Assembly (NCBI GenBank): GCA_021156365.1
Contig: JAJNDK010000012.1
Coordinates: 1-64,000, forward strand
Length of the DNA: 64,000 nt
Direction: 5' to 3'
Source of the DNA: Bacteroidota bacterium
GTDB taxonomy: Bacteria; Bacteroidota; Bacteroidia; B-17B0; Aurantibacillaceae
Positions 1 through 64,000 of the stretch are shown here, in pieces. The position numbers and the translations under genes were made by a program. The notes under the pieces were generated by a model. The model was given only the letters and a program-made list of their open reading frames with translations, was not told the DNA's origin and ran no database searches. Position 1 is the first letter of the stretch. Each line of letters starts with the position of its first letter.

Positions 1-1259
1 GTCCAGGTGATAGGAACCGTTGAACAGGTCGTATAAGAAGCCGGTACGTTATCGATGGTTACCGGTGCTTTGATCGTAAACACTGCGTTGGAGGTGTCCG
101 ATATAGTACTTACCACCGTACTGGTTAGACGTATCAGGGCCTGCGTGGTAGTTGGAATCATTGGCGGCGTCCAGCTGTATGATCCGGTGTTTGCAGCAGA
201 GTTGGTGATAGTGTTCCAGGTAGTACCGTTGTTGGCAGAGTACTCGATCTTAACTGGAACCGAAATCGCTGTATTATCCCAGGTGATGGTATGACTGTTC
301 TGCGCTCTCCATACTTCACCACCATTTGGAGAAGTAATGAAATTATTAGGCTGCACAATAGTGAAGTCTGCATTACTGACATCATTTACCAATGAACCCG
401 ATGAATTACTGGCCTTTACTCTTACCTGGCCGGAAGGCGCATTGGGGATCGTCCAGACATAAGATCCGGTGTTAGGAGTGGATGCGGTGATCAGGTTATA
501 GGTTGAACCACCGTCGACAGAGTACTCCAGTTTGACGGTCGTATGAAAGGTCGTTGTATTCCATGTTACATTTCGATTCGAGTTGATCGTCCATATCTCA
601 CCGCCATTGGGAGCAGTAAGAATCGGTGTGGCAGCTGAGATCTCAAAAGGAGTATTCGATAAGTCCACCTGGCAGGAGGTGGTGGCATCGGCAACTTTAA
701 CCAGAGCGGTAGTTGAAGGTGTATTCGGAACCGTCCAGTTATAATTGTTTGCAGCAATGTTGTTCGCTATACTGGTATAGGTAGATCCGTTATCCGTAGA
801 GTAGGAAAGATTAAAGATACCCGAAGTTCCGGCAGGAGTCCAGGCTATTGTGCGATTTGTTAATCCCTGCCATACCTCACCTCCGTTTGGAGCGCTGATA
901 TTGATCGGAAGCTGTACATTGAAGACCGCATTACTACTGTCCCTTTTCACCGGAGCATTGTAATCCAATACGCGGATCAGCACCGTACTCGATGTTGCCA
1001 TTGGCACTGTCCAGTTGTACTGCCCGGTGGTAATGTTCAGGTTAGTAGTAATGGAAGACCAGGTAGCTCCCCCGTTTAGGGAATAATCGATGTTGTAGAA
1101 GTTCGAAACACCTGTTGAATTCCATTTGATCAGGTAGTTCTGGCACCCGTACATTTGTTCCCCGCCGTTTGGCTGGGTCACCGTGATCGGCTGCGCATTT
1201 GCAATACCAATGGAGAACACCATTAGTAGCGTTAGTAGTAGAGATTTGATCGGTTTCAT
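1..1259 (-). CDS. Secreted Ig-like repeat protein (Kre9/KNH-type), 3' end beyond window
   Basis: Partial gene on the minus strand. It starts at the ATG complementary to 1257-1259 and runs off the left edge with no stop, so about 419 residues are visible. The N-terminus MKPIKSLLLTLLMVFSIGIANAQ is a signal peptide, split here only to note basic, hydrophobic and A-Q parts. At least four tandem modules of about 93 residues follow, each opening with PNGGE(V/I/Q)W or similar, then I-x-W, YS-x-(D/N)-(G/N)-G and (T/S)-x-P. The recurrence is visible on DNA near 1163, 884, 603 and 322, about 280 bp apart. This layout matches the Ser-Thr-rich Kre9/KNH-like Ig fold found in Bacteroidota surface proteins. 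The C-terminus, where a T9SS signal would be, is not in the window. A structural or adhesin role is inference. Confidence 0.8.
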   Translation of the reverse strand, partial: MKPIKSLLLTLLMVFSIGIANAQPITVTQPNGGEQMYGCQNYLIKWNSTGVSNFYNIDYSLNGGATWSSITTNLNITTGQYNWTVPMATSSTVLIRVLDYNAPVKRDSSNAVFNVQLPINISAPNGGEVWQGLTNRTIAWTPAGTSGIFNLSYSTDNGSTYTSIANNIAANNYNWTVPNTPSTTALVKVADATTSCQVDLSNTPFEISAATPILTAPNGGEIWTINSNRNVTWNTTTFHTTVKLEYSVDGGSTYNLITASTPNTGSYVWTIPNAPSGQVRVKASNSSGSLVNDVSNADFTIVQPNNFITSPNGGEVWRAQNSHTITWDNTAISVPVKIEYSANNGTTWNTITNSAANTGSYSWTPPMIPTTTQALIRLTSTVVSTISDTSNAVFTIKAPVTIDNVPASYTTCSTVPITW

Positions 1260-1304
1260 CGTGCGACTTTTGTTTGTTTTAAGAATGATATGGATTTATG
1301 ACTA

Positions 1305-2936
1305 TTATTTATTGATGATAATTCTTGAGTTCAGTAATTGATGCTGGTCTTTTACCTGTATGTGATACATTCCGTTTGCAAAGTTTGAAAGGTCGAAAGG
1401 GATCAGGTCGTCAGCAGCTGTTTTTGCATATTCTTTTGTGAAAACAACTTCACCCACGGTATTCAGTACCTGAATGGTGAATGTGGCCCCTGCATTGGAA
1501 CCGTATTTTATACTGAAGACACCACTGCCTGGATTTGGATATACTTCAAATGAAGTATTGGATGCAACATCTTTAAGGCCGATCACAGAAACAATTACGT
1601 TTGTTGTGCTATTGTCGTTTCCGCAAGCATTGGTTGCCGTAAGGACAACAGTATATGTCGAGTTTGCCGCATACATGTGAGTTACAGGAGACGTGGTTGA
1701 CGTATTAGAATCACCAAAATCCCAGGACAGTGAAGTGGTGTTTTGTGATGTGCTTGTAAATGTAACGGATCCGTCACCATTGTCAGTAGCAGTGAAGCTT
1801 GCATCCGGCAATGGATCAACAGTAACTGTTACTGTTGTTGCAACGGTACAGCCCAATGAAGTTCCGCTTACAGTATAAGTAGTAGTTACTGAAGGATCCG
1901 CGGTAACCGGAGAACCTGTAGCTGAGCTCAATGAATCTGTTGGTAGCCAGGTGTAGGTAGCAGCCCCCGAAGCAGTTAATGTTGTTGATGTTCCTTCGCA
2001 GATAGTAGGGGATGCTGCCAGTGCTGATACTACCAAAGGAAGGCCGGTGATAGCACCGGAAGCAACTGTCGTATTTAAAGTATTAAAAGAGGCGTCTGCA
2101 ACTTCGATAGGAGTAGGCGTGTTAACGATCTCTATCAATGAAGTACCGGGAGCACAGTTGTGTGTGAAGTTAAGAGTGAACAAAGCCACAGAGTCTGCCA
2201 TATCTATTCCCATAACAGTGCCGTCAAACCATGTAAAGGTGATTTTTCCCGAAGCAACCTGGGAGATATTGAAATTGGATAGGTTCATTCCAGGTAGGCC
2301 AAAATAACTTACGCTCGAAAAGCTCACGGCCATCGGATCAAATTGTATGCTTCCCTGCATAGAGGCAATATCCGTAAAATCCACAGCCTTCATCGAAACA
2401 CTCATCTGTGAGCCTACTACACCCGAAGCATTGTCCATAAACAGTGTGATACCTGTAGGAGGTGCATTTTGCACGGTGATGCTCCCGTTATTAGTAGTAA
2501 AGGGAACTGTAGCAAATGAGTTATCGATTATTTCGATCGTATTGGCGAAAGACAGGTTGGAAACTGCGGCATTTGCTCCTACAATATTAAATGTGACGGA
2601 GAAAACAACAGCGGAATCTGCAAGTGATACACCCATAAGCGTAGGATCACCCCATGAAAAGGTAAATGATCCGGATGCTATATTCGTAATACCGAAATTA
2701 CCCGGTGCAGTCATGCCCGGAAGCCCGAAATTCTGAACGGATGAATACGTTACAATGGAAGGATCAAACTGCACGTCCCATTGAGCTCCTATGATATTCT
2801 GGAAACCAGTAACCTTAACCGGCACGGTTACCTGCGATCCTGTCGGCCCGCTTAGATCAGGCATTATTAATTCAACAGATCCGATAGCTTTTGAAACGAT
2901 TGTAAGAGCAAAAAGTAGTAGTAAAGATTTTTTCAT
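1305..2936 (-). CDS. Secreted T9SS protein with two cohesin-like domains and a PKD domain
   Basis: 543-residue exported protein. Signal peptide at residues 1-20. Two similar cohesin-type beta-sandwich modules follow (about 22-155 and 160-295), both with G-S-Q-(V/M)-(T/S)-V at the start, F-D-P in the middle and the pair FGLPGM/SFTFSW or YFGLPGM/KITFTW. Then an Ig-like segment (about 300-375, starting around SPTICEGTSTTL), a PKD domain (about 378-455, with SWDFGD) and a C-terminal type IX sorting domain (about 465-543, opening VYPNPGSGVFSIKYG). It is next to another secreted repeat protein on the same strand, 45 bp away. Cohesin domains bind dockerins in other bacteria; a dockerin-like segment occurs in the protein at 60120-62465, but any pairing is speculative. 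Confidence 0.85.
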   Translation of the reverse strand: MKKSLLLLFALTIVSKAIGSVELIMPDLSGPTGSQVTVPVKVTGFQNIIGAQWDVQFDPSIVTYSSVQNFGLPGMTAPGNFGITNIASGSFTFSWGDPTLMGVSLADSAVVFSVTFNIVGANAAVSNLSFANTIEIIDNSFATVPFTTNNGSITVQNAPPTGITLFMDNASGVVGSQMSVSMKAVDFTDIASMQGSIQFDPMAVSFSSVSYFGLPGMNLSNFNISQVASGKITFTWFDGTVMGIDMADSVALFTLNFTHNCAPGTSLIEIVNTPTPIEVADASFNTLNTTVASGAITGLPLVVSALAASPTICEGTSTTLTASGAATYTWLPTDSLSSATGSPVTADPSVTTTYTVSGTSLGCTVATTVTVTVDPLPDASFTATDNGDGSVTFTSTSQNTTSLSWDFGDSNTSTTSPVTHMYAANSTYTVVLTATNACGNDNSTTNVIVSVIGLKDVASNTSFEVYPNPGSGVFSIKYGSNAGATFTIQVLNTVGEVVFTKEYAKTAADDLIPFDLSNFANGMYHIQVKDQHQLLNSRIIINK

Positions 2937-3471
2937 GTTGGTTTTAGCTATAAAATTTAAGCATACGAATATATAGTAATTAATTTGTCAGACAAGGCTG
3001 AAAACAGGTCCTTTTTTCCAGCGTGCCCTTTTCAAGGTTATTCGTGCCGAATGCTTTAATATTCGTTTTTTTAATTTAAAGTATAATTTAATTGACCAAT
3101 TCAAAAGTATAAACTAGTGTGTTTAGTCACCCTACCGTAAACAAGGTTTATTGCACATTTACTCCTCCGGCCCCTTCCGGAGGGTAATTACTTGATTTTG
3201 AATTGATCCAAAGATCAAATAGTTTAAAAAAGATCGTATAATTGGTTGAAAAACCGATAATCCGGCACCGGTATACAATTCTGACTGAACCATAAAAAAC
3301 GTTCTCCACAATCAAGAATTCTCCTGAAAGATGCTTTTATCCTGTATCTATAGGAAGAAGAGTGATAAGATAATTTGTTGAGCTGTCCATTAAAATACCC
3401 TACAATGAATACTAAAACAAAAAAGCCCTACATCTCTGTAAGGTCTTGGTTCATAGCGAAGCCTCACTAGA
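2937..3471. other. Gene-free intergenic stretch
   Basis: About 530 bases without a convincing reading frame in either direction. The only structure seen is a 7-bp GC stem at 3164-3170 with 3177-3183 (CCTCCGG/CCGGAGG), which is not followed by a clear T-run on either strand. The part next to 2936 should carry the promoter of the cohesin-domain gene, but no clean TAnnTTTG box could be fixed. Confidence 0.5.
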
Positions 3472-3585
3472 TGGACCCACAGCTCCGATAGTTATCCTAT
3501 TTATTCTTTCATTCAAATCATCGTGAACCACACCAATATAGAACCTATTGAGTTTTTTACTGAAGATTATATAGCAAGCTGTCAT
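3472..3585 (-). pseudogene. 5' fragment of a GIY-YIG nuclease gene fused to palindrome and tRNA fragment
   Basis: Read on the minus strand, the ATG at 3585 opens MTACYIIFSKKLNRFYIG and continues for about 29 codons with the first GIY-YIG strand (CYII...FYIG). It then departs from the full copy at 3497. What follows is GGATAACTATCGG, half of the palindrome also seen at 4103-4120, and CTGTGGGTCC, the anticodon-stem to variable-loop part of the neighbouring tRNA. The fragment lacks the rest of the nuclease domain, so it cannot be active. It looks like the leading end of a tandem copy cut short by rearrangement. Confidence 0.75.
3498..3582. repeat. 85-bp direct repeat, copy A
   Basis: Identical to 3824-3908 except one G/A difference (84 of 85 bases). 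The repeat is the 5' part of a GIY-YIG nuclease gene. In this copy the repeat is followed at 3583-3585 by CAT, so the minus strand reads ATG-ACA-GCT-TGC and the natural start codon is kept. At the other end it breaks off at 3498 straight into a palindrome plus tRNA-like sequence (3472-3497). Confidence 0.95.
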
Positions 3586-3595
3586 GATCAAAAAA

Positions 3596-3617
3596 GGCGG
3601 ATCATTTACGATCCGCC
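3596..3617 (-). terminator. Hairpin terminator after the GIY-YIG gene
   Basis: Perfect 8-bp stem GGCGGATC/GATCCGCC with a 6-base loop. On the minus strand it is followed by six Ts (3595-3590). It lies 10 bases after the stop of the GIY-YIG reading frame and directly before the ATG of the truncated second copy. Confidence 0.75.
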
Positions 3618-3626
3618 TCTGTTTGC

Positions 3627-3908
3627 TCAACTGTTTTTTAGTTTTTCGATCATTTCCGGATACTTACTTAAATTCCGGATATAAACCGCACTTTTCATGC
3701 TTTTTATGTGCTTTTCAATAGTAAGTGCCTGCTTAAAACTTTCTGTCTCAATTACAAGGAATAGCTCCCAATCAGTAGCCTTTGCAGTAAACCGGTGATC
3801 TCCATAAGAGCCATCGTTGTGTTTATTTATTCTTTCATTCAAATCATCATGAACCACACCAATATAGAACCTATTGAGTTTTTTACTGAAGATTATATAG
3901 CAAGCTGT
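3627..3908 (-). pseudogene. GIY-YIG nuclease, complete domain but start codon lost
   Basis: The open frame contains CYIIFSKKLNRFYIGV (GIY-YIG strand pair), then R-(I)-N-K-H-N, F(T)AKATDW, and the late helix with IEKHIKS, i.e. the short single-domain COG2827-type nuclease of about 90 residues. The natural start is missing. At 3909 the frame runs directly into the 3' end of the tRNA gene (reads GGSTTACYII with no Met), whereas the duplicate at 3498-3585 has ATG at the matching place. The only in-frame start left is GTG at 3857, which would delete the YIG motif. The gene is therefore probably dead, unless translation begins at a non-standard codon. It belongs to the tRNA-linked repeat locus described in the findings. 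Confidence 0.7.
3824..3908. repeat. 85-bp direct repeat, copy B
   Basis: Second copy of the repeat at 3498-3582, 326 bp away in the same orientation. Here it is the 5' end of the otherwise full GIY-YIG frame and abuts the tRNA gene: two bases (3909-3910) separate it from the tRNA discriminator base at 3911. Confidence 0.95.
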
Positions 3909-3910
3909 TG

Positions 3911-3984
3911 TGCTCCCACCTGGGCTCGAACCAGGGACCCACAGATTATGAGTCTGTTGCTCTAACCGGCTGAGCTATAGGAGC
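3911..3984 (-). tRNA. tRNA-Met (CAT)
   Basis: 74-nt cloverleaf on the minus strand. Acceptor GCTCCTA pairs with TGGGAGC, the D stem is GCTC/GAGC, and the anticodon stem ACAGA/TCTGT encloses loop CTCATAA with anticodon CAT. The variable loop is GGGTC and the T arm is CCTGG-TTCGAGC-CCAGG. The discriminator is A and no CCA is encoded. It lacks the three G-C pairs of an initiator, so it is an elongator Met tRNA, or an Ile tRNA if the C is modified to lysidine. Partial copies of this tRNA lie at 3472-3490 and 4001-4172. Confidence 0.95.
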
Positions 3985-4000
3985 GGTTAGATTTTATGTT

Positions 4001-4053
4001 ACTCTATCCGCTGAGTCCCAATGTCTATCGGGAGAGCGGTTAGATTTTAATAG
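4001..4053 (-). repeat. Partial tRNA-like copy with palindrome, copy 1
   Basis: On the minus strand it reads ATCTAACCGCTC, then a 16-18-base imperfect palindrome (4016-4033, core CCGATAGACATTGGG), then CTCAGCGGATAGAGT. This matches the 5' part of the tRNA at 3984 (leader ATCTAACCGCTC and D-arm CTCAGCCGGTTAGAGC) with CTATAG replaced by the palindrome. The shared leader puts the same 12-16 bases before this copy as before the real tRNA. Confidence 0.8.
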
Positions 4054-4090
4054 TTGACCAATCGGTCCAAAATTTCAATTCACTCTGCAT

Positions 4091-4172
4091 CAGGACCCAC
4101 AGCCCCGATAGTTATCGGGGGAGTCTGTTGCTCTATCCGCTGAGTCCCGATGTTTATCAGGAGAGCGGTTAG
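4091..4172 (-). repeat. Partial tRNA-like copy with two palindromes, copy 2
   Basis: Longest tRNA remnant. On the minus strand: TAACCGCTC, palindrome at 4145-4162, CTCAGCGGATAGAGCAACAGACT, a perfect palindrome at 4103-4120 (CCCCGAT-AGTT-ATCGGGG, 7-bp stem), then CTGTGGGTCC. Compared with the true tRNA, the palindromes stand where CTATAG (acceptor/D junction) and CATAAT (anticodon loop) should be. The T arm is absent. The remnant cannot fold as a tRNA. Confidence 0.85.
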
Positions 4173-4178
4173 GGGATG

Positions 4179-4208
4179 CAAATTTACTATTAAATTGATT
4201 TATTGCAA
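4179..4208 (-). promoter_or_regulatory. Promoter reading toward the tRNA locus
   Basis: On the minus strand: TTG (4208-4206), 19 bases, TAAATTTG (4186-4179), a full match to the Bacteroidota consensus. Transcription would start near 4172 and run through both tRNA-like remnants before reaching tRNA-Met. The TTG is half of TTGCAA at 4203-4208, shared with the opposite promoter. Confidence 0.65.
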
Positions 4209-4235
4209 ATTCTTCGCTTGAAATGGGTAAATTTG
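4203..4235 (+). promoter_or_regulatory. Promoter of the aldehyde dehydrogenase gene
   Basis: TTG (4203-4205), 22 bases, TAAATTTG (4228-4235), ending 19 bases before the ATG at 4255. It is back to back with the minus-strand promoter 4179-4208. Confidence 0.65.
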
Positions 4236-4254
4236 CGCTCTCAAAACCCCACTA

Positions 4255-5700
4255 ATGCTTAAAATTCAGAATTATATAAACGGAGAACTGGTGGCTCCGG
4301 AGGCAGGTCAATACCTCGATAATTACGATCCTTCGCGCGGAACGGTCTATTCATTGATACCCGATTCGGATGAGAAAGATGTGGACCGGGCAGTAGCAGC
4401 AGCCAAAGCAGCTTTTCCCGAATGGTCTGTTACACCTAAAGATGTTCGCTCCAACTATTTATTGAAGATCGCTTCGTTGATCGAGGCGAACCTGGATAAA
4501 CTGGCAAAAGCCGAATCGATCGATAACGGTAAACCCCTGCATTTGGCCAAAACAGTTGATATTCCGAGAGCTGCAGCCAATTTTCATTTTTACGGAACAG
4601 GGATCTTGCATTATGCTGCGCATGCACACAGTATGGAAGACACGGCGATCAATTATACCTTACGCCAGCCGGTAGGTGTGGCAGGCTGTATCTCTCCCTG
4701 GAATCTGCCTTTGTATCTTTTCAGCTGGAAAATAGCTCCGGCGCTGGCAGCCGGTTGCACGGTAGTAGCCAAACCATCAGAAGTAACTCCGATGACGGCT
4801 TATTTGCTTTCCGAAATTTGCATTCAGGCGGGATTGCCAAAAGGTGTGTTGAATATTGTGCATGGTCTGGGTGCGAAGGTAGGTGCTGCGATCACCGCTA
4901 ATCCGCAGATCCCCGTATTATCTTTTACAGGAGGAACAAAAACCGGTGCAGACATTGCCCGCGTAGCTGCTCCTATGTTCAAAAAAATGTCGCTGGAGCT
5001 GGGCGGAAAAAACCCGAATGTGATCTTTGCGGATTGCAATTACGAAAAAATGCTTTCCACTACCATGCTTTCTTCCTTTGCCAACCAGGGACAGATCTGC
5101 CTTTGTGGTTCAAGGATATTTGTAGAGCGTCCGATCTATAAGAAATTCAAAGCTGATTTTGTAGAGAAAACCAAAAAGCTGCTCGTAGGAGATCCATTAG
5201 GAGAAAAAACAAAGATCGGTGCAGTGGTGTCTAAACCGCACATGGAAAAAATACTTTCGTATGTTGAATTAGCGAAACAGGAAGGCGGAACGGTTTTGTT
5301 CGGAGGCAACAGGGTGAAGATGGATGGAGAGTTTTCGGAAGGCTACTACCTCGAACCAACTATTATAGAGGGCTTATCACACAATTGCCGGACCAACCAG
5401 GAAGAGATCTTCGGGCCGGTTGTCACGATCATGCCTTTTGATACCGAAGAAGAAGTGCTGATGTATGCCAACTCAACTATTTATGGATTGGCATCTACCG
5501 TATGGACTGAAAATCTTACACGCGCCCACCGTTTTGCTGCCAACCTGCACAGCGGTATTGTATGGGTCAACTGCTGGTTGTTGCGTGATCTGCGCACACC
5601 ATTCGGGGGGGTGAAATCATCGGGTGTGGGCCGAGAGGGCGGGTTTGAAGCCATTGAATTTTTCACGGAGCCCAAGAATATTTGTATTAAACTGAAGTAG
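4255..5700 (+). CDS. Aldehyde dehydrogenase, ALDH8-like (2-aminomuconic/2-hydroxymuconic semialdehyde type)
   Basis: 481-residue NAD(P)-dependent aldehyde dehydrogenase, full length for the superfamily. Visible motifs: SPWNLP (Asn150), the cofactor segment FTGGTKTG (about 224-231), LELGGKN with general-base Glu248, and NQGQICLCGSR with catalytic Cys282. The CLC motif at the nucleophile resembles ALDH8A1 and bacterial muconic semialdehyde dehydrogenases, which oxidise 2-aminomuconate semialdehyde in tryptophan (kynurenine) breakdown. No other kynurenine gene is in the window, so the substrate is inferred. It is the first gene of a run with thiL, 6 bases apart, under a consensus promoter. The ATG at 4255 is 20 bases after the -7 box. 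Confidence 0.85.
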   Translation: MLKIQNYINGELVAPEAGQYLDNYDPSRGTVYSLIPDSDEKDVDRAVAAAKAAFPEWSVTPKDVRSNYLLKIASLIEANLDKLAKAESIDNGKPLHLAKTVDIPRAAANFHFYGTGILHYAAHAHSMEDTAINYTLRQPVGVAGCISPWNLPLYLFSWKIAPALAAGCTVVAKPSEVTPMTAYLLSEICIQAGLPKGVLNIVHGLGAKVGAAITANPQIPVLSFTGGTKTGADIARVAAPMFKKMSLELGGKNPNVIFADCNYEKMLSTTMLSSFANQGQICLCGSRIFVERPIYKKFKADFVEKTKKLLVGDPLGEKTKIGAVVSKPHMEKILSYVELAKQEGGTVLFGGNRVKMDGEFSEGYYLEPTIIEGLSHNCRTNQEEIFGPVVTIMPFDTEEEVLMYANSTIYGLASTVWTENLTRAHRFAANLHSGIVWVNCWLLRDLRTPFGGVKSSGVGREGGFEAIEFFTEPKNICIKLK

Positions 5701-5706
5701 AAAAAC

Positions 5707-6750
5707 ATGTTAGAAAATAAAGGAAGAACAGAGTTGTCATCATTAGGAGAGTTTGGTTTGATCAAACACCTGACTCAGCATTTTGAGATCGTTAATGAAT
5801 CCACTATCAAAGGTGTGGGAGATGATGCAGCGGTTATCGATCATAAAGATATGGTAACACTCGTATCTACTGATATGCTTGTGGAAGGAGTGCATTTTGA
5901 CCTGAGTTATATGCCAATGAAACATCTGGGCTACAAAGTAGTAACAGTGAACCTTTCCGATATCTGCGCCATGAATGCGATGCCGAAACAGATCACCGTT
6001 GCCATTGCTATGAGCAGTCGTTTTTCGGTGGAAGCCATAGAAGAATTATATTCAGGAATATTAGCAGCCTGCACTAATTACAAAGTTGATCTTGTCGGAG
6101 GCGATACCACCACTTCTCATAGCGGGCTGATCATCAGCGTAACTTCGATCGGTGAAGCGAAAAAAGAAGACGTGGTGTATCGTAATACAGCCCAGGAGAA
6201 AGACCTGATCTGTGTGAGTGGTGATCTGGGAGGTGCTTACATGGGATTACAATTATTGGAACGCGAAAAATCGGTGTTCAAAGAAAATCCGAATGTGCAG
6301 CCCGATCTGGACGGCAATGATTATATCCTCGAACGGCAGTTGAAACCGGAAGCACGTATCGATATTCCAATTCTTTTGAAAGGTCTCGGTGTGAAGCCAA
6401 ATGCAATGATCGATGTAAGTGATGGGCTTGCTTCGGAATTGTTTCACATCTGCACGCAATCAGAAGTGGGATGTGAGCTGTACGAAGATAAGATCCCATT
6501 GGATCCGATGACTTATGACCGTGCGCGTGAGTTCAACCTGGATCCTACGGTATGTGCGCTAAGTGGCGGGGAAGATTATGAATTGCTTTTCACTGTTCCT
6601 TTGAGCGATTATGAAAAGGTAAATAATCATCCTGATATCACGATCATAGGACACATCACGGATAAGAACAGCGGAATGAATCTGATCACCAAGAACGGCT
6701 TGTCAGCAAAACTGAAAGCGCAGGGCTGGGATGCTTTTGCAAAGAGCTGA
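5707..6750 (+). CDS. thiL: Thiamine-monophosphate kinase
   Basis: 347 residues. ThiL phosphorylates thiamine monophosphate to the active cofactor thiamine diphosphate using ATP. Family signatures: SLGEFGLI at the N-terminus, GVGDDAAVI (Mg/ATP-binding aspartates), STDMLVEGVHFD, a DICAMNA(M)P segment, DLVGGDTT, and DVSDGLASEL near residue 240, followed by LSGGEDYELLF. Length is normal. The start follows the aldehyde dehydrogenase stop by 6 bases, so the two are likely co-transcribed. Confidence 0.95.
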   Translation: MLENKGRTELSSLGEFGLIKHLTQHFEIVNESTIKGVGDDAAVIDHKDMVTLVSTDMLVEGVHFDLSYMPMKHLGYKVVTVNLSDICAMNAMPKQITVAIAMSSRFSVEAIEELYSGILAACTNYKVDLVGGDTTTSHSGLIISVTSIGEAKKEDVVYRNTAQEKDLICVSGDLGGAYMGLQLLEREKSVFKENPNVQPDLDGNDYILERQLKPEARIDIPILLKGLGVKPNAMIDVSDGLASELFHICTQSEVGCELYEDKIPLDPMTYDRAREFNLDPTVCALSGGEDYELLFTVPLSDYEKVNNHPDITIIGHITDKNSGMNLITKNGLSAKLKAQGWDAFAKS

Positions 6751-6857
6751 CCGGTTGCAAACTAACATTCGGTTGATCTGAAAAGAATATTTTAAACATG
6801 GTTTTAGCCTCAAGACGGCATTCACTTAATTTTAAAAGTATATATATTTATTTACCT

Positions 6858-6865
6858 TAAATTTG
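6858..6865 (+). promoter_or_regulatory. Likely -7 element of gltX
   Basis: TAAATTTG, an exact TAnnTTTG match 17 bases before the gltX ATG at 6883. No good TTG is found at the expected upstream distance, so the -33 part is weak. Confidence 0.5.
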
Positions 6866-6882
6866 CACTTCAATTTTAGATA

Positions 6883-8418
6883 ATGGAAAACAAAAGAGTT
6901 CGCGTACGTTTTGCTCCCAGCCCTACCGGTGGATTACACATGGGTGGTGTGAGGGTCGCTTTGTTCAATTACCTGTTCGCCAAAAAACACGGCGGCGATT
7001 TTATTTTGCGTATTGAAGATACCGACCAGACACGCTTCGTGGCGGGCGCTGAAGAATATATTATCAATTCATTGAAATGGTGTGGTATCGAACCGAACGA
7101 AGGTGTTGGTTTCGGCGATGGACCCCATGCTCCGTATCGCCAGAGCGAGCGAAAGGAACTGGGCATTTATAAAAAGTATGCCGACAAGCTGATCGAAGGC
7201 GGGCATGCGTATTATGCATTCGACACCACGGAAGAGCTGGACGAAATGCGTAAACGAATGGAAGCAGCGAAGGTGGCCGCTCCGCAATACAATGCTGTGT
7301 CGCGTCAGAATATGCGCAATTCTCTGACGCTGAGTGAGGATGAAGTAAAGAAATTACTGGATGCCGGAACACCCTATGTGATCCGCCTGAAAGTGCCGCG
7401 CAACGAAGAGATCCGTTTTCATGATATTATCCGTGGATGGGTAGTGGTTAATTCCAGCCAGGTGGATGATAAGGTATTGCTGAAAAGCGATGGCATGCCT
7501 ACCTATCATTTAGCGCATATTGTGGACGATGTGGAAATGAAAATTTCTCATGCCATGCGTGGGGAAGAGTGGTTGCCGAGTGCACCTGCTCACATTCTGA
7601 TCTACCGGTATTTAGGACTTGAAGCTGAAATGCCTCAGTTGGCGCATTTACCACTGATCCTGAAACCGGACGGGCATGGAAAACTGAGCAAACGGGATAC
7701 ATCCGGATTACCAATGTTCCCGCTCAACTGGCAGGATCCGCGGGACAATTCGAGCTATGTAGGATACAAGGAATCCGGTTTCTTCCCGGAGGCATTCATC
7801 AATATGTTAGTGCTCTTAGGATGGAATCCGGGCGACAACAAAGAGATCATGAGTAAGGACGAGCTGATCCAATTGTTTTCGCTGGAGCGGATCAACAAAG
7901 CAGGAGCTAAATTCGATCCCGAAAAAACAAAATGGTTCAACCAGCAATACCTGCGTAAAAAAACAGATGAAGAGCTGGCAGATATTTTCATGCCGATGCT
8001 GAAAGAACACGGAGTGGAAGCATCGAAAGACTTTGTGGCGAAGGCATGCAAGCTGATTAAAGAAAAAGCGCATTTTGTCAATGAATTCTGGTTACTCGGC
8101 TTTTTCCTGTTTGAAACACCTTCAAGCCACGATGCTGCTGTCCTGGAAAAACGTCTGAATGCACAGTCTTATGCCTTCATCGAAGAATTGAAAAATGAAC
8201 TGAGCGACTTAAGCAGTTTTGCAGCAGCAGAAACAGAAGCCTGTTTCAAAGCAACAGCCGAAAAGACAGGAATTGCTCCGGGGCAGGTAATGCAGTTGTT
8301 CCGTGTGGTGATCACCGGAGTGAGCGGTGGTCCTGCTTTGTATGAGATAATGGAACTGATTGGCAAGGAAGAGTCCATCAAACGTATGGATTTCTTTTTG
8401 GAGAAGAATAAAATATAA
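6883..8418 (+). CDS. gltX: Glutamyl-tRNA synthetase
   Basis: 511-residue class I aminoacyl-tRNA synthetase that charges tRNA-Glu (possibly also tRNA-Gln in organisms using the transamidation route). The HIGH-like motif is in APSPTGGLHMGG (His19) and the KMSKS-like motif is KLSKRD at about 267-272. FILRIEDTDQTR is the Glu-binding segment. The C-terminal anticodon-binding domain is present and length is as expected. It has its own promoter after a 132-bp gap and stands alone. Confidence 0.97.
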   Translation: MENKRVRVRFAPSPTGGLHMGGVRVALFNYLFAKKHGGDFILRIEDTDQTRFVAGAEEYIINSLKWCGIEPNEGVGFGDGPHAPYRQSERKELGIYKKYADKLIEGGHAYYAFDTTEELDEMRKRMEAAKVAAPQYNAVSRQNMRNSLTLSEDEVKKLLDAGTPYVIRLKVPRNEEIRFHDIIRGWVVVNSSQVDDKVLLKSDGMPTYHLAHIVDDVEMKISHAMRGEEWLPSAPAHILIYRYLGLEAEMPQLAHLPLILKPDGHGKLSKRDTSGLPMFPLNWQDPRDNSSYVGYKESGFFPEAFINMLVLLGWNPGDNKEIMSKDELIQLFSLERINKAGAKFDPEKTKWFNQQYLRKKTDEELADIFMPMLKEHGVEASKDFVAKACKLIKEKAHFVNEFWLLGFFLFETPSSHDAAVLEKRLNAQSYAFIEELKNELSDLSSFAAAETEACFKATAEKTGIAPGQVMQLFRVVITGVSGGPALYEIMELIGKEESIKRMDFFLEKNKI

Positions 8419-8466
8419 TTGCACACAATGAAGTAAGATCCTCTCTGAGTAATCGGGGAGAATTTT

Positions 8467-9660
8467 TTATTTGTTTTTTAGCAAAGAATACAGTTCACTG
8501 TTTGGCTGATTTTTACCGAAGGGAATTGCATTCAAAAAATCTTCCATTCCTTTTTTTGCCACATCATAGGTCGGTTTATCACCGCCGCCGTTCAGCCATT
8601 TCACCAACGCCTGCCAGTCGGCTGTTTCGTTGATCTTATTGATGGCAGGGCGTTTGGGATCTTTCTCCACTTTCTTCCAGGTCCATACTGCAGAACCACA
8701 GAAATTGTAATCGGGGCTTTTGAGCAGGCTGTGATTGACCGTCATCTTTGTCAGGATGTCTTCTCCCCATTCTCCGCACCACATGGGCAGCTGAGCCACT
8801 TTCGAAAATTCATTTTGTTTACCGAGCTTATTTACCGGATCGCCGCCTAACCAATTATAAAAATGAAAGCTGAAGATCTGGTTTTTGTCAAGAACCTCGC
8901 GGAACATACTGAAGTCTTTTGCAAAATTTGCTCCTTCTATGATCAATAAGTGATTGGTATCCACCGTACGGATCTCTGCCACCAATTGTTTGTATACCTG
9001 CAGCAGGGCAGATCTTGGTACAGGCATAGGCTCGTTCAGCAGATCGTATCCCGCTATGCAGGTCTCGTTTTTGTATCGTGCTGCAATGGCTTTCCATACG
9101 GTGTACATGCGTTTGATATTCTCCGGATCTTTCCACATGTTCTTTTTATCCGGATCGCTGATGAAGTAGGGAGATTGCCCGCCCGGTGCTGCATGCAGAT
9201 CGAGTACGGCATAGATCTTATAGCGTTTGCACCAGCTTACCACCGAATCAAGGTAACGGAATCCTTTTTCATCAATCACACCCGGGGCTTCGTCTTTCTC
9301 GATCAATGAGTGATTGATAGGTACACGTACGGTGTTCATGCCAAGATCTGCAATGGCTTTTATATCGGCGGAAGTAATGAACGAAGAGCGGTATCGCTCA
9401 ATGTAGTTATCGGATTGCTCTTTCCCGAACATATCTTCCATCCGCTCTTTTATAAAACTTTCTTTTTTGAAATTCCCGCCCCAGATCCATCCTTCCCACA
9501 ACAACCAGCCGCCTAAGTTCACACCATAGAGCTTGATCGTTTTTTTGTTGCCATCTGCTAATGTGTGTTCCTGAACGTGCACAAAACCGGTTTGCGAAAA
9601 GGCCGAGCTTAGGGGGGCCGCCAGTAACAGGAATAAAAAAAGGAAATTGCGTGGGTTCAT
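8467..9660 (-). CDS. Secreted GH5-like glycoside hydrolase (cellulase/glucanase fold)
   Basis: 397 residues when started at the ATG of MNPRNFLFLFLLLAA, which opens a clear signal peptide ending near SAFSQ. A longer frame upstream to 9792 has no signal and crosses a terminator hairpin. GH5 (clan A) signatures: LYGVNLGGWLLWEGW, GMNTVRVPINH, LDLHAAPGGQ, YDLLNEPM with acid/base Glu210, and MWCGEWGED with nucleophile Glu297. It probably hydrolyses a beta-glucan or similar polysaccharide outside the cytoplasm. No T9SS tail was seen, so it may stay periplasmic. The substrate cannot be read from the sequence. Confidence 0.85.
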   Translation of the reverse strand: MNPRNFLFLFLLLAAPLSSAFSQTGFVHVQEHTLADGNKKTIKLYGVNLGGWLLWEGWIWGGNFKKESFIKERMEDMFGKEQSDNYIERYRSSFITSADIKAIADLGMNTVRVPINHSLIEKDEAPGVIDEKGFRYLDSVVSWCKRYKIYAVLDLHAAPGGQSPYFISDPDKKNMWKDPENIKRMYTVWKAIAARYKNETCIAGYDLLNEPMPVPRSALLQVYKQLVAEIRTVDTNHLLIIEGANFAKDFSMFREVLDKNQIFSFHFYNWLGGDPVNKLGKQNEFSKVAQLPMWCGEWGEDILTKMTVNHSLLKSPDYNFCGSAVWTWKKVEKDPKRPAINKINETADWQALVKWLNGGGDKPTYDVAKKGMEDFLNAIPFGKNQPNSELYSLLKNK

Positions 9661-9752
9661 GGTTCGCTTAAAATAAAGGGGTCTGATAAATATACTAAAT
9701 CTTCTGGTTGTTCTTTTGTTTGCAAAGCATGTGCCAGCAGCAGAAAAAAAAT

Positions 9753-9778
9753 ATGCCCTGCTTTTGAGGGCAGGGCAT
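9753..9778 (-). terminator. Terminator of the YHYH protein gene
   Basis: Stem ATGCCCTGC/GCAGGGCAT with a short loop. On the minus strand it is followed by a run of eight Ts broken by one base (9752-9744). It sits 37 bases after the stop at 9815 and before the GH5 start, so the two genes are separate transcription units. Confidence 0.8.
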
Positions 9779-9814
9779 AAGCTGAGCATCACCGGGTAGT
9801 ATACACGACTGGCA

Positions 9815-11167
9815 TCAGTTGTGTTGAACGACGACTTTCCTGGTCAGCACTTCATCGCCTTTGATGAAACGTACCACATAAACGCCGTGACTTAGCTCTT
9901 TTGTATCGAAATACACGATCGTTGTTCCTTGCAGCATAGTGGTTTCTTTTGTCAGTTTTCCACCCGCATCGTATAACTCTATTTTCACATCTTCCCTGTT
10001 GAGTGTATTCAACTGGATCACGAGCAGGTCGCTGGCCGGATTCGGGAAAACGGAGATGCCGGTTTTGACCAGATCCGCCGATTGGATCCCAACAGCAGGG
10101 TTATAAGTAGTTACTGATTCGGAGATAGAAGTTACTTTTAAGGCGCTTTTCACACCGTAGAAAGTAGGCCCCACACAATACGGATAAGCTGAGTTCCAGT
10201 CCGCATCCACCGTGCAGAAGTAGGCATAGGTACCGGTCGGGTATTCAGGGGTTACACAAAATCTTCCGTTATGTACATCCAGGTACTCGGGCTGTGCATT
10301 ACTCACAAACTCGTAATCTTCACGGTAATGCCCCAGTGGATAGGTCGGCGTTACTGCCGGTCCATCCGTTACATTGGTGCCGTCAGCATAATGTGTTCGT
10401 ACAGTGATATTTCTCAGGGAGTAGGATGATCTTATTCGAACGATCCCGCCGGTACCATTCGTGTTTTTATACCCATATGCTCCGTAGATCGGAAAACCAT
10501 CATAAGCGTAGCCAAGTAATGGTGAATGTTGCGTGCTGTCAATTGCATACAGGCCATCCGAATCATACAGGTTACATATGGTGGAAATAACATTCAGATC
10601 CAATTTGTAGGCACTTGGATTCTGATGATGATGGTAATTGGTTCCGGCAGGATGGCCTTTTGAACAATCGAATCCGGCTCTTTCTGCTACAATTGCATCG
10701 CGGTTCCAGATCCCGTCTCCCATGCCACCTAACGGACCACCTGCATCAGCGCTCGTAGAAGACTTGTAGGAGACACCATCCCTGTAATCAAAAAGTGCCA
10801 CACCATTAATGAATATACCGATATTGCCTGCAGTAGTCGCTGTGAGCGTTCCGGTATTTTGTACCGGGTTTAAAGGGATTTTAAAAATTGCATTCTGATT
10901 TCCAGCCTGATTGGGATTTCCATCGAGGTAAGGACCAACAATGTACGCCGGGATCCCCTGTGTGGTAACATACACGAAGTTTGCAGAATATTGTACCGTT
11001 TGCACATTGGCAGAATACGAATCATTGATCGGTGTCGGATTACCGGATACATAATGTCTTCCTGTTATTCCCGTGGTATTACGGAGCCAGGAAGTAATGG
11101 CCGGTCCCTGGGCAAGGGCTGAAAACCCGCAGACACCGAACGCAGATAAGAGAAGTGTTTTTTTCAT
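9815..11167 (-). CDS. YHYH-domain secreted protein with T9SS sorting domain
   Basis: 450 residues with a signal peptide ending near ALAQG. The central part holds the YHYH family hallmarks: GNIGIFINGVALFDYRDGVSY, split by position about 140-160; a histidine cluster NYHHHQNP; and SPLLGYAYDGFPIYG. The C-terminus (about 370-450) is a type IX sorting domain with SVFPNPASDLL and a final RKVVV. The YHYH domain has no settled biochemical role. The His cluster suggests metal binding, which is inference. Monocistronic, closed by the terminator at 9753-9778. Confidence 0.85.
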   Translation of the reverse strand: MKKTLLLSAFGVCGFSALAQGPAITSWLRNTTGITGRHYVSGNPTPINDSYSANVQTVQYSANFVYVTTQGIPAYIVGPYLDGNPNQAGNQNAIFKIPLNPVQNTGTLTATTAGNIGIFINGVALFDYRDGVSYKSSTSADAGGPLGGMGDGIWNRDAIVAERAGFDCSKGHPAGTNYHHHQNPSAYKLDLNVISTICNLYDSDGLYAIDSTQHSPLLGYAYDGFPIYGAYGYKNTNGTGGIVRIRSSYSLRNITVRTHYADGTNVTDGPAVTPTYPLGHYREDYEFVSNAQPEYLDVHNGRFCVTPEYPTGTYAYFCTVDADWNSAYPYCVGPTFYGVKSALKVTSISESVTTYNPAVGIQSADLVKTGISVFPNPASDLLVIQLNTLNREDVKIELYDAGGKLTKETTMLQGTTIVYFDTKELSHGVYVVRFIKGDEVLTRKVVVQHN

Positions 11168-11242
11168 TTGAGAATTGTTTGTTTTTTATAGTTAGACGCT
11201 GGCTAAGATCATTTCCTGCGTTGTAAATTGTTTTTTTTGAAA

Positions 11243-11713
11243 TTATTTTCTACCGGGCGGCGGCCCAATGTGCCCGGGTGGGGGAGGGGCCATTTTAAAC
11301 ATGGTTTCTTTGATCAGCTCATCGAATTTTTTCTTTTGTTCTTCTGTGCAGAGATCACGGATCTTTTTGAAATGATACCAGGTAAATAATTCCTGTTTTT
11401 TGTGCAGCACGGAAATCGAATCTGCAAGCTTTTCTGCCTGTATAGAGTCATTGGTTTTTAAAGCATCAAAAAAATTATCATGCAATTGCCTGTTGTTTTT
11501 ACGGATGCCGGCATTGCCTTCATGATGTTCGGTTCGAAGCATATCCAGTTTTTTCTGCTGTTCCCGGCTGAGCTGTAGTTGCTGTGTAAGGTATTCCAAT
11601 GCACCTTCTCCGTGTTTTTTTTCTCCTCCCTGTACCCAGAGCCAGCTGAGTGTAACCGCGTTGAGTAAAACCAACAACATGATAACGAGCTTATAAAAAC
11701 GTTCTTTTTTCAT
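11243..11713 (-). CDS. Spy/CpxP-like periplasmic protein (heavy-metal resistance family)
   Basis: 156 residues from the ATG of MKKERFYKLVIML. A single N-terminal hydrophobic segment (residues 7-26) acts as a signal or anchor. The helical body has LQLSREQQKKLDMLR, an LTxxQ-like start, and CTEEQKKKFDEL as the second copy, the pattern of CpxP/Spy/CnrX-like proteins. The tail is rich in Pro and Gly (APPPPGHIGPPPG). It overlaps the end of the upstream membrane-protein gene by codon reuse around 11713-11720. As third gene of an ECF sigma operon, it is probably the envelope-stress or metal sensor or chaperone arm. Confidence 0.75.
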   Translation of the reverse strand: MKKERFYKLVIMLLVLLNAVTLSWLWVQGGEKKHGEGALEYLTQQLQLSREQQKKLDMLRTEHHEGNAGIRKNNRQLHDNFFDALKTNDSIQAEKLADSISVLHKKQELFTWYHFKKIRDLCTEEQKKKFDELIKETMFKMAPPPPGHIGPPPGRK

Positions 11714-11717
11714 GTGG

Positions 11718-12026
11718 TCAGAATTGATTTTCGAGGTAAGAGAAATATTCTTTTGCAAAGGGATCGTATGCGTTTCCTTTATGAGGATGTCCGTGCTGCC
11801 TGAGTGAATACGCATTCAGTAGAATAAGCAATGCAAGTCCTGCTGCTATCGACCAGCGCTGAAAGGGTGGCATCGATACGATCTTTGCTTCCGCAGATTC
11901 GATACTTTTCATGATCCTGTCATACAGCAGTGGGTTGGCATGCGCCCTTTGCATGTTATCGAGGCTTTTCAGCGTTTTTTCTTCCCGGGAGCTATCGTGA
12001 TCCGGATTTTTTGCTTCCATATTCAT
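11718..12026 (-). CDS. Small membrane protein, probable anti-sigma partner
   Basis: 102 residues. The N-terminal part is polar (about 1-55), with one membrane helix at about 58-74 (WSIAAGLALLILLNAY) and a short outer tail with HGHPHKGN. There is no zinc-finger HxxxCxxC. It sits between an ECF sigma factor (its first base follows the sigma stop at 12027) and a Spy-like gene. That place is typical of a membrane anti-sigma factor. The assignment rests on context. A start two codons later (12020) is also possible. Confidence 0.6.
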   Translation of the reverse strand: MNMEAKNPDHDSSREEKTLKSLDNMQRAHANPLLYDRIMKSIESAEAKIVSMPPFQRWSIAAGLALLILLNAYSLRQHGHPHKGNAYDPFAKEYFSYLENQF

Positions 12027-12635
12027 TTAGATGTTTATTTGTTTTAAAACCTGCGCCTGGTTCTTCGGTTTTTTATAATACTCCCGTAAATGTCCCTGTA
12101 AATTCTGTTTGGCCCGAACCAGTAGTGATTCCACGGAGGCAAGCGAAATGTCCATTACTCCCGCAATTTCAGTGTAGCTCAGATCTTCTGTTTTACTCAG
12201 GATAAATGCTGTCCGTTGCCGTTCGGGAAGTCTGTCGATAGCCAGCCACAGGATAGCAGCCCGCTCTTTATTTTCCAGTTGCACACCGGGATGATAAAAA
12301 TGAGGAATATCCCGCAGGGGTTCATTACTTTCTTCCCCAAACAGGTTTTGCATAAAGCCAAAGCGTTTTTTGCGGTTCTTTTTCCGTTGAAAATCGAGGC
12401 ATTTGGTAATAGTGATGCGGTAAACCCAGGTAGATAGTTTTGATTCACCTTTGAAATTTTTTACGGAATGGAAGACTTCAGTAAATACTTCCTGGGTAAT
12501 GTCTTCTGCATCTTCGGTGTGTTGCAGCATACTCAGCGCTGTGTTGAATACTTTATTCCCGAGATCGGCCCATAGCTGGTTAAAGGCTTCACGCCTGCCT
12601 TCTTTCAGTGATCGTATGAATTCGTTTTCGTTCAA
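12027..12635 (-). CDS. ECF-type RNA polymerase sigma factor
   Basis: 202 residues. Region 2: FNQLWADLGNKVFNTALSM, then EDAEDITQEVFTEVF and LSTWVYRITITKC. Region 4: LPERQRTAFILSKTEDLSYTEIA and SVESLLVRAKQNL, the DNA-contacting helix-turn-helix. The linker is longer than usual (about 90-130, FGFMQNLFGEESNE). It is the first gene of an operon with a small membrane protein and a Spy/CpxP-like protein, suggesting a periplasmic stress or metal response. Confidence 0.92.
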   Translation of the reverse strand: MNENEFIRSLKEGRREAFNQLWADLGNKVFNTALSMLQHTEDAEDITQEVFTEVFHSVKNFKGESKLSTWVYRITITKCLDFQRKKNRKKRFGFMQNLFGEESNEPLRDIPHFYHPGVQLENKERAAILWLAIDRLPERQRTAFILSKTEDLSYTEIAGVMDISLASVESLLVRAKQNLQGHLREYYKKPKNQAQVLKQINI

Positions 12636-12767
12636 AAGGGTAATAGGGATGTCCTTCCCGGGAACGAAAATAGAAGGTCTGAAACCGAAATGCTATCGGA
12701 TGCGGTAAACGGTTTTAATTTTTAGGTAAATGCGCTTTTTGCAGTTAGGAGATAGAAAAAGGCAGAT

Positions 12768-13208
12768 CTATTTCCGAAGATTTGTTTTCAATAGGTTGGA
12801 ATAGGTCCTTGCGATCATGCGCGACCTGTCTTCATTCCAGATCTCACATTGCGCATTCACGATCTGTCTCCCTTTTTTCAGGATGTTTGTTTCGGCAATA
12901 ATAACATCCGATTCACGTGCCGGAGCAAAATAATCGATCACATTGTTGACAGTCGTATAAAAATATTCTTCGTTGAAGGAGAACATAGTAGCGCCAATAA
13001 TGTCATCTATGATAGCTGCCGTAACTCCGCCGTGCAATGTACCGATGGGATTGGCCATCTCCTTCCGCACCACATATTGAAAAGAGAGCTTTCCTCTTTC
13101 TGCGGAAAGAACTACCGGTTTCAGCCAACGCATAAATGGTGAGGGCGAAGCGGTAAATTCTTGTCCCATGAAAGACTGTAGTACTTCTAACTGCTCACTC
13201 GTATTCAT
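12768..13208 (-). CDS. Hotdog-fold thioesterase, PaaI-like
   Basis: 146 residues. The core motif NPIGTLHGGVTAAIIDDIIGAT holds the HGG loop of PaaI/4HBT thioesterases, with a following DYFAPA strand. Such enzymes cleave acyl- or phenylacetyl-CoA thioesters in the cytoplasm. Its start overlaps the end of the DUF2798 gene by 14 bases, so it is the last gene of the operon thiolase-SDR-DUF2798-thioesterase controlled by the TetR-type operator at 15418. That context points to acyl-CoA turnover. The substrate is unknown. Confidence 0.8.
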   Translation of the reverse strand: MNTSEQLEVLQSFMGQEFTASPSPFMRWLKPVVLSAERGKLSFQYVVRKEMANPIGTLHGGVTAAIIDDIIGATMFSFNEEYFYTTVNNVIDYFAPARESDVIIAETNILKKGRQIVNAQCEIWNEDRSRMIARTYSNLLKTNLRK

Positions 13209-13431
13209 TTTCCGGTTGTTTGGGTTCGAAGAACTTATCTACTAACTTCTGTACCTGTGGCGCAATAAGGAGGATGGCCGGGATCGCGACAAGATAGGCT
13301 AATCCCCAGGAGCGGAACCAGATCTTGTAAAATGTATCTGTGAAGCCGATATTGATCGAGATCAGTGTAAAAGAAATAATACCCGTGGTAATTATTCCCA
13401 TGATCAGAGCGAATGCTATTTTTTGTTTCAT
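13195..13431 (-). CDS. DUF2798 small membrane protein
   Basis: 78 residues with two transmembrane helices (about 5-27 and 43-60), joined by a loop with FYKIWFRSWGLAY, the signature of DUF2798 proteins. Function unknown. It is translationally coupled to the thioesterase gene downstream and lies 17 bases after the SDR gene, inside the TetR-linked operon. Confidence 0.8.
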   Translation of the reverse strand: MKQKIAFALIMGIITTGIISFTLISINIGFTDTFYKIWFRSWGLAYLVAIPAILLIAPQVQKLVDKFFEPKQPENEYE

Positions 13432-13448
13432 AATGGTTTGGTTGGTGC

Positions 13449-14189
13449 TTATTCGTTATTCATCATCTTCAATGCTTCGGCGGGTGAGGAAAGAAAGGCT
13501 TTGTAGAGATGTGCCGTGTTTCCTACGTGGATCTCGTATTCGTTTTTTTCCAGTGCACTGAACAGTTCGCTGGCCACTACTGTCGGTGAAATGCCATTGG
13601 CCCCACCGATCTCTTTAGAAAGCTCTGTGTCTACCAACGGTGGCATCAGCTCAAATACCTTGACAGGACTTTTGCTAAGTGCGACACGCAAAGATTGGGT
13701 GTAAGAATGCAGCGCTGCTTTGCTGGCAGCATACGTGGGAAGCATTGCTCCCGGCACAAAAGCCACGATAGAGGAGACGTTTACAATAGCAGCTTCGGGC
13801 TGTTTTTTCAATGCAGGGAGCAATTGCTCATTGAGCCGCACAACAGACAAATAATTGGTCAGCATTTCGTCCGCCCCTTTTTCATAGGCATTGGCGCCGG
13901 TATCAGAAAGCTTATACACACTGGCGCGACCGGCATTATTGATCACGATATTGAGTTTCGGAAAGTCTGTATTCAGCTGTTGCACCAGTTTCTCCACATC
14001 GGCTGCATTACTGATGTCGCATTGGATGGCAGTAGCATCACTGAGCTTTGCTGCAGCCCGCTCCAATCTGTTTTTATCACGACCGGTAATGATCACATGG
14101 TTGCCTTTGGAAGAAAATAATTTGGCGATCTCAAACCCGATGCCGGCACTTCCGCCGGTGATCAGTATAGTATTGTTGTTGGTTTTCAT
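13449..14189 (-). CDS. Short-chain dehydrogenase/reductase, DltE-like
   Basis: 246 residues. Rossmann motif TGGSAGIGFEIA (about 11-22), NNAG (about 86-89), catalytic Ser in NVSSIVAF and YAASK (Tyr and Lys, about 153-157). The overall pattern matches COG3967 (DltE-type) oxidoreductases. Uses NAD(P)H. Second gene of the operon led by the thiolase. A role as ketoacyl reductase in that pathway is possible but not shown by sequence. Confidence 0.85.
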   Translation of the reverse strand: MKTNNNTILITGGSAGIGFEIAKLFSSKGNHVIITGRDKNRLERAAAKLSDATAIQCDISNAADVEKLVQQLNTDFPKLNIVINNAGRASVYKLSDTGANAYEKGADEMLTNYLSVVRLNEQLLPALKKQPEAAIVNVSSIVAFVPGAMLPTYAASKAALHSYTQSLRVALSKSPVKVFELMPPLVDTELSKEIGGANGISPTVVASELFSALEKNEYEIHVGNTAHLYKAFLSSPAEALKMMNNE

Positions 14190-14229
14190 ACGATATGGTT
14201 ATTAATTTTAAAAGGATAAATAAAATGGG

Positions 14230-15402
14230 TTATATATTTTCTAATACGATGGCAGATGCACCGCCTCCACCATTACAAATAGCTGCCACACCATATTTCC
14301 CGCCTTCCTGTTTCAGCACGGAAATGAGTGTAGTGATGATCCTGGCACCGGATGCACCAATGGGATGCCCCATGGCTACAGCGCCACCGTACACGTTTAT
14401 TTTGGAAGGATCGAGACCGAGCAGCTGTTGGTTAGACAGGATCACAGAGGCATAAGCTTCGTTGATCTCAAAATAATCTATCCGGCTCAGCTCCATCCCG
14501 GCCTGTTCCAGTGCTTTCGGAATAGCTATAGACGGAGAAGTGGTGAACCATTCCGGAGCCTGTGCGGCATCGGCATATCCAATGATCTTTGCGAGCGGTG
14601 TCAGTTTGTGTTTTTCCAGCGCTTCTTTGGAAACGAGGATCAGGGCTGCTGCGCCATCGTTCAGGTTGCTTGAATTGGCAGCCGTGAGCATTCCGTCTTT
14701 TTCGAAAACCGGTTTAAGCTTAGAGACTTTGTCTGCAATGATCTTATCCACATCTTCGTCTTTCCGGATCGTGGATTTCCCTTTTTTTTGTTCCACATCA
14801 ATGGGAATGATCTCCCTGTCGAATTTTCCCTTTACTGTTGCGTCTGCTGCTTTACGATACGATTCAATGGCATAGGAATCCAGCATTTCGCGTGTAAGAC
14901 CATATTTGCGAACTCCCAGCTCTGCAGCGCTTCCCATATGAAAATCATTGTACACATCCCAGAGACCGTCTTTGATCATGCCATCGACCAGCACAGCGTC
15001 GCCAAGTTTATTGCCTCTTCGGATCATGGAATAGTGGGGCACATTGCTCATACTTTCCATGCCACCTGTTACTACAATGTTTTCCTGTCCAAGCTGGATC
15101 TGTTGCGCACCAATCATAGTAGCTTTCATACCCGAGGCGCAGACTTTGTTGATGGTGGTGGCATCTACCGCGTCAGGTATGCCCGCAAATTTAGCGGCCT
15201 GCCTGGCCGGGGACTGACCGATATTTGCACTGAGCACATTGCCCATATAAACACTGTCGGCTGTTGAAACGTCCAGCCCTGCTTCCTCAAAAGCGCCTTT
15301 GATGGCAATGGCTCCCAGCTCAGTGGCGGAGAGATGGGATAAGCTTTCCAGCAATCCTCCTATCGGAGTGCGTTTTGCTGCAACTATGTATACTTCTTTC
15401 AT
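14230..15402 (-). CDS. Acetyl-CoA acetyltransferase (thiolase)
   Basis: 390 residues, full length. Catalytic residues: Cys88 in NKVCASGMK, His346 in GHPIGASG and Cys376 in CNGGGGASA, all where biosynthetic thiolases have them. It condenses two acetyl-CoA to acetoacetyl-CoA or runs in reverse. First gene of the minus-strand operon with SDR, DUF2798 and thioesterase, directly behind a perfect TetR-type palindrome. It could feed the polyhydroxyalkanoate genes at 49.8-52.8 kb, but fatty-acid or ketone use is equally compatible. Confidence 0.92.
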   Translation of the reverse strand: MKEVYIVAAKRTPIGGLLESLSHLSATELGAIAIKGAFEEAGLDVSTADSVYMGNVLSANIGQSPARQAAKFAGIPDAVDATTINKVCASGMKATMIGAQQIQLGQENIVVTGGMESMSNVPHYSMIRRGNKLGDAVLVDGMIKDGLWDVYNDFHMGSAAELGVRKYGLTREMLDSYAIESYRKAADATVKGKFDREIIPIDVEQKKGKSTIRKDEDVDKIIADKVSKLKPVFEKDGMLTAANSSNLNDGAAALILVSKEALEKHKLTPLAKIIGYADAAQAPEWFTTSPSIAIPKALEQAGMELSRIDYFEINEAYASVILSNQQLLGLDPSKINVYGGAVAMGHPIGASGARIITTLISVLKQEGGKYGVAAICNGGGGASAIVLENI

Positions 15403-15417
15403 TTGTGTTTTATTTTA

Positions 15418-15431
15418 ATACCGATCGGTAT
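15418..15431. promoter_or_regulatory. TetR-type operator upstream of thiolase operon
   Basis: Perfect 14-bp palindrome ATACCGATCGGTAT, 15 bases before the thiolase ATG. The near-identical palindrome at 16081-16096 precedes the tetR-family gene, which identifies both as probable binding sites of that regulator. Confidence 0.8.
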
Positions 15432-15449
15432 ATTTTTAAGTAAAAAAAA

Positions 15450-16043
15450 TTATTTTTTCAATTCATCCGTCACGAGCTTGTCCATTCTGTCCAGTGCGGC
15501 ATGCAGAAATTGCTGGTTATTCATGATCTTGGCCAGCATCATCCCGCCTTCGAGGATCGTTATGAGCGCATAAGCCTGATCGGATGCATCCTGCTTTTTT
15601 TTGAACTCCCCTTTTTTCTGGCCTTGTTCAATAATATCGCTTAAGCTATTGGCGAGAACTTTGATGCTGTGCTGTACATGCTTCTTCAGGAATTCCGCAT
15701 TGTCATCCGCTTCCACGCATGCATTCAGTATCGGGCAACCACCGCGCTCAAATATCTGCTTCCAGTTTTGCCGGTAATATCCGGTGAAGGCTGCAAGCTT
15801 GTCTGCGGCTTTTTCCTGTTGGTTCATGGCAGCGGCCAGCCTTCTCCCCAGTGAGCGAATATTGAATTTGTATACTTCTACTGCTACTTCATCCTTGTTT
15901 GCAAAGTTACCATATATCGAACCTTTGGTAAGCCCGGTTACTTCCATGATATCGGACAGGGAAGTGCCCACATAACCTTTCCTGTTGAAAACCGGTGCGG
16001 ACTTTTCAATAATGAACTCTTTGGTTTTTTCTGCTTTGGACAT
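15450..16043 (-). CDS. TetR-family transcriptional regulator
   Basis: 197 residues from the ATG of MSKAEKTKEFII. The longer frame upstream to 16088 would run through the operator and is rejected. N-terminal helix-turn-helix: FNRKGYVGTSLSDIMEVTGLTKGSIYGNFANK (first half FNRKGYVGTS, second GSIYGNF). The C-terminal ligand domain resembles TetR_C_16/YcdC-like repressors that respond to acyl-CoA or aromatic compounds. It is transcribed toward the thiolase gene, and both start regions share a palindrome, so it likely represses itself and the operon. Confidence 0.9.
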   Translation of the reverse strand: MSKAEKTKEFIIEKSAPVFNRKGYVGTSLSDIMEVTGLTKGSIYGNFANKDEVAVEVYKFNIRSLGRRLAAAMNQQEKAADKLAAFTGYYRQNWKQIFERGGCPILNACVEADDNAEFLKKHVQHSIKVLANSLSDIIEQGQKKGEFKKKQDASDQAYALITILEGGMMLAKIMNNQQFLHAALDRMDKLVTDELKK

Positions 16044-16080
16044 GATGGAATAGATTTCCGGTACAAATATAGAAATAAAA

Positions 16081-16096
16081 TATACCAATCGGTATA
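16081..16096. promoter_or_regulatory. TetR-type operator upstream of the regulator gene
   Basis: TATACCAATCGGTATA, a 16-bp palindrome with a single mismatched pair, 38 bases before the regulator ATG at 16043. Same sequence as the site at 15418-15431 except one base in the common 14. Confidence 0.8.
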
Positions 16097-16245
16097 ATTT
16101 TATGAAAAATTAATTTTTGAGCTTCCTGACTCGGTGTAGAATATAGTCGTATTACTGTTTTCTGTTCGCGTTTTTTTAAAAATGTAAAATCTTTGGTTTT
16201 TAAGGTAAAATTCTCCAAATTAGCCGTGAGTTTATAAAAAGCGGT

Positions 16246-16938
16246 ATGAATTGTATTATAGTAGATGATGATAAAATGGCGCGCATGGCTTTGAAGGCAC
16301 TTGTTTCGGATATAAGCTTTCTGACACTGAAACATGAATGTGATACGGCCATTTCCGCTTTTAATACCCTTCAAAGGGAACAGATCGATCTTGTTTTCCT
16401 GGATATTGAAATGCCGGAAATGTCGGGCCTTGAGTTGTTGAAGAACCTCGAAAGGCGTCCGATAGTGGTCTTCTGCACGGCAAAGGAAGAATATGCTGTT
16501 GAAGCCTTTGAGCTGAATGTGGCCGATTATATCGTAAAACCATATACCAAAGCACGTTTCCTGGCTGCCGTTTCAAGAGCAAAAGAGATCTTCGACAGCA
16601 AGCAGCAACAAGTGGAAACTTTGGAAAAGGAATATATTTTTATCCGGACCAATTCGGTACTTACAAAAATAATCATCAGTGAGATCTCTTACATTCAGGC
16701 ACTCGGCGATTACATCAATATTTTTACGGATGATAAAAGACATACTGTACATATGACACTGAAGGCCATTGAAGATAAACTGCTTTCCGAAAAATTTTAT
16801 CGCCTCCACCGTTCCTATCTTATCAACCTGGATAAGATCGATTCGGTGGAGAAAGAAACCGCTTACATTAATAAACATCCTATTCCGATCGGAGAGCAAA
16901 ACAAACAGGAATTACTGAAGCGCCTGAATCTTATCTGA
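16246..16938 (+). CDS. LytTR-family response regulator
   Basis: 230 residues. N-terminal receiver domain: IIVDDDKMA acidic pocket, phospho-acceptor Asp in FLDIEMPEMSG (about residue 51) and Lys in IVKPYT. C-terminal LytTR DNA-binding domain (about 125-228): IQALGDYINIFT, then FYRLHRSYLINLDKI and PIPIGE. No sensor kinase adjoins it on the same strand; a hybrid kinase cluster converges from the right, 45 bases away. It may be an orphan served by a distant LytS-type kinase. Confidence 0.92.
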   Translation: MNCIIVDDDKMARMALKALVSDISFLTLKHECDTAISAFNTLQREQIDLVFLDIEMPEMSGLELLKNLERRPIVVFCTAKEEYAVEAFELNVADYIVKPYTKARFLAAVSRAKEIFDSKQQQVETLEKEYIFIRTNSVLTKIIISEISYIQALGDYINIFTDDKRHTVHMTLKAIEDKLLSEKFYRLHRSYLINLDKIDSVEKETAYINKHPIPIGEQNKQELLKRLNLI

Positions 16939-16982
16939 TCTCTGCTATCCGTGATTGGCAGGGTCGTCGGCAGTTTGAACAG

Positions 16983-18932
16983 CTATTCCATTTTTTTTAA
17001 TTCTTCTTTCAGCTCCTGCTGTGCTTTCCTGCAGGCAGCTGAAATGATCTCCAGGTTTGTTTTAATGGTAACGGGATTTCTTTTTTCAGTAGCGAGTATT
17101 TCCGATTCTTTCAAACAATTGATAAGGCTTTCACTGAAACCAATAAATCCCAGCGAAGTCTGAAGGCTGTGTGCAATGGCCTTCATTCCGTCATAATTAT
17201 CATTGGCAATGGCTTTTTCCAGGAATTCCAGATCTATAGGGTTCTGTTCGAGGAACACTTCCAACATTTCTTTAACGAACGAATCTGTATCTCCCGAAAA
17301 TTCCTTCAGGTAACTCAGGTCGGTAATTTTTTCACCGGGCTGGCCTGTTTGTTTCGTATTTTCTGGGCTTACATCTTTGCCGGTATTCAAAAATTTAAAA
17401 AGGATGTTCAGCAGTGATGCGGCTTTGAATGGTTTGGTGATGTAATCATCCATACCTGTATCCATACACCGTTCCTGTTCTCCGGCCATGGCATTAGCAG
17501 TCATCGCTATGATCGGGATAGTGCTTTTTACTTCCCGGCGGATCTTCCGGGTAGCTTCGTATCCGTCCAGGACCGGCATCTGAAGGTCCATCAGGATAAT
17601 GTCGTATGTTTTTTCTTTCAACAGGTCAACGGCGATCTGGCCATTTTCTGCTACTTCCGCATCAAACCCTTCATTCTTTAAAAGTGTCAGAGCCAGTTTT
17701 TGGTTCAGGAGATTGTCTTCTACCACAAGGGCTTTTTTGCCTTTAAATATTCCCGCTGTTTTTTTCCGGCTGTGTTGAACAGGCGTATATTCTTTTCCAT
17801 CCGCGATCGTATATTCTACGGTAAAATAAAACTCAGAGCCTTTGCCAGGTTTACTGTTCACAAATATTTCCCCGCCCTGCAGCTCGATCAATCTCTTCGC
17901 AATGGAAAGCCCCAGGCCGGTACCGCCATAATTACGGGTAGTATTGTTTTCCGCCTGTGTGAAACGATCGAAAATGGTGGCGAGCTTTTCACGTGGAATG
18001 CCTATCCCCGTATCTTTTACTGAAAATCGCAACTTTACCTTGTTGTTTATACGCTCCATCACTTCACAATCCACGCTCACACTTCCTTTCGCCGTAAACT
18101 TAACCGCATTCCCGATCAGGTTGATCATGATCTGGTTTAGGCGTATAGGATCTCCACTCAGAAGCGGCGGTAATTCCGGATCAAGGGAAATGAACAGTTT
18201 CAGGTTTTTACTTTGCGCTTTTTTAAAGAACATGGTGTATACCGATTGGATCAGCTGCTGCGGCCCGAACGGCACCTGCTCAATGCTTAGCATGCCGGCT
18301 TCTATCTTCGAGAAATCCAATATATCATTGATGATGGTCAATAGATTTTTTCCGGAGACTTCAATAGCATCCAGGTATTCTTTCTGCAGTTCGTTCAGTT
18401 GAGTTGCTTCTAACAGATCAGCAAATCCAAGCATGGCATTGAGTGGTGTCCTGATCTCATGGCTCATATTGGCAAGGAACGTGTTTTTTGACAGAGTAGC
18501 TTTTTCTGCCTCTCGTTTCGCCTCTGTTAGCTGGGTCTCGATATTGCGCCTTTCAGTGATGTCCTGGAAGGTAGATACGGAGGCCATTTTATTTTCAATT
18601 TCAATATACTCGATAGAGGTGAGACAATAGATGGGCTCCCCGGTTTTTTTGTAGGCAAGTATTTCCTTTTCCTGTATCCTGCCGTTTTTTTTGATCTCTC
18701 CGATATTTTCTTCCCGTATTATTTGTTCCCTGATCAGGTTGAGATCGGTTGTCTTTTTTCCGATCACTTCTTTTTCTTCAAAGCCGAAGATCTTTAAAAA
18801 GGAATTGTTGACCATAATGAACCTCGAAGTGGCAACATCAGAGATCGTTATTCCGATCGGACTATTGTAGAACAGGCTTGGAAACAATGCTTTTGGCTCT
18901 TCCATACTAAAATTATTTTGATCCCGGTACAA
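16983..18932 (-). CDS. Hybrid sensor histidine kinase (PAS-HK-REC-HPt)
   Basis: 649 residues, no membrane segment seen, so cytoplasmic. Order: PAS (about 15-130), HisKA with His158 in NMSHEIRTPLN, HATPase with DTGIGIPREK and GTGLGLSIAK, receiver (about 393-510, Asp in IILMDLQMPVLDG) and an HPt domain (about 545-645, His588 in IAHSLQTSLGF). It carries a complete internal phosphorelay ending in HPt. It lies downstream of two single-domain receivers on the same strand (28-base gap). Translation may begin at the second Met (18905). Confidence 0.93.
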   Translation of the reverse strand: MYRDQNNFSMEEPKALFPSLFYNSPIGITISDVATSRFIMVNNSFLKIFGFEEKEVIGKKTTDLNLIREQIIREENIGEIKKNGRIQEKEILAYKKTGEPIYCLTSIEYIEIENKMASVSTFQDITERRNIETQLTEAKREAEKATLSKNTFLANMSHEIRTPLNAMLGFADLLEATQLNELQKEYLDAIEVSGKNLLTIINDILDFSKIEAGMLSIEQVPFGPQQLIQSVYTMFFKKAQSKNLKLFISLDPELPPLLSGDPIRLNQIMINLIGNAVKFTAKGSVSVDCEVMERINNKVKLRFSVKDTGIGIPREKLATIFDRFTQAENNTTRNYGGTGLGLSIAKRLIELQGGEIFVNSKPGKGSEFYFTVEYTIADGKEYTPVQHSRKKTAGIFKGKKALVVEDNLLNQKLALTLLKNEGFDAEVAENGQIAVDLLKEKTYDIILMDLQMPVLDGYEATRKIRREVKSTIPIIAMTANAMAGEQERCMDTGMDDYITKPFKAASLLNILFKFLNTGKDVSPENTKQTGQPGEKITDLSYLKEFSGDTDSFVKEMLEVFLEQNPIDLEFLEKAIANDNYDGMKAIAHSLQTSLGFIGFSESLINCLKESEILATEKRNPVTIKTNLEIISAACRKAQQELKEELKKME

Positions 18933-18960
18933 TTATGCACGTTAAAGATAAGATAAAAAC

Positions 18961-19332
18961 TTACTTTTTCGAGCCGGTGATCTCCACGATGGCATCAATT
19001 ATTTTCTGGGCAGCCAATTTATCTTTCTGAATGTGGGTGTGCGCTCCTGCATTCAATATAGTGCTTGTTGTTTCCGTATCGTTCTGAGCAGACATCAGCA
19101 CTATAATGGTGTCAGGACTTATTTCCTTTACCTTTTTCAGGGCCTCCAATCCGTTCATCCCCGGTAGCATATAGTCCATTACGAGGATATCCGGTTTCAG
19201 GTGTATATTATTGAGAGCTTCTTCGGCTGAAAGAAAAAGGTGGGTGGTATAATTGAACATGTCGTCCAGTTTCATCGTGACGTACATAGAATACATAGGA
19301 TTGTCTTCAATTATAAATACAGAGGTTTTCAT
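18961..19332 (-). CDS. Single-domain response regulator
   Basis: 123 residues, receiver only: IIEDNPMYSMY acidic start, Asp in LVMDYMLPGMNGLE (about 53) and Lys in QKDKLA at the usual last position. No output domain. Its ATG overlaps the stop of the upstream receiver gene (ATGA) and the hybrid kinase follows 28 bases later. Likely a relay partner of that kinase. Confidence 0.9.
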   Translation of the reverse strand: MKTSVFIIEDNPMYSMYVTMKLDDMFNYTTHLFLSAEEALNNIHLKPDILVMDYMLPGMNGLEALKKVKEISPDTIIVLMSAQNDTETTSTILNAGAHTHIQKDKLAAQKIIDAIVEITGSKK

Positions 19333-19700
19333 AGTGTGGTGTGCAGGAATTTTTTGGTGAGATCTGTCAATGTGTCGAATGAAAAAGGTTTGTTGAGGAA
19401 AACGATCCTGTCGTCGCCGAGGCTTTCGGTGATCTGTTTCCCTGTGGGAAGTGATGAGATAACGATAACGGGTGTATTGCTCCGGTAACTGTTTTTTATG
19501 GCGACGACAAAAGGAATGCCTGAGATCTGGGGCATCATGATATCGCAGATAACCAGGTCAATTTTATGATCGGTGATCACATCGATGGCTTCGCTTCCGT
19601 TTGTGGCTGTATGGATATCGTAACCCAGCTCTGACAACGATTTTTTCAGCGCTTTTACCAGCAATCTGTCATCATCGGCAACCAGTATACTCTTTTTCAT
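19329..19700 (-). CDS. Single-domain response regulator
   Basis: 123 residues from the ATG of MKKSILVADDD. The upstream 52 residues of the longer frame have no receiver features. Acidic DDD at 9-11, phospho-acceptor Asp in LVICDIMMPQISG (about 54) and conserved Lys in FLNKPFS. First gene of the REC-REC-hybrid kinase operon. Divergent from the SUKH-family gene at 19868. Confidence 0.9.
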   Translation of the reverse strand: MKKSILVADDDRLLVKALKKSLSELGYDIHTATNGSEAIDVITDHKIDLVICDIMMPQISGIPFVVAIKNSYRSNTPVIVISSLPTGKQITESLGDDRIVFLNKPFSFDTLTDLTKKFLHTTL

Positions 19701-19867
19701 TTTCGTGATCTTTGTTCTACATACAAAATTATGGCCCGGATGCGCCTGCTGCCGGAATAATATGTAGTCTGGAAAAAGGTATCGGTAGAAGGGGGAAAAT
19801 ACGGGTTGGGAAAGGAGGTGCCTGATAAGAGAAGAACATGTATATTTATCGTTCAAATTTTATTGCG

Positions 19868-20467
19868 ATGAGTAAATACAAAGAACTGGTGAAAGAGGTA
19901 AAGGAACAGGTGACCATTTATTCTGAAATCCTGAAGCCGGGTGCAACAGATGAAGAGATTAGGGTTTTCCTGAGTGAGATTGGACTGGAGGTCCCGGAGA
20001 GCTTCATTGAATTCTATAAAGTATGTAATGGGGGAGAAGATAATGAGACGGCCGATATAGAAGGGATGTGCTTCGACACGCTGGATGGTGTTCTGCGGAC
20101 AAAAAAGATGTTCGACGACATACACCGGGAAAAAAAGGAGGAGGGCGAATATTTCTGCTGGCACAAAGACTGGCTTCCTTTTGCAGATGATTATTCCTAC
20201 GATACGCTGGTGATCGATACAAGCGGGGTAGCCACCGGGCATAAAGGCTGCCTGTTTGTGCGGTCGAAAGATTCATTCGAGGAAGACCAGGAAGCGATCA
20301 TTGCCTATGATTTTGATACCTATATCCGGGCCTGGGCGGAAAGAGCAAAGTCGGGCCAGGTTTATTACCTCGATCAACAAACGGAAGAAGGAAAAAATGC
20401 CCCTAATTACGATGATCATGATGAGTTTCCGCGCCTGGAATGGGTCGACCTGAAAGATATGGGGTGA
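19868..20467 (+). CDS. SMI1/KNR4 (SUKH superfamily) protein
   Basis: 199 residues from ATG 19868 (MSKYKELVKEV); an in-frame ATG ten codons earlier is less likely. The SUKH core shows as GATDEEIRVFLSEIGLEVPESFIEFYKVCNGG, read in parts: EEIRVFLSEIG and VPESFIEFYKVCNGG. LPFADDYSYDTLVID follows and the C-terminus is acidic. SUKH proteins include immunity proteins of contact-dependent toxins and stand-alone cell-wall or stress proteins. No toxin gene is adjacent, so a housekeeping or orphan immunity role stays open. Confidence 0.8.
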   Translation: MSKYKELVKEVKEQVTIYSEILKPGATDEEIRVFLSEIGLEVPESFIEFYKVCNGGEDNETADIEGMCFDTLDGVLRTKKMFDDIHREKKEEGEYFCWHKDWLPFADDYSYDTLVIDTSGVATGHKGCLFVRSKDSFEEDQEAIIAYDFDTYIRAWAERAKSGQVYYLDQQTEEGKNAPNYDDHDEFPRLEWVDLKDMG

Positions 20468-20510
20468 AATGTGCCATATAAAGGACTGAAAACCACTATT
20501 TATTAGATTT

Positions 20511-20544
20511 TTGACAGGTAATTCATAAAATTATATTATTTTTG
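20511..20544 (+). promoter_or_regulatory. Promoter of tRNA-Ser
   Basis: TTG (20511-20513), 23 bases, TATTTTTG (20537-20544), ending 11 bases before the tRNA. Confidence 0.6.
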
Positions 20545-20555
20545 TCGCCCTCAAA

Positions 20556-20642
20556 GGTGAGGTGTCAGAGTGGTCGAACGAGCAAGCCTGGAAAGTTTGT
20601 ATACGGGCAACCGTATCGTGGGTTCGAATCCCACCCTCACCG
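20556..20642 (+). tRNA. tRNA-Ser (GGA)
   Basis: 87-nt class II tRNA. Acceptor GGTGAGG pairs with CCTCACC, discriminator G. Anticodon loop CTGGAAA has anticodon GGA. A long variable arm follows (GTATACGGGCAACCGTATC region) and the T arm is GTGGG-TTCGAAT-CCCAC. No encoded CCA. Followed by a strong terminator. Confidence 0.96.
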
Positions 20643-20650
20643 CAGAAGAA

Positions 20651-20678
20651 AAAAGCGCACGAAACTGCGCTTTTTTTT
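20651..20678 (+). terminator. Terminator of tRNA-Ser
   Basis: Stem AAAAGCGCA/TGCGCTTTT with a 6-base loop followed by a run of Ts to 20678, 9 bases after the tRNA. Confidence 0.85.
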
Positions 20679-20743
20679 AGTTATTGGCGTTATTAAGTAG
20701 AAAAAGGGTTCGAACTGTTGTTTTTACTTTTGTTTTAAAGCAG

Positions 20744-20763
20744 CCCCTGACATACTGTTGTCG
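20744..20763. promoter_or_regulatory. Putative operator 1 of the WYL regulator
   Basis: CCCCTGACATACTGTTGTCG, 17 of 20 bases shared with 21511-21530. It lies 45 bases before the WYL-regulator ATG. The partial inverted repeat TGACA...TGTC makes it a plausible site for a dimeric regulator. Confidence 0.6.
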
Positions 20764-20808
20764 CTATTAAATTATATCTTTTCACCCGAATAATATCTTT
20801 TAAAGATT

Positions 20809-21510
20809 ATGAGTGAAAAGGAAACAAATAAGATTTCTCGTATTACAGCGATTTTGCTTCAGTTGCAAACAAAGCGAATTATCACTGCTACTTTTCTCGC
20901 TGAAAAATTTGAAGTCAGCGTAAGAACCATTTACAGGGATATAAGGACGTTAGAACAAGCTGGAGTACCTGTCACTACAGAGGATGGTAAAGGGTATAGC
21001 TTGATGGTTGGCTACAAAATCCCTCCTGTTATGTTTAGCGAAAGGCAAGCAAATGCACTCATCCTTGCTGAACAGTTAGTTTTGAAAAATAAGGATGCCT
21101 CACTTATTAAAGACTATTCTGAAGCAATTGAAAAGATAAAGGCAGTTCTAAAACAACCTGACAGAGATCGGGCGAACTTGCTATCAGAAAGGACAACTTT
21201 TGGAAAGCTCGCCAAATTTGAAAGAACCAGCAGTATATTGTCTGAACTGCAACATGCTCTTACAAATTTTTACCTGGTAAAGTTTAAATATGCCAATGCC
21301 CAAAATGATAAAACCCACAGAACAGTGGAACCCTTTGCCTTAATAAATACGTTGGAAAGCTGGCTACTCGTGGCTTATTGCCATTTACGCAAAGATTTTA
21401 GGTTTTTCCGCCTTGACCGGATGACTGATACAGATGTTCTTAATCAAAGATTTAAGGCTCATAAAATGACTTTGCAGGAATTTTTTGTAAAATACCACGG
21501 TCATCAATGA
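20809..21510 (+). CDS. YafY-type HTH/WYL transcriptional regulator
   Basis: 233 residues. N-terminal HTH_11: RITAILLQLQTKRIITATFLAEKF, read as RITAILLQLQ plus ITATFLAEKFEVS, and RTIYRDIRTLEQAGVPV. Then GKGYSLMVGYKIPPVMF and a C-terminal WYL-type sensor domain (about 140-230) with EPFALINTLESWLLVAYC and FRFFRLDRM. WYL regulators bind small ligands or nucleic acid and often control a divergent or following DinB-like or stress gene, which is the arrangement here: dinB-like, DUF1761 and ydeI-like genes follow. Similar palindromes precede this gene and the next. Confidence 0.9.
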   Translation: MSEKETNKISRITAILLQLQTKRIITATFLAEKFEVSVRTIYRDIRTLEQAGVPVTTEDGKGYSLMVGYKIPPVMFSERQANALILAEQLVLKNKDASLIKDYSEAIEKIKAVLKQPDRDRANLLSERTTFGKLAKFERTSSILSELQHALTNFYLVKFKYANAQNDKTHRTVEPFALINTLESWLLVAYCHLRKDFRFFRLDRMTDTDVLNQRFKAHKMTLQEFFVKYHGHQ

Positions 21511-21530
21511 CCCCTGACAAACAGTTGTCA
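21511..21530. promoter_or_regulatory. Putative operator 2, upstream of the DinB-family gene
   Basis: CCCCTGACAAACAGTTGTCA contains the perfect inverted repeat TGACAA-ACAG-TTGTCA. It starts one base after the regulator stop and 48 bases before the DinB-family ATG, and resembles the site at 20744. Confidence 0.65.
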
Positions 21531-21577
21531 TACGCTCATTTTAATTTTGTTTCATAAACAATTAAAAAATAAAGAAA

Positions 21578-22081
21578 ATGAGTATCAAAAAATTAATGAC
21601 AAGCTACGCTGACTACAATTTACATGCAAATCAACAATTTGTAAACTGGCTAAAAAGCCAATCAAACGAACAACTTCTTAAAGAAGTGCCATCAAGTTTT
21701 AAAGGTATTCTTCAAACCTTAAATCATATTTGGGCTATTGAGGAAATGTGGTGTGCTGATTTATTTAAAAACGGTGATGCTGTAAATCGTTATGGTGTAG
21801 CTGATCTTAAACATCAGGAAGTGTTTGATGGATTACTAAAACGCTCTTCGGTTATTGCAGAGAAAGTAAGTGACTTAACTGAAGAGCAATTGAATGAAGC
21901 AGTAAATATTAAAACGCCCTGGTTCGGGGCTAATCTGCAGGTTTGTGAATATTTGCAGCATCTGTTTAATCATGGCACTTATCATCGTGGCCAGATCATT
22001 ACTCAGGCACACGCTTTAGGTTTTGCCGAAATGCCCTCGACCGATTTTTTATTTTACAAAATCGCTTCATCAGGTAAATAA
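21578..22081 (+). CDS. DinB-family protein
   Basis: 167 residues with the four-helix DinB/YfiT fold. The metal triad is visible as His in LQTLNHIWAIEEMW and His-x3-His in LFNHGTYHRGQI. These proteins include bacillithiol- or mycothiol-dependent transferases, but many have unknown substrates. First structural gene after the WYL regulator, preceded by a palindrome, and followed by a membrane protein and a YdeI-like gene. Confidence 0.88.
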   Translation: MSIKKLMTSYADYNLHANQQFVNWLKSQSNEQLLKEVPSSFKGILQTLNHIWAIEEMWCADLFKNGDAVNRYGVADLKHQEVFDGLLKRSSVIAEKVSDLTEEQLNEAVNIKTPWFGANLQVCEYLQHLFNHGTYHRGQIITQAHALGFAEMPSTDFLFYKIASSGK

Positions 22082-22107
22082 CAAACAAACAAATAAACTA
22101 TAAAAAC

Positions 22108-22530
22108 ATGCTTAAACATTTTTCAAAAATTTCATGGTTGGGAGTATTTCTCTCACTCGTATTCTTTTCTTTTTTTGGCTGGTTGTATTTTACGGTAGTG
22201 TTCCCTGACCAATATGCTACCAGTTTGGATAAATTAGGGAAGATGGCTGCAAAGCCCGATCCTATTTATTTCTATGGGCCGCCACTAACTATTTTACCCA
22301 CCTTGATTGTTACGGCATTATTAATGGTAGCGCTTAATACTTCAACCCTAAAAGCCGCTTTAGAGCTTGGTTTAATTGTGGGTCTTGGGTATTTGGTAGC
22401 TAATACGTTCGACATAGCGATCAATCCTAATATTCCGCATCCGGGGCCTTACGGCGTTCTTGTAGGTGGCTTTCAAATGATTGGTATTTTAGTTTCTTGC
22501 TCAATCATGTGGAAGTTTAGAAAAAAATGA
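22108..22530 (+). CDS. DUF1761-like membrane protein
   Basis: 140 residues with four predicted membrane helices (about 10-30, 59-77, 83-102, 115-134). The pattern matches DUF1761/small integral membrane proteins often found near DinB-like or YdeI-like genes. Function unknown. Ends with ATGA overlapping the next gene, so the two are translated together. Confidence 0.65.
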   Translation: MLKHFSKISWLGVFLSLVFFSFFGWLYFTVVFPDQYATSLDKLGKMAAKPDPIYFYGPPLTILPTLIVTALLMVALNTSTLKAALELGLIVGLGYLVANTFDIAINPNIPHPGPYGVLVGGFQMIGILVSCSIMWKFRKK

Positions 22531-23081
22531 ATAAAGGAGAAATAGAACAGTTTTATCCTAAGACCAAACAGCATTGGCGAAAATGGCTGGAGAAAAACCA
22601 CTCTCGCAAAGATGCTGTTTGGTTAATTTTCTATAGAAAAAGTTCAGGAAAAGCTTCTTTAGCTACCAGCGATGCCGTCGACTGCGCGCTCTGTTACGGA
22701 TGGATTGATAGCAGGGCTGATCCATTGGATAGTGAGAGGTATAAACACTACTTCAGCAAGCGAAAACCTGTAAGCACCTGGTCGAAGATCAACAAACAAA
22801 AAATACAAAAATTGACAGAAGAAGGCTTGATAACCGAAGCCGGGTTTAAAAGCATAGAAGTAGCAAAGCAAAATGGTTCGTGGAGTTTATTAGACGAAGT
22901 AGAAGAGTTAATCATCCCGAAATATTTGATGGCCGCTCTACGGACTAAATTGCACAAAAAATTTATTGAACTAAGCCAGTCAAAGCGAAAATTAATGCTG
23001 CAATCTTTGGCTCTAGCCAAGACAAAAGAAACCCGAAAAGCACGAATCAAATCTATTTTAGACATTCTAAAAGGACAATAA
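22527..23081 (+). CDS. YdeI/OmdA-family protein (COG4430)
   Basis: 184 residues. Opening WLEKNHSRKDAVWLIFYRKSSG, read in parts WLEKNHS and VWLIFYRKSSGK. Signature AVDCALCYGWIDSRADPLD followed by YKHYFSKRKPVSTWSKINK. The C-terminal half is helical, rich in Lys. The family is described as bacteriocin-protection (YdeI/OmpD-associated) but its biochemistry is unclear. Last gene of the WYL-linked run. Confidence 0.85.
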   Translation: MNKGEIEQFYPKTKQHWRKWLEKNHSRKDAVWLIFYRKSSGKASLATSDAVDCALCYGWIDSRADPLDSERYKHYFSKRKPVSTWSKINKQKIQKLTEEGLITEAGFKSIEVAKQNGSWSLLDEVEELIIPKYLMAALRTKLHKKFIELSQSKRKLMLQSLALAKTKETRKARIKSILDILKGQ

Positions 23082-23453
23082 TAGTCGGTTGTGCCAAAAA
23101 TATATCCTTTATGTCTTTTTAAAGGCCGCACGTTTGCGATTCGACCTTTTCGGGGGTAATAAATGGCTCTGCCTCCACGTAAAAGAGGAACTCATTTATT
23201 GCCAACAAATCGTGACCTAAAACCTCTGCTGGCGGCTCTTTATCTGCCCGCTCAATTTTGTGTGGCGAAACTGCCTTTTCCAAGCGGGTGGTTCCAGCTC
23301 ATTTAAGGGTTTAAGGTTCGAAATGGGTAACGTTCTTTCGCTTTTTAATGTCTTTTCATCTCATTTGATGAATTTTGATTTGTTTGATGACTATCCTGTT
23401 GGGTAGCCATTTTTATTTCACAATCATTTATATTTGTTGGCTGAATCTAATAA
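23082..23453. other. Intergenic stretch with no recognised gene
   Basis: About 370 bases. No convincing frame. The middle (23120-23340) has a GC content higher than its flanks and several GC-rich short runs (e.g. GCTGGCGGCTC), unlike the A+T-rich genes around it, so it may be a remnant of an inserted element. A TATATTTG box at 23429-23436 could serve the TauE-like gene at 23454. Confidence 0.4.
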
Positions 23454-24227
23454 ATGGAAATTCTCATTATATCTCTTGTGGCATTTATCGCATCTATTCT
23501 GACCTTTTTTTCGGGATTCGGATTAGGTACGATACTAACACCGGTATTTATGATTTTCTTTCCGGTAGATATAGCGATTGGGTTGACGGGTGTAGTACAT
23601 TTCTTCAATAATATTTTCAAATTAATATTGGTTGGAAAAAAAGCAGATAAAGAAGTCTTAATACATTTTGGTATTCCCGCTGTTATGGCTGCCTTTGCCG
23701 GGGCATTGCTTTTATTGTACATTCCCGACGTTAAACCACTGTTTTCTTATCATTTATTTGGCAGATTATTTGAGTTGTACCCGGTTAAATTTATTATTTC
23801 TGTTCTGCTTATTCTGTTTGCGATTCTTGATCTGGTTCCTTTTTTAAACAAACTTCAATTTGGCAAAAAACAGATGCCGCTTGGCGGTATTTTGAGCGGT
23901 TTCTTTGGTGGCCTTTCGGGGAATCAGGGAGCATTGAGAAGTGCTTTTTTAATTAGAGTAAACCTCTCCAAAGAAACCTTTATTGCTACAACGGTAGTAA
24001 TTTCATGTTTTGTAGATTTCACAAGACTTTCTGTATATGCTACAAAATTCTCTAAAGCTGGATTAATTGATAATATCAACTTAGTTATAATTGCTACACT
24101 TGCCGCCATCACGGGTGCGTTTGTAGGGAGCAAATTACTGAAAAAAGTGACTATAAAATTTATTCAGATAATTGTTGCAATAATGTTAATCTCTATTTCA
24201 TTAGCACTTGGTTCAGGGTTAATTTGA
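23454..24227 (+). CDS. TauE/SafE-family membrane transporter
   Basis: 257 residues, strongly hydrophobic, seven to eight membrane helices. The N-terminal SGFGLGTILTP and the later GGILSGFFGGLSGNQGALRSA are the paired glycine-rich motifs of the sulfite exporter TauE/SafE family (DUF81). It probably exports a small anion or sulfur compound, but the family is broad. Single gene. A hairpin at 24319-24353 follows. Confidence 0.85.
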   Translation: MEILIISLVAFIASILTFFSGFGLGTILTPVFMIFFPVDIAIGLTGVVHFFNNIFKLILVGKKADKEVLIHFGIPAVMAAFAGALLLLYIPDVKPLFSYHLFGRLFELYPVKFIISVLLILFAILDLVPFLNKLQFGKKQMPLGGILSGFFGGLSGNQGALRSAFLIRVNLSKETFIATTVVISCFVDFTRLSVYATKFSKAGLIDNINLVIIATLAAITGAFVGSKLLKKVTIKFIQIIVAIMLISISLALGSGLI

Positions 24228-24318
24228 AAAGGACTTAATGTTTACCGTAATATTACGTCAAAATCTGCTCCAAATCTGATGTAAAAGAGTAAGAAATCTG
24301 GCATTTTCTGCCCGCAAG

Positions 24319-24353
24319 AAGGGACTTATGACTTTAGTAGTTGTAAGTCCCTT
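24319..24353 (+). terminator. Hairpin downstream of the TauE-like gene
   Basis: 10-bp perfect stem AAGGGACTTA/TAAGTCCCTT with a 15-base loop, followed by TGTCATTTTG. The T-run is weak, so termination is likely but not certain. It can serve either strand, between convergent genes. Confidence 0.55.
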
Positions 24354-24464
24354 TGTCATTTTGCACAAACCACCCGGCTCATTTAGTATTAGTTACACCG
24401 CCTGAACCTTTTTGAAGGCTTCATGCAGAATAAAGTGGTTAATGCCGCCTATGAACCAATTGGT

Positions 24465-25070
24465 TTATAAAACGTTTGTTTTGTTTTCAAATAATTTATT
24501 TAAATTACTTTTTGTTCGATCCCATTCGCTACTAATTATACTGAAATAGGCAGAGTTTCTGAAGGTTCCATCGGCTCTCAACATATCGTTTCGTAAAGTC
24601 CCTTCATATTTTCCTCCAATTTTTTCTATAGCCCGTTTGGAACGGATATTATTCTCATCAGTTTTCAATTGCACGCGAATGGCGTTTAATTTTTCGAAGC
24701 AAAAAGAGAGCAGCAATAATTTGCATTCCAGATTTACTTCGGTAGTCCAATAGTCCGGGTGAAGCCAGGTCCAACCAATTTCTAATTTTCTATGCAAAGG
24801 ATACATTTCCATTAAACGTGTGCTGCCAATTATTTTATTGTCTTTCCTGTGAAAAATCACAAAGGGGAATTGAGTTCCTTTATTCCTTTCAATCAAAGCA
24901 GATTCAAATGAATTTATACATTTTGAGGTTTCTGACATGTCAACAGGAATAAATCCCCAAATCCGCTCATCTTTTGCCAACAAAGCCAATGCTTCAAAAT
25001 GATCCTGACATAATGGAATTAATATCACAGCTTCACCAGTTAAAGTTGTTGATTGTTTTATCCAATTCAT
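24465..25070 (-). CDS. GNAT-family acetyltransferase (RimJ/RimL-like)
   Basis: 201 residues. GNAT motifs: GEAVILIPLCQDHFEAL at the start, EIGWTWLHPDYW (motif A region) and NAIRVQLKTDENNIRSKRAIEKIGGKYEGTLR, read as NIRSKRAIEKIG, a typical RimL-type CoA-binding end. It transfers an acetyl group to an amine (protein N-terminus or small molecule), target unknown. Single gene in the A+T-rich stretch. Confidence 0.88.
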   Translation of the reverse strand: MNWIKQSTTLTGEAVILIPLCQDHFEALALLAKDERIWGFIPVDMSETSKCINSFESALIERNKGTQFPFVIFHRKDNKIIGSTRLMEMYPLHRKLEIGWTWLHPDYWTTEVNLECKLLLLSFCFEKLNAIRVQLKTDENNIRSKRAIEKIGGKYEGTLRNDMLRADGTFRNSAYFSIISSEWDRTKSNLNKLFENKTNVL

Positions 25071-25219
25071 AGTGATCTGTTTGTTTACAAAAATAGCTTA
25101 ATTTACCTGTTTTCATTTCGCCATCGGAATTCTCATCCCTTTCTTCTGAGTAAGGAGCAGAAAAGGGTATCTGTGAAGATCAGGTAATTAAGAAACTAAA
25201 AGACTCATTGAGAAAAGTT

Positions 25220-26242
25220 CTACAGCAAAACACCATTTTTTGATTGTATTGGTTTTGGGATTTCGGTTTCTCCAAACATTTGCAATAAATCAATTTCAAT
25301 TGTTCTGCAAACAGAAAACATGGGAATATCATACCTTAAACCCTCAAACGGATTTTCGTAATAGTCGCCAATTAATTCCATCACCACATAGATCCAGCCT
25401 ACTATTACCCCGACCGGAACACTCAACCAGATCATTGAATCGCCCAGCTTGGCTAATTCTCCAACGATACCAAAAGGTAATAAGAAAATAAAAATACAGT
25501 TAAACACAAAACCATGACTTGCATAGTTGCGCGGGAAAGGAAAATTTTTTATCCTCTCGGCTTTGCCTTGTTCGTCATAAAAACTATTTATAACTGCCTG
25601 CAGATCCGTTTGCTGCATCGTATTTATCTTTCCGGTTTTGTACAGTTGTTGAATGGATTCGGTTTGTGTATTCAGAAGCTGGACAGCTTTATTATTGAAT
25701 GTTTCAAGACTGTTCCTTTCTTTTTCGGGAATATACTGCTGCTGAGCAATTTCATCAAGCTCTTCTTTGAAATCATTAAATAGATTATCGCGCCTTTTTT
25801 GATTGTAAAACCCATAGATCCCATTCAGACTTACATGCTCCCATTTTGTGGGAACAAGTAACTGGCTTCTTAATTGATACAACCAGGCAATGTGCCGGAG
25901 AATGATCTGTTTCCGAAGTGCCACTTCGTCTTCATCTGTTTTATTTTCCTCTGATTGGTAGTTTTTGATCAAGGTGGCAAACTTCCTGCTGCTATTTACC
26001 ATGGCTCCCCATATTTTTCGGGCTTCCCAAATTCTATCGTATGCCTGATTGTTTTTGAAACCAAGATAGAATGCTACAGCAGTACCAATTAAGGAAAGCG
26101 GCAGCCAGGGTATGGTAATAGATTTCCAGTGGGTAAAATAATATACCGACGCTACAAGCAACATCCATGGGAACAACCAAATCAGATGTTGGCCCGAAAA
26201 TTTAAAAATATCCTTTAAGGACAGATTCTTTTTTACTATCAT
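25220..26242 (-). CDS. Bestrophin-family channel protein (UPF0187)
   Basis: 340 residues. Signatures: VAFYLGFKNNQAYDRIWEARKIWGAMVNSSR, in parts LGFKNNQAYDRIWEARK, then PLLLPFGIVGEL-like helices and the late DYYENPFEGLRYDIPM with MELIGDYYENPF, the conserved bestrophin stretch. Four hydrophobic segments (about 18-36, 42-60, 235-255, 262-285). Bacterial homologues form pentameric ion channels. Physiological role in bacteria is unclear. Single gene. Confidence 0.88.
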   Translation of the reverse strand: MIVKKNLSLKDIFKFSGQHLIWLFPWMLLVASVYYFTHWKSITIPWLPLSLIGTAVAFYLGFKNNQAYDRIWEARKIWGAMVNSSRKFATLIKNYQSEENKTDEDEVALRKQIILRHIAWLYQLRSQLLVPTKWEHVSLNGIYGFYNQKRRDNLFNDFKEELDEIAQQQYIPEKERNSLETFNNKAVQLLNTQTESIQQLYKTGKINTMQQTDLQAVINSFYDEQGKAERIKNFPFPRNYASHGFVFNCIFIFLLPFGIVGELAKLGDSMIWLSVPVGVIVGWIYVVMELIGDYYENPFEGLRYDIPMFSVCRTIEIDLLQMFGETEIPKPIQSKNGVLL

Positions 26243-26542
26243 AAATCTGGGTATTTTTAGTGAAAATAATAAATTAAAACGGAAATAAGTTACCCCTTGA
26301 ATAAATCAAATGGGGGGCTACAAAAGCAGGACTTTTTTGTTTTTCGGAAATACCTGAAAACTTCAATTTCGAAGGCTTGGAGGCAACATAACAGCGGGGT
26401 GGCTCATTTGATTTTGACTTCCGGTGTACAAAGGATCATCACAAATCCATCCACACCGCATCATACGATATTGAACCTTATTGGTCGATATAAAATAGTT
26501 CGAAATTATTGAATCAGTATCAGAACAAATTTGATTATGCTG
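26243..26542. other. Intergenic stretch, no gene seen
   Basis: 300 bases between two minus-strand genes. A 71-codon plus-strand frame (26297-26512) has no recognisable features. The region next to 26242 should hold the bestrophin-gene promoter. No hairpin of note. Confidence 0.5.
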
Positions 26543-26971
26543 CTACGAAGGCTCCCATAGTTCAATCTTATTGCCTTCTGCGTCCATAATATGTACAAAC
26601 TTTCCATAGTCGTAAGTCGCAATGCTGTCAAGTATGGTTACTCCGTTTTCCTTGAGCTTGTTTACAAGTCCTTCAATATTCTGAACCTGGTAATTAATCA
26701 TAAAATCTTTTTTGGATGGGGAAAAATATTCATCCCCTTTTTTGAAAGGTTTCCATTGAAGAGAATTTATCTCGTCAGGCCTGTTAATGTTCCTGGATTC
26801 AAAACCCGATGAACCCCAATCATTGATTTCAATCCCTAAATTTTTGGTGTACCATTCTTTCGTTTCCTTCAGATTGTCGGAAAAAAAGAAGATGCCGCCA
26901 ATTCCTGTCACTTTTGGTGTTGTGTTAATGGGTTGATTTGACTTGTCTGTTTGATTTTTTTGGTCTTCCAT
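26543..26971 (-). CDS. VOC-superfamily (glyoxalase-like) protein
   Basis: 142 residues. Single VOC module: GIGGIFFFSDNLKETKEWYTKNLGI, read as FFFSDNLKETKEWYTKNLGI, and at the end KFVHIMDAEGNKIELWEP with the metal-type Glu in IELWEP. The first 20 residues are polar and non-conserved. Function unknown: VOC proteins include isomerases, dioxygenases and drug-binding proteins. It ends 25 bases downstream of the SRPBCC gene and is probably co-transcribed with it. Confidence 0.88.
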   Translation of the reverse strand: MEDQKNQTDKSNQPINTTPKVTGIGGIFFFSDNLKETKEWYTKNLGIEINDWGSSGFESRNINRPDEINSLQWKPFKKGDEYFSPSKKDFMINYQVQNIEGLVNKLKENGVTILDSIATYDYGKFVHIMDAEGNKIELWEPS

Positions 26972-26996
26972 ATTGTTGATTGATTTATTGTTGTGA

Positions 26997-27527
26997 TTAA
27001 TTTTCGAGAATATTTTTCAGCATTGACAAACTTATATCCATATCTTTCGGAAGCATTTTTTCTACCATTGGTACCATTATGTTTATAGGATATTTCAATG
27101 TGCCGGCATTGCTCCAGTATACTTTGGTCCGATCATCGGATAAAGATTCTGTCTCCATGATTATACAGGCAGTGGTTGTCATTGGTTTTACAAAGCGAAT
27201 TTCTGTTTCAATTCTTTTCCCTTCAATGATATTCTTAATTTCCTTTTCTCCTTCACCGGCATCTTTATTTCCGTTCCAGGCATAAATAAATCCAACTGTT
27301 CCGTCTGTTCCTTTAAATTCCTTTTTCCTGTCGGAGTCAGCCTTTGCGTGTTGGTTGAACTCCTCCTGGTTTTTGAGCAGTTTTAAATAGTCAAATACTT
27401 TTTGTCGGGGCGCATTGATGATAATTTCACGCCTGACATAATGTTCCCTCTTCATGAAAACCGCAAGGATCAACAGTAAGGCAATGATGCCTGCCACTAC
27501 AAGTAAAATTGTAAGTATGATATTCAT
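26997..27527 (-). CDS. SRPBCC-fold (polyketide cyclase/AHSA1-like) membrane-anchored protein
   Basis: 176 residues. One N-terminal membrane helix (about 4-24) followed by an SRPBCC lipid-binding domain: IIINAPRQKVFDYLKLLKNQEEFNQ, KGTDGTVGFIYAWNGN and the C-terminal PMVEKMLPKDMDISLSMLKNILE. Proteins of this fold bind hydrophobic ligands. It precedes the VOC gene by 25 bases. Confidence 0.82.
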   Translation of the reverse strand: MNIILTILLVVAGIIALLLILAVFMKREHYVRREIIINAPRQKVFDYLKLLKNQEEFNQHAKADSDRKKEFKGTDGTVGFIYAWNGNKDAGEGEKEIKNIIEGKRIETEIRFVKPMTTTACIIMETESLSDDRTKVYWSNAGTLKYPINIMVPMVEKMLPKDMDISLSMLKNILEN

Positions 27528-28204
27528 TTTATTGGGTTTTAAATGGACACAAATTGTTGTTTTATTTTAGATATAAAGTTAATAATATGTCAGTCACCTG
27601 AAAGTTATTATACAATGACCGCTAACTTCCATAGAGATCATACGCAACGGGATGCTATGCCCGACACATCCATTCTTTATTTTGACAGGGCCACGGCTAA
27701 AAGAGTTCCGGGTCCTAAACTATTGTTTCATGATATTTTATTGATGAATATGCCGCAAAAGTACCCTCCATTTAACCGTTTTCCTTCATACTTTCGGGTG
27801 ATTTTGATACTGGCTTGCGATTTTTATGCTAAAGTGGTAGTTCGACTAATGAGTGATATCCAGTCGTTTAGCTTTTTCTGCTGCCTGTGTTCGGTTTTTA
27901 CTGTCTGGTTTCAAAAAAATTATTCAAGGAATGTTACGTGTAACTTCCGTATAGAAGCCATAAAAACACCGTAGTCGGGAATTTTGCAAGATTGGGTGAT
28001 AGAATTTGTCTATAAAATGGAGAAACTACTTTTCTGAATGCATGTATTGCTCACGTGTGTAGTATACCTCAAATGCGGTTCTTTTTTGCAGATTTTTTTG
28101 TAACTCTTCTTAAATAAAATAGAATGACCAGCAGGGAGTACAGTAATAAAAATGGAGATATAATATCCCGATTACCTTCATTCTGACGGTTAAAGAGAAT
28201 TTTA
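27528..28204. other. Long intergenic stretch with no supported gene
   Basis: About 680 bases. A 143-codon plus-strand frame (27543-27974) covers much of it, but its composition is Cys/Phe-rich and irregular, it has no motif and it lacks a convincing start. No repeats, tRNA or strong hairpins found. It may be a decayed gene or island scar. Confidence 0.45.
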
Positions 28205-28807
28205 TTATTTCATTTTTTCATTAACCAGTTTAATGTATTTAATCTTCTTATGCGCCTTTTTTGATTGCCAGCATTGTACGCAATCCCTCATTTCTCTTTT
28301 AAACTCGGGATCCTTATTATATTGTTTTTCCAGGTCGTATTTCTTCAGATATACGCCGAGTTTTTTTCCACTCAGTTTCGCAATCTTACCGTTGGGGGTT
28401 TCGGAATAATAGTCAGAGGGGAAGCTGTCCGTAAATTTTCCATGCAGATGATACCCGTCGCTTGCAAAGCCTGCCGTACCTTCATCACTCTTTATGTAAT
28501 AAGAAATGGGTCCGTCAATAACTACGTAATACAGATCACCGTCAAAAACACGCATGAGCATTCCTCCTTCATTCACGAACCAGCTATAAGGAAGTTTGGA
28601 GATTTTAACTTTTTCCTGAGCACCTTTCGTCTTTACTTCCACGCTGTTAGCCTTCCAGCTTGCTACTGTCGCTTCTTCGACCGGTTTGCCGGCTATGTAA
28701 TCTTCATAGCTTTTAAAGAACCTGTTTGCATACTTTGTTGCTGCAGTTTGTGCATCAACTAATGCTGAAATGGTAATAAGAAATAATATGAGCATCTGTT
28801 TTTTCAT
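28205..28807 (-). CDS. Secreted protein of unknown function
   Basis: 200 residues with a clear signal peptide (MKKQMLILFLITISALVDAQ) and a mature part rich in Lys and Tyr, ending basic (HKKIKYIKLVNEKMK). Two Cys (C-V-Q-C, near residue 177). No family recognised. It looks like a small exported protein of the Bacteroidota, with a beta-rich middle (VFDGDLYYVVIDGPISYYI). It is followed by no clear terminator. The next upstream gene is a small lipoprotein on the same strand, 18 bases away, so they may be an operon. Confidence 0.75.
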   Translation of the reverse strand: MKKQMLILFLITISALVDAQTAATKYANRFFKSYEDYIAGKPVEEATVASWKANSVEVKTKGAQEKVKISKLPYSWFVNEGGMLMRVFDGDLYYVVIDGPISYYIKSDEGTAGFASDGYHLHGKFTDSFPSDYYSETPNGKIAKLSGKKLGVYLKKYDLEKQYNKDPEFKREMRDCVQCWQSKKAHKKIKYIKLVNEKMK

Positions 28808-28825
28808 CTTTTTGTTTTTTTGGTA

Positions 28826-29146
28826 TTAATGGTCAATTTCCTTTTCGGTCCTGCAGGCTGTGGGTTTAATGGCCCAGGTAGCGTTATTGGTTTCAAAATA
28901 TACTATTTCACCTGCCTGGTTTTTAGGGTCTGCATTGTATTCGCCTATAACAGTGCAGGTAGATTGGCCGGGTTGAAGTGTATCCGCGAAAGCATTACTG
29001 TTCCATGCGTAAGGAATAGGTGTCGACCCGGTGTTCTTAACGCAAATGGTTGCACTATCGCAATGCTCGTATTTTTTCCGGCAGGCAGTTAATGTTAAAA
29101 TCCCCAAAAACAGGTAGGGTGGCAATAATCTTGTCCGTATTCCCAT
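28826..29146 (-). CDS. Small lipoprotein of unknown function
   Basis: 106 residues with lipobox LTAC (Cys22) after a hydrophobic leader. The mature part has four Cys (CDSATIC, TACR and STC) suggesting disulfides, and a beta-sandwich-like pattern. Family not recognised. Probably anchored in a membrane facing the periplasm. Upstream of, and close to, the secreted protein at 28205. Confidence 0.7.
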   Translation of the reverse strand: MGIRTRLLPPYLFLGILTLTACRKKYEHCDSATICVKNTGSTPIPYAWNSNAFADTLQPGQSTCTVIGEYNADPKNQAGEIVYFETNNATWAIKPTACRTEKEIDH

Positions 29147-29235
29147 AGAAGTAATTTCCTCAAAAGTGGAAAAATTACCGGTGTAAAGAAATACAGTGAA
29201 AGGTGTGTTTTTAACTACACCAAAAGGTGTATAGA

Positions 29236-29862
29236 TTAAAGATCCTGCTCAATGGCAAACTTTACCAAACCGGCAGTGTTTTTAATGGACAATTTGCGCA
29301 TGGCGTTTTTACGGTGTGTATTAACGGTGAATTCACTAATGGATAATTGGCCTGCGATTTCTTTATTGGTAAAGGATTTTGCAATTAGCCTGATGATTTC
29401 GATTTCTCTTTCAGTAAGTTTTGAGAGTGGATCACTTTCGGTAGTGATCGTTTGCATCGTTTTTACGATTATTTTATCTGAGTAGTAAACGCCTCCTTCT
29501 GCTACTGTATGTATTGCTTCCATTAATTCTTCTTTGGAAGTGTTTTTAAGTACGTAGCCTTTGGCGCCTGCTTTTAACATTTTAACGATCCTGGTAGGAT
29601 CATCATACATTGTGAGGGCAATGACTTTAATATGCGGATGTTTTAATGAGATCTGATTTGTTGTTTCTATACCATTAAGCTCCGGCATACCAATGTCCAT
29701 TAGAACAATATCTACTTCAGTTTCACTTAGTTTTTGAAGCAGCTCCACGCCGTTATTTGCACTTCCGGTGATCTTTATACCACTCGTATGCATGAGTGCT
29801 TTTATACCATCAATAAACATCTGGTGGTCGTCGGCAATAAATATCCTGGTTGCTTCTTTCAT
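29236..29862 (-). CDS. LuxR-type (NarL/FixJ) response regulator
   Basis: 208 residues. Receiver with FIADDHQMFIDG, phospho-acceptor Asp in VLMDIGMPELNG (about 56) and Lys in YVLKNTSKEEL. C-terminal GerE helix-turn-helix: LTEREIEIIRLIAKSFTNKEIA, in parts LTEREIEIIRLIA and FTNKEIAGQLSISEFTV. Only 11 bases separate it from the TPR histidine kinase upstream, so they form a two-component system. Confidence 0.95.
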   Translation of the reverse strand: MKEATRIFIADDHQMFIDGIKALMHTSGIKITGSANNGVELLQKLSETEVDIVLMDIGMPELNGIETTNQISLKHPHIKVIALTMYDDPTRIVKMLKAGAKGYVLKNTSKEELMEAIHTVAEGGVYYSDKIIVKTMQTITTESDPLSKLTEREIEIIRLIAKSFTNKEIAGQLSISEFTVNTHRKNAMRKLSIKNTAGLVKFAIEQDL

Positions 29863-29873
29863 TTTAAATTCAG

Positions 29874-31892
29874 TTAGGCTGCAGTCCTTGGAACTTCGAC
29901 AATAAAAGTACTCCCTTTTTTTAAACCGGATTCTATTTTTAATGTTCCGCCAAGAAAATCTATCCTGTTTTTGATGTTCCTGAGTCCCATTCCGCTGGTA
30001 TAATTTTTTCCTGAGATTTGAGGCGTAAACCCAACACCATTGTCTTCAAGCATTAACAGAATAAAGCTGTCATGATCAATTAATTGTAAAGTGACCTTTG
30101 TAGCCTGCGAATGCCTGAGGGAATTATTAATTAGTTCCTGGGCTATCCTGTAAAGGTTCGTTTCCAGGATAGGATCAAAACGGCCATCAATTCCATGTGT
30201 TAACAATTTGAGTTGCATAGCACCAGACGCATTAATACTTTCTACCAATTCCTGAATAGCATAAGCAAGACCGTTTTCCAGTAAAACTTCATTGGAGAGA
30301 CCCTTCGTGATTTTTCTTAGCTCAGCAGCTGTTTTATCTATCAACCCGGTGTTGGTTTTATACGGAATCATTTTTTTATCTGCCAGATTGTTTTCAAGCG
30401 CCTGGAGATTTATCTTTAAGGTGGATAAAAAAGTTCCTATTCCATCATGCAATTCCCTGGCAATACGATTCCTTTCATTTTCCTGCATTTGGATAACGAT
30501 ACTTGCAGTATTTTTTTGTTGCTCGTTTAATTCTGCCTGGAATTTATTCTTTTGTTTGAGTTTTTGGTGACTAAAGAAAAGGAGCACAGATATAAAAAGA
30601 AGCAAAGCCCCACCGATCAGTGATAGAATAATTATGTTTTTTTCTTTTACTTTCGCATTCAGTAATTCCTGCTTTTCTTGTTTGCCGGAAAGCTCGGCGT
30701 TTAAAAGTGCGATAGCTTTTTCCTTTTTTTCAGTTTCATATTTCGCCGACAGGGTATTGATCCGTTCTGCGTTTTCTTCATTAAAGATACTGTCGTTCAA
30801 TTGCTTATAAAGCCTGCTGTAGACCAAAGCATTCTTAAAGTCATTTTTCTTTTCATACGTCTCAGAAAGGTATGAATAGGCATCGGCTTCATTTTCTTTT
30901 GCGCCCGTTTTTTTTGCTACGAGAAGCGCCTCTTTTAGTACCTCTATCGACTTATCTAACTTATTCAGCGCGACGTACTCTTTTCCGAGGTTCAAAAGTG
31001 CAATGGTAACTGAATTTTGGTCATCGATTTTCCTGGCTATTTCCAGTACCCTGCGATCGTATATCATAGCCTCGTTATAGTGTCCGGTTTCAAATAATAC
31101 ATTCCCAATCCCGACCAGGCTTGTAATTGTGTAACTGGGATCTTTTAATTTTTCTGTAAGTTTTAATGCCCGCTTATAGTATACCAGGGCTGTATCGTAC
31201 TTGTGTTCATCGTAAGCAATATTTCCGAATTGTGATTGAGTGTATGAAAAACCTAATGTGTCCTTCAGCTGTTGATAGATTATACCAGCCTGATTATTAT
31301 AGTCCCTGGCTTTCTGGTAATCTTTGGTCCGGTAATAAACGAGGCCCATATTATGGGCAACTTCGGCTAATGATTCAGGTTTTTTTAGCTTATCAAATAA
31401 AGCCGCGCTTCTTATAAAATGGGACAAAGAAGCCTGAAAATTTCCCATATAAAAACAGGAAGTTCCCATTGCATTGTGAATAGTAGCCATGACAATTTTA
31501 TCTTTACTCTTTTCAGCAAGCAGTAAAGCGTCATTTAAGTACTTCAATCCTTCCTCATACTTACCCAGGGCGATGTAATACTGGCCGATAGCCCTCTTAG
31601 AAGTGATAATTCCCATTTGGAAGTTTAATTTTTCCGATAGCGATAGCGCTTCTTCCGCATATTTAATCTTTTCAAGATTCGGTATATCGCCTTGCTGATT
31701 GCAAATTTCTATTAAAGTTTTTACCTTTATTGTATCTTCTTTTGATTCCGCAAGAATTTTTATTAAACTATCTGAATTTTGCGATACCAGATAATTACTG
31801 TATGCAGACAGCAACACAAAAGTAACTGCGAGTATATTTTTTATACATGGTATATAGATACAAAAAGCAGATCCGGAATTACAAGTGATCAT
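29874..31892 (-). CDS. TPR-containing sensor histidine kinase (HisKA_3)
   Basis: 672 residues. The first helix (about 15-36) is a membrane segment or signal. A periplasmic array of seven or more TPRs follows (about 60-390, e.g. GMITSKRAIGQYYIALGKYEEG as one unit, split for length). A membrane helix lies at about 424-445 (IILSLIGGALLLFISVLLFF). The cytoplasmic kinase has HisKA_3 with His in RIARELHDGIGTF and HATPase_c with LEDNGVGF and GMGLRNIKNR. It phosphorylates the LuxR-type regulator encoded just downstream. Confidence 0.92.
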   Translation of the reverse strand: MITCNSGSAFCIYIPCIKNILAVTFVLLSAYSNYLVSQNSDSLIKILAESKEDTIKVKTLIEICNQQGDIPNLEKIKYAEEALSLSEKLNFQMGIITSKRAIGQYYIALGKYEEGLKYLNDALLLAEKSKDKIVMATIHNAMGTSCFYMGNFQASLSHFIRSAALFDKLKKPESLAEVAHNMGLVYYRTKDYQKARDYNNQAGIIYQQLKDTLGFSYTQSQFGNIAYDEHKYDTALVYYKRALKLTEKLKDPSYTITSLVGIGNVLFETGHYNEAMIYDRRVLEIARKIDDQNSVTIALLNLGKEYVALNKLDKSIEVLKEALLVAKKTGAKENEADAYSYLSETYEKKNDFKNALVYSRLYKQLNDSIFNEENAERINTLSAKYETEKKEKAIALLNAELSGKQEKQELLNAKVKEKNIIILSLIGGALLLFISVLLFFSHQKLKQKNKFQAELNEQQKNTASIVIQMQENERNRIARELHDGIGTFLSTLKINLQALENNLADKKMIPYKTNTGLIDKTAAELRKITKGLSNEVLLENGLAYAIQELVESINASGAMQLKLLTHGIDGRFDPILETNLYRIAQELINNSLRHSQATKVTLQLIDHDSFILLMLEDNGVGFTPQISGKNYTSGMGLRNIKNRIDFLGGTLKIESGLKKGSTFIVEVPRTAA

Positions 31893-31943
31893 TTGGTTGT
31901 TAGTTCTGCGTTGATTTATGTTTTCAGTCAGTCAGGATTAACT

Positions 31944-31976
31944 CAAAAATACTCAAATTTATGAGAAGAAGACCAA
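31944..31976 (-). promoter_or_regulatory. Promoter of the TPR kinase operon
   Basis: Minus strand TTG (31976-31974), 22 bases, TATTTTTG (31951-31944), 51 bases before the kinase start. An overlapping TAAATTTG (31961-31954) is a second possible -7 box. Confidence 0.5.
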
Positions 31977-31991
31977 GCCGGTGGAGCGTCA

Positions 31992-33581
31992 CTATCTCAA
32001 AACAATCTCCTGTTCCATGTTTATCTGCTTCAAAAAAAACGAATCATGAGTTACCACTATTAGTGTACCTTTGTATTCATTGACCGCCGCCGTTAAAATT
32101 TCTATGTTTTGAATATCAAGATTATTTGTCGGCTCATCCAATAGGATCAGGTCGGGTGCCTGGTCACGTATTGTTAATGAACACAGCATCAGGCGCATTC
32201 GCTCACCACCACTGAGTACTTTACAGGGCTTGCCCCAATATTCCTTTGTAAACAAAAACCTGTTTAACCGTGTTTTTACTTCATGCTCCTGCAGTATCCC
32301 GGAATTAAATTGTTGCGCCTGTTCGTATACACTCAGCTCATTGTCGATCAATGAATAGTCCTGGTCGACGTACATGGCTTTGATAACAGCGTTGTCCATG
32401 TTTCCTGATTGAGGCTTCAGTTCTCCTAAGATCATTTTCAACAAGGTCGATTTGCCGGAACCGTTTAAACCTTTCAGTGCAATTCGTCCGCCACTCCGTA
32501 TCTGAAAATTCAAAGAGTGTTTCCAAAGTAACTGATCATTGTAGCTGAAGTTTATGTTAGTTGCAGTGATCAATGTCTTTCCCTGGTGCAGCGCAGAATT
32601 GTCAAAACCCATTTTCATTTTGTCCAGGCCAGCCAATTCCGCACGCAGGCGCTCTATTTCCTGCGCAATAACATGTGTTTTTTCAGCATGATCGCTTTTT
32701 ATTCGTGAAGCGCTTTTCTCCGCATTGTTCCGGAATGTGTTCATAGAGATAGTGGGAAGTCCTGCCTTTTCCTGTTTTTTCTTTCCGCGTGCATCCAGTT
32801 TTTGTTTACGATCCAGGGATTCCCGTTCTGTTTCTTTTGCTTTGCGAAGCGCTTTTTCTTTGGTCTTCAGATCCTGATCCAAAGCATTTCGTTCGATCTT
32901 TTTCTGTTCGGCATAGAAATCATAATTGCCGCCATAAACAGTTATACCACGCTTGCTAAGTTCATACGTGGTATTCAGTATATTTAACAAGGTCCGGTCG
33001 TGGCTTACCACTACCACAGTCGCTGTAGTGGATCGTATATACTCATACAAAATCTCTCTGTGGAGCACATCCAAATGATTGCCCGGTTCATCCAGTAGGA
33101 CGATTCCGGGGCGGTGAATGTGTATCCCGGCAAGAAAAACAGCCGTTTTTTGCCCGCCGCTAAGTGTTTTCATTTGTTGAGCCGGATCCAATCCATCCAG
33201 TTTCCACTGCATGAAGGCTTCCCTGCATCGTTCTTCGATCGCCCAGTCATTGTCAAGCGCTGTCATATTTTCATCTGTTACAGTGCCGCCGAGGATCTCT
33301 TTTAACGCATGTAGTTTATCCTCCACCCGTAGGGCCTGAGAAATGGTGTATTCATTAAATTGCCCAAAATGCTGTGGCACATACCAGTGCTTCGAAGCAG
33401 CTTTTACACTACCAGCTGAAGGTTGTAAATTTCCGGCCAGGATTTTGAGAAGAGTGGATTTTCCTGCACCGTTGTTACCTATCAGCGCAATTTTATCCTG
33501 TTTATTGATGATAAGATCTATATCATCGAATAGTATATCTTTGTTGGGATGTGTGTACGTAACACCTTGTAGAAGAAGCAT
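31992..33581 (-). CDS. ABC-F family ATP-binding protein
   Basis: 529 residues with two ABC domains in one chain and no membrane segments, the ABC-F layout. Walker A at about 37-44 (GNNGAGKS) and about 365-372 (GLNGSGKS). Signatures LSGGQKT and LSGGERMRL. Walker B ends LLDEPGNHLDV and LLDEPTNNLDI. The linker (about 210-320) is highly charged and coiled. ABC-F proteins act on ribosomes, in translation control or antibiotic protection. It resembles the Lsa/Msr-like or YdiF-like types, but resistance cannot be claimed from sequence. Single gene. Confidence 0.93.
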   Translation of the reverse strand: MLLLQGVTYTHPNKDILFDDIDLIINKQDKIALIGNNGAGKSTLLKILAGNLQPSAGSVKAASKHWYVPQHFGQFNEYTISQALRVEDKLHALKEILGGTVTDENMTALDNDWAIEERCREAFMQWKLDGLDPAQQMKTLSGGQKTAVFLAGIHIHRPGIVLLDEPGNHLDVLHREILYEYIRSTTATVVVVSHDRTLLNILNTTYELSKRGITVYGGNYDFYAEQKKIERNALDQDLKTKEKALRKAKETERESLDRKQKLDARGKKKQEKAGLPTISMNTFRNNAEKSASRIKSDHAEKTHVIAQEIERLRAELAGLDKMKMGFDNSALHQGKTLITATNINFSYNDQLLWKHSLNFQIRSGGRIALKGLNGSGKSTLLKMILGELKPQSGNMDNAVIKAMYVDQDYSLIDNELSVYEQAQQFNSGILQEHEVKTRLNRFLFTKEYWGKPCKVLSGGERMRLMLCSLTIRDQAPDLILLDEPTNNLDIQNIEILTAAVNEYKGTLIVVTHDSFFLKQINMEQEIVLR

Positions 33582-33879
33582 AATTCCTTTCTTAAAAATG
33601 AATAATTACAGACGGCTTAGCATGCCGGCCCTGATTTTATTTTTCGGAAAAAGAAAGTATTACTACATTATGCTTTTGGTTACGGGTGTAAAGATACGGA
33701 AAAAAATGCCGGTGGAAGTAATGACAGGTGGCTGCCCCGATCAATTTCTGGCACGGGATTTTCCTCTTTTCTTTACTAAAACTAAAAAACACGGAAAAAT
33801 AAGCAGTTTCACCGGTTGGCTTGTGAGTGAACGGGGAAGGGTATACCCACTGCGTTTTTTTTTCCACAATATTAAGCAG
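33582..33879. other. Intergenic stretch
   Basis: About 300 bases between the ABC-F gene (minus) and the bactofilin-like gene (plus). A plus-strand frame continues through it from 33343 in the frame of the downstream gene, but the segment reads as an antisense shadow and a non-coding leader. No hairpin or promoter could be fixed with confidence. Confidence 0.4.
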
Positions 33880-34134
33880 ATGGATACAAATCTATTTAAA
33901 ATTTACCCGGACCAGGTCCTTGGGCAGATATATATCTTTGAGAACAGTCAGTATAATGAAATAAACGCTGAAACCGTAGTAGTGGGAGAAAATGTGACTG
34001 CAAGGCTTTTCGGAACAGTAAAGGAGATCACGCTGAAAAAGGATGCCCGTTTATATATACATGGAAAAATAGTAGGCAGCGTATCCAATGAGGGCGGGGA
34101 GATACATGTCTTCAACTCCGAAAGATCCGCCTGA
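33880..34134 (+). CDS. Short bactofilin-like (polymer-forming) protein
   Basis: 84 residues when started at ATG 33880 (MDTNLFKIYPDQ). The frame is open far upstream but that part overlaps the ABC-F gene antisense and has no homology-like pattern. The sequence VVVGENVTARLFGTVKEITLKKDARLYIHGKIVGSV, in parts VVVGENVTARLFGTV and ARLYIHGKIVGSV, shows the regular short beta-strand periodicity of bactofilins, but only about four to five coils, which is smaller than a typical bactofilin. Could be a fragment or a small scaffold protein. Confidence 0.65.
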   Translation: MDTNLFKIYPDQVLGQIYIFENSQYNEINAETVVVGENVTARLFGTVKEITLKKDARLYIHGKIVGSVSNEGGEIHVFNSERSA

Positions 34135-34184
34135 TTTTCACTTTTTCGTATCAAATTCCTATCTTTAACTATTCGATCCGGCTT

Positions 34185-34598
34185 ATGTCTTTTGAAATAG
34201 TTGAAACAGATAAATATTGTATGAAAATCTATCCTGAATTTTCATACATGGAATATCATATCAAGGAAGGCATTACTATGGAAGCGGAAGATGTTGCTGC
34301 TTCAAAAGAGCAGGTGATCCGCTTATTTCCCGGTACGATGTTCTATGTATATTCCGAAGGTGCTGAGTTTTTTACCATGACAAAAAAAGCCAGGGAATTG
34401 GTTGCTTCAAAAGATCATCTTGACAATACCATCGCCATTGCTTTTTACACCACCAATATTTCCATTTATTTATTAGGTGATCTTTTTAATAAGATCAATA
34501 AACCGCCCGTCCCCACCCGGATCTTCCGCGACCGTGATACAGCGAGAGAATGGTTGAGGGAGCAGGCAGTGAGGAATGGAATGGAACCGAAATTTTAA
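34185..34598 (+). CDS. STAS/SpoIIAA-like protein (DUF7793-type)
   Basis: 137 residues, cytoplasmic. Pattern IKEGITMEAEDVAASKEQVI and FYVYSEGAEFFTMTKKAREL, followed by YTTNISIYLLGDLFNKINKP and TRIFRDRDTAREWLREQ, fits the SpoIIAA/STAS-like proteins common in Bacteroidota, where the domain is of unknown function. It lies 50 bases after the bactofilin-like gene and 4 bases before the DUF2461 gene, on the same strand, so it may be co-transcribed with both. Confidence 0.6.
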   Translation: MSFEIVETDKYCMKIYPEFSYMEYHIKEGITMEAEDVAASKEQVIRLFPGTMFYVYSEGAEFFTMTKKARELVASKDHLDNTIAIAFYTTNISIYLLGDLFNKINKPPVPTRIFRDRDTAREWLREQAVRNGMEPKF

Positions 34599-34602
34599 TC
34601 GT

Positions 34603-35304
34603 ATGACAAAAAGCACCAAAGGCAAAGCAGGTATCCCCCCATCGGCCTTCGACTTCCTGAAAAACGTAAAGAAAAACAACAACCGGGATTGGTTTGCATT
34701 GCATAAAGCAGAATTTGAAAAGGAACAAAAACATATTGAGCTTTTTGCGGATGCTTTATTAAAAGAATTAAACCTGCACGACCTGATCGAAACCCCTACG
34801 GGCAGGAAATCGCTCCACCGCATTTACCGCGATACACGTTTTTCAAAAGACAAAACCCCCTACAAAACCAACTGGAGCGGGAGCTTCAAAAGAGCTACCA
34901 AACAGCGGCGCGGCGGAATGTATTTTCACATCGAGCAGGGCAACAGTTTCATTGCCGGTGGTTTTTGGGCACCGAGCCCGGAAGATCTGAAACGGATTCG
35001 CGATGATATCGCCTATGATGCGGCACCGCTGAGAAAAATACTAAAAAGCAAACCCTTTGTTTCCACCTTCGGAACATTAAAAGGCGAGCAGATCAAAACA
35101 ACACCCAAAGGTTTTGATGCGGAGAATGAAGGGATCGACCTGTTGCGGTATAAACAATTTCTGCTCGTCCGGAATTTTACCGATAAGGAAGTGTTGAGCG
35201 GAACATTTCTGAAGGAAGCTAATCAAACCTTCAGGAATATGCGCCCTTTCTTCGACTATATGAGTGAAGTGCAAAGCTCGGATGTGAACGGGCTTAGTAT
35301 TTAG
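34603..35304 (+). CDS. DUF2461-family protein
   Basis: 233 residues from ATG 34603 (MTKSTKGKAGIP); an in-frame ATG at 34576 would overlap the preceding gene. TIGR02453/DUF2461 signature: FDFLKNVKKNNNRDWF near the start, RKSLHRIYRDTRFSKDKTPYKTNW, read as RIYRDTRFSKDKTPYKTNW, and GGMYFHIEQGNSFIAGGFW. Function unknown. Follows the STAS-like gene by 4 bases. Confidence 0.9.
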   Translation: MTKSTKGKAGIPPSAFDFLKNVKKNNNRDWFALHKAEFEKEQKHIELFADALLKELNLHDLIETPTGRKSLHRIYRDTRFSKDKTPYKTNWSGSFKRATKQRRGGMYFHIEQGNSFIAGGFWAPSPEDLKRIRDDIAYDAAPLRKILKSKPFVSTFGTLKGEQIKTTPKGFDAENEGIDLLRYKQFLLVRNFTDKEVLSGTFLKEANQTFRNMRPFFDYMSEVQSSDVNGLSI

Positions 35305-35912
35305 GCCTGCATTTTTTTTGCCCTGTTAGCCATAAAATTGAGGTATATCCTTATCTCTTCTTCTATTTTCAGCGTCTTACCTGTTTCATATACCAGTGGT
35401 GCCACACTGAGCTGTGCACGCTCTTCCGGATTGAACATGTTTATGAATTCGAACCCGGGCGGTGCATTATAAGCAGCTCCCAGCGCAGAACTGAAAGTAA
35501 CGAGCGGAGTTCCTTGCGGATCCATCACTGTAACATAAAGTATTTTCATCTCCAGCTTACCTGTCGGTTGCGTATGCCATTGCCGTCTTAGGCTAAAAGG
35601 ACTTTCGATCACTAAAGGCCGTGGCATCGTTCGGTCTTTTATTTCAAGTTTTAGCTTATCGTTGGCGCCGGTCACATTCACCCGGAACCGTTTGGTGAAA
35701 TAGATGGCCAATGCAAGCGCAATAAAAATGAGCATCCCGATCAGGCAAAAGAAATCCATGTCCTTCATGCCTTTGCTTAATTTATGGGCCATCTTTCCAT
35801 AGACGAACACCAGCCAGGAAACCATGAACACAACTCCAATCACGGAAGCAAATACAAACTGGCCCGCATCTTTTTTGCGGAGCACATAACAGCTATAATC
35901 GGTACTGTACAT
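35301..35912 (-). CDS. Two-helix membrane protein of unknown function
   Basis: 203 residues. Two membrane helices (about 20-38 and 52-69), short inner loop, then a soluble C-terminal domain of about 130 residues (FRVNVTGANDKLKLEIKDR onward). The protein family is not recognised. It converges on the DUF2461 gene and overlaps its stop by four bases (35301-35304). Confidence 0.7.
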   Translation of the reverse strand: MYSTDYSCYVLRKKDAGQFVFASVIGVVFMVSWLVFVYGKMAHKLSKGMKDMDFFCLIGMLIFIALALAIYFTKRFRVNVTGANDKLKLEIKDRTMPRPLVIESPFSLRRQWHTQPTGKLEMKILYVTVMDPQGTPLVTFSSALGAAYNAPPGFEFINMFNPEERAQLSVAPLVYETGKTLKIEEEIRIYLNFMANRAKKMQA

Positions 35913-36176
35913 ATCCCAAAAATAACCATTTCCGGCAGATCCTGTTCTTTTATTCTCAAAAGTCAGCCTGTTTTAATTCTGCGCTAAAAAATTGTCATTT
36001 AAATGTTTTTCTCTTGCATATAAAGTCAGAATAGGTACTTTTAAAAATCTTTTATTCACTGAAAACCAATGAGAAACGAAAGAGTTCTGAAAAATTACGA
36101 AATCTTTTGTCCAATTCCAGGAAGCTGATCGTCATTCAGATATAAATCAATAATAATCACTTAAAATAACAACATC

Positions 36177-36561
36177 ATGAAATCAAATGAAAATGCACTG
36201 AACTGGTTCGAGATCTCTGTATCAGACATGAACCGCGCAAAAAAAATTCTACGAAACAGTATTCGGTATCGAAATGCCGCAACAGGAAATGATGGGTATG
36301 CAAATGGCTTTCTTCCCGGCGGAAGATATGAATGGAAAAGTTTCTGGCGGATTGGTACAAGGCCCAATGCACAAGCCGAGCGCTGATGGTGCGAAAGTAT
36401 ACCTGAACGGGAACCCGGATCTGAACAACGCACTTTCGAAAGTGGAAGCAGCCGGCGGAAAAGTAACAATGCCTAAAACCCATATCAGCGCCGAGATCGG
36501 ACACATGGCCTTCTTTACAGATTCGGAAGGAAACGCTGTTGCATTACATTCCAACAACTAA
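36177..36561 (+). pseudogene. VOC (glyoxalase-like) gene with a frameshift in an A8 run
   Basis: Frame 1 begins MKSNENALNWFEISVSDMNRAKK; after the eight As at 36239-36246 it continues as non-conserved sequence and stops at 36386. The +1 frame continues the VOC domain without loss: FYETVFGIEMPQQEMMGMQMAFF up to GHMAFFTDSEGNAVALHSNN, split here. Removing one A restores one intact protein of 127 residues. The A run could also be a site of slippage that makes both products. If not an assembly error, the gene is disrupted or slippage-dependent. It belongs to the YCII/ECF42 group downstream. Confidence 0.75.
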
Positions 36562-36573
36562 ATCAAAGAAACA

Positions 36574-36921
36574 ATGAAAGAATTTTTATTAGTATTCCGC
36601 AGGGAATCGTTACAGGGCAATATGCAGATGTCTCCCGAACAAATACAGGCAATGATGAAACCATGGCAGGACTGGATGGGAAGCATCGCGGCTCAGAACA
36701 AACTGGTGGATGCCGGCAATCGTCTTGAAGCGGATGGCCGCGTGGTGAAGTCGGATAAGGTAATCACCAATGGACCGTATGTGTAAACCAAAGAAGCAGT
36801 GGGTGGTTATACGATCATCAAAGCGGATTCGCTGGACGAGGCTGCTGAGATCTCCAAAGGATGCCCGATCCTGCAGATAGGTGGCAGTGTAGAAGTGCGC
36901 GCACTGATACCAATGGAGTAA
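36574..36921 (+). pseudogene. YCII/DGPF-family gene with an in-frame stop
   Basis: MKEFLLVFRRESLQ opens a YCII-related protein. The frame reads VITNGPYV then TAA at 36784-36786, and continues in the same frame TKEAVGGYTIIKADSLDEAA and GGSVEVRALIPME to a TAA at 36919. A single change of GAA (or similar) to TAA explains it. The NGPY motif is the DGPF-like core of the family, whose members sit beside ECF42 sigma factors. Without readthrough, only 70 of 115 residues are made. Confidence 0.85.
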
Positions 36922-36935
36922 AACACTATCTTTAT

Positions 36936-36981
36936 AACTCCCGTCTGTTCCCTGAGATCTCTGAAAGACAGGGCGGGAGTT
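36936..36981 (+). other. Long hairpin just before the ECF42 sigma gene
   Basis: AACTCCCG-t-CTGT (36936-36948) pairs with ACAG-gg-CGGGAGTT (36968-36981). The 3' arm includes GGGAG (36975-36979), which is the only Shine-Dalgarno-like sequence before the ATG at 36986. The structure could be the terminator of the disrupted genes or could mask the ribosome site. Confidence 0.6.
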
Positions 36982-36985
36982 ATTT

Positions 36986-38215
36986 ATGGAACAGCAGGAG
37001 CTTATACCACATTTATTCCGTACCGAATACCGCAAGATCGTTTCGGTGCTGTGTAAATTGTTTGGTATCGGGCACATCGAAACGGCCGAAGACATTGTGA
37101 GTGATACTTTCCTGCAGGCTGCGGAGACCTGGGGTTTGAAAGATCTTCCAAAAAATCCGACTGCATGGCTGTATGCCGTTTCCAAAAACAAAGCGATCGA
37201 TTTTTTGCGCCGGGATAAAACATTTTCTCAGAAGATAAGCCCGGAGATAAAACAAAACGGTTCATCAGAGCCGGAACCGGAGATCAACTGGTCAGTTAAA
37301 AATTTCAGCGACAGTCAGCTGCAAATGATGTTTGCTGTATGCCATCCCTGCATTCCCGCAGAATCACAGATCGGTTTGTCCCTGAGTATCCTTTGTGGTT
37401 TTGGTGTGGAAGAGATCGCAGACGCATTTCTCAGCAACCGTGAAACGATCTATAAACGCATTGCACGCGCGAAGGAAAAACTGCGCACTGAAAAAATAAA
37501 GATCGAGATCCCGCCTTCTTCGGAGATCAACAACCGCCTGGAAAATGTACTTACTACTCTATATTTATTATTCAGTGAAGGATATTATTCCACTTCACAA
37601 AACACAACACTTCGAAAGGATCTGTGTGTGGAAGCCATGCGTCTGTGCCTGATGCTTACGGAGCATGAGCAAACGGATACACCTGCGGCCAATGCGTTGT
37701 TATCACTGATGTGTTTTCACTCCTCCCGTTTCGAAGCGCGCATGGAACAGAACGGAGAAATTATTTTGTACGAAGACCAGGACGATAACCTCTGGAACCA
37801 GGAGCTGATAGGCAGGGGAGAGGCGTATCTCAACAAAGCTTCACAGGGAACAAAGTTGTCGAAATATCATATCGAGGCAGCGATCGCATACTGGCATACG
37901 CACAAAGCCGACACCAAAGAAAAATGGGAAAACATCCTGCAGCTATATAACCGTTTACTGCAATTGGAATACTCACCGACTGCCGCACTCAACAGGACGT
38001 ATGCACTTTCCAAAGCCAACAGCAAAGAGGAGGCGATCATCGAAGCAGAAAAGCTGCAGTTGACCACCGATCATTTGTATCATTCGCTTTTGGCTAATTT
38101 GTATGAAAGCGTTGATCCGCAGAAAGTGAAAACACATTTGAATACGGCTTTGCAATTGGCAAAAACAGATACGGATAAAAAGATCATTGAGAAGAAACTT
38201 AGAGAAATGGTCTGA
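36986..38215 (+). CDS. ECF42-type sigma factor with C-terminal TPR-like extension
   Basis: 409 residues. Sigma region 2: AEDIVSDTFLQAAETWGL and PTAWLYAVSKNKAIDFLRR. Region 4: LQMMFAVCHPCIPAESQIGLSLSILCGFGVEEIADAFL, in parts GLSLSILCGFGVEEIADAFL, and ETIYKRIARAKEKLR. The long C-terminal part (about 190-409, DUF6596/TPR-like) has LLFSEGYYSTS and LNRTYALSKANS, the ECF42 hallmark. This family lacks an anti-sigma factor and is normally encoded beside YCII/DGPF proteins, which are here disrupted upstream. The C-terminal extension is needed for activity in studied members. Confidence 0.93.
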   Translation: MEQQELIPHLFRTEYRKIVSVLCKLFGIGHIETAEDIVSDTFLQAAETWGLKDLPKNPTAWLYAVSKNKAIDFLRRDKTFSQKISPEIKQNGSSEPEPEINWSVKNFSDSQLQMMFAVCHPCIPAESQIGLSLSILCGFGVEEIADAFLSNRETIYKRIARAKEKLRTEKIKIEIPPSSEINNRLENVLTTLYLLFSEGYYSTSQNTTLRKDLCVEAMRLCLMLTEHEQTDTPAANALLSLMCFHSSRFEARMEQNGEIILYEDQDDNLWNQELIGRGEAYLNKASQGTKLSKYHIEAAIAYWHTHKADTKEKWENILQLYNRLLQLEYSPTAALNRTYALSKANSKEEAIIEAEKLQLTTDHLYHSLLANLYESVDPQKVKTHLNTALQLAKTDTDKKIIEKKLREMV

Positions 38216-38224
38216 AATATTCAA

Positions 38225-38950
38225 CTATTTTTTGAATTCAGAAGTGTTTTTTAATTTATCTGAAACGGCTTCCTTGTAACTCCTTCCAATAGGTATAACC
38301 ACCTCGCCGATCTCTATTTCTGCGGCATTAAAGGCGGTGATCTGTTGTGTATTTATAATAAAGGATTTGTGCACCCGCAGGAAAAGATGTTTGTCCAATA
38401 GCTCTTCCAGCTCACCGATCTGAAATTTGGTCGTTAGTTTTTTGTCAGCTGTGTGGATACGGACATAGTCTTTCAGGCTTTCCACAAAAAGGATATCATC
38501 CATATACACTTTTACCTGTTTTTTGTCCACATTAAAAAAATGAACTTTACGCTCTGATGGAGTATTCGTGTTTTCAATGATGGCAGTCGGTTTCAGCCGG
38601 TCGAATACACGGTTCACTGCCTCGAGAAAACGGCTGAATTCGATTGGTTTCAGCAGGTAGTCGGTTGCATTTATATTAAAGCCTTCCACTGCGTACTGAT
38701 GGTAGGCTGTGGTAAAAATGATATGGTAATTCCCTTTCAGACTTTTTACAAAGTCGATACCGTTCACTTTCGGCAGGTGTATATCTACGAATAAAATATC
38801 GAAATGCTGTGTTCGCAGCGCTTCAGTAGCAGCAAATACATCACTGCAAACCGCAGTGAGCTGAAGCCCGGGAATGTCGTTGATATAATCCTTCAGTACG
38901 TCGGCCGCGAGGCGTTCATCTTCCAGTATCAAACAATTCAGTTTTTGCAT
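38225..38950 (-). CDS. LytTR-family response regulator
   Basis: 241 residues. Receiver: LILEDERLAADV, Asp in ILFVDIHLPKVNGIDF (about 56) and Lys in YLLKPIEF. LytTR domain (about 135-235): ILFVESLKDYVRIHT, LFLRVHKSFIIN and VVIPIGRSYKEA. Its 5' end overlaps the 3' end of the LytS-type kinase gene by 35 bases, so the two are translated from one mRNA and form a two-component system. Confidence 0.95.
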   Translation of the reverse strand: MQKLNCLILEDERLAADVLKDYINDIPGLQLTAVCSDVFAATEALRTQHFDILFVDIHLPKVNGIDFVKSLKGNYHIIFTTAYHQYAVEGFNINATDYLLKPIEFSRFLEAVNRVFDRLKPTAIIENTNTPSERKVHFFNVDKKQVKVYMDDILFVESLKDYVRIHTADKKLTTKFQIGELEELLDKHLFLRVHKSFIINTQQITAFNAAEIEIGEVVIPIGRSYKEAVSDKLKNTSEFKK

Positions 38951-39992
38951 AGCTGCTTAAATCTATTTCTAAAGTAACGATAAAAATCCCGTTTTTTTCC
39001 ACGTGAGTAAAATTAAAATCCCTGTACAGGAGCTCTAACTGTCGCCTGATGTTACCGATACCAATGCCTTGTTGTGAATCGTCGGGTACCGAAATACCTG
39101 CAACCGGATTTTCTACCTGCAACCGGAGCTGTGATCGTTCCAGTTTCAGCTCCACGCGGATCAATGCCTCTGCCTGGTTGCTGTGCTTATAAGCATTTTC
39201 AATAAGCGGAAGTAAAAGCAAGGGTGCGATCGGCTCGTTCACATCGTCTATATCTTTTTTAATTTCCAGGCGGATCCGGTCACCAAACCGGAGTTCCTGT
39301 AATTGCACATAATCATGGACCACATTCAGCTCGTCCTGGATCGTTTTGGTAGCATGGCTCGTTTCATACAGCATATACCGAAGGATCTTTGAAAGTTTTA
39401 GCACTGCATCGGACGTTTGTTCTGATTTGCTCCGGCTGAGGGAAAAGATACTGTTCAGCGTATTGAACAGAAAATGCGGATTTGTTTGAGAGCGCAGGTG
39501 CTGCATTTCCGCTTCCAGTTTTTCTTTTACCAGTTTTTTTTCTTTTTCAATCGCACGCACACGCATCCGGAACAATTTGATCGCAATCGCAATGGCCGTT
39601 ATTTGCAATAGGTCCAGCAGTGAATAAAAATACCGCGCGATCAGTTGTTTGCCGGCAAGCTTCGGAAGCTCTCCATCGTAAGTGAATCGCCAGATGACCT
39701 GTTGTGTGGCAAGCCGTATCAATAAGGCACCCACCAGTAAAAGAGCAATTCCCTGTATGTAATAGATCCTTTTTGATCGTGCATCCACCCAGTGAGGGAT
39801 CAGCCGGTATAGGAACAGGTACACGACGGTGATCTTCACTATATAAAGCAATGCCAGCGAACAGGCAGTTTGCACTACCAATTCAAGAGATGGATGAAGT
39901 GTAAAGGAGACCGAAAGATACAGATCGTTATACAGGCTGATCCCAAAAAATACCAGCCAGAAAAGTATATGCCGCAGCGCCTTGCTTCTCAT
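38916..39992 (-). CDS. LytS-like sensor histidine kinase
   Basis: 358 residues from ATG 39992 (MRSKALRHILFW). The longer frame to 40181 would overlap the next gene's leader. Four hydrophobic segments (about 7-25, 40-62, 80-100, 125-145), then a coiled segment and His_kinase domain with His in TNPHFLFNTLNSIFSLS, and a HATPase part (LPLIENAYKHS, GIGIGNIRRQL). Partner of the LytTR regulator. Ligand unknown. Confidence 0.92.
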   Translation of the reverse strand: MRSKALRHILFWLVFFGISLYNDLYLSVSFTLHPSLELVVQTACSLALLYIVKITVVYLFLYRLIPHWVDARSKRIYYIQGIALLLVGALLIRLATQQVIWRFTYDGELPKLAGKQLIARYFYSLLDLLQITAIAIAIKLFRMRVRAIEKEKKLVKEKLEAEMQHLRSQTNPHFLFNTLNSIFSLSRSKSEQTSDAVLKLSKILRYMLYETSHATKTIQDELNVVHDYVQLQELRFGDRIRLEIKKDIDDVNEPIAPLLLLPLIENAYKHSNQAEALIRVELKLERSQLRLQVENPVAGISVPDDSQQGIGIGNIRRQLELLYRDFNFTHVEKNGIFIVTLEIDLSSYAKTELFDTGR

Positions 39993-40193
39993 AAGAGTAC
40001 AAAATTGCAAAAAATCAGGCTGTTTATCGAATGAGCAGATCAACGACCGTTTGTTACCTATCAACGACAGATCGAATAAAGATTTTTCGTATGAGTGCCG
40101 GAACTGGTTTTTCAGATGCGGAAAAGGGTTATAGCTATATTTTCCAAAAAGCCGGTCTGCATTCGCTCTATTTTTATACAAAAAATCATCATC

Positions 40194-41930
40194 ATGAAAA
40201 GATCTATACCTGTTCTTGCCTTCCTGTCTGTATTTTCATTTGCAGCAGATGCACAGTATTTTACGAAGATCACTGCTTCACCTGTAGTAAGTGACAGTGC
40301 CGACTCACGGAGTGTGAATTGGATCGATGTGAACAACGATGGCTTTATTGATTGTTTCATCAGTAACGGCCCTGCCGCAGGACAGAATAATAATCTATAC
40401 CTGAACAATGGCGCGGGAAACTTTACAAAAGTACTCACCGATATCATCGTAACGGACGGAGAAACTTCAGATGGTGCAACCTTTGCAGATATGGATAATG
40501 ATGGTGACCTGGATGCTTTTGTGGCGAATTGGTACAATCACAACAACCTGATGTATACAAATAATGGCAACGGAACATTTACACAGATCACAACGGGTTC
40601 GCAGGTAAACGACCTGGGTTATTCGGAGACCGCCTCGTGGGGAGATTATGATAAAGACGGTTTGGTGGATCTGTATGTGTCCAACAGCGCCGGGAATCGT
40701 AGAAACTTCCTGTATCACAATGACGGTGGCGGGAATTTTACAAAGATCCTGACAGGAACGATCGTAACGGATAATTTTTTCTCACGTTGTACCAACTGGA
40801 CGGACATTGATAACGATGGTGATGTGGATATGTTTGTAACGAATGAGAACAACCAGAATGAAAATATATACCGTAACGATGGAAGCGGTATTTTTACAAA
40901 ATTGACCACCGGACCGCTGCTTACCATGGGTGCCAATACAATAAGCGGAAGCTGGGCCGATTACGATAATGATGGCGATCTCGATGTGTTCCTCGCAAAC
41001 GACGTCAATTACAATGCCCTGTTCAGGAATGACGACAATTTTGTTTTCACAAAAATGAGTGCTGATACGGTTTGCCATACATGGTCACATTCTTTCAGCT
41101 CGGCCTGGAGCGATGTAGACAACGATGGCGACCAGGACCTCTATGTTACCAATTCATTCGGAAGTACACAGCTGCTGAACTATTTCTATCTCAATAACGG
41201 CGACGGAACTTTTTCGCGGAACGGAACAGATGCTGTAGTGACCGACTCATCCTGGTCCTATGGTTGTGCATTCGGTGATTATGACAATGATGGATTTGAA
41301 GACCTTGCGGTGGCTACCTGCCAGTACAACGGTATCGACCGGCCGGACCTGTTGTTTCACAATAACGGGAACAGCAATCACTGGATCACTATCAGCCTGA
41401 CCGGAACGATCAGCAACCGTTCAGCGATCGGCGCACGTATTTATATCAAAGCCACTATTAATGGTAACGATGTTTGGCAAATGCGGGAGATCACTGCACA
41501 GAGCTCTTATTGCGGGCAGAATGATCTGCGTGCCCATTTCGGATTGGGAGATGCCACACAGATCGACTCTGTAAAGATCGTTTGGCCATTAGGATTAAGG
41601 GAGCATTATATCGGCGTTAATCCTGATCAGTTCATCGGGTATGTGGAAGGTACGGGCGTTGGACTTCAGGCAAAAAACAAAAAGGAGAATATCCAGATCT
41701 ATCCGAACCCTGCGGATGGAATGGTAACGATCAAAAGCGGAAAAGAATTTACTGCTAATGACAAAGTAATGATCCTGTCTATGGAAGGAAAAGTACTTGC
41801 GGAGATCAACGCGATCGGATCAAAACAAATCAGTATCGATACAAAGAAATATGCCATGAAAAGCGGCGTTTACCATGTGATGATCGTAAGAGGTACAGAG
41901 GTAAGCATGGAGAAACTGATCGTAAAATAA
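40194..41930 (+). CDS. ASPIC/UnbV-VCBS repeat protein with T9SS sorting domain
   Basis: 578 residues from ATG 40194 (MKRSIPVLAFLSVFSFAADAQ is the signal peptide). Multiple FG-GAP/VCBS repeats, each with an acidic loop D-x-D-x-D-G-x-x-D (e.g. DVNNDGFID, DMDNDGDLDAF, DYDNDGDLDVF, DVDNDGDQDLY). Then an ASPIC/UnbV domain (GLGDATQIDSVKIVWPLGLREHY) and a C-terminal type IX sorting domain (IYPNPADGMVTIK). The repeats probably bind calcium and form a beta-propeller. A surface or extracellular adhesive role is likely, not proven. Single gene. Confidence 0.92.
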   Translation: MKRSIPVLAFLSVFSFAADAQYFTKITASPVVSDSADSRSVNWIDVNNDGFIDCFISNGPAAGQNNNLYLNNGAGNFTKVLTDIIVTDGETSDGATFADMDNDGDLDAFVANWYNHNNLMYTNNGNGTFTQITTGSQVNDLGYSETASWGDYDKDGLVDLYVSNSAGNRRNFLYHNDGGGNFTKILTGTIVTDNFFSRCTNWTDIDNDGDVDMFVTNENNQNENIYRNDGSGIFTKLTTGPLLTMGANTISGSWADYDNDGDLDVFLANDVNYNALFRNDDNFVFTKMSADTVCHTWSHSFSSAWSDVDNDGDQDLYVTNSFGSTQLLNYFYLNNGDGTFSRNGTDAVVTDSSWSYGCAFGDYDNDGFEDLAVATCQYNGIDRPDLLFHNNGNSNHWITISLTGTISNRSAIGARIYIKATINGNDVWQMREITAQSSYCGQNDLRAHFGLGDATQIDSVKIVWPLGLREHYIGVNPDQFIGYVEGTGVGLQAKNKKENIQIYPNPADGMVTIKSGKEFTANDKVMILSMEGKVLAEINAIGSKQISIDTKKYAMKSGVYHVMIVRGTEVSMEKLIVK

Positions 41931-42012
41931 GGAAGGCTGCTGCTGAACAAGAAATTAAAAGGAGGCCGCATGGTTTTATGTAACTTTGAAAGAATTTTCC
42001 CGTTACATAACC

Positions 42013-43212
42013 ATGCGGTTTTTCATTTTATTGATCCTTATCTCAACAAACTCTTTTGGCCAGGGTAAAAAGCCGGATTCCACTTTTTGTGATTGTAAGA
42101 AAGCAAGGGTGGTAGAAGTTGCCGGCATAAAGAACACTCCTAAAACAATGGCTCCATCCGGTCCGGGAGAATACATGGAGATCTCCAACCTGAGCCACGA
42201 TGCAAAATATTCATTCGAAAAGGAGCACAATTCGGCCTGGTACAAACTGATCATTAAAAATACGGGTTCGCTGGTTTTTGATATTCTACCCATTAAGCAG
42301 GAAGATGACTATGATTTTATGCTGTACAGAAGCTACAGTGAACTTTTCTGCGATAGCCTGCTCGACTTTAGGATCAAACCTGTTCGTGCATGTATTTCGA
42401 GGAATAAGTGGGATACAACAGGTAGGACAGGGCTTAGTTTCGATTCCAAAGTTGAATTTGTAAATAAGAACAGTCCTTCCGGTTACGCAAAAGCACTTAC
42501 TGTCAAAAAAGGTGAGGTCTATTACCTGGTGTTGGATAATGTAAATGAAAATGGGGCCGGTCACAGCATTCGATTCTCGGTCACTGTAGGAACATTGTTG
42601 GAAGGAGTGATCGTGGATGAAAATAAAAAACCGGTAGTAGCGGAGATAATCCTAACCGATTCGAAAGGAGAGGTGATCCAAACAGAAAGTAGTGATAAGG
42701 ACGGCAGCTACTCTATTCATGCCCATCTGATCAAGGGAGCAAATTATTCCATTAATTTCTATGAAGACAAATCACTTACCTATACCAAATCATTTACGCT
42801 TACTGATACAGCTAAATTAAAAGCACTGGTTACGGTTTTGCCTAAGCTGAAAAAAGGGATCAAATACTCGGTAGGTACTATTAATTTTGTTGGCAATTCG
42901 GACCAAACCTTGCCACAGGCTTTACCGGCTATGAAAAATCTGGCCAAGCTGATGAACAAAAACCCGAAGCTGACTATCCGGATCATCGGGCATTTGAACG
43001 GTCCAAGTTTTAAATTGGAAGTCTGGGATCTGGAATTTACAAAAGCAAGAGCGACAACGGTAAGAGAATTTCTTATTAAAAGCGGGATTGATGGCTCCCG
43101 CATTGAGATCGACGGAAAAGGCGACAAAGAAATGCTTTTCCCCAATGCAGGACCGAATGAAGAAGAGGCAAGGCAAAACAGACGCGTAGAAATTATGGTA
43201 CTTGACTATTGA
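42013..43212 (+). CDS. OmpA-family outer membrane protein
   Basis: 399 residues from ATG 42013 (MRFFILLILISTNSFGQ is a signal peptide; a further ATG nine codons upstream lacks it). A mid part with a carboxypeptidase-regulatory-like/CNA-B fold (LLEGVIVDENKKPVVAEIIL, DKDGSYSIHA). C-terminal OmpA domain (about 285-399): INFVGNSDQTLPQALPAM, IRIIGHLNG and the peptidoglycan-binding signature ARATTVREFLI with NRRVEIMV. Probably anchors the outer membrane to the wall. A bidirectional terminator follows. Confidence 0.85.
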   Translation: MRFFILLILISTNSFGQGKKPDSTFCDCKKARVVEVAGIKNTPKTMAPSGPGEYMEISNLSHDAKYSFEKEHNSAWYKLIIKNTGSLVFDILPIKQEDDYDFMLYRSYSELFCDSLLDFRIKPVRACISRNKWDTTGRTGLSFDSKVEFVNKNSPSGYAKALTVKKGEVYYLVLDNVNENGAGHSIRFSVTVGTLLEGVIVDENKKPVVAEIILTDSKGEVIQTESSDKDGSYSIHAHLIKGANYSINFYEDKSLTYTKSFTLTDTAKLKALVTVLPKLKKGIKYSVGTINFVGNSDQTLPQALPAMKNLAKLMNKNPKLTIRIIGHLNGPSFKLEVWDLEFTKARATTVREFLIKSGIDGSRIEIDGKGDKEMLFPNAGPNEEEARQNRRVEIMVLDY

Positions 43213-43224
43213 AATGAATTAAAA

Positions 43225-43262
43225 CAAAAAGCCCCGTACCTGATGAAGGACGGGGCTTTTTG
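43225..43262. terminator. Bidirectional terminator
   Basis: Stem CAAAAAGCCCCGT/ACGGGGCTTTTTG (13 bp) with a 12-base loop. It has T-runs on both strands and stands between the convergent OmpA and TPR genes. Confidence 0.9.
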
Positions 43263-43278
43263 TTGTTCTTTCTTTCTC

Positions 43279-44925
43279 TTATTTCCCGGCAGGGCTCTTG
43301 AAGAAGTCTTTAGCTTTCTGGTTGTTTGGATCCAGTTCTTTTATCATATTGAAATATTCTTTTGCTTTCGCATTGTCTTTTTTCACTAAGTAATAGTATC
43401 CGAGGTACTCACTGGCCTCTATCACGTTTGCTTTATAAGAAGCTGTAGAACGCTCTTCCGGTTTTACCAGTTCTAATCCTTTTTCGTAGTATGGTTTCGC
43501 AAGCCATTTATCGTTTTTCGGGTCCTGCTGCACATTGGCTTTTGCTCTCCAGAAATAACCGATTGCATAATTAGGGCTCGCTTGTGTTAATTTGGAAAAG
43601 GCAGTATCTGCTTTCACGAAATCTTTCGGGCCATAGAAATAAGCGCGTCCTAAATCATATTGATCCTGTCCGGTAAGGCCTTTGGTGCATTTTGATTTGT
43701 TATCGTATGCAGCGATGGCCTTGTCATAACGTTTCAGCTTCACCCAGATCTTTCCGATATCTCCCCACAATTCGCAGTTTGCAACCGGATCCAGGTTGAT
43801 GGCTTTTTCCAGCTCGATCACACCCAATGAATCCTGGGCTGTTTTGGAAAGCAACAAACCTTTGTATTTATAATCATCCGGAATGTATTTGAAATTTTTC
43901 CCTTCTGTATTATTGAAAAATTTGATGATCGCATCTGCACCTTTTTTGTAAGCCTCTTTATCTGTTTTATCGGTCAGCTCGTAATAGGAATAACCCAATA
44001 TACGATACATGTATGGAGCCGAAGGATTGTTCGGTTCTTTTTGAAGGAGCTGATCAATTTCGGTTACTGCATTCTGGTATTGTTTTGCCTGGAACAATGC
44101 ATATATGTAACGAACACGTGCTTTCGGACTATCGTTCAGTTCGAGGTATTTTTTATATGCTTCGATCGCTTCCGTAAAACGCGCTGCTTTCATGTATATT
44201 TCGCCTTTTTCGCGGTAAGCAGGTGCAAATGTAGCGTCGACAGCTTCTGCATCTTTGTAATACTTCAATGCTTCGGTATAATTCCTTCCGCGTTCGTATA
44301 GTTTTCCTTTACGCAGGATTGCCTTCACTGATTTTTTGTCCAGCTCAAATGCCTTGTCGTATTGTTTGATAGGAGCGCCACCTTCAGTTGGATTTTGCTC
44401 TAACAATGCATCGCCCATCAGGATATATACTTCCGGGTTTTTGCTTTCCAGCTTGGTAGCTTCCGTAAGCAGCTTGATCGCTTCCGGCAGGTTTTTATAC
44501 ATTGGCGCTTTGGTGTAAGCCTCCGCAATTTTCATATAAGTAAGCGCTTTGTGGGCTTTGTTCGTTTTGTCGTCGGCCAGGGTCTTTGCCTTGAAAATAT
44601 TGGTATTGGCTTCGGATTCTTTCCCGTTGAACAGGTATACTTTACCAATACCAACAAAGTTAGGTGGGTACATGGCATTTACTTCGGTGCCTTTCTGAAA
44701 CATGATGAGGGCCGAATCAGGATTGTCGTTCTGGAAAAAATTCTCACCGTAATAGTAATAATAATCGCCTCTTGCGGGCTCCTTTGCAATCAGGGCTTTA
44801 AAGTCCGCATCGGCGGCTTCATAACGTTCGTTATCCGTTTTTTTGATCGCGTCCTGCAGTGTTTGTGCGCCAATGCCGAAGTTTATCCCAACAATAGCCA
44901 CACTTGCCAATACAAACTTATTCAT
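43279..44925 (-). CDS. Periplasmic TPR protein
   Basis: 548 residues. Signal peptide of about 20 residues (MNKFVLASVAIVGINFGIGAQ), then around ten tetratricopeptide repeats to the C-terminus (e.g. ALKYYKDAEAVDATFAPAYREKG as one repeat, split here; AIAAYDNKSKCTK; AKEYFNMIKELDPNNQKAK). Protein-protein scaffold. The partner is unknown. It has a clean promoter and a strong terminator, so it is a single gene. Confidence 0.9.
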   Translation of the reverse strand: MNKFVLASVAIVGINFGIGAQTLQDAIKKTDNERYEAADADFKALIAKEPARGDYYYYYGENFFQNDNPDSALIMFQKGTEVNAMYPPNFVGIGKVYLFNGKESEANTNIFKAKTLADDKTNKAHKALTYMKIAEAYTKAPMYKNLPEAIKLLTEATKLESKNPEVYILMGDALLEQNPTEGGAPIKQYDKAFELDKKSVKAILRKGKLYERGRNYTEALKYYKDAEAVDATFAPAYREKGEIYMKAARFTEAIEAYKKYLELNDSPKARVRYIYALFQAKQYQNAVTEIDQLLQKEPNNPSAPYMYRILGYSYYELTDKTDKEAYKKGADAIIKFFNNTEGKNFKYIPDDYKYKGLLLSKTAQDSLGVIELEKAINLDPVANCELWGDIGKIWVKLKRYDKAIAAYDNKSKCTKGLTGQDQYDLGRAYFYGPKDFVKADTAFSKLTQASPNYAIGYFWRAKANVQQDPKNDKWLAKPYYEKGLELVKPEERSTASYKANVIEASEYLGYYYLVKKDNAKAKEYFNMIKELDPNNQKAKDFFKSPAGK

Positions 44926-44950
44926 AATATGAGTTTAGATTTAAAGTTTA

Positions 44951-44980
44951 CAAAAATAGCATTTACCAAAGTCGTACCAA
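44951..44980 (-). promoter_or_regulatory. Promoter of the periplasmic TPR gene
   Basis: Minus strand TTG (44980-44978), 19 bases, TATTTTTG (44958-44951), with ATG 25 bases on at 44925. Confidence 0.6.
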
Positions 44981-45070
44981 ATTTATTTTGCTTTGATAAC
45001 CGTCGGTTTAAGGTTTTATAACATGTTTAGCGCATCGGTACGATCGGTATAACCAAAAGCGGGCCGTTTT

Positions 45071-45100
45071 ATTGTACAATTCAACTATTCATTGTACAAT
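45071..45100. promoter_or_regulatory. Two tandem ATTGTACAAT palindromes
   Basis: The perfect 10-bp palindrome ATTGTACAAT occurs at 45071-45080 and 45091-45100, each followed by TC(A/G)AC. The centres are exactly 20 bp apart, two helical turns. They lie between the divergent TPR gene (start 44925) and the Ycf48-like gene (ATG 45189), 58 bases before a TATATTTG box (45158-45165). Likely operator pair for an unknown regulator. Confidence 0.6.
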
Positions 45101-45157
45101 TCGACTTTAATACCATAATTTAAACGCCCGGGCAAGGAGTTTTCGGACTTTCTGTTT

Positions 45158-45165
45158 TATATTTG
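45158..45165 (+). promoter_or_regulatory. Likely -7 element of the Ycf48-like gene
   Basis: TATATTTG, a TAnnTTTG match, 23 bases before the ATG at 45189. No TTG is placed at the expected upstream distance, as in an activator-dependent promoter. Confidence 0.45.
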
Positions 45166-45188
45166 ATGTAATCAATCAATTTTTACTC

Positions 45189-46442
45189 ATGAAAACGATC
45201 TTACTCCCTTTTATTCTTTTATTTTCGATCCAGGTAAAAGCCCAGTACTGGGTTCAAATGAACTCCGGAACCACGACTAATCTGCGCGATGTTTTTTTTG
45301 TTTCGTCAGGTACCGGTTATGTGGTGGGCGAGGATAGCACTGTTCTTAAAACAGTTGACTATGGCCTTACCTGGAACCCGATGCCCAATGTAAATGCTCC
45401 CAATCCCGGCAACCTGAACGCGATCTGGATGACTAATGCGAACACTGGATTTGTCGCACCTGAATTCCTGGCAGACATTCCGCATACGGTAAACGGCGGG
45501 CTTAACTGGACTCCTACAGGTGCTATGATCGGCAATCCATGTAATCCTGACGGGCTCTTTTTCGATGGGCCCAATGAAGGATACATCTATGGGCATGGTT
45601 GTTTTGGCGGTGCCTATATCGCGCATTACAACGGCAGCACCTGGGATTATTCAAATATGCTGGATTATACCTCCACGGTGTCGAATCCGTATGTTGGTAT
45701 CCGGGGTATGGCCAAAGATCCTGTAGGCAATGTGCTGGTGGCAGTGGGCGACCACGGTAAAATATTCCGGTCTACGAATGAGTTTGTAAGCTGGGATACC
45801 ATTCCGTATCCTGATACTACCAACTTTTCGGCGGTAGACCATAGCCATAGTAACACGTTTTATGCTTCCAGCACGGCGATCATTAACAGTATCTATGTTT
45901 CGACCGATGGTGGCAATTCCTTCGCTTACGACACTACCTATGCCCCTACATTCTATTACAGTGGGTTTTACGACATCGACATGGCAGATGAGCATTTTGG
46001 TGTTGCCGGTGGTTTTAGCCTTACAACAGGTCGTGGGTTTATCCAGTGGCGCCGTATGAATATGGGCTGGATGAACTATGAACCGGTTGATCATATCATT
46101 CGTGCAGTGTATGTGATCGATTCTTTACGGGCCTTTGCAGTAGGTGACAGTGGGGCTATTTATGCCTACTCGCCTATACCTGTTGGTTTAAATGAGATGT
46201 CGGCAAAACAGCATTTAAAAGCTTTTCCTTCTCCACTTACAGCCGGTGAACAGCTTACTATTGACCTGCCGGCAGGCGAATCCTGGAGTATAGAGGTGTT
46301 TGATGTACAGGGACGTAAAACAGGTGGTTTCAGCCGTGGTAGTGGCAAACAGCAAATAGCTTTGCCTGACCAGTCGGGAATTTACCTTGTAAAAGCTACG
46401 TACAAGGATAAACTACTGGTTTCCAAAGTACTGGTGGAGTAA
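45189..46442 (+). CDS. Ycf48/BNR-repeat secreted protein with T9SS sorting domain
   Basis: 417 residues. Signal peptide MKTILLPFILLFSIQVKAQ. Repeats of the BNR/Ycf48 sialidase-like propeller type: TGYVVGEDSTVLKTVDYGLTW, in parts VLKTVDYGLTW, DIPHTVNGGLNW, IYVSTDGGNSF and FAVGDSGAIYAY. C-terminal type IX sorting domain (LKAFPSPLTAGEQLTIDLP to SKVLVE). The catalytic residues of sialidases cannot be identified, so it is likely a non-enzymatic beta-propeller. Two palindromes precede it. Confidence 0.88.
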   Translation: MKTILLPFILLFSIQVKAQYWVQMNSGTTTNLRDVFFVSSGTGYVVGEDSTVLKTVDYGLTWNPMPNVNAPNPGNLNAIWMTNANTGFVAPEFLADIPHTVNGGLNWTPTGAMIGNPCNPDGLFFDGPNEGYIYGHGCFGGAYIAHYNGSTWDYSNMLDYTSTVSNPYVGIRGMAKDPVGNVLVAVGDHGKIFRSTNEFVSWDTIPYPDTTNFSAVDHSHSNTFYASSTAIINSIYVSTDGGNSFAYDTTYAPTFYYSGFYDIDMADEHFGVAGGFSLTTGRGFIQWRRMNMGWMNYEPVDHIIRAVYVIDSLRAFAVGDSGAIYAYSPIPVGLNEMSAKQHLKAFPSPLTAGEQLTIDLPAGESWSIEVFDVQGRKTGGFSRGSGKQQIALPDQSGIYLVKATYKDKLLVSKVLVE

Positions 46443-46539
46443 GACTTCTGTGTTTTTAAGGGATTTTGTCTTAAACCGGATTGGGTAGAAGCTGGTAATT
46501 CCCCTGTTTTCTCTTCTTTTCCCACATTTAGCTGCAAAA

Positions 46540-46573
46540 TTGTAAATAATAAGGCCGTATTGGGTTACTTTTG
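46540..46573 (+). promoter_or_regulatory. Promoter of the sigma/anti-sigma-protease operon
   Basis: TTG (46540-46542), 23 bases, TACTTTTG (46566-46573), 33 bases before the sigma ATG at 46607. The housekeeping-type match suggests basal expression; autoregulation by the ECF sigma cannot be excluded. Confidence 0.6.
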
Positions 46574-46606
46574 CAATGAAACAGTATTAAAAGCACAGAT
46601 CAGGGT

Positions 46607-47182
46607 ATGGCTGCCAAAAGGCAAATCACCGATAAGGAGTTTATAGAAGGATTGAAGAACAGTGATGAAGTACTGCTTTCAGCCCTTTATAAAAAGTATT
46701 TTTCCGTGGTGTTGAAATATGTGCTGAATAATAACGGTACAGAGCAGGAAGCGCAGGACATTTACCAGGAAACGATCATCGTTCTTTACAATAATGCACG
46801 AAAACCGGGTTTTGAGCTCAGCTGTGCTATACAAACGTATATCTATTCGGTAGCACGCCGTTTGTGGCTAAAGCAGCTGAATAAGCACAGTCACGTATTC
46901 AAGCTGACAGATAGCTCGGATGAAGATGGAACTCTGACAGATGTGAGCACAGAAGCAGAGGAGCATGAGGAGAAAGAAAAGCAGTTGTTGAAAATGACCG
47001 AAAGCCTTGAAGGTTTGGGAGAACCGTGTAAAACACTGATTGAAGATTTTTATATACGGCGTCTGAACATGGAAGCGATCTCGGAGAAATTCGGGTACAC
47101 GAATGCAGACAATGCCAAAAACCAAAAATACAAATGCCTTCAGCGACTGAAGCGTTTGTTTTTTAATGAAGAAGGAAAATGA
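46607..47182 (+). CDS. ECF-type RNA polymerase sigma factor
   Basis: 191 residues. Region 2: EEVLLSALYKKYF-like start (SDEVLLSALYKKYFSVVLKYV), EAQDIYQETIIVLYNNARKP and IQTYIYSVARRLWLK. The linker is acidic (DSSDEDGTLTDVSTEAEEHEE). Region 4: LGEPCKTLIEDFYIRRLNMEAISEKFGY and NAKNQKYKCLQRLKRLF. The last codons overlap the next gene (ATGA at 47179-47182), so the sigma factor and its fused anti-sigma-protease are made from one message. Confidence 0.93.
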   Translation: MAAKRQITDKEFIEGLKNSDEVLLSALYKKYFSVVLKYVLNNNGTEQEAQDIYQETIIVLYNNARKPGFELSCAIQTYIYSVARRLWLKQLNKHSHVFKLTDSSDEDGTLTDVSTEAEEHEEKEKQLLKMTESLEGLGEPCKTLIEDFYIRRLNMEAISEKFGYTNADNAKNQKYKCLQRLKRLFFNEEGK

Positions 47183-48270
47183 GAAATACAGATCTATTTG
47201 ATGATTACCTGATGGGTAATCTGAATGCAGAAGAGAAGAAACAGTTGGAGAACCGTTTGCAGGGAGATGCTGAATTAAAAGCAGAGTTCGGCAGGCACAA
47301 AAAATTCGTTGAGACACTTCAATACAACGTTGCGAAAAATACACTTAAATCAAAACTGAAAGACATTCATACTGCTGAGTTTGGTGCCAATAACATTAAA
47401 CACATCAACAGTCATAAATCCTTTTTCGAGCGTTATATCAAACCTACCGGGTTTGCAGCGAGTGTGGCTGTGATAGCTGTGGTGCTTACGATCACTTCCC
47501 TGAGTATGGGCGGTTACCTGCTCAAGAAGCAAAATTCTGAAGTGGAAGAATTAAGTAAAAGGGTAGAATATGTAGAGAATAAGCAGGATGGATTCATGCA
47601 GGGCGTTAAGGCGGCGATTGTAAAAAACAAGAAAAAGATCCTTGCTCCTGCCAATACCACCGGAAGTGGTTTTGCTATTAACTCCAAAGGCTATTTTGTT
47701 ACCTGCCTGCACATTGTTCGCGGAAGCGATTCTATTTTCATTGGCAACAAATCCTTTGATTATGCCAGTGCAAGGATTGTATATACCGACACCAAACTGG
47801 ATATCGCTATATTAAAACTGGACAGCAGCGCATTGATGAGCCTGAACTGGAATGAACTGCCTTATGCGTTTAAAGCATCGGAAAGCGACCTGGCCGAAAA
47901 AGCATTCACTCTCGGATATCCGTCGCAGGATATTGTGTATGGTGAAGGAACCATTTCTTCTTCCACACGTATGGGAGATACTGCCATGTACCAGATATCT
48001 ATTCCTGTGAATGAAGGAAACAGCGGTGGTCCGCTGATCGATGAACAGGGAAATGTGATAGGTGTAATCAACAGTAAAAAAACCAATGCCGAAGGAACAG
48101 GTTTTGCAGCCAAATCAAGCTACCTGGCAGAGATCCTGAAAGGTATTGAAGACGAAGACCTGAGAAAAGAACTGACATTGAACAAGCGCAACAGCATTAA
48201 AGGCCTGAAACGCAGCGAACAGGTAAAACGTATTACTCCGTTTGTGTTCAATGTATATGTTTACAAATAA
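47179..48270 (+). CDS. Anti-sigma factor fused to an HtrA/DegS-like trypsin-fold protease
   Basis: 363 residues, overlapping the ECF sigma gene by 4 bases. The N-terminus is anti-sigma-like: LFDDYLMGNLNAEEKKQLENRL, read in parts DDYLMGNLNAEEKKQLE and LQGDAELKAEFGRHKKFVE (about 5-48), without the zinc motif. One membrane helix follows at about 92-114. The rest (about 155-325) is an S1C trypsin fold: GSGFAINSKGYFVTCLHIV (His178), TKLDIAILKLD (Asp208) and PVNEGNSGGPLID (Ser282), all three catalytic residues present. No PDZ domain. With N-terminus inside, the protease faces the periplasm. This is an RseA-like part and a DegS-like part in one chain. The function, release of the sigma factor by (self-)cleavage, is inference. 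Confidence 0.88.
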   Translation: MRNTDLFDDYLMGNLNAEEKKQLENRLQGDAELKAEFGRHKKFVETLQYNVAKNTLKSKLKDIHTAEFGANNIKHINSHKSFFERYIKPTGFAASVAVIAVVLTITSLSMGGYLLKKQNSEVEELSKRVEYVENKQDGFMQGVKAAIVKNKKKILAPANTTGSGFAINSKGYFVTCLHIVRGSDSIFIGNKSFDYASARIVYTDTKLDIAILKLDSSALMSLNWNELPYAFKASESDLAEKAFTLGYPSQDIVYGEGTISSSTRMGDTAMYQISIPVNEGNSGGPLIDEQGNVIGVINSKKTNAEGTGFAAKSSYLAEILKGIEDEDLRKELTLNKRNSIKGLKRSEQVKRITPFVFNVYVYK

Positions 48271-48286
48271 TCAGTTGTAAACCACT

Positions 48287-48985
48287 TTGTATTCTTCTGT
48301 TCAGCATATCTTTTTTGATCTCGATAACACACTCTGGGATTTTGAGACCAATTCGCAAACCGTATTAAACGGGCTGATCACAACATACGGCATCGATAAA
48401 AAATGTCAATGCAGCGCTGCTTCTTTCCTGAAAACCTATGTACTGGTAAATGAGGATCTGTGGGTGCGTTACCGCCAACATCTGATCACCAAGGAAGAGC
48501 TTCGCAGCAGTCGTTTCTACAATACCATGCTTTATTTTGGGTACGATGATAAAGAGCTGGGGCTTGTGTTGGAGAAAGAATACATCGATCACTCACCCTA
48601 CCAGAAAACCCTGTTCCCGGGCACACTGGAGATACTTGATTACCTGGGCAAAAAATATAAACTGCATATTATTACCAATGGTTTTGCAGAGATCCAACAC
48701 ATCAAACTAAAAAATTGCGCTATTGACCGGTATTTTTCGGAGATTGTGATCTCGGAAGAAGTAGGTTTCAATAAACCGGACAAACGCATTTTTGATAAAG
48801 CCATCGAACGGGCTGTTACCAAACACGAGCACTCACTAATGATAGGTGACGACTGGCATGCAGATGTGGAGGGCGCTTCGGCTGCAGGGATAAAAAGCAT
48901 TTTCTTTAACCCACGGAAAAAGCCGTTCAATACGAATCAGACTGCAGAGATTTTCTCGTTGGAAGAGCTGATGAAGCTGCTGTAA
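48287..48985 (+). CDS. HAD-superfamily 5'-nucleotidase, YjjG-like
   Basis: 232 residues with a TTG start at 48287 (no ATG fits; the next Met is inside the domain). HAD motifs: FFDLDNTLWDFE (Asp nucleophile and Asp+2), IITNGF (motif II), NKPDKRIF with Lys, and MIGDDWHADVEGASAAGI. YjjG enzymes dephosphorylate pyrimidine nucleoside monophosphates, including non-canonical ones. It follows the anti-sigma-protease gene by 16 bases, so it may be in the same operon, but a functional link is not apparent. Confidence 0.88.
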   Translation: MYSSVQHIFFDLDNTLWDFETNSQTVLNGLITTYGIDKKCQCSAASFLKTYVLVNEDLWVRYRQHLITKEELRSSRFYNTMLYFGYDDKELGLVLEKEYIDHSPYQKTLFPGTLEILDYLGKKYKLHIITNGFAEIQHIKLKNCAIDRYFSEIVISEEVGFNKPDKRIFDKAIERAVTKHEHSLMIGDDWHADVEGASAAGIKSIFFNPRKKPFNTNQTAEIFSLEELMKLL

Positions 48986-48989
48986 TGCA

Positions 48990-49100
48990 GAACCAGGAAT
49001 CAAGATGGCAAGACGCAGGACTATTTATTACAAACGAATTGACGTTTATTAAAGAAACTTGTTTCGTACATGCGTCCTGATTCCTGGCTCTTGCCTGCTT
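48990..49100. repeat. Inverted, low-complexity intergenic repeat
   Basis: CCAGGAATCA (48993-49002) is repeated inverted as TGATTCCTGG (49078-49087), and GGCAAGA (49007-49013) is mirrored by TCTTGCC (49089-49095). The arms lie between the convergent yjjG-like and coaE genes. The sequences resemble the short CAGGAATCA/GGCAAGA repeats common in Bacteroidota intergenic regions (from memory). May act as terminator or mRNA end stabiliser. Confidence 0.55.
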
Positions 49101-49104
49101 AAAT

Positions 49105-49695
49105 CTATTCCGCAATTTTCTTTTTTACATCCAGCACCTGTTCGATCAGTGACTGCTCTTCATCATTCGTAATAATATAATCGGCGTAAGGGATTTTCTG
49201 ATCGTCGTTCAGCTGGTTTTTGAAGCGTTTCAGCACCTCTTCTTCGCTCAGCTTATCCCGCAGGGCAATGCGCCTGGCACGCAAATGTTCGGGTGACACC
49301 ACCAGTATGTTTGCATCCATATTTTTATAAATGCCTGTTTCAAATAAGAGAGCGGATTCTTTTAAAACAAAGGGAACATTTTTTTGAATGGCATACCATT
49401 TTTCAAAATCCCTGCCTACAGCGGGATGTATAATGCCATTGATCCCATCAAGGATATTTTTGTCGGAAAAAATGCGGGATGCAATGTATGCTTTGTTTAT
49501 TTCTCTTTCGCTGAGATAGGCTTCTGGCCCCAACAGTGCCAGTACTTTTGCCCGTACATCCGGTTCAAAATACATGGCTTTGGCGCGGTCATCCGAAGAA
49601 TAAACAGGAATACCCGTTACTTCGAATACGCGGGCCACAGTTGATTTTCCGCTGCCGATCCCGCCGGTAAGACCTATGGTTTTTATGGAGCTCAT
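49105..49695 (-). CDS. coaE: Dephospho-CoA kinase
   Basis: 196 residues. Last step of coenzyme A synthesis: phosphorylates the 3' OH of dephospho-CoA. P-loop GLTGGIGSGKST (about 8-19) with the typical following Arg and Asp pair in YSSDDRAKAMYF, LLFETGIYKNMDA and RRIALRDKLSEEEVLKRFKNQL, read as LRDKLSEEEVLKRFKNQ. Length normal. The phaJ-like gene starts on the same strand 71 bases from its own start, downstream on the map, so it is probably independent. Confidence 0.96.
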   Translation of the reverse strand: MSSIKTIGLTGGIGSGKSTVARVFEVTGIPVYSSDDRAKAMYFEPDVRAKVLALLGPEAYLSEREINKAYIASRIFSDKNILDGINGIIHPAVGRDFEKWYAIQKNVPFVLKESALLFETGIYKNMDANILVVSPEHLRARRIALRDKLSEEEVLKRFKNQLNDDQKIPYADYIITNDEEQSLIEQVLDVKKKIAE

Positions 49696-49759
49696 TTACG
49701 ATTTATGAATGTACAATTTTTGCAGCTATCAAGATTCTAAAATTCTAAAAATCGTAAAC
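49694..49759. repeat. Short inverted repeat TTTACGATTT/AAATCGTAAA
   Basis: TTTACGATTT near 49694-49703 and AAATCGTAAA near 49749-49759, with ATTCTAAAATTCTAAAA between them, in the gap between coaE and the phaJ-like gene. Low-complexity A+T-rich repeat, likely of the dispersed intergenic kind. Confidence 0.45.
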
Positions 49760-49766
49760 TCTAAAA

Positions 49767-50180
49767 TTACTTAATGGCATTCACATTCATCACAACTGCT
49801 TCACCACTGGTACAAACCAATTGCGTGTTTTTGTCTTTAATAAGTGTTTCTACCACTGCACGGTTCTTGTCTTTGATCACTTCTTTTACAATGAACTCAG
49901 CTGTATAGTCAGTTTCTACGTACATGGGTTTCAGGAAGTTAAGCGTCTGTTTAAGATAAATCGTGCCCTCGCCGGGGAACAGAGTACCAAAAACCTTCGA
50001 AAACAGGGATGCAGAGAGCATTCCGTGCATGATCGGCTTTTTGAACATGGTTTTTGCAGCGTATTCCGCATCGGTGTGCACCGGGTTCTTGTCGCCGGTC
50101 ACTTCTGCAAAGCGGTTCACTTCGTCCTGTGAGAAGCGGAAATCATGACTGTAGGTCTGGTCTTTTTCGATCATTTTCAA
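49767..50180 (-). CDS. phaJ: (R)-specific enoyl-CoA hydratase, PhaJ-like (MaoC family)
   Basis: 137 residues with the hotdog fold of MaoC. The catalytic pair is in VTGDKNPVHTD: Asp30 and His35. It hydrates trans-2-enoyl-CoA to (R)-3-hydroxyacyl-CoA and can divert beta-oxidation intermediates into polyhydroxyalkanoate. It is divergent from phaE and phaC (166-bp gap), which supports this role. Start could be the first or the second ATG (two codons apart). The assignment as PhaJ rests on family and context; other MaoC roles are possible. Confidence 0.8.
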   Translation of the reverse strand: MKMIEKDQTYSHDFRFSQDEVNRFAEVTGDKNPVHTDAEYAAKTMFKKPIMHGMLSASLFSKVFGTLFPGEGTIYLKQTLNFLKPMYVETDYTAEFIVKEVIKDKNRAVVETLIKDKNTQLVCTSGEAVVMNVNAIK

Positions 50181-50345
50181 AGTAATTTTAGTGTATTGCT
50201 AAATCGATTAACAACGATTATTGGTCGACAAAGATGCGAATTATTCGAATTATTTAACAAAAAAGTAACGAAATGTTTTTATTCTTCTGAAAAAATAGTA
50301 GACCTTTGCACTCGCAAATAAGGAACCTAAAATTCTATAATAAAA

Positions 50346-51698
50346 ATGAAAACAAATAATCCTATCATCGACAACATCTTAGATGTTCAATCTCAGACAA
50401 TTAACAATTGGATTGAGTCTACTCAAAAATTCCAGAAAGCTTTCACTGGCGGAAGCATTGCACAGGAAGGTCAGCACATTTACAAAGACTGGATGGACAA
50501 ACAAACCACTCTTTTCAATGGTATGCAGGCAAATCAGGCAGCAGACGCTACTTCTTTCGGTAAACCTGAAGAATTCTTCAAAAACTGGTACACCCAGCAA
50601 ATGGACGGCATCAAAAAAATGACCGATTTCAACCAAAGTATCTACAGCAGCTTTGCTAACTACGGCAAACCGGCTAATGAGTACATCAATCATTTCACAG
50701 GCGCGAACACCGCATGGACAAACATCTATAACAACTGGATGAACACGCTGAATAACTCTTACAGCACATTCATGAAAAACATCCCGAACTCAACCAACCA
50801 GGATGCTTTCAAAAACATGTTTGAGACCAGCCAAATGTACCTGAAACTGCAGGAGTTCTGGCAACCGGCTTTCAAATCATTCCAAAGCGGTGATTTTTCT
50901 GCTGATACTTTCAAAACGTATCTGAAACCAGAGGCTTACAAGCAACTGACGGAGCAAATGTTCGGTAACATGTTCAACACAGCGAACATGAAAGATGTAT
51001 TTGATGCTTCTATCAAAAAGATCCAGGAGTTCTTCAGCACTAACAACAATCTGTCTAAAGAATATGTTGCACAAATGCAGTCGATCGCAAAAAATTTCCC
51101 TGGTCTGATCAGCGGTGATTTTGCAAAGGTATCCGAGTTGTATAACAACGTAAACAATGTATTTGGAAAAACGTTCGAACCATTGATGAAACTGGCTACT
51201 CCGGGCAAAGAAAAAGAAACGATCGAAGCAAACATCGCTTTGCTGGATAAGATCTCCGAATACTCTGTGAAACAAACGGAAATGCAATACCATTTCTATG
51301 TTACTGCTCAAAAAGCAATGGAAGCAGCAGCTCAGAAAGCATTCGCGAAAATGGATCCTTCCAAAACGAATGAGATCCAGGGATTCAATGAATTCTATAA
51401 CGAGTGGATCAAAACAAACGAAGATTTCTATACTACCCTGTTTGCATCTGACGAATTCTCCAAGATCAAAGGCGAAGTAACAAATATCGGTATGGATGTA
51501 AAATCTCATTTCGAAAAACAATTTGAGAATGTGTTCGGTGTATATCCGGTTGCTTTCAGAAGCGAAGTGGATGAACTGACCAAAACGATCCACGATCTTA
51601 AAAAACAGGTAAAAGCCCTTGAAACGCGTTTAGCGGCAATGGGTGCGGCAAATGTAGAGCTGGATGAAGAAGATAAACAAAGCCGCAAAAAGAAATAA
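50346..51698 (+). CDS. phaE: Class III PHA synthase accessory subunit PhaE-like
   Basis: 450 residues, almost fully helical, rich in Asn, Phe, Lys and Gln. Repeated aromatic-rich segments (WMDKQTTLFNGMQA, EEFFKNWYTQQMDGIKKM, YNEWIKTNEDFYTTLF) and the C-terminal coiled part EVDELTKTIHDLKKQVKALE, read as TKTIHDLKKQVKALE, are what PhaE/phasin-like subunits show. It is about 90 residues longer than the PhaE of purple bacteria. It precedes phaC and would stabilise it on the granule surface. Well-codon-biased gene, probably strongly expressed. Confidence 0.85.
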   Translation: MKTNNPIIDNILDVQSQTINNWIESTQKFQKAFTGGSIAQEGQHIYKDWMDKQTTLFNGMQANQAADATSFGKPEEFFKNWYTQQMDGIKKMTDFNQSIYSSFANYGKPANEYINHFTGANTAWTNIYNNWMNTLNNSYSTFMKNIPNSTNQDAFKNMFETSQMYLKLQEFWQPAFKSFQSGDFSADTFKTYLKPEAYKQLTEQMFGNMFNTANMKDVFDASIKKIQEFFSTNNNLSKEYVAQMQSIAKNFPGLISGDFAKVSELYNNVNNVFGKTFEPLMKLATPGKEKETIEANIALLDKISEYSVKQTEMQYHFYVTAQKAMEAAAQKAFAKMDPSKTNEIQGFNEFYNEWIKTNEDFYTTLFASDEFSKIKGEVTNIGMDVKSHFEKQFENVFGVYPVAFRSEVDELTKTIHDLKKQVKALETRLAAMGAANVELDEEDKQSRKKK

Positions 51699-51727
51699 TT
51701 TGCCGGTAATTTTTTGAATTTCTACAG

Positions 51728-51780
51728 AGAGCCGCTCATCATCCTGAGTCAACCAAAGGAAAAGAGCGGCTCTTTTGTTT
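51728..51780 (+). terminator. Terminator-like hairpin between phaE and phaC
   Basis: 10-bp perfect stem AGAGCCGCTC (51728-51737) with GAGCGGCTCT (51764-51773), 26-base loop, then TTTGTTT. Placed in the 97-bp gap before the phaC ATG (51796). It probably makes most transcripts end after phaE, giving more accessory subunit than synthase. Confidence 0.75.
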
Positions 51781-51795
51781 AATACAATAAGAGAA

Positions 51796-52845
51796 ATGGA
51801 AAATACAATGCTGAAAGAGATCGCTGATGTAAATCAGAAAATGGTGAAGAGCTTTGATACGCTCTCCCAGATCCATGAGATCGAGATTGCAAGCACGCCC
51901 AAAACGGAAGTGTATGCAGAAGATAAGCTGAAATTGTATCGTTACAACAGGGATACGGAAGCAACATTGAAAACACCAGTGCTGATCGTGTACGCATTGG
52001 TCAATACGTATAAAATGCTGGATATTCAGCCGGACAGGAGTTATATCCAAAACCTGCTGGATCTTGGAATGGATGTGTACCTGATCGATTGGGGCTATCC
52101 TACCAAAGCGGATCGATACCTGAGCATGGATGATTATGTGAATGGTTACATCAACAATTGTGTAGACGTGATCCGTAAAAAGAACAAAGCGGATAAGATC
52201 AATATAATCAGTATCTGCCAGGGTGGAACGTTGAGCATTATCTATTCTGCTTTGCATCCGAATAAGATCAAGAACCTGATAACACAGGTAACACCGGTTG
52301 ATTTTGAAACGAATGACGGACTTTTGTTCAAATGGGCGAAAGACATGGATTTCGACAAGCTGGTGGATGGCAATCATGGATTGATCCCGGGAGAATTCCT
52401 GAACGAAGGATTTGCCATGCTGAAACCGATGATGAAATTCCAGAAACAGCAGTCTTTGCTGAACAGCATCGATAACAAAGATAAGCTCCTGATGTTCCTC
52501 CGTATGGAGAAATGGATCGCTGACAGTCCTGATCAGGCAGGTGAATGTTTCCGCCAGTTCATGAAAGATCTATACCAGGGAAATAAATTAGTGAAAGGCG
52601 AACTAAATGTAGGTGGCAAAAAAGTGAACCTGAAAAATATTACGGCTTCCGTACTGAATATATATGCAACGGAAGATCACCTTGTACCTCCTGCCGCTTC
52701 CAAAACCTTTACCGGTTATCTGAGTGTAAGCGATAAGGAAGATGTGGCTTTCAAAGGCGGACACATCGGTGTGTTCGTAGGGAGTAAATCGCAAAAAGAG
52801 CTGGCTCCGAAAGTGGCAGACTTTTTGAAGAACAGGGATAAGTAA
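51796..52845 (+). CDS. phaC: Class III poly(3-hydroxyalkanoate) synthase subunit PhaC
   Basis: 349 residues from ATG 51796; an upstream TTG in the same frame overlaps the hairpin and is less likely. Alpha/beta-hydrolase fold: LIDWGYPTKADRY, lipase-box SICQGG with catalytic Cys141, Asp294 in ATEDHLVPP, and His323 in GGHIGVF. The spacing equals that of the class III synthase of Allochromatium (Cys149, Asp302, His331). It polymerises (R)-3-hydroxyacyl-CoA into storage polyester. Partner PhaE lies upstream. The Ser at -2 of the nucleophile, not Gly, is mildly unusual. Terminator follows. Confidence 0.93.
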   Translation: MENTMLKEIADVNQKMVKSFDTLSQIHEIEIASTPKTEVYAEDKLKLYRYNRDTEATLKTPVLIVYALVNTYKMLDIQPDRSYIQNLLDLGMDVYLIDWGYPTKADRYLSMDDYVNGYINNCVDVIRKKNKADKINIISICQGGTLSIIYSALHPNKIKNLITQVTPVDFETNDGLLFKWAKDMDFDKLVDGNHGLIPGEFLNEGFAMLKPMMKFQKQQSLLNSIDNKDKLLMFLRMEKWIADSPDQAGECFRQFMKDLYQGNKLVKGELNVGGKKVNLKNITASVLNIYATEDHLVPPAASKTFTGYLSVSDKEDVAFKGGHIGVFVGSKSQKELAPKVADFLKNRDK

Positions 52846-52913
52846 GAAGAAGCCATCGTTGGTGACAACACCAACAAATGCATTTTATACAACTAATCTT
52901 TTTTTGTTAGGAG

Positions 52914-52949
52914 AAAAGGCCGTTCCAGTGAAGAGGAGCGGCTTTTTTG
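52914..52949 (+). terminator. Terminator of phaC
   Basis: Stem GCCGTTCC/GGAGCGGC (8 bp, one G-U) with flanking A and T runs (AAAAG...CTTTTTTG), 69 bases after the phaC stop. It shares GAGCGGC-T-rich sequence with the hairpin at 51728-51780. Confidence 0.75.
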
Positions 52950-52950
52950 T

Positions 52951-52981
52951 TTGAATGCAAGCCCAATTAATAGTATATTTG
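52951..52981 (+). promoter_or_regulatory. Promoter of the TPR/SpoIIE phosphatase gene
   Basis: TTG (52951-52953), 20 bases, TATATTTG (52974-52981), with ATG at 53004. Confidence 0.6.
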
Positions 52982-53003
52982 TTTTTCCTATTACCCGGGG
53001 AAT

Positions 53004-55172
53004 ATGAAGAATTCTTGCTTCTTCTTTTTTTTACTTTTACTGAGCACTTCCTTGTTCGCACAAGATGCAGAATCATCCCATATGATCGATTCACTCCGAA
53101 AGGTTCTATCCGGCACTATCCATGACACCACCCGCGCAAAAACATTGGTGGAAACAGGTGAGAATTTTTACGACATTTCACCCGATTCGTCCCTGGCCTA
53201 TTGGAAACTGAGTGAAACATTCTGCCTGCAGGCACTTAAAAAACAAACCGGAGAAAAAGAGCAGTATTGTTTGAAAAGCTACCTGGCACGCGCTTATAAC
53301 AACATCGCCTATTTTTATCAACGCAATTCGTTAAAAACCGCAGAGGCGTTTACATGGTATGAGAAAGCGCTGGAGATCGAAGAAAAAATAGGGAATGTGA
53401 AGGAGCAGGGTAAAACACTGAACAATCTTGCAACCCTGTATTCCAATATCGGAGATATTGAAAATTGCATCTCTTATCACCACAAAGCTTTAAAAGCCCG
53501 GGAAAAAGCCGGTTATACTGCAGGTATTATTATTTCGCTGAATAACCTGACTGCTATATATTTTCAGCAGGGCGAGCTGGAAAAAGCAATGGAATATTCT
53601 AAAAAAGCAGAACTCATTGCGGAAAGCCAGAGCTCTTTCGAGGATCTTACCTATATCTATTCCAATCGCGCCAGTATCCTGTTGAGTCGGGGAGATACGC
53701 TTAACTCGGAAATGTATTACAGGAAAGCATTGAAATTCGCTATCCAATCAGGTATGGAATCCAATTATTGTGAAGCATATATCCGGCTGGCAGGTTTTTT
53801 TATTGCCTGTAATCAGGCGGACAGTGCTATAATGATATTGAATAAAGCATTGCCTATTGCCACCCGGCTGAAGATCAACTACTCGATCATCAATATTCAT
53901 CAGTTCCTTGGGAAGGCTTACCTTCAAAAGAAAAAAGCGGAAGAGGCAAAAAAGAATATACTTATCGCACTGGAGCTGGCTCAAAAGATCAATCGCCGTT
54001 CGGAGGTGGCGGTTTGCTCCGAACTGCTCAGCAATATATACGAGAAGGATGGGAATGCCATCAAAGCTCTTGAAATGTATAAGCTGTTTGTAACGATCAG
54101 GGATAGCTCATTCAACGAGATCTCCAGGAAAAAAACAATCCGCGAGCAATTGCAGTACGATTATGAAAAAAAAGCAGCCGCAGATAGCCTTCACATGCTC
54201 GCCGAAAAGAAAATAACGGAGGTAAAATTAAAGCAGGAAAAAACCCAGCGATATGGCCTGTATGGCGGTATCCTTTTATTGCTTGCTTTTGCGGGCTTTG
54301 TTTTTCATCGTTTCAGGGAATCGCAGAAACAGAAACACCTGATCGAAGAAAAGAACAGGGAAACTGAGGTACAGAAAAAGATCATCGAAGAAAAACAGGC
54401 AGAGATCCTGAGCTCTTTCAATTATGCCCAGCGCATACAGTATTCGCTGCTGGCCAATGAAACACAGCTGACCGGTTACTTCAAAGATTGTTTTGTACTG
54501 TTCAGGCCCAAGGATATTGTAAGTGGTGATTTTTACTGGGCGGCACACAAGGGCGATTGTTTTTACCTTGCAGTGTGTGATAGTACTGGTCATGGGGTTC
54601 CGGGGGCCTTCATGTCCTTGCTGAGCATCGGTTTTCTGAGCGAAGCTATCAAAGAACGGAACATAAACGAGCCCAATCTGGTTTTCGATTATGTGCGGCA
54701 GCGTCTTGAAGAATCGATGAGCAAAGAAGAAAACCGCGACGGGTTTGACGGCGTACTGATCGCGATCAATGAAAAAACAAGAATCATTACCTATGCTGCA
54801 GCAAACAACGGGCCGCTGATAGTAAAGGACGGACAGGCGATCAAGCTTCCCTGCGACAAAATGCCGGTAGGAAAATATGAAAAACACACTCCTTTTACGC
54901 TGTTCTCCCTTGACTACAAAGATGCCGCGATGATTTATTTTTGTACGGATGGTTATGCCGATCAGTTCGGCGGACCGAAAGGAAAGAAATTCAAATACAA
55001 AAACCTCGAACGGCTGATCGTGGACAACCACAACAAACCTATGCAGAAGCAGCTGACTGTCTTAAATAAGACCTTTGATGCCTGGAAATCCTGGCCGGCG
55101 GCGGATGGCAGCAAACAGGAAATAGAGCAGACCGATGATGTGACAGTGATCGGATTGCATTTACATGATTAG
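53004..55172 (+). CDS. TPR-domain SpoIIE-type serine phosphatase
   Basis: 722 residues. Signal/anchor at the N-terminus (about 1-20, CFFFFLLLLSTSLFAQ), then TPRs (about 60-390: AFTWYEKALEIEEKIGNVKEQG as one unit, split here; CISYHHKALKAREKAG). A membrane helix lies at about 413-432 (YGGILLLLAFAGFVFHRF), then coiled coil and PP2C_SIG/SpoIIE (about 480-722): IVSGDFYWAAHKGDCFYLAVCDSTGHGVPGAF, read as SGDFYW and CDSTGHGVPGAF, and TDDVTVIGL at the end. Dephosphorylates an anti-sigma antagonist-like or other Ser/Thr target; the cognate partners are not in the window. The TPR part faces the periplasm. Confidence 0.92.
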   Translation: MKNSCFFFFLLLLSTSLFAQDAESSHMIDSLRKVLSGTIHDTTRAKTLVETGENFYDISPDSSLAYWKLSETFCLQALKKQTGEKEQYCLKSYLARAYNNIAYFYQRNSLKTAEAFTWYEKALEIEEKIGNVKEQGKTLNNLATLYSNIGDIENCISYHHKALKAREKAGYTAGIIISLNNLTAIYFQQGELEKAMEYSKKAELIAESQSSFEDLTYIYSNRASILLSRGDTLNSEMYYRKALKFAIQSGMESNYCEAYIRLAGFFIACNQADSAIMILNKALPIATRLKINYSIINIHQFLGKAYLQKKKAEEAKKNILIALELAQKINRRSEVAVCSELLSNIYEKDGNAIKALEMYKLFVTIRDSSFNEISRKKTIREQLQYDYEKKAAADSLHMLAEKKITEVKLKQEKTQRYGLYGGILLLLAFAGFVFHRFRESQKQKHLIEEKNRETEVQKKIIEEKQAEILSSFNYAQRIQYSLLANETQLTGYFKDCFVLFRPKDIVSGDFYWAAHKGDCFYLAVCDSTGHGVPGAFMSLLSIGFLSEAIKERNINEPNLVFDYVRQRLEESMSKEENRDGFDGVLIAINEKTRIITYAAANNGPLIVKDGQAIKLPCDKMPVGKYEKHTPFTLFSLDYKDAAMIYFCTDGYADQFGGPKGKKFKYKNLERLIVDNHNKPMQKQLTVLNKTFDAWKSWPAADGSKQEIEQTDDVTVIGLHLHD

Positions 55173-55237
55173 ACTGGTCTCCGGGAAAATAAATTCCCAT
55201 ACGCAGGAATTTGTTTATGCATGGACTAAAAAATACC

Positions 55238-55600
55238 TTATGCCGTTCTTCCCATGGACTCCCGTTTTTCGTTCCACAAATAGATTATTGCCTCCGGGTT
55301 ATAGCTTTCGAGAAATTCGTTCCAGTAGCCGAATAGCTTTTCGGTAGCCGCTTTTTCATCCTTGTGCGCAACATAGTTGAGGATGTAAATGCTCCAATGA
55401 GACGAAAAGTCTCTTTTGAATTTGGTCCGCAACCAGTTTCGGAAAGCACTGTTTACATCTACTCCATGGCATTCGCGGAAACAAATGCCGTATCCTTCCA
55501 CAAAGCTTATGAGGGATGAATAAGAGTTGTCAATATAAATGTTTCTACTGCTCTGCAGGTTTCCGATAATGTTTTTAAATTGTTGAATGGAAGTTTTCAT
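55238..55600 (-). CDS. Small protein of unknown function
   Basis: 120 residues from ATG 55600 (MKTSIQQFKNIIGNLQ). Acidic and basic mix, aromatic-rich end (NPEAIIYLWNEKRESMG). No motif recognised. It resembles neither a known immunity protein nor an enzyme. Coding is plausible since a 120-residue uninterrupted frame with balanced composition lies alone between convergent neighbours. Confidence 0.5.
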   Translation of the reverse strand: MKTSIQQFKNIIGNLQSSRNIYIDNSYSSLISFVEGYGICFRECHGVDVNSAFRNWLRTKFKRDFSSHWSIYILNYVAHKDEKAATEKLFGYWNEFLESYNPEAIIYLWNEKRESMGRTA

Positions 55601-55763
55601 GGCTTTATCATTTGATTTACAATATATTACGAAAACCGGCAACCCAATTTTACCCTGCCGGTATTCCTTTACTTTGCAATTTTTTTGCCAGAAAATTCGT
55701 GAAGAATTTCCACATGTGTGGATATTGCCAATGCTGAATCCAACTTTTCCCTATAACAAGAGA

Positions 55764-56372
55764 TTATGATTTTTGTCCGGCTGTTTTAACCGGGAAAGTC
55801 GTTTTCTGAATAGTTTCCTGTTCAGATCCGAGTTGAATGTTTCCGGAAGAATTAAGCTTTCCTTCTCTTTTGAAAATATATACTGAATCTGTGCCCGGGA
55901 TACGGTTATCGAACTCATCACAATCAAAAACGAAAATGGAATCAACGGCCAGTATGGACAGATCCCGTTTTATAATACCGGTAGATGAACAATAGCTCAT
56001 ACAAGGATCTCCGCTGCATCCACGTACAATGATTGTTTCGGAAGAAATGATCTTTCCGGATTTGTCGTAGGTGGTGAGCAAAGGAACGTATTCATCACCG
56101 GGCAATAAAGTAAGAATACTGAAGAAATTGGTGGTGTCTTCCAGGATGCCGTAATAGAAGGAAGCAGTATCTTTTATATAGGCTGCGTCTACAGAGTCGA
56201 TGCGTTTCAGCTCTCCCAATTCAAGCCCGTTACGCCAGGTATACGGAAGTTTGACAGGTTTGAACTTATTTATGAAATCACGAAACTCATATGGGTGTTC
56301 TGTTACAGGACTTTCATCAGAACAGGAGGTAAATAAAGCAAAAAGGATAAGAACGGTGAAAATAGTTTTCAT
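55764..56372 (-). CDS. Lipoprotein of unknown function
   Basis: 202 residues. Leader MKTIFTVLILFALFTSC ends in lipobox with Cys17. The mature part starts SDESPVTEHPYEFRDF and includes Cys pairs (GCSGDPCMSYC) and a tail of polar residues. Family not recognised. Probably in the periplasmic or outer membrane. Monocistronic. Confidence 0.8.
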   Translation of the reverse strand: MKTIFTVLILFALFTSCSDESPVTEHPYEFRDFINKFKPVKLPYTWRNGLELGELKRIDSVDAAYIKDTASFYYGILEDTTNFFSILTLLPGDEYVPLLTTYDKSGKIISSETIIVRGCSGDPCMSYCSSTGIIKRDLSILAVDSIFVFDCDEFDNRIPGTDSVYIFKREGKLNSSGNIQLGSEQETIQKTTFPVKTAGQKS

Positions 56373-56463
56373 AAAGCGTACGTAAAATTTTTAGAAAATG
56401 GTGGAGGGCAGCGCAACAAAGATACTGAAAGGAAAGCAGCCCGCAGCTACTAAATCCAGTTCT

Positions 56464-57903
56464 TTATTCTCTCTTATACACATCATACCCCAATGTTGAT
56501 AGTTCTACCTTTTTGTATTCGGCAGGAACCAGTGTGCTTTGTGATTTCTCTGCCAGGTAATACTCATATTGTTTTTCCACATCCACGCTGATATTAAAAT
56601 ACCGAACAAGGTAACACCGAAAATCCCAGTGATTCCAGATATTACCGGGAGTAGTAACAGTCGACTGTTTGGGAACCACCGAGCCGATCAGGTACACATC
56701 GTGCAGCATGTCTTCGTTCCGGCTCGCTTTCCCTTTTTGCAGAAATGAAAAACTTATTGTAGCAATAAACAGCAATATGCTCAGTGAAAGAAAGATCCTG
56801 TATCCTGCGCGATTTGTCTGCATATGTTCGGTAAATCCTGAAACAAGCGGCGCGATCAGTACTGCCAGCCCCATAGCGAAAAATGGCAGGGCCGGGACGA
56901 AATAAAAACCTTTCTGCACCATGGTCAGCATCAGTGGTGCGGAAGCCGACAGGCCGATCAATACAAAGAATAAGGCTTTTCTACTTTCTGCAGACAGATT
57001 TGTGTTTGTTTTTTTAAACCGGGCAATAAGTAGTACGATCACTACCAATCCCATTTGAGGGAGCAGCTCCATGAATATTCGCCCTAAAATATAGAAACGG
57101 CTGTCCACTGTGGGCACTTCATTGATGCGATGCAGTGCGCGCTCGAACAGGTACATGGATAAGCTCTTGCGTGCATCCGGTATCAATAGCAGTAAAAGCC
57201 CATAGAGCAGGGCAGGGATCAGTGCAATAAGGAAGGACTGTCCAATGGTTTTTAAAAAGGATTGTTTGCGGATCGTAAGCCAATATAAAAAGGGAACAGT
57301 GATCGGGAAGAAACCGGGGATGCCTTTGCTGAGCGTGGCGGCAAATATAAAAATACCGGCCAGGATCCAGTTGAGAGCAGCCCATTTTCCCTGCAGGGCT
57401 TTGTAAATAAAAAGAACAGAGCCAAGTGTAAAAATGCTCATCGTATTCTCATGCATATTATTCGAATAGGACCAGAAACAAACAGGAATGGTGATCCAAA
57501 GCAGTATAGGAAGCCAGCCCGTTTTTTTCAGCAATGGCTCATTTTTATACACCGTTCTCCAGAATACATGGATTAGCAGACCGGCTACACACATGGTAAG
57601 AAAGGTATAGAAACGCTCTACATACATACTATCGCCAAAAATGCTGAAGAAGCCGGCCTGGATACCGAATACAAGCGGAGGCTGTTCGTGAAAAGAGGCA
57701 AGCCCTGCTACATTGTGCAGGCTGAACTGCGGGAACCAGAAGGTACCGATGCCCTGGCTGAGGTTGTGCGAAACGCTGGTATACAGCATGGCATCCATGA
57801 ACATCCCGTCTTGTATCAGCACCGGCAGGGTGAGCCCGATCGCAAGACTAATGGCAATGAACCAGAATGGTGTATGTGGATGTTTCAGCAGTTTTTTCAG
57901 CAT
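56464..57903 (-). CDS. Glycosyltransferase family 39/83-like membrane protein
   Basis: 479 residues from ATG 57903 (MLKKLLKHPHTPFWF). About ten to eleven membrane helices. The first loop has DGMFMDAMLYTSVSHNLS (an early Asp/Glu typical of PMT/ArnT-like enzymes), then ASFHEQPPLVF. The C-terminal soluble tail is short. Such enzymes move a sugar from a lipid carrier to a protein or lipid A outside the membrane. The substrate is not evident. Single gene. Confidence 0.82.
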   Translation of the reverse strand: MLKKLLKHPHTPFWFIAISLAIGLTLPVLIQDGMFMDAMLYTSVSHNLSQGIGTFWFPQFSLHNVAGLASFHEQPPLVFGIQAGFFSIFGDSMYVERFYTFLTMCVAGLLIHVFWRTVYKNEPLLKKTGWLPILLWITIPVCFWSYSNNMHENTMSIFTLGSVLFIYKALQGKWAALNWILAGIFIFAATLSKGIPGFFPITVPFLYWLTIRKQSFLKTIGQSFLIALIPALLYGLLLLLIPDARKSLSMYLFERALHRINEVPTVDSRFYILGRIFMELLPQMGLVVIVLLIARFKKTNTNLSAESRKALFFVLIGLSASAPLMLTMVQKGFYFVPALPFFAMGLAVLIAPLVSGFTEHMQTNRAGYRIFLSLSILLFIATISFSFLQKGKASRNEDMLHDVYLIGSVVPKQSTVTTPGNIWNHWDFRCYLVRYFNISVDVEKQYEYYLAEKSQSTLVPAEYKKVELSTLGYDVYKRE

Positions 57904-58016
57904 AATGCCCGACGAGTTTCTAAAATTACTAATATTCCCGTATTCCTGTTTATAAAAGCTGCGATACAATATTCTATATTCTCAAACGTTTAAATTATAT
58001 TAATTATCTTTAGAGT

Positions 58017-58736
58017 GTGAAGAGTCAGTTCCGGATCATATGTTTAGTATGTGCACTGTTTAGCACCTTTGTTGCTTTTTCGCAGGATGGTGACGACGAA
58101 GGCAAATTGCCATATAACTATGAAGACCGTCCGCCAAGCGAGCCACCCAAATCCATACATCCCATATCGATCCGGTTTTCGGGAGGAGTTCCGAACCCAC
58201 TCACCAGCAGGCTTTTCCGCCACACTTTTGTCGGTATCTACGAAGCCAATCTTTCGGTAAATCTCCGGATCGGGGATTATCTATATGCAGGCCTGGGTTT
58301 CCGGAATACACTGTTATCTGTTTCCAATCGCAATAAATTCGGGAGTCATACCAAAATGCAGATGAACAGTGGCTTTGTGCGTGTGGGATACGACAAATAT
58401 CATTCGGGCAGGGTGTTCAGTTCTTTCTATATGCAGGCAGGCTACACACAAGGTCTGTACACCGGTGCTCCCAATTATGACCTGAAACCGCAGAACCCTA
58501 AATCAGGCTTCGCGTTTTTTCAGCCGACCTACGGCATTAACTTTTTCGGGGATGAAGCCGAGCGATTAAGAGTGGGTTTTTACGGCGGTTATAATTACAT
58601 GCTCTGGCAATTCGATCCGGTACAGATCAACCTCAAAGATGTGGATCCGGATATGAATAAATATGGCAACAAATCCAATGCGTCCTACTGGGTGATCGGC
58701 CTGGAAATGTATGTCGGGCTCGGTAAGACTAAATAA
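58017..58736 (+). CDS. Outer membrane beta-barrel protein of unknown function
   Basis: 239 residues with a GTG start at 58017 (signal peptide MKSQFRIICLVCALFSTFVAFSQ, split by position here: hydrophobic from 7 to 21). The mature part alternates aromatic and polar residues (VGYDKYHSGRVFSSFYMQAG, LRVGFYGGYNYMLWQF), as in small beta-barrels. Ends with GLEMYVGLGKTK. It lies 114 bases from the divergent glycosyltransferase start. No known family name. The acidic-proline leader after the signal (DGDDEGKLPYNYEDR) is unusual. Confidence 0.75.
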   Translation: MKSQFRIICLVCALFSTFVAFSQDGDDEGKLPYNYEDRPPSEPPKSIHPISIRFSGGVPNPLTSRLFRHTFVGIYEANLSVNLRIGDYLYAGLGFRNTLLSVSNRNKFGSHTKMQMNSGFVRVGYDKYHSGRVFSSFYMQAGYTQGLYTGAPNYDLKPQNPKSGFAFFQPTYGINFFGDEAERLRVGFYGGYNYMLWQFDPVQINLKDVDPDMNKYGNKSNASYWVIGLEMYVGLGKTK

Positions 58737-58838
58737 CCCAAATTGCTGAAAAACAACAAGTTTCAAAAAAGTCGAAATTTGTGCAATATTCAGATAATTA
58801 TCCCGTTATTAGTATACACAAACCCCTAAATTCTGCCT

Positions 58839-59027
58839 ATGGTAAGAACCATTACTCCTGTACAAACGATTTCTACAACTACCAACGAAGAGCTAAAAAA
58901 ACGCAAGCTGAATCCATCTGTTTGCGAGCCTTCCGAAGAGACGATCACGAACATCCTTAATTACTCAAAAGCTGTGAAAGCAGTTAGCAGTTCGAATACG
59001 GGTGTTATTATGAACGTAATGAATTAG
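58839..59027 (+). CDS. Small conserved-looking protein, 62 residues
   Basis: ATG 58839, 62 residues: leader MVRTITPVQTISTTTNEELKKRK, then NPSVCEPSEETITNILNYSKAVKAV, in parts ELKKRKLNPS and PSEETITNILNYSKAVK. Similar ~60-residue proteins with a PSEETI-x-NIL-x-YSK core are common in Bacteroidota (from memory), often near division or stress genes. Followed within 12 bases by a strong terminator, so it is a real single-gene transcript. Function unknown. Confidence 0.7.
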   Translation: MVRTITPVQTISTTTNEELKKRKLNPSVCEPSEETITNILNYSKAVKAVSSSNTGVIMNVMN

Positions 59028-59039
59028 AAAAGAATTGGG

Positions 59040-59086
59040 CCGGGAAGGCCAGATCAGATCTGGTTTTCCCGGTTTTTTTATTTTAA
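59040..59086 (+). terminator. Terminator of the small protein gene
   Basis: Nested stem CCGGGAA-gg-CCAGAT with ATCTGG-tt-TTCCCGG, then TTTTTTT (59073 onward). Confidence 0.85.
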
Positions 59087-59122
59087 AAGGCAAAAATCAA
59101 TCCCCCACATTGATTTTTGTTT

Positions 59123-59130
59123 TACTTTTG
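59123..59130 (+). promoter_or_regulatory. Possible -7 element for proC
   Basis: TACTTTTG, TAnnTTTG match, 132 bases before the proC ATG at 59262. No TTG at the right distance, so weak. Confidence 0.3.
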
Positions 59131-59261
59131 TATCAATGTTTTACTCAAAAAACATAGTTGTCCCCTTTTTCATGCCCCTTTGCGGGTAATATATTTCTTT
59201 TGTCCGCCCCGTGCGGAATCCATCATTTACTTCTTATTTCCAATAACTAAAAAACAATGTT

Positions 59262-60059
59262 ATGCGACTATGTATTATCGGCTGCGGTAATATGGGTTTG
59301 ATATATACCCGTTACCTGAGCCAGCAACAATTATTTAAAAAAGAGGACCTGCTCCTTGTGGAGAAAAACGAAAGCCGGAGGCGGGAATTACAAGCAGAAA
59401 ATATAAGGACTGTTGAATTTCCTGAAGAAGGAACGATCGAAAACTCGGATCTTGTTCTGCTGGCTGTAAAGCCACAGGATTTTGATGAGGTAGCTTTCCG
59501 GCTGAAAGGACGCCTGCGCGGGGATTGCCTGGTGATCAGTATCATGGCCGGTTTTACGATCGATTCCATCCGGCAAAAACTGCAGGTAGATCGGGTGGTG
59601 CGCGCTATGCCAAATGCAGCTGCTCTGTATGGGCAGGGAATGACCGTGTTTTGTTATAGTGAATCGGTTCACACAGAACAAAAACAAATGGCAGAAGACC
59701 TGCTTTCCGTAACCGGAAGGATAGTGGAAACCAAAAAAGAAGATCACCTGAATGCAGTTACGGCAATCAGTGGAAGCGGACCAGCTTACTTTTTCTTTTT
59801 TGCAAAGCAGCTAATCGATTCTGCTGTTGCTTTAGGCATTGATGAAGTAACGGCCACACTGCTGGTGCAACAAACCTTATCCGGTGCTTCTGCGATGATC
59901 GAACAAAGCGGGAAAAGCTGTGAGGAGCTGATCAAAACCGTGGCATCGAAAGGTGGAACAACAGAAGCTGCTTTGAAAGTACTGCATGCAAAATTACCGG
60001 ATATCATTGCCGAAGCTACAAGCAGGGCTACCAACCGGGCCTACGAGCTATCGGTGTAA
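59262..60059 (+). CDS. proC: Pyrroline-5-carboxylate reductase
   Basis: 265 residues. Last step of proline synthesis, NAD(P)H-dependent. N-terminal Rossmann LCIIGCGNMGLIYTR, the family signature AVTAISGSGPAYFFFFAKQLIDSAVALG, read as AISGSGPAYFFFF, and the dimer helix TLLVQQTLSGASAMI. Length is normal. Single gene between strong terminators (59040-59086, 60065-60106). Confidence 0.95.
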   Translation: MRLCIIGCGNMGLIYTRYLSQQQLFKKEDLLLVEKNESRRRELQAENIRTVEFPEEGTIENSDLVLLAVKPQDFDEVAFRLKGRLRGDCLVISIMAGFTIDSIRQKLQVDRVVRAMPNAAALYGQGMTVFCYSESVHTEQKQMAEDLLSVTGRIVETKKEDHLNAVTAISGSGPAYFFFFAKQLIDSAVALGIDEVTATLLVQQTLSGASAMIEQSGKSCEELIKTVASKGGTTEAALKVLHAKLPDIIAEATSRATNRAYELSV

Positions 60060-60064
60060 AAAAG

Positions 60065-60106
60065 AAAAACCCTCCGGGAATTGTGAACTCCGGGAGGGTT
60101 TTTTTA
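60065..60106. terminator. Terminator after proC, shared with the convergent gene
   Basis: AAAAACCCTCC (60065-60075) pairs with GGAGGGTTTTT (60094-60104). T-runs on both strands. Just outside the convergent T9SS gene end (60120). Confidence 0.85.
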
Positions 60107-60119
60107 TTTAGCGGGAAGA

Positions 60120-62465
60120 CTACCTCTTCACCACCAGTTTTTTGCTCACCGTTCCTTTATCGGATTTCAGTGTGATCGTGTATACACCTACCTGCAGGCT
60201 GTTGATATCAACAAACTGCTCGGTGAATTCTGCTTTCAGTTTTGATGCGATTACTTCGCGTCCCATGATGTCGACAATGCTCATGTTAATGTATTCCGCA
60301 TCCACAAAGTAAGGTTTCAGCATGATATTGTCGTTTGCCGGGTTTGGCATGATCACAAAATCTGCCGTAGTGCTGCCGTATGATCTCAGACCAATGGTTT
60401 GCACTGCGATGCATGTGTCACCGATGATGGCATTCACAGCTTCGTAATCTTTATTTACCACTTCCACAATATCGCTGATACAGATATTATTATCAGTAAG
60501 TGCAGAATAAAACACCCTGCACAATTTGGTTGGAACGTATTTTTTGTTGATCGCCGAATCCAGGTAAGAGATCCCGATCACTTTATTTCCACCTACTATA
60601 AACTCAGGTGTAATAGGATAATCGCTTGCCGGGATCATGTTTTGTACATTCAGGATCTGTACACCGTGCAGGGTAAACTCATAAGCCAGTACCTGGTTAT
60701 TCGGATTGGTAATGCTGATATCCACATATTGGCTCAGTGTGTTCACGGTGTCCACACTCAGGATCACTACTTCCGACGGATTCACAGCGCCACGCGGGAA
60801 GTTGCAGAGCGTATTAGAAGAAGATCCGTGCACTGCACACTGGTTTACGAGGGCGGCATCCCACACGGAGATCGAATTGCTTGCATTCAGATCGTTACAG
60901 GTAGTCGGTGTTATCGAGCTGCTCAGGATCTGTGATACATATATTTGTGCATCGGATGTCTGCTGCAAAGAGTTCCCGTTCAGATCTCCTTTTTTTGCGC
61001 CACCGCCGCAGGTACCATTACAGTCAACAATTGAATTTCCGAAAGGAGTGCCTGCACAATCCACATACGCCGGACAGTTTGGATTTATCGTGAAGTTTTT
61101 CATGCCTGCGTTCTCGGTAATATGGATACACACCTGCGCCCAGTTGTTGACGTAATTTGTTTCATAATGCCCGAGTGCATCCGGCGATTGATCCCAGTTC
61201 ACTTTTACGGCAAGGGTATAATTACCTGTATCCACGTTGGTGATATCGATCCACTGGCAGCTTAGTCCCGCCCCATAGATGTCGGCACAACCGGCTGTGA
61301 TACCCATATTGCCGCAGCCATATTGTGCAGGGATACCGGCAGGGCAATCAAGATCCATTACACAGAAACCATTCTTTCTTCCGATCGGGAGTGGATTTCC
61401 ATTGGAATCATATAAAATATAATCGGCATATCCTTCGTAATGCGGATGCCCGTGACAATTAATAAAGCTGAACTGGTCGGGATTGTTACCTGGATTTCCT
61501 ACATAATAATCAAGCTGACCGACATTGCTGATACGGGTGCTGAACTGCAGGATCTGGCGGTTGCCGTATCCTGCCAGGCAACCTTCCACTACTTCACAAT
61601 TGGTAGCTGTTGTATTTCCCATATGCAGGGTAGCCTGCACTTCCGGCTGACTGATAGTAAGATCGGGGCCCACACACAATGGATTTCCCGAATAATAACA
61701 GGTTCCTGAATCACTGGCCATCGGATTATAGTTACAGGCCATCGGATCCATGCAACCAACTATTCCGCCGGTAAAATCAATGGAGAAAGCAATAGGACCG
61801 GTGCAGGAAGAAGCTTCATCACCCACGCGGATATAATACGGAGTACCTGCAGTTAAAGCACCAGAGATCACAGCTTTTATACCACAACCACCATTGTTGT
61901 CGTCATAATATAAAGTACCTGTATTGGTATTATTGATGTTCCCGGTACAGTTGGCATATACCCATAACTTGGTATCACAGGTATTGGCAGCGTAGCAGGT
62001 GCTGATCTCATACATACCATTTACAGTTGGTGTGAAGAGATACCAGTAATTACGGCCAAGAGCGGTATACATTCCTGTATCTGCAACAATCGCCTGGTTG
62101 CAGTTACTGCCCGGAGGACAATTGAAAGAGGTGATCTCCGAATTGCCGTAGTTGCCACCGGAAGCTACAGTAGAGCCACCATAAGTCACATGATACGATC
62201 CGGTACCATAACTGCAACAGATTCCATCACCAAACGTGTCGAAAATAGAGAAAGTAAGACATTTGGTGGAATCCACACAAACAGAAGCACTGTTGCTGGT
62301 TCCGGCAAGTAGGATAGTGCCCGCATTGTCTTTCAGGTTCCAGCTTATTTCAGCCGGGTAGTTATCGGGGATAATAGTAACAACTACTTGTTTTTGGCCG
62401 GGAGGGCATTGCGCGAAAATGCTTGTACTAACGATGCTTAATAGCAGGAGTAATTTTTTCATCAT
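60120..62465 (-). CDS. T9SS-exported protein with lysyl-oxidase-like domain and dockerin-like repeats
   Basis: 781 residues from MMKKLLLLLSIVSTSIFAQ (two adjacent ATGs, 62465 or 62462). N-terminal PPC-like beta modules (about 20-245). A lysyl-oxidase-like segment at about 270-450 with FSFINCHGHPHYEGYADYILYD, the copper-site motif CHGHPH, and CQWIDITNVDTGNYTL. Then a dockerin-like pair (about 500-560: KGDLNGNSLQQTSDAQ and NDLNASNSISVWDAAL), a cohesin-like beta domain (about 565-680) and a C-terminal type IX sorting domain (about 695-781, VIMPNPANDNIMLKP). Lysyl oxidases crosslink proteins by oxidising lysine. Whether this one is active is unknown. Confidence 0.82.
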   Translation of the reverse strand: MMKKLLLLLSIVSTSIFAQCPPGQKQVVVTIIPDNYPAEISWNLKDNAGTILLAGTSNSASVCVDSTKCLTFSIFDTFGDGICCSYGTGSYHVTYGGSTVASGGNYGNSEITSFNCPPGSNCNQAIVADTGMYTALGRNYWYLFTPTVNGMYEISTCYAANTCDTKLWVYANCTGNINNTNTGTLYYDDNNGGCGIKAVISGALTAGTPYYIRVGDEASSCTGPIAFSIDFTGGIVGCMDPMACNYNPMASDSGTCYYSGNPLCVGPDLTISQPEVQATLHMGNTTATNCEVVEGCLAGYGNRQILQFSTRISNVGQLDYYVGNPGNNPDQFSFINCHGHPHYEGYADYILYDSNGNPLPIGRKNGFCVMDLDCPAGIPAQYGCGNMGITAGCADIYGAGLSCQWIDITNVDTGNYTLAVKVNWDQSPDALGHYETNYVNNWAQVCIHITENAGMKNFTINPNCPAYVDCAGTPFGNSIVDCNGTCGGGAKKGDLNGNSLQQTSDAQIYVSQILSSSITPTTCNDLNASNSISVWDAALVNQCAVHGSSSNTLCNFPRGAVNPSEVVILSVDTVNTLSQYVDISITNPNNQVLAYEFTLHGVQILNVQNMIPASDYPITPEFIVGGNKVIGISYLDSAINKKYVPTKLCRVFYSALTDNNICISDIVEVVNKDYEAVNAIIGDTCIAVQTIGLRSYGSTTADFVIMPNPANDNIMLKPYFVDAEYINMSIVDIMGREVIASKLKAEFTEQFVDINSLQVGVYTITLKSDKGTVSKKLVVKR

Positions 62466-62567
62466 GATACAGGGGATTTTAACCAAATTTATGAAAATCC
62501 CCGAAGAATCGCAAAAAAGACAAGAAGAATAAACAGTTAATTGCCGTATTTAACAAATGGAAACTAC

Positions 62568-62786
62568 TTATCCAGGTTTTTCCGGATGTTTTCCTACATC
62601 CACCGGAGGTAGAGATGGGTATGATTCTGAAAATCCAACGTATTTCGTCAGGTCAATGGTACCTAGGAAACTTGGTTGGCATATACCGAAGCTTTTGCTG
62701 TTGTCTTCTCCCGAAAATGCAGGTGTGGAATATCCGGCAAGCAGCATAAGAATGATAGCAAGAATATGTTTATGCAGGAAATTCAC
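62568..62786 (-). CDS. Possible small exported protein
   Basis: Frame of about 73 residues from a GTG start (VNFLHKHILAIILMLLAGYSTPAFS), which looks like a signal peptide ending at AFS. The mature part SGEDNSKSFGICQPSFLGTIDLTKYV is short with two tyrosines and no motif. The frame is short and its start is uncertain (a further upstream ATG at 62825). Reported with low confidence. Confidence 0.35.
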   Translation of the reverse strand: MNFLHKHILAIILMLLAGYSTPAFSGEDNSKSFGICQPSFLGTIDLTKYVGFSESYPSLPPVDVGKHPEKPG

Positions 62787-62899
62787 TTTTTGAACCCGGC
62801 GATCCGAATTTAATCCGTAAAGCAAAATCTATGCAAAAACTGTTAATAACCCCGTTGATTATATTCCCTGTCGCTTTATTCCCCAACTTTGCAGTGTTT

Positions 62900-62907
62900 T
62901 ATCTTTG
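62900..62907 (+). promoter_or_regulatory. Likely -7 element of ddl
   Basis: TATCTTTG, TAnnTTTG match, 24 bases before the ddl ATG at 62932. Confidence 0.45.
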
Positions 62908-62931
62908 AAAGGATCAATTGTAGCTTAGATT

Positions 62932-64000
62932 ATGGAAAAAATCCGTGTTGGAATCATTTTTGGCGGGCGTTCGAAAGAGCGGGAGATCTCGTTTGCAGGC
63001 GGGAGAACGGTGTATGATAACCTCAATAAAGCCATATTCGAGGCTATTCCGCTATTCGTGGACTCTTTCGGGAATTTTGTGTTGCTCGACTGGAATTTTG
63101 TATACAAAGGCACGATCCGCGATTTTTATCCCCCGGTAGAATTCCTGCCTTCCATCGGATCCGAATTTCCATATTATGCCGAAAACCTGGGCAATTTAAC
63201 AACCGCTCAGCAAAATGAAATGATCTCCCGGATCGGAAAAAAAGTTGAAGTAAATGAGCTGAAAGCACTTTTTGATATTGCTTTTCTGTGTCTTCACGGG
63301 CCTTATGGCGAAGATGGAAAAATACAGGGCTTGCTGGAATACCTGCAGATCCCGTATTCCGGATCGGGAATTTTACCTTCTGCCATCGGGATCGACAAAA
63401 GTGTGCAGAAAAAATTGATGGTCAATGCCAAATTCAATTCGCCACCGTTTTTCAGTATCGACCGGAATGCCTGGATCAGCGGAACGGCAAAAGGAGTTTG
63501 GGACAAAGCAAAAAAAGAGATCGGTTTCCCCATTGTGATCAAGCCGGCCAACCAGGGTTCCTCGATCGGTGTCACCATCCTGATGGAGGACAGCGAATAT
63601 AAATTCATGGAGGCAGTGGAGAAAGCTTTGTTCACAAGATGGGTAGACAGCGCGATGTGGATCGGAATGGATGAGGGGTCAAAAAAATCGTACATACACA
63701 CTTTATCCGATATCCGTGAAGGCATGGGAATTCCTGTGAAGATCGGAAAGGATATTATTTACAATCCGGATGAGCTGATCCGATACCTGGATGCGAATGC
63801 TTCAAAGAACGAAGGTTTTGTGGTGGAAGCACTGGATGGAGAAAGCACGGTTTTGATAGAAGGTTTTATTGAAGGAAAAGAATTCAGCTGCATCGTTGTG
63901 GAGGACGAGAATGGGAAAGCGATCGCATTACCGCCTACTGAGATCCGTAAAGGGAAAGAGCTGTTCGATTACCGCAGTAAATACCTGCCGGGCTTGTCGA
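62932..64000 (+). CDS. ddl: D-alanine--D-alanine ligase, 3' end beyond window
   Basis: Partial, 356 residues visible, no stop. ATP-grasp enzyme that makes D-Ala-D-Ala for peptidoglycan. Signatures: VGIIFGGRSKEREISFAGG, in parts IIFGGRSKEREIS, HGPYGEDGKIQGLLEYLQIPYSGSG, in parts LHGPYGEDG and IPYSGSG, and KPANQGSSIGVT (ATP-binding). The fragment ends in the C-terminal domain near PPTEIRKGKELFDYRSKY, so about one fifth is missing. Preceded by a TATCTTTG box. Confidence 0.96.
   Translation, partial: MEKIRVGIIFGGRSKEREISFAGGRTVYDNLNKAIFEAIPLFVDSFGNFVLLDWNFVYKGTIRDFYPPVEFLPSIGSEFPYYAENLGNLTTAQQNEMISRIGKKVEVNELKALFDIAFLCLHGPYGEDGKIQGLLEYLQIPYSGSGILPSAIGIDKSVQKKLMVNAKFNSPPFFSIDRNAWISGTAKGVWDKAKKEIGFPIVIKPANQGSSIGVTILMEDSEYKFMEAVEKALFTRWVDSAMWIGMDEGSKKSYIHTLSDIREGMGIPVKIGKDIIYNPDELIRYLDANASKNEGFVVEALDGESTVLIEGFIEGKEFSCIVVEDENGKAIALPPTEIRKGKELFDYRSKYLPGLS

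Follow-up and report, generated by a model that had tools for sequence, protein, structure and literature searches.

An ECF sigma factor operon conserved in Bacteroidia encodes an anti-sigma-type protein fused to a PDZ-less S1C protease domain, a putative built-in site-1 protease

In the window, that is, the whole stretch of 64,000 nucleotides analyzed here (assembly GCA_021156365.1, contig JAJNDK010000012.1), a gene for an ECF sigma factor overlaps a gene whose single product joins an anti-sigma-type N-terminal module, one membrane helix, and an S1C (HtrA-type) protease domain. Judged from its distribution, this sigma/fusion pair is no lone build: as a system, it is conserved across Bacteroidia. 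We favor, with some reserve, a stepwise proteolysis like that of RseA in which the fusion supplies its own site-1 protease, freeing the sigma factor for a lipoprotein regulon. The complete version of this model, in which the anti-sigma factor is at once substrate and protease, is inhibited by its own C-terminal tail, is cut in cis or between copies, and controls a lipoprotein regulon throughout Bacteroidia, is put forward more tentatively, as a proposal about which we are nearly evenly divided.

The sigma factor gene (positions 46607 to 47182, plus strand) codes for 191 amino acids that match the sigma70-ECF family TIGR02937 over residues 24 to 183 (E value, 6e-18) and Pfam Sigma70_r2 over residues 27 to 95 (E value, 6e-8), with the ECF composition, which includes regions 2 and 4 of sigma-70 and lacks regions 1 and 3. 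The fusion gene (47179 to 48270, plus strand) codes for 363 amino acids, and the ATGA at 47179 to 47182 provides both the stop codon of the sigma gene and the start codon of the fusion gene, a 4-base overlap. Overlapping genes, an N-terminal module, and one membrane helix are the layout of membrane-bound ECF anti-sigma factors. The initial annotation had already read the product as one chain composed of an anti-sigma N terminus, a membrane helix, and an S1C domain, and this reading holds, given the Trypsin_2 match, the helix at residues 92 to 110, and the behavior of the N-terminal domain at 12 of 12 paralogous loci, all described below. Slightly downstream, at 50346 to 52845 of the window, there are phasin-like and polyhydroxyalkanoate synthase-like genes, as judged by eye from their translations.

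About 70 further genomes show the same arrangement, which rules out an annotation artifact or a chance fusion. A relative of the fusion was found in 61 of the 62 good-quality genomes of the source family, nearly always full length and with 33 to 68% identity, and in about 59 of 395 Bacteroidia genomes of the class sample; the source order offered no further family. No full-length match was found in any genome outside the class Bacteroidia in the phylum sample, nor in a tblastn search against plasmids. An ECF sigma gene lies on the same strand in 70 of 74 distinct loci, with a spacing that goes from a 58-base overlap to a 94-base gap, while the four loci without a visible sigma gene comprise one at a contig edge and three secreted S1 proteins lacking the anti-sigma part. 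Wherever the sigma gene could be scored it precedes the fusion (70/70), which, together with the overlap of the genes, upholds the coupling proposed at the outset, and the fusion adjoins all 42 sigma orthologues scoring above 140 bits in the class sample. Only 15 positions are invariant among 71 fusions, 13 of them in the protease domain and the other two Ala93 and Ala94. Three loci of one family with large genomes (L049, L050, and L073) code for a fusion without the first ca. 42 residues of the anti-sigma domain, with sigma gene and promoter present, and any mechanism must account for this loss.

The S1C domain occupies residues 159 to 320 (47653 to 48138), as supported by Pfam, AF2, and Foldseek. 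Trypsin_2 matches residues 162 to 296 (E value, 1.7e-21), and the complete triad reported earlier is indeed present in the window, with H178 in VTCLHIVRG (codon at 47710 to 47712), D208 in DTKLDIAIL (47800 to 47802), and S282 in NEGNSGGPL (48022 to 48024). The AF2 model of the domain, built from 43 sequences, reached a pLDDT of 84.7 and a pTM of 0.84, and its best solved structures in Foldseek were HtrA1 and DegS-deltaPDZ, so that the two-barrel fold, the His-Asp-Ser triad, and the GNSGGP motif of S1C proteases are all found here. Among the NCBIfam protease families, MarP gives the highest match, at a score under its cutoff. Both the triad and the glycines of the oxyanion loop are invariant in 71/71 aligned fusions, which argues that catalysis matters in the fusion, without pointing to a substrate.

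The absence of a PDZ domain noted by the initial annotation was also confirmed, as the Pfam scan found none and the NCBIfam HtrA and DegS models match their protease part alone. In place of the C-terminal PDZ of DegS, the fusion has a tail (residues 321 to 363; 48139 to 48267) with the conserved pattern R..QIK.I..yVF.V.VY, in which, according to the model, a helix (345 to 355) and a last strand (356 to 362) close the domain. This tail belongs to a subgroup of S1 proteins and not to the fusion alone, as secreted S1 proteases of Bacteroidia have the same one. Since the S1 paralogues without a sigma gene combine Sec-type signal peptides with this tail, the domain family works outside the cytoplasm. 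Three relatives (L070, L071, and L072) resemble only the protease part, being secreted S1 proteins that have neither a sigma gene nor an anti-sigma part, and Bacteroidia proteins of 550 to 600 amino acids also carry the S1 domain with the same helix-strand tail.

Between the two ends of the fusion there is one strong membrane segment (residues 92 to 110; 47452 to 47508; mean hydropathy, 2.18), conserved in 70 loci. The flank before the helix has a mean of 3.5 Lys plus Arg versus 1.8 after it, a positive-inside bias that favors an N-inside topology. The helix opens with X-Ala-Ala in 71/71 fusions (VAA in 44, IAA in 16, MAA in 6, FAA in 2, AAA in 2, and YAA in 1; F92-A93-A94 at 47452 to 47460 in the window), and apart from these two alanines no residue outside the protease domain is invariant. 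RseA carries the same motif as V106-A107-A108-C109, and RseP cuts it between A108 and C109 (PMC4597795), while the XAA ends in RsgI membrane helices are recognized by ClpXP (PMC12203970). The site-2 protease that the initial annotation said should be looked for exists in the source genome, as an RseP orthologue (TIGR00054, 176 bits). An invariant XAA is to be expected of an RseP/ClpXP substrate, and we predict that the motif marks both the region of site-2 cleavage and a ClpXP degron; the two alanines at the start of the helix could instead reflect packing. The periplasmic linker that follows (residues 111 to 158; 47509 to 47652) is largely helical, with a helix at 119 to 147 in a low-confidence AF2 model, and is the predicted site-1 region. 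It measures 35 to 58 residues in all sigma-linked loci, so that after a cut within it the remaining tail would be comparable to the one that DegS leaves on RseA (about 30 residues), and we saw no conserved motif in it that would mark a scissile bond.

The N-terminal domain (residues 1 to 70; 47179 to 47388) has no match in Pfam and only weak anti-sigma matches in NCBIfam. Direct homology to RseA was rejected, as it is undetectable by hhalign (probability of 0.4%, no significant match) and by HMM (score of 2.6 bits), and the PDB profile matches to human PPAR chains (E value, 0.006) were taken as a chance helical similarity. The AF2 model, based on two sequences, has helices at residues 3 to 11, 17 to 29, and 31 to 68, with a pLDDT of 65 to 82 up to residue 40 and of 37 overall. 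A profile of the domain was also run against all 82 ORFs at 12 paralogous ECF sigma loci without the fusion, one of them from the source genome. It matched exactly 12 ORFs, with 22.6 to 43 bits against 4.1 bits for the next best, and each of these is the gene directly after the paralogous sigma gene, with a membrane segment (weak in L230, at 1.3) and a C-terminal part other than the protease. The domain is thus a module that travels with ECF sigma factors, and we infer that it binds and holds its neighbor. The weak family matches would also suit a domain that is no anti-sigma for the neighboring sigma factor, in a membrane protease that is merely co-operonic, but with the module in the next gene at 12/12 paralogous sigma loci and a strict co-occurrence of sigma factor and fusion, we regard this explanation as very improbable.

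The promoter of the operon is well conserved as well. A predicted autoregulated ECF promoter precedes the sigma gene, with a -35 element GGGTTAC at 46562 to 46568 and a -10 element GTATTAA at 46584 to 46590 (both on the plus strand), the latter 16 nucleotides before the start codon. The pattern GGTTAC-N15/16-GTATTAA or a close variant was found upstream of the sigma gene in 65 of the 70 orthologous loci, versus 0.2 expected by shuffling. Its strict form occurs once in the 5.3-Mb source genome, before the sigma gene, while the looser form GGTTACNNTTN11-12GKATWAA has three sites there (one in the control) and 155 over 87 genomes of the family (22 in the control).

The three looser sites of the source genome precede the sigma operon and two lipoprotein genes. 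One of these matches (G000:C7:488469-488497, minus strand) lies 26 bases before the gene for a 77-amino-acid, alanine-rich lipoprotein with a CGPS lipobox (L083:1241-1474), and the other (G000:C16:609877-609905, plus strand) is upstream of a DUF4349 lipoprotein (L084:1614-2630; Pfam E value, 4.8e-22). Both targets recur in genomes of the family, either beside the operon or elsewhere: small lipoproteins like the CGPS one follow the promoter across the family, some in tandem (L042 to L044 and L047), and the pairing of promoter and DUF4349 lipoprotein is seen in many relatives (L095, L099, and L119 to L128). A divergent copy of the promoter faces the neighboring gene in 24 of the 70 loci, nearly always a lipoprotein gene of 60 to 90 codons, and at some loci there are two or three copies in tandem, all of them with a promoter of their own. 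With the sigma factor assigned by synteny, we read this pattern as probable autoregulation plus a small lipoprotein regulon, a predicted set unlike the classical sigma-E regulon. A one-mismatch match (G000:C1:311194-311222, minus strand) was also found 14 bases before the gene of a DUF2459 membrane protein (L080:776-1486), which is followed by a possible lipocalin-like lipoprotein.

The mechanism that we favor would run as follows. At rest, the cytoplasmic N-terminal domain would hold the sigma factor until some envelope signal switches on or unmasks the S1C domain in the periplasm. This domain would then cut the linker in its own or in a neighboring copy. RseP is thought to act only once a large periplasmic domain has been removed (PMC8144685), and with the bulky domain lost it would cut within the membrane helix, at the XAA motif, after which ClpXP would remove the XAA-tagged anti-sigma fragment. 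The freed sigma factor would transcribe its own operon, the small CGPS lipoproteins, and the DUF4349 lipoprotein. The fusion, its linkage to the sigma gene, the intact triad, the anti-sigma-type module, the invariant XAA, and the shared promoter are read directly from the genomes, whereas sigma binding, the trigger, self-cleavage and the place where it occurs, and the steps of RseP and ClpXP are parts of the proposed model.

The protease of the fusion could, however, act on other proteins, with another enzyme making the site-1 cut. The S1C domain might be a sensor of ligands or peptides whose change of shape exposes the chain to a different periplasmic protease (DegP/DegQ type, Prc, or signal peptidase), as site 1 of RsiV is cut by signal peptidase (PMC7593790), the S1C-like domain of RsgI9 is reported to bind polysaccharides (PMC12203970), and the source genome has another HtrA-type protease (G000:C7). 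In a pure binder one would expect triad and oxyanion loop to have decayed here and there, but they are invariant across many families, and we consider a sensor unlikely, if worth keeping in mind. Another reading is that the S1C domain mainly cleaves other substrates in quality control and that the anti-sigma domain reports its occupancy, the sigma factor being released without self-cleavage. The same S1 domain and tail in secreted stand-alone proteins and in the others of 550 to 600 amino acids would fit such a role; coupling free of cleavage through a single helix is harder to picture and the invariant XAA points to intramembrane proteolysis, so we give quality control a rather small chance.

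Each step of the self-cleavage mechanism is known elsewhere. Like the sigma-E/RseA/DegS/RseP system of Escherichia coli, the pair has an ECF sigma factor beside a single-pass anti-sigma factor, a periplasmic HtrA-type protease, an operon predicted to be autoregulated, and a membrane helix with an XAA in the corresponding position (VAA108|C109 in RseA). Unlike DegS, which stands alone and has a PDZ domain, the protease here is PDZ-less and part of the anti-sigma chain; the predicted regulon is a few lipoprotein genes, homology to RseA is not detectable, and no RseB-like gene was found beside the operon. Stand-alone S1C proteases of the MarP type are also membrane anchored and PDZ-less. MarP spans the membrane several times and lacks an anti-sigma domain. 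BlaR1 and MecR1 combine sensor and protease in one membrane protein that cleaves itself on signaling (PMC7593790), but their protease is a cytoplasmic metalloprotease that acts on a repressor, with no sigma factor involved.

A further comparison is RsgI9 of Clostridium thermocellum, which also has an anti-sigma domain, one membrane helix, and an extracytoplasmic S1C-like domain, and with the RsgI anti-sigma-I factors the fusion shares the XAA motif and, by inference, the RseP and ClpXP steps. RsgI9 is an orphan of the SigI/RsgI family of Bacilli and Clostridia and cleaves itself with a separate periplasmic domain of the SEAL type, its S1C-like domain being the reported polysaccharide binder (PMC12203970). 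The fusion shows no family match to an RsgI N-terminal domain or a SEAL-type domain, its partner is an ECF sigma factor and not SigI, and its linker has 35 to 58 residues only. RsgI9 is a partial precedent, which shows that the S1C-like domain of an anti-sigma factor can instead be its sensor, and the initial statement that no system of this build had been described was too strong. In the literature searched we found no description of a PDZ-less S1C domain that is combined with an ECF sigma factor and this lipoprotein regulon and dispenses with a separate site-1 protease, and an earlier listing among ECF groups is possible.

In a previous survey, only 6% of the Bacteroidetes ECF sigma factors had a class I anti-sigma domain in their vicinity (PMC7406223). 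For one abundant sigma/anti-sigma group of Bacteroidetes there is now a visible anti-sigma module, a promoter, a likely regulon, and a built-in protease, and the switch that turns on a few envelope lipoprotein genes in many Bacteroidia probably brings along the protease that releases it. If self-cleavage is true, no separate site-1 protease is needed to set off regulated intramembrane proteolysis, in a two-gene, readily transplantable system whose triggering step could be addressed by single mutations.

The protease is one of several outputs attached to this anti-sigma-type module, to judge from the different C-terminal parts at the paralogous loci. The locus from the source genome (L229; G000:C19:122600-125600) codes for a paralogous ECF sigma factor followed by an anti-sigma-type protein of 700 amino acids, of which more than 600 form a C-terminal part that includes a cytochrome c-like CAVCH motif and runs to the end of that locus.
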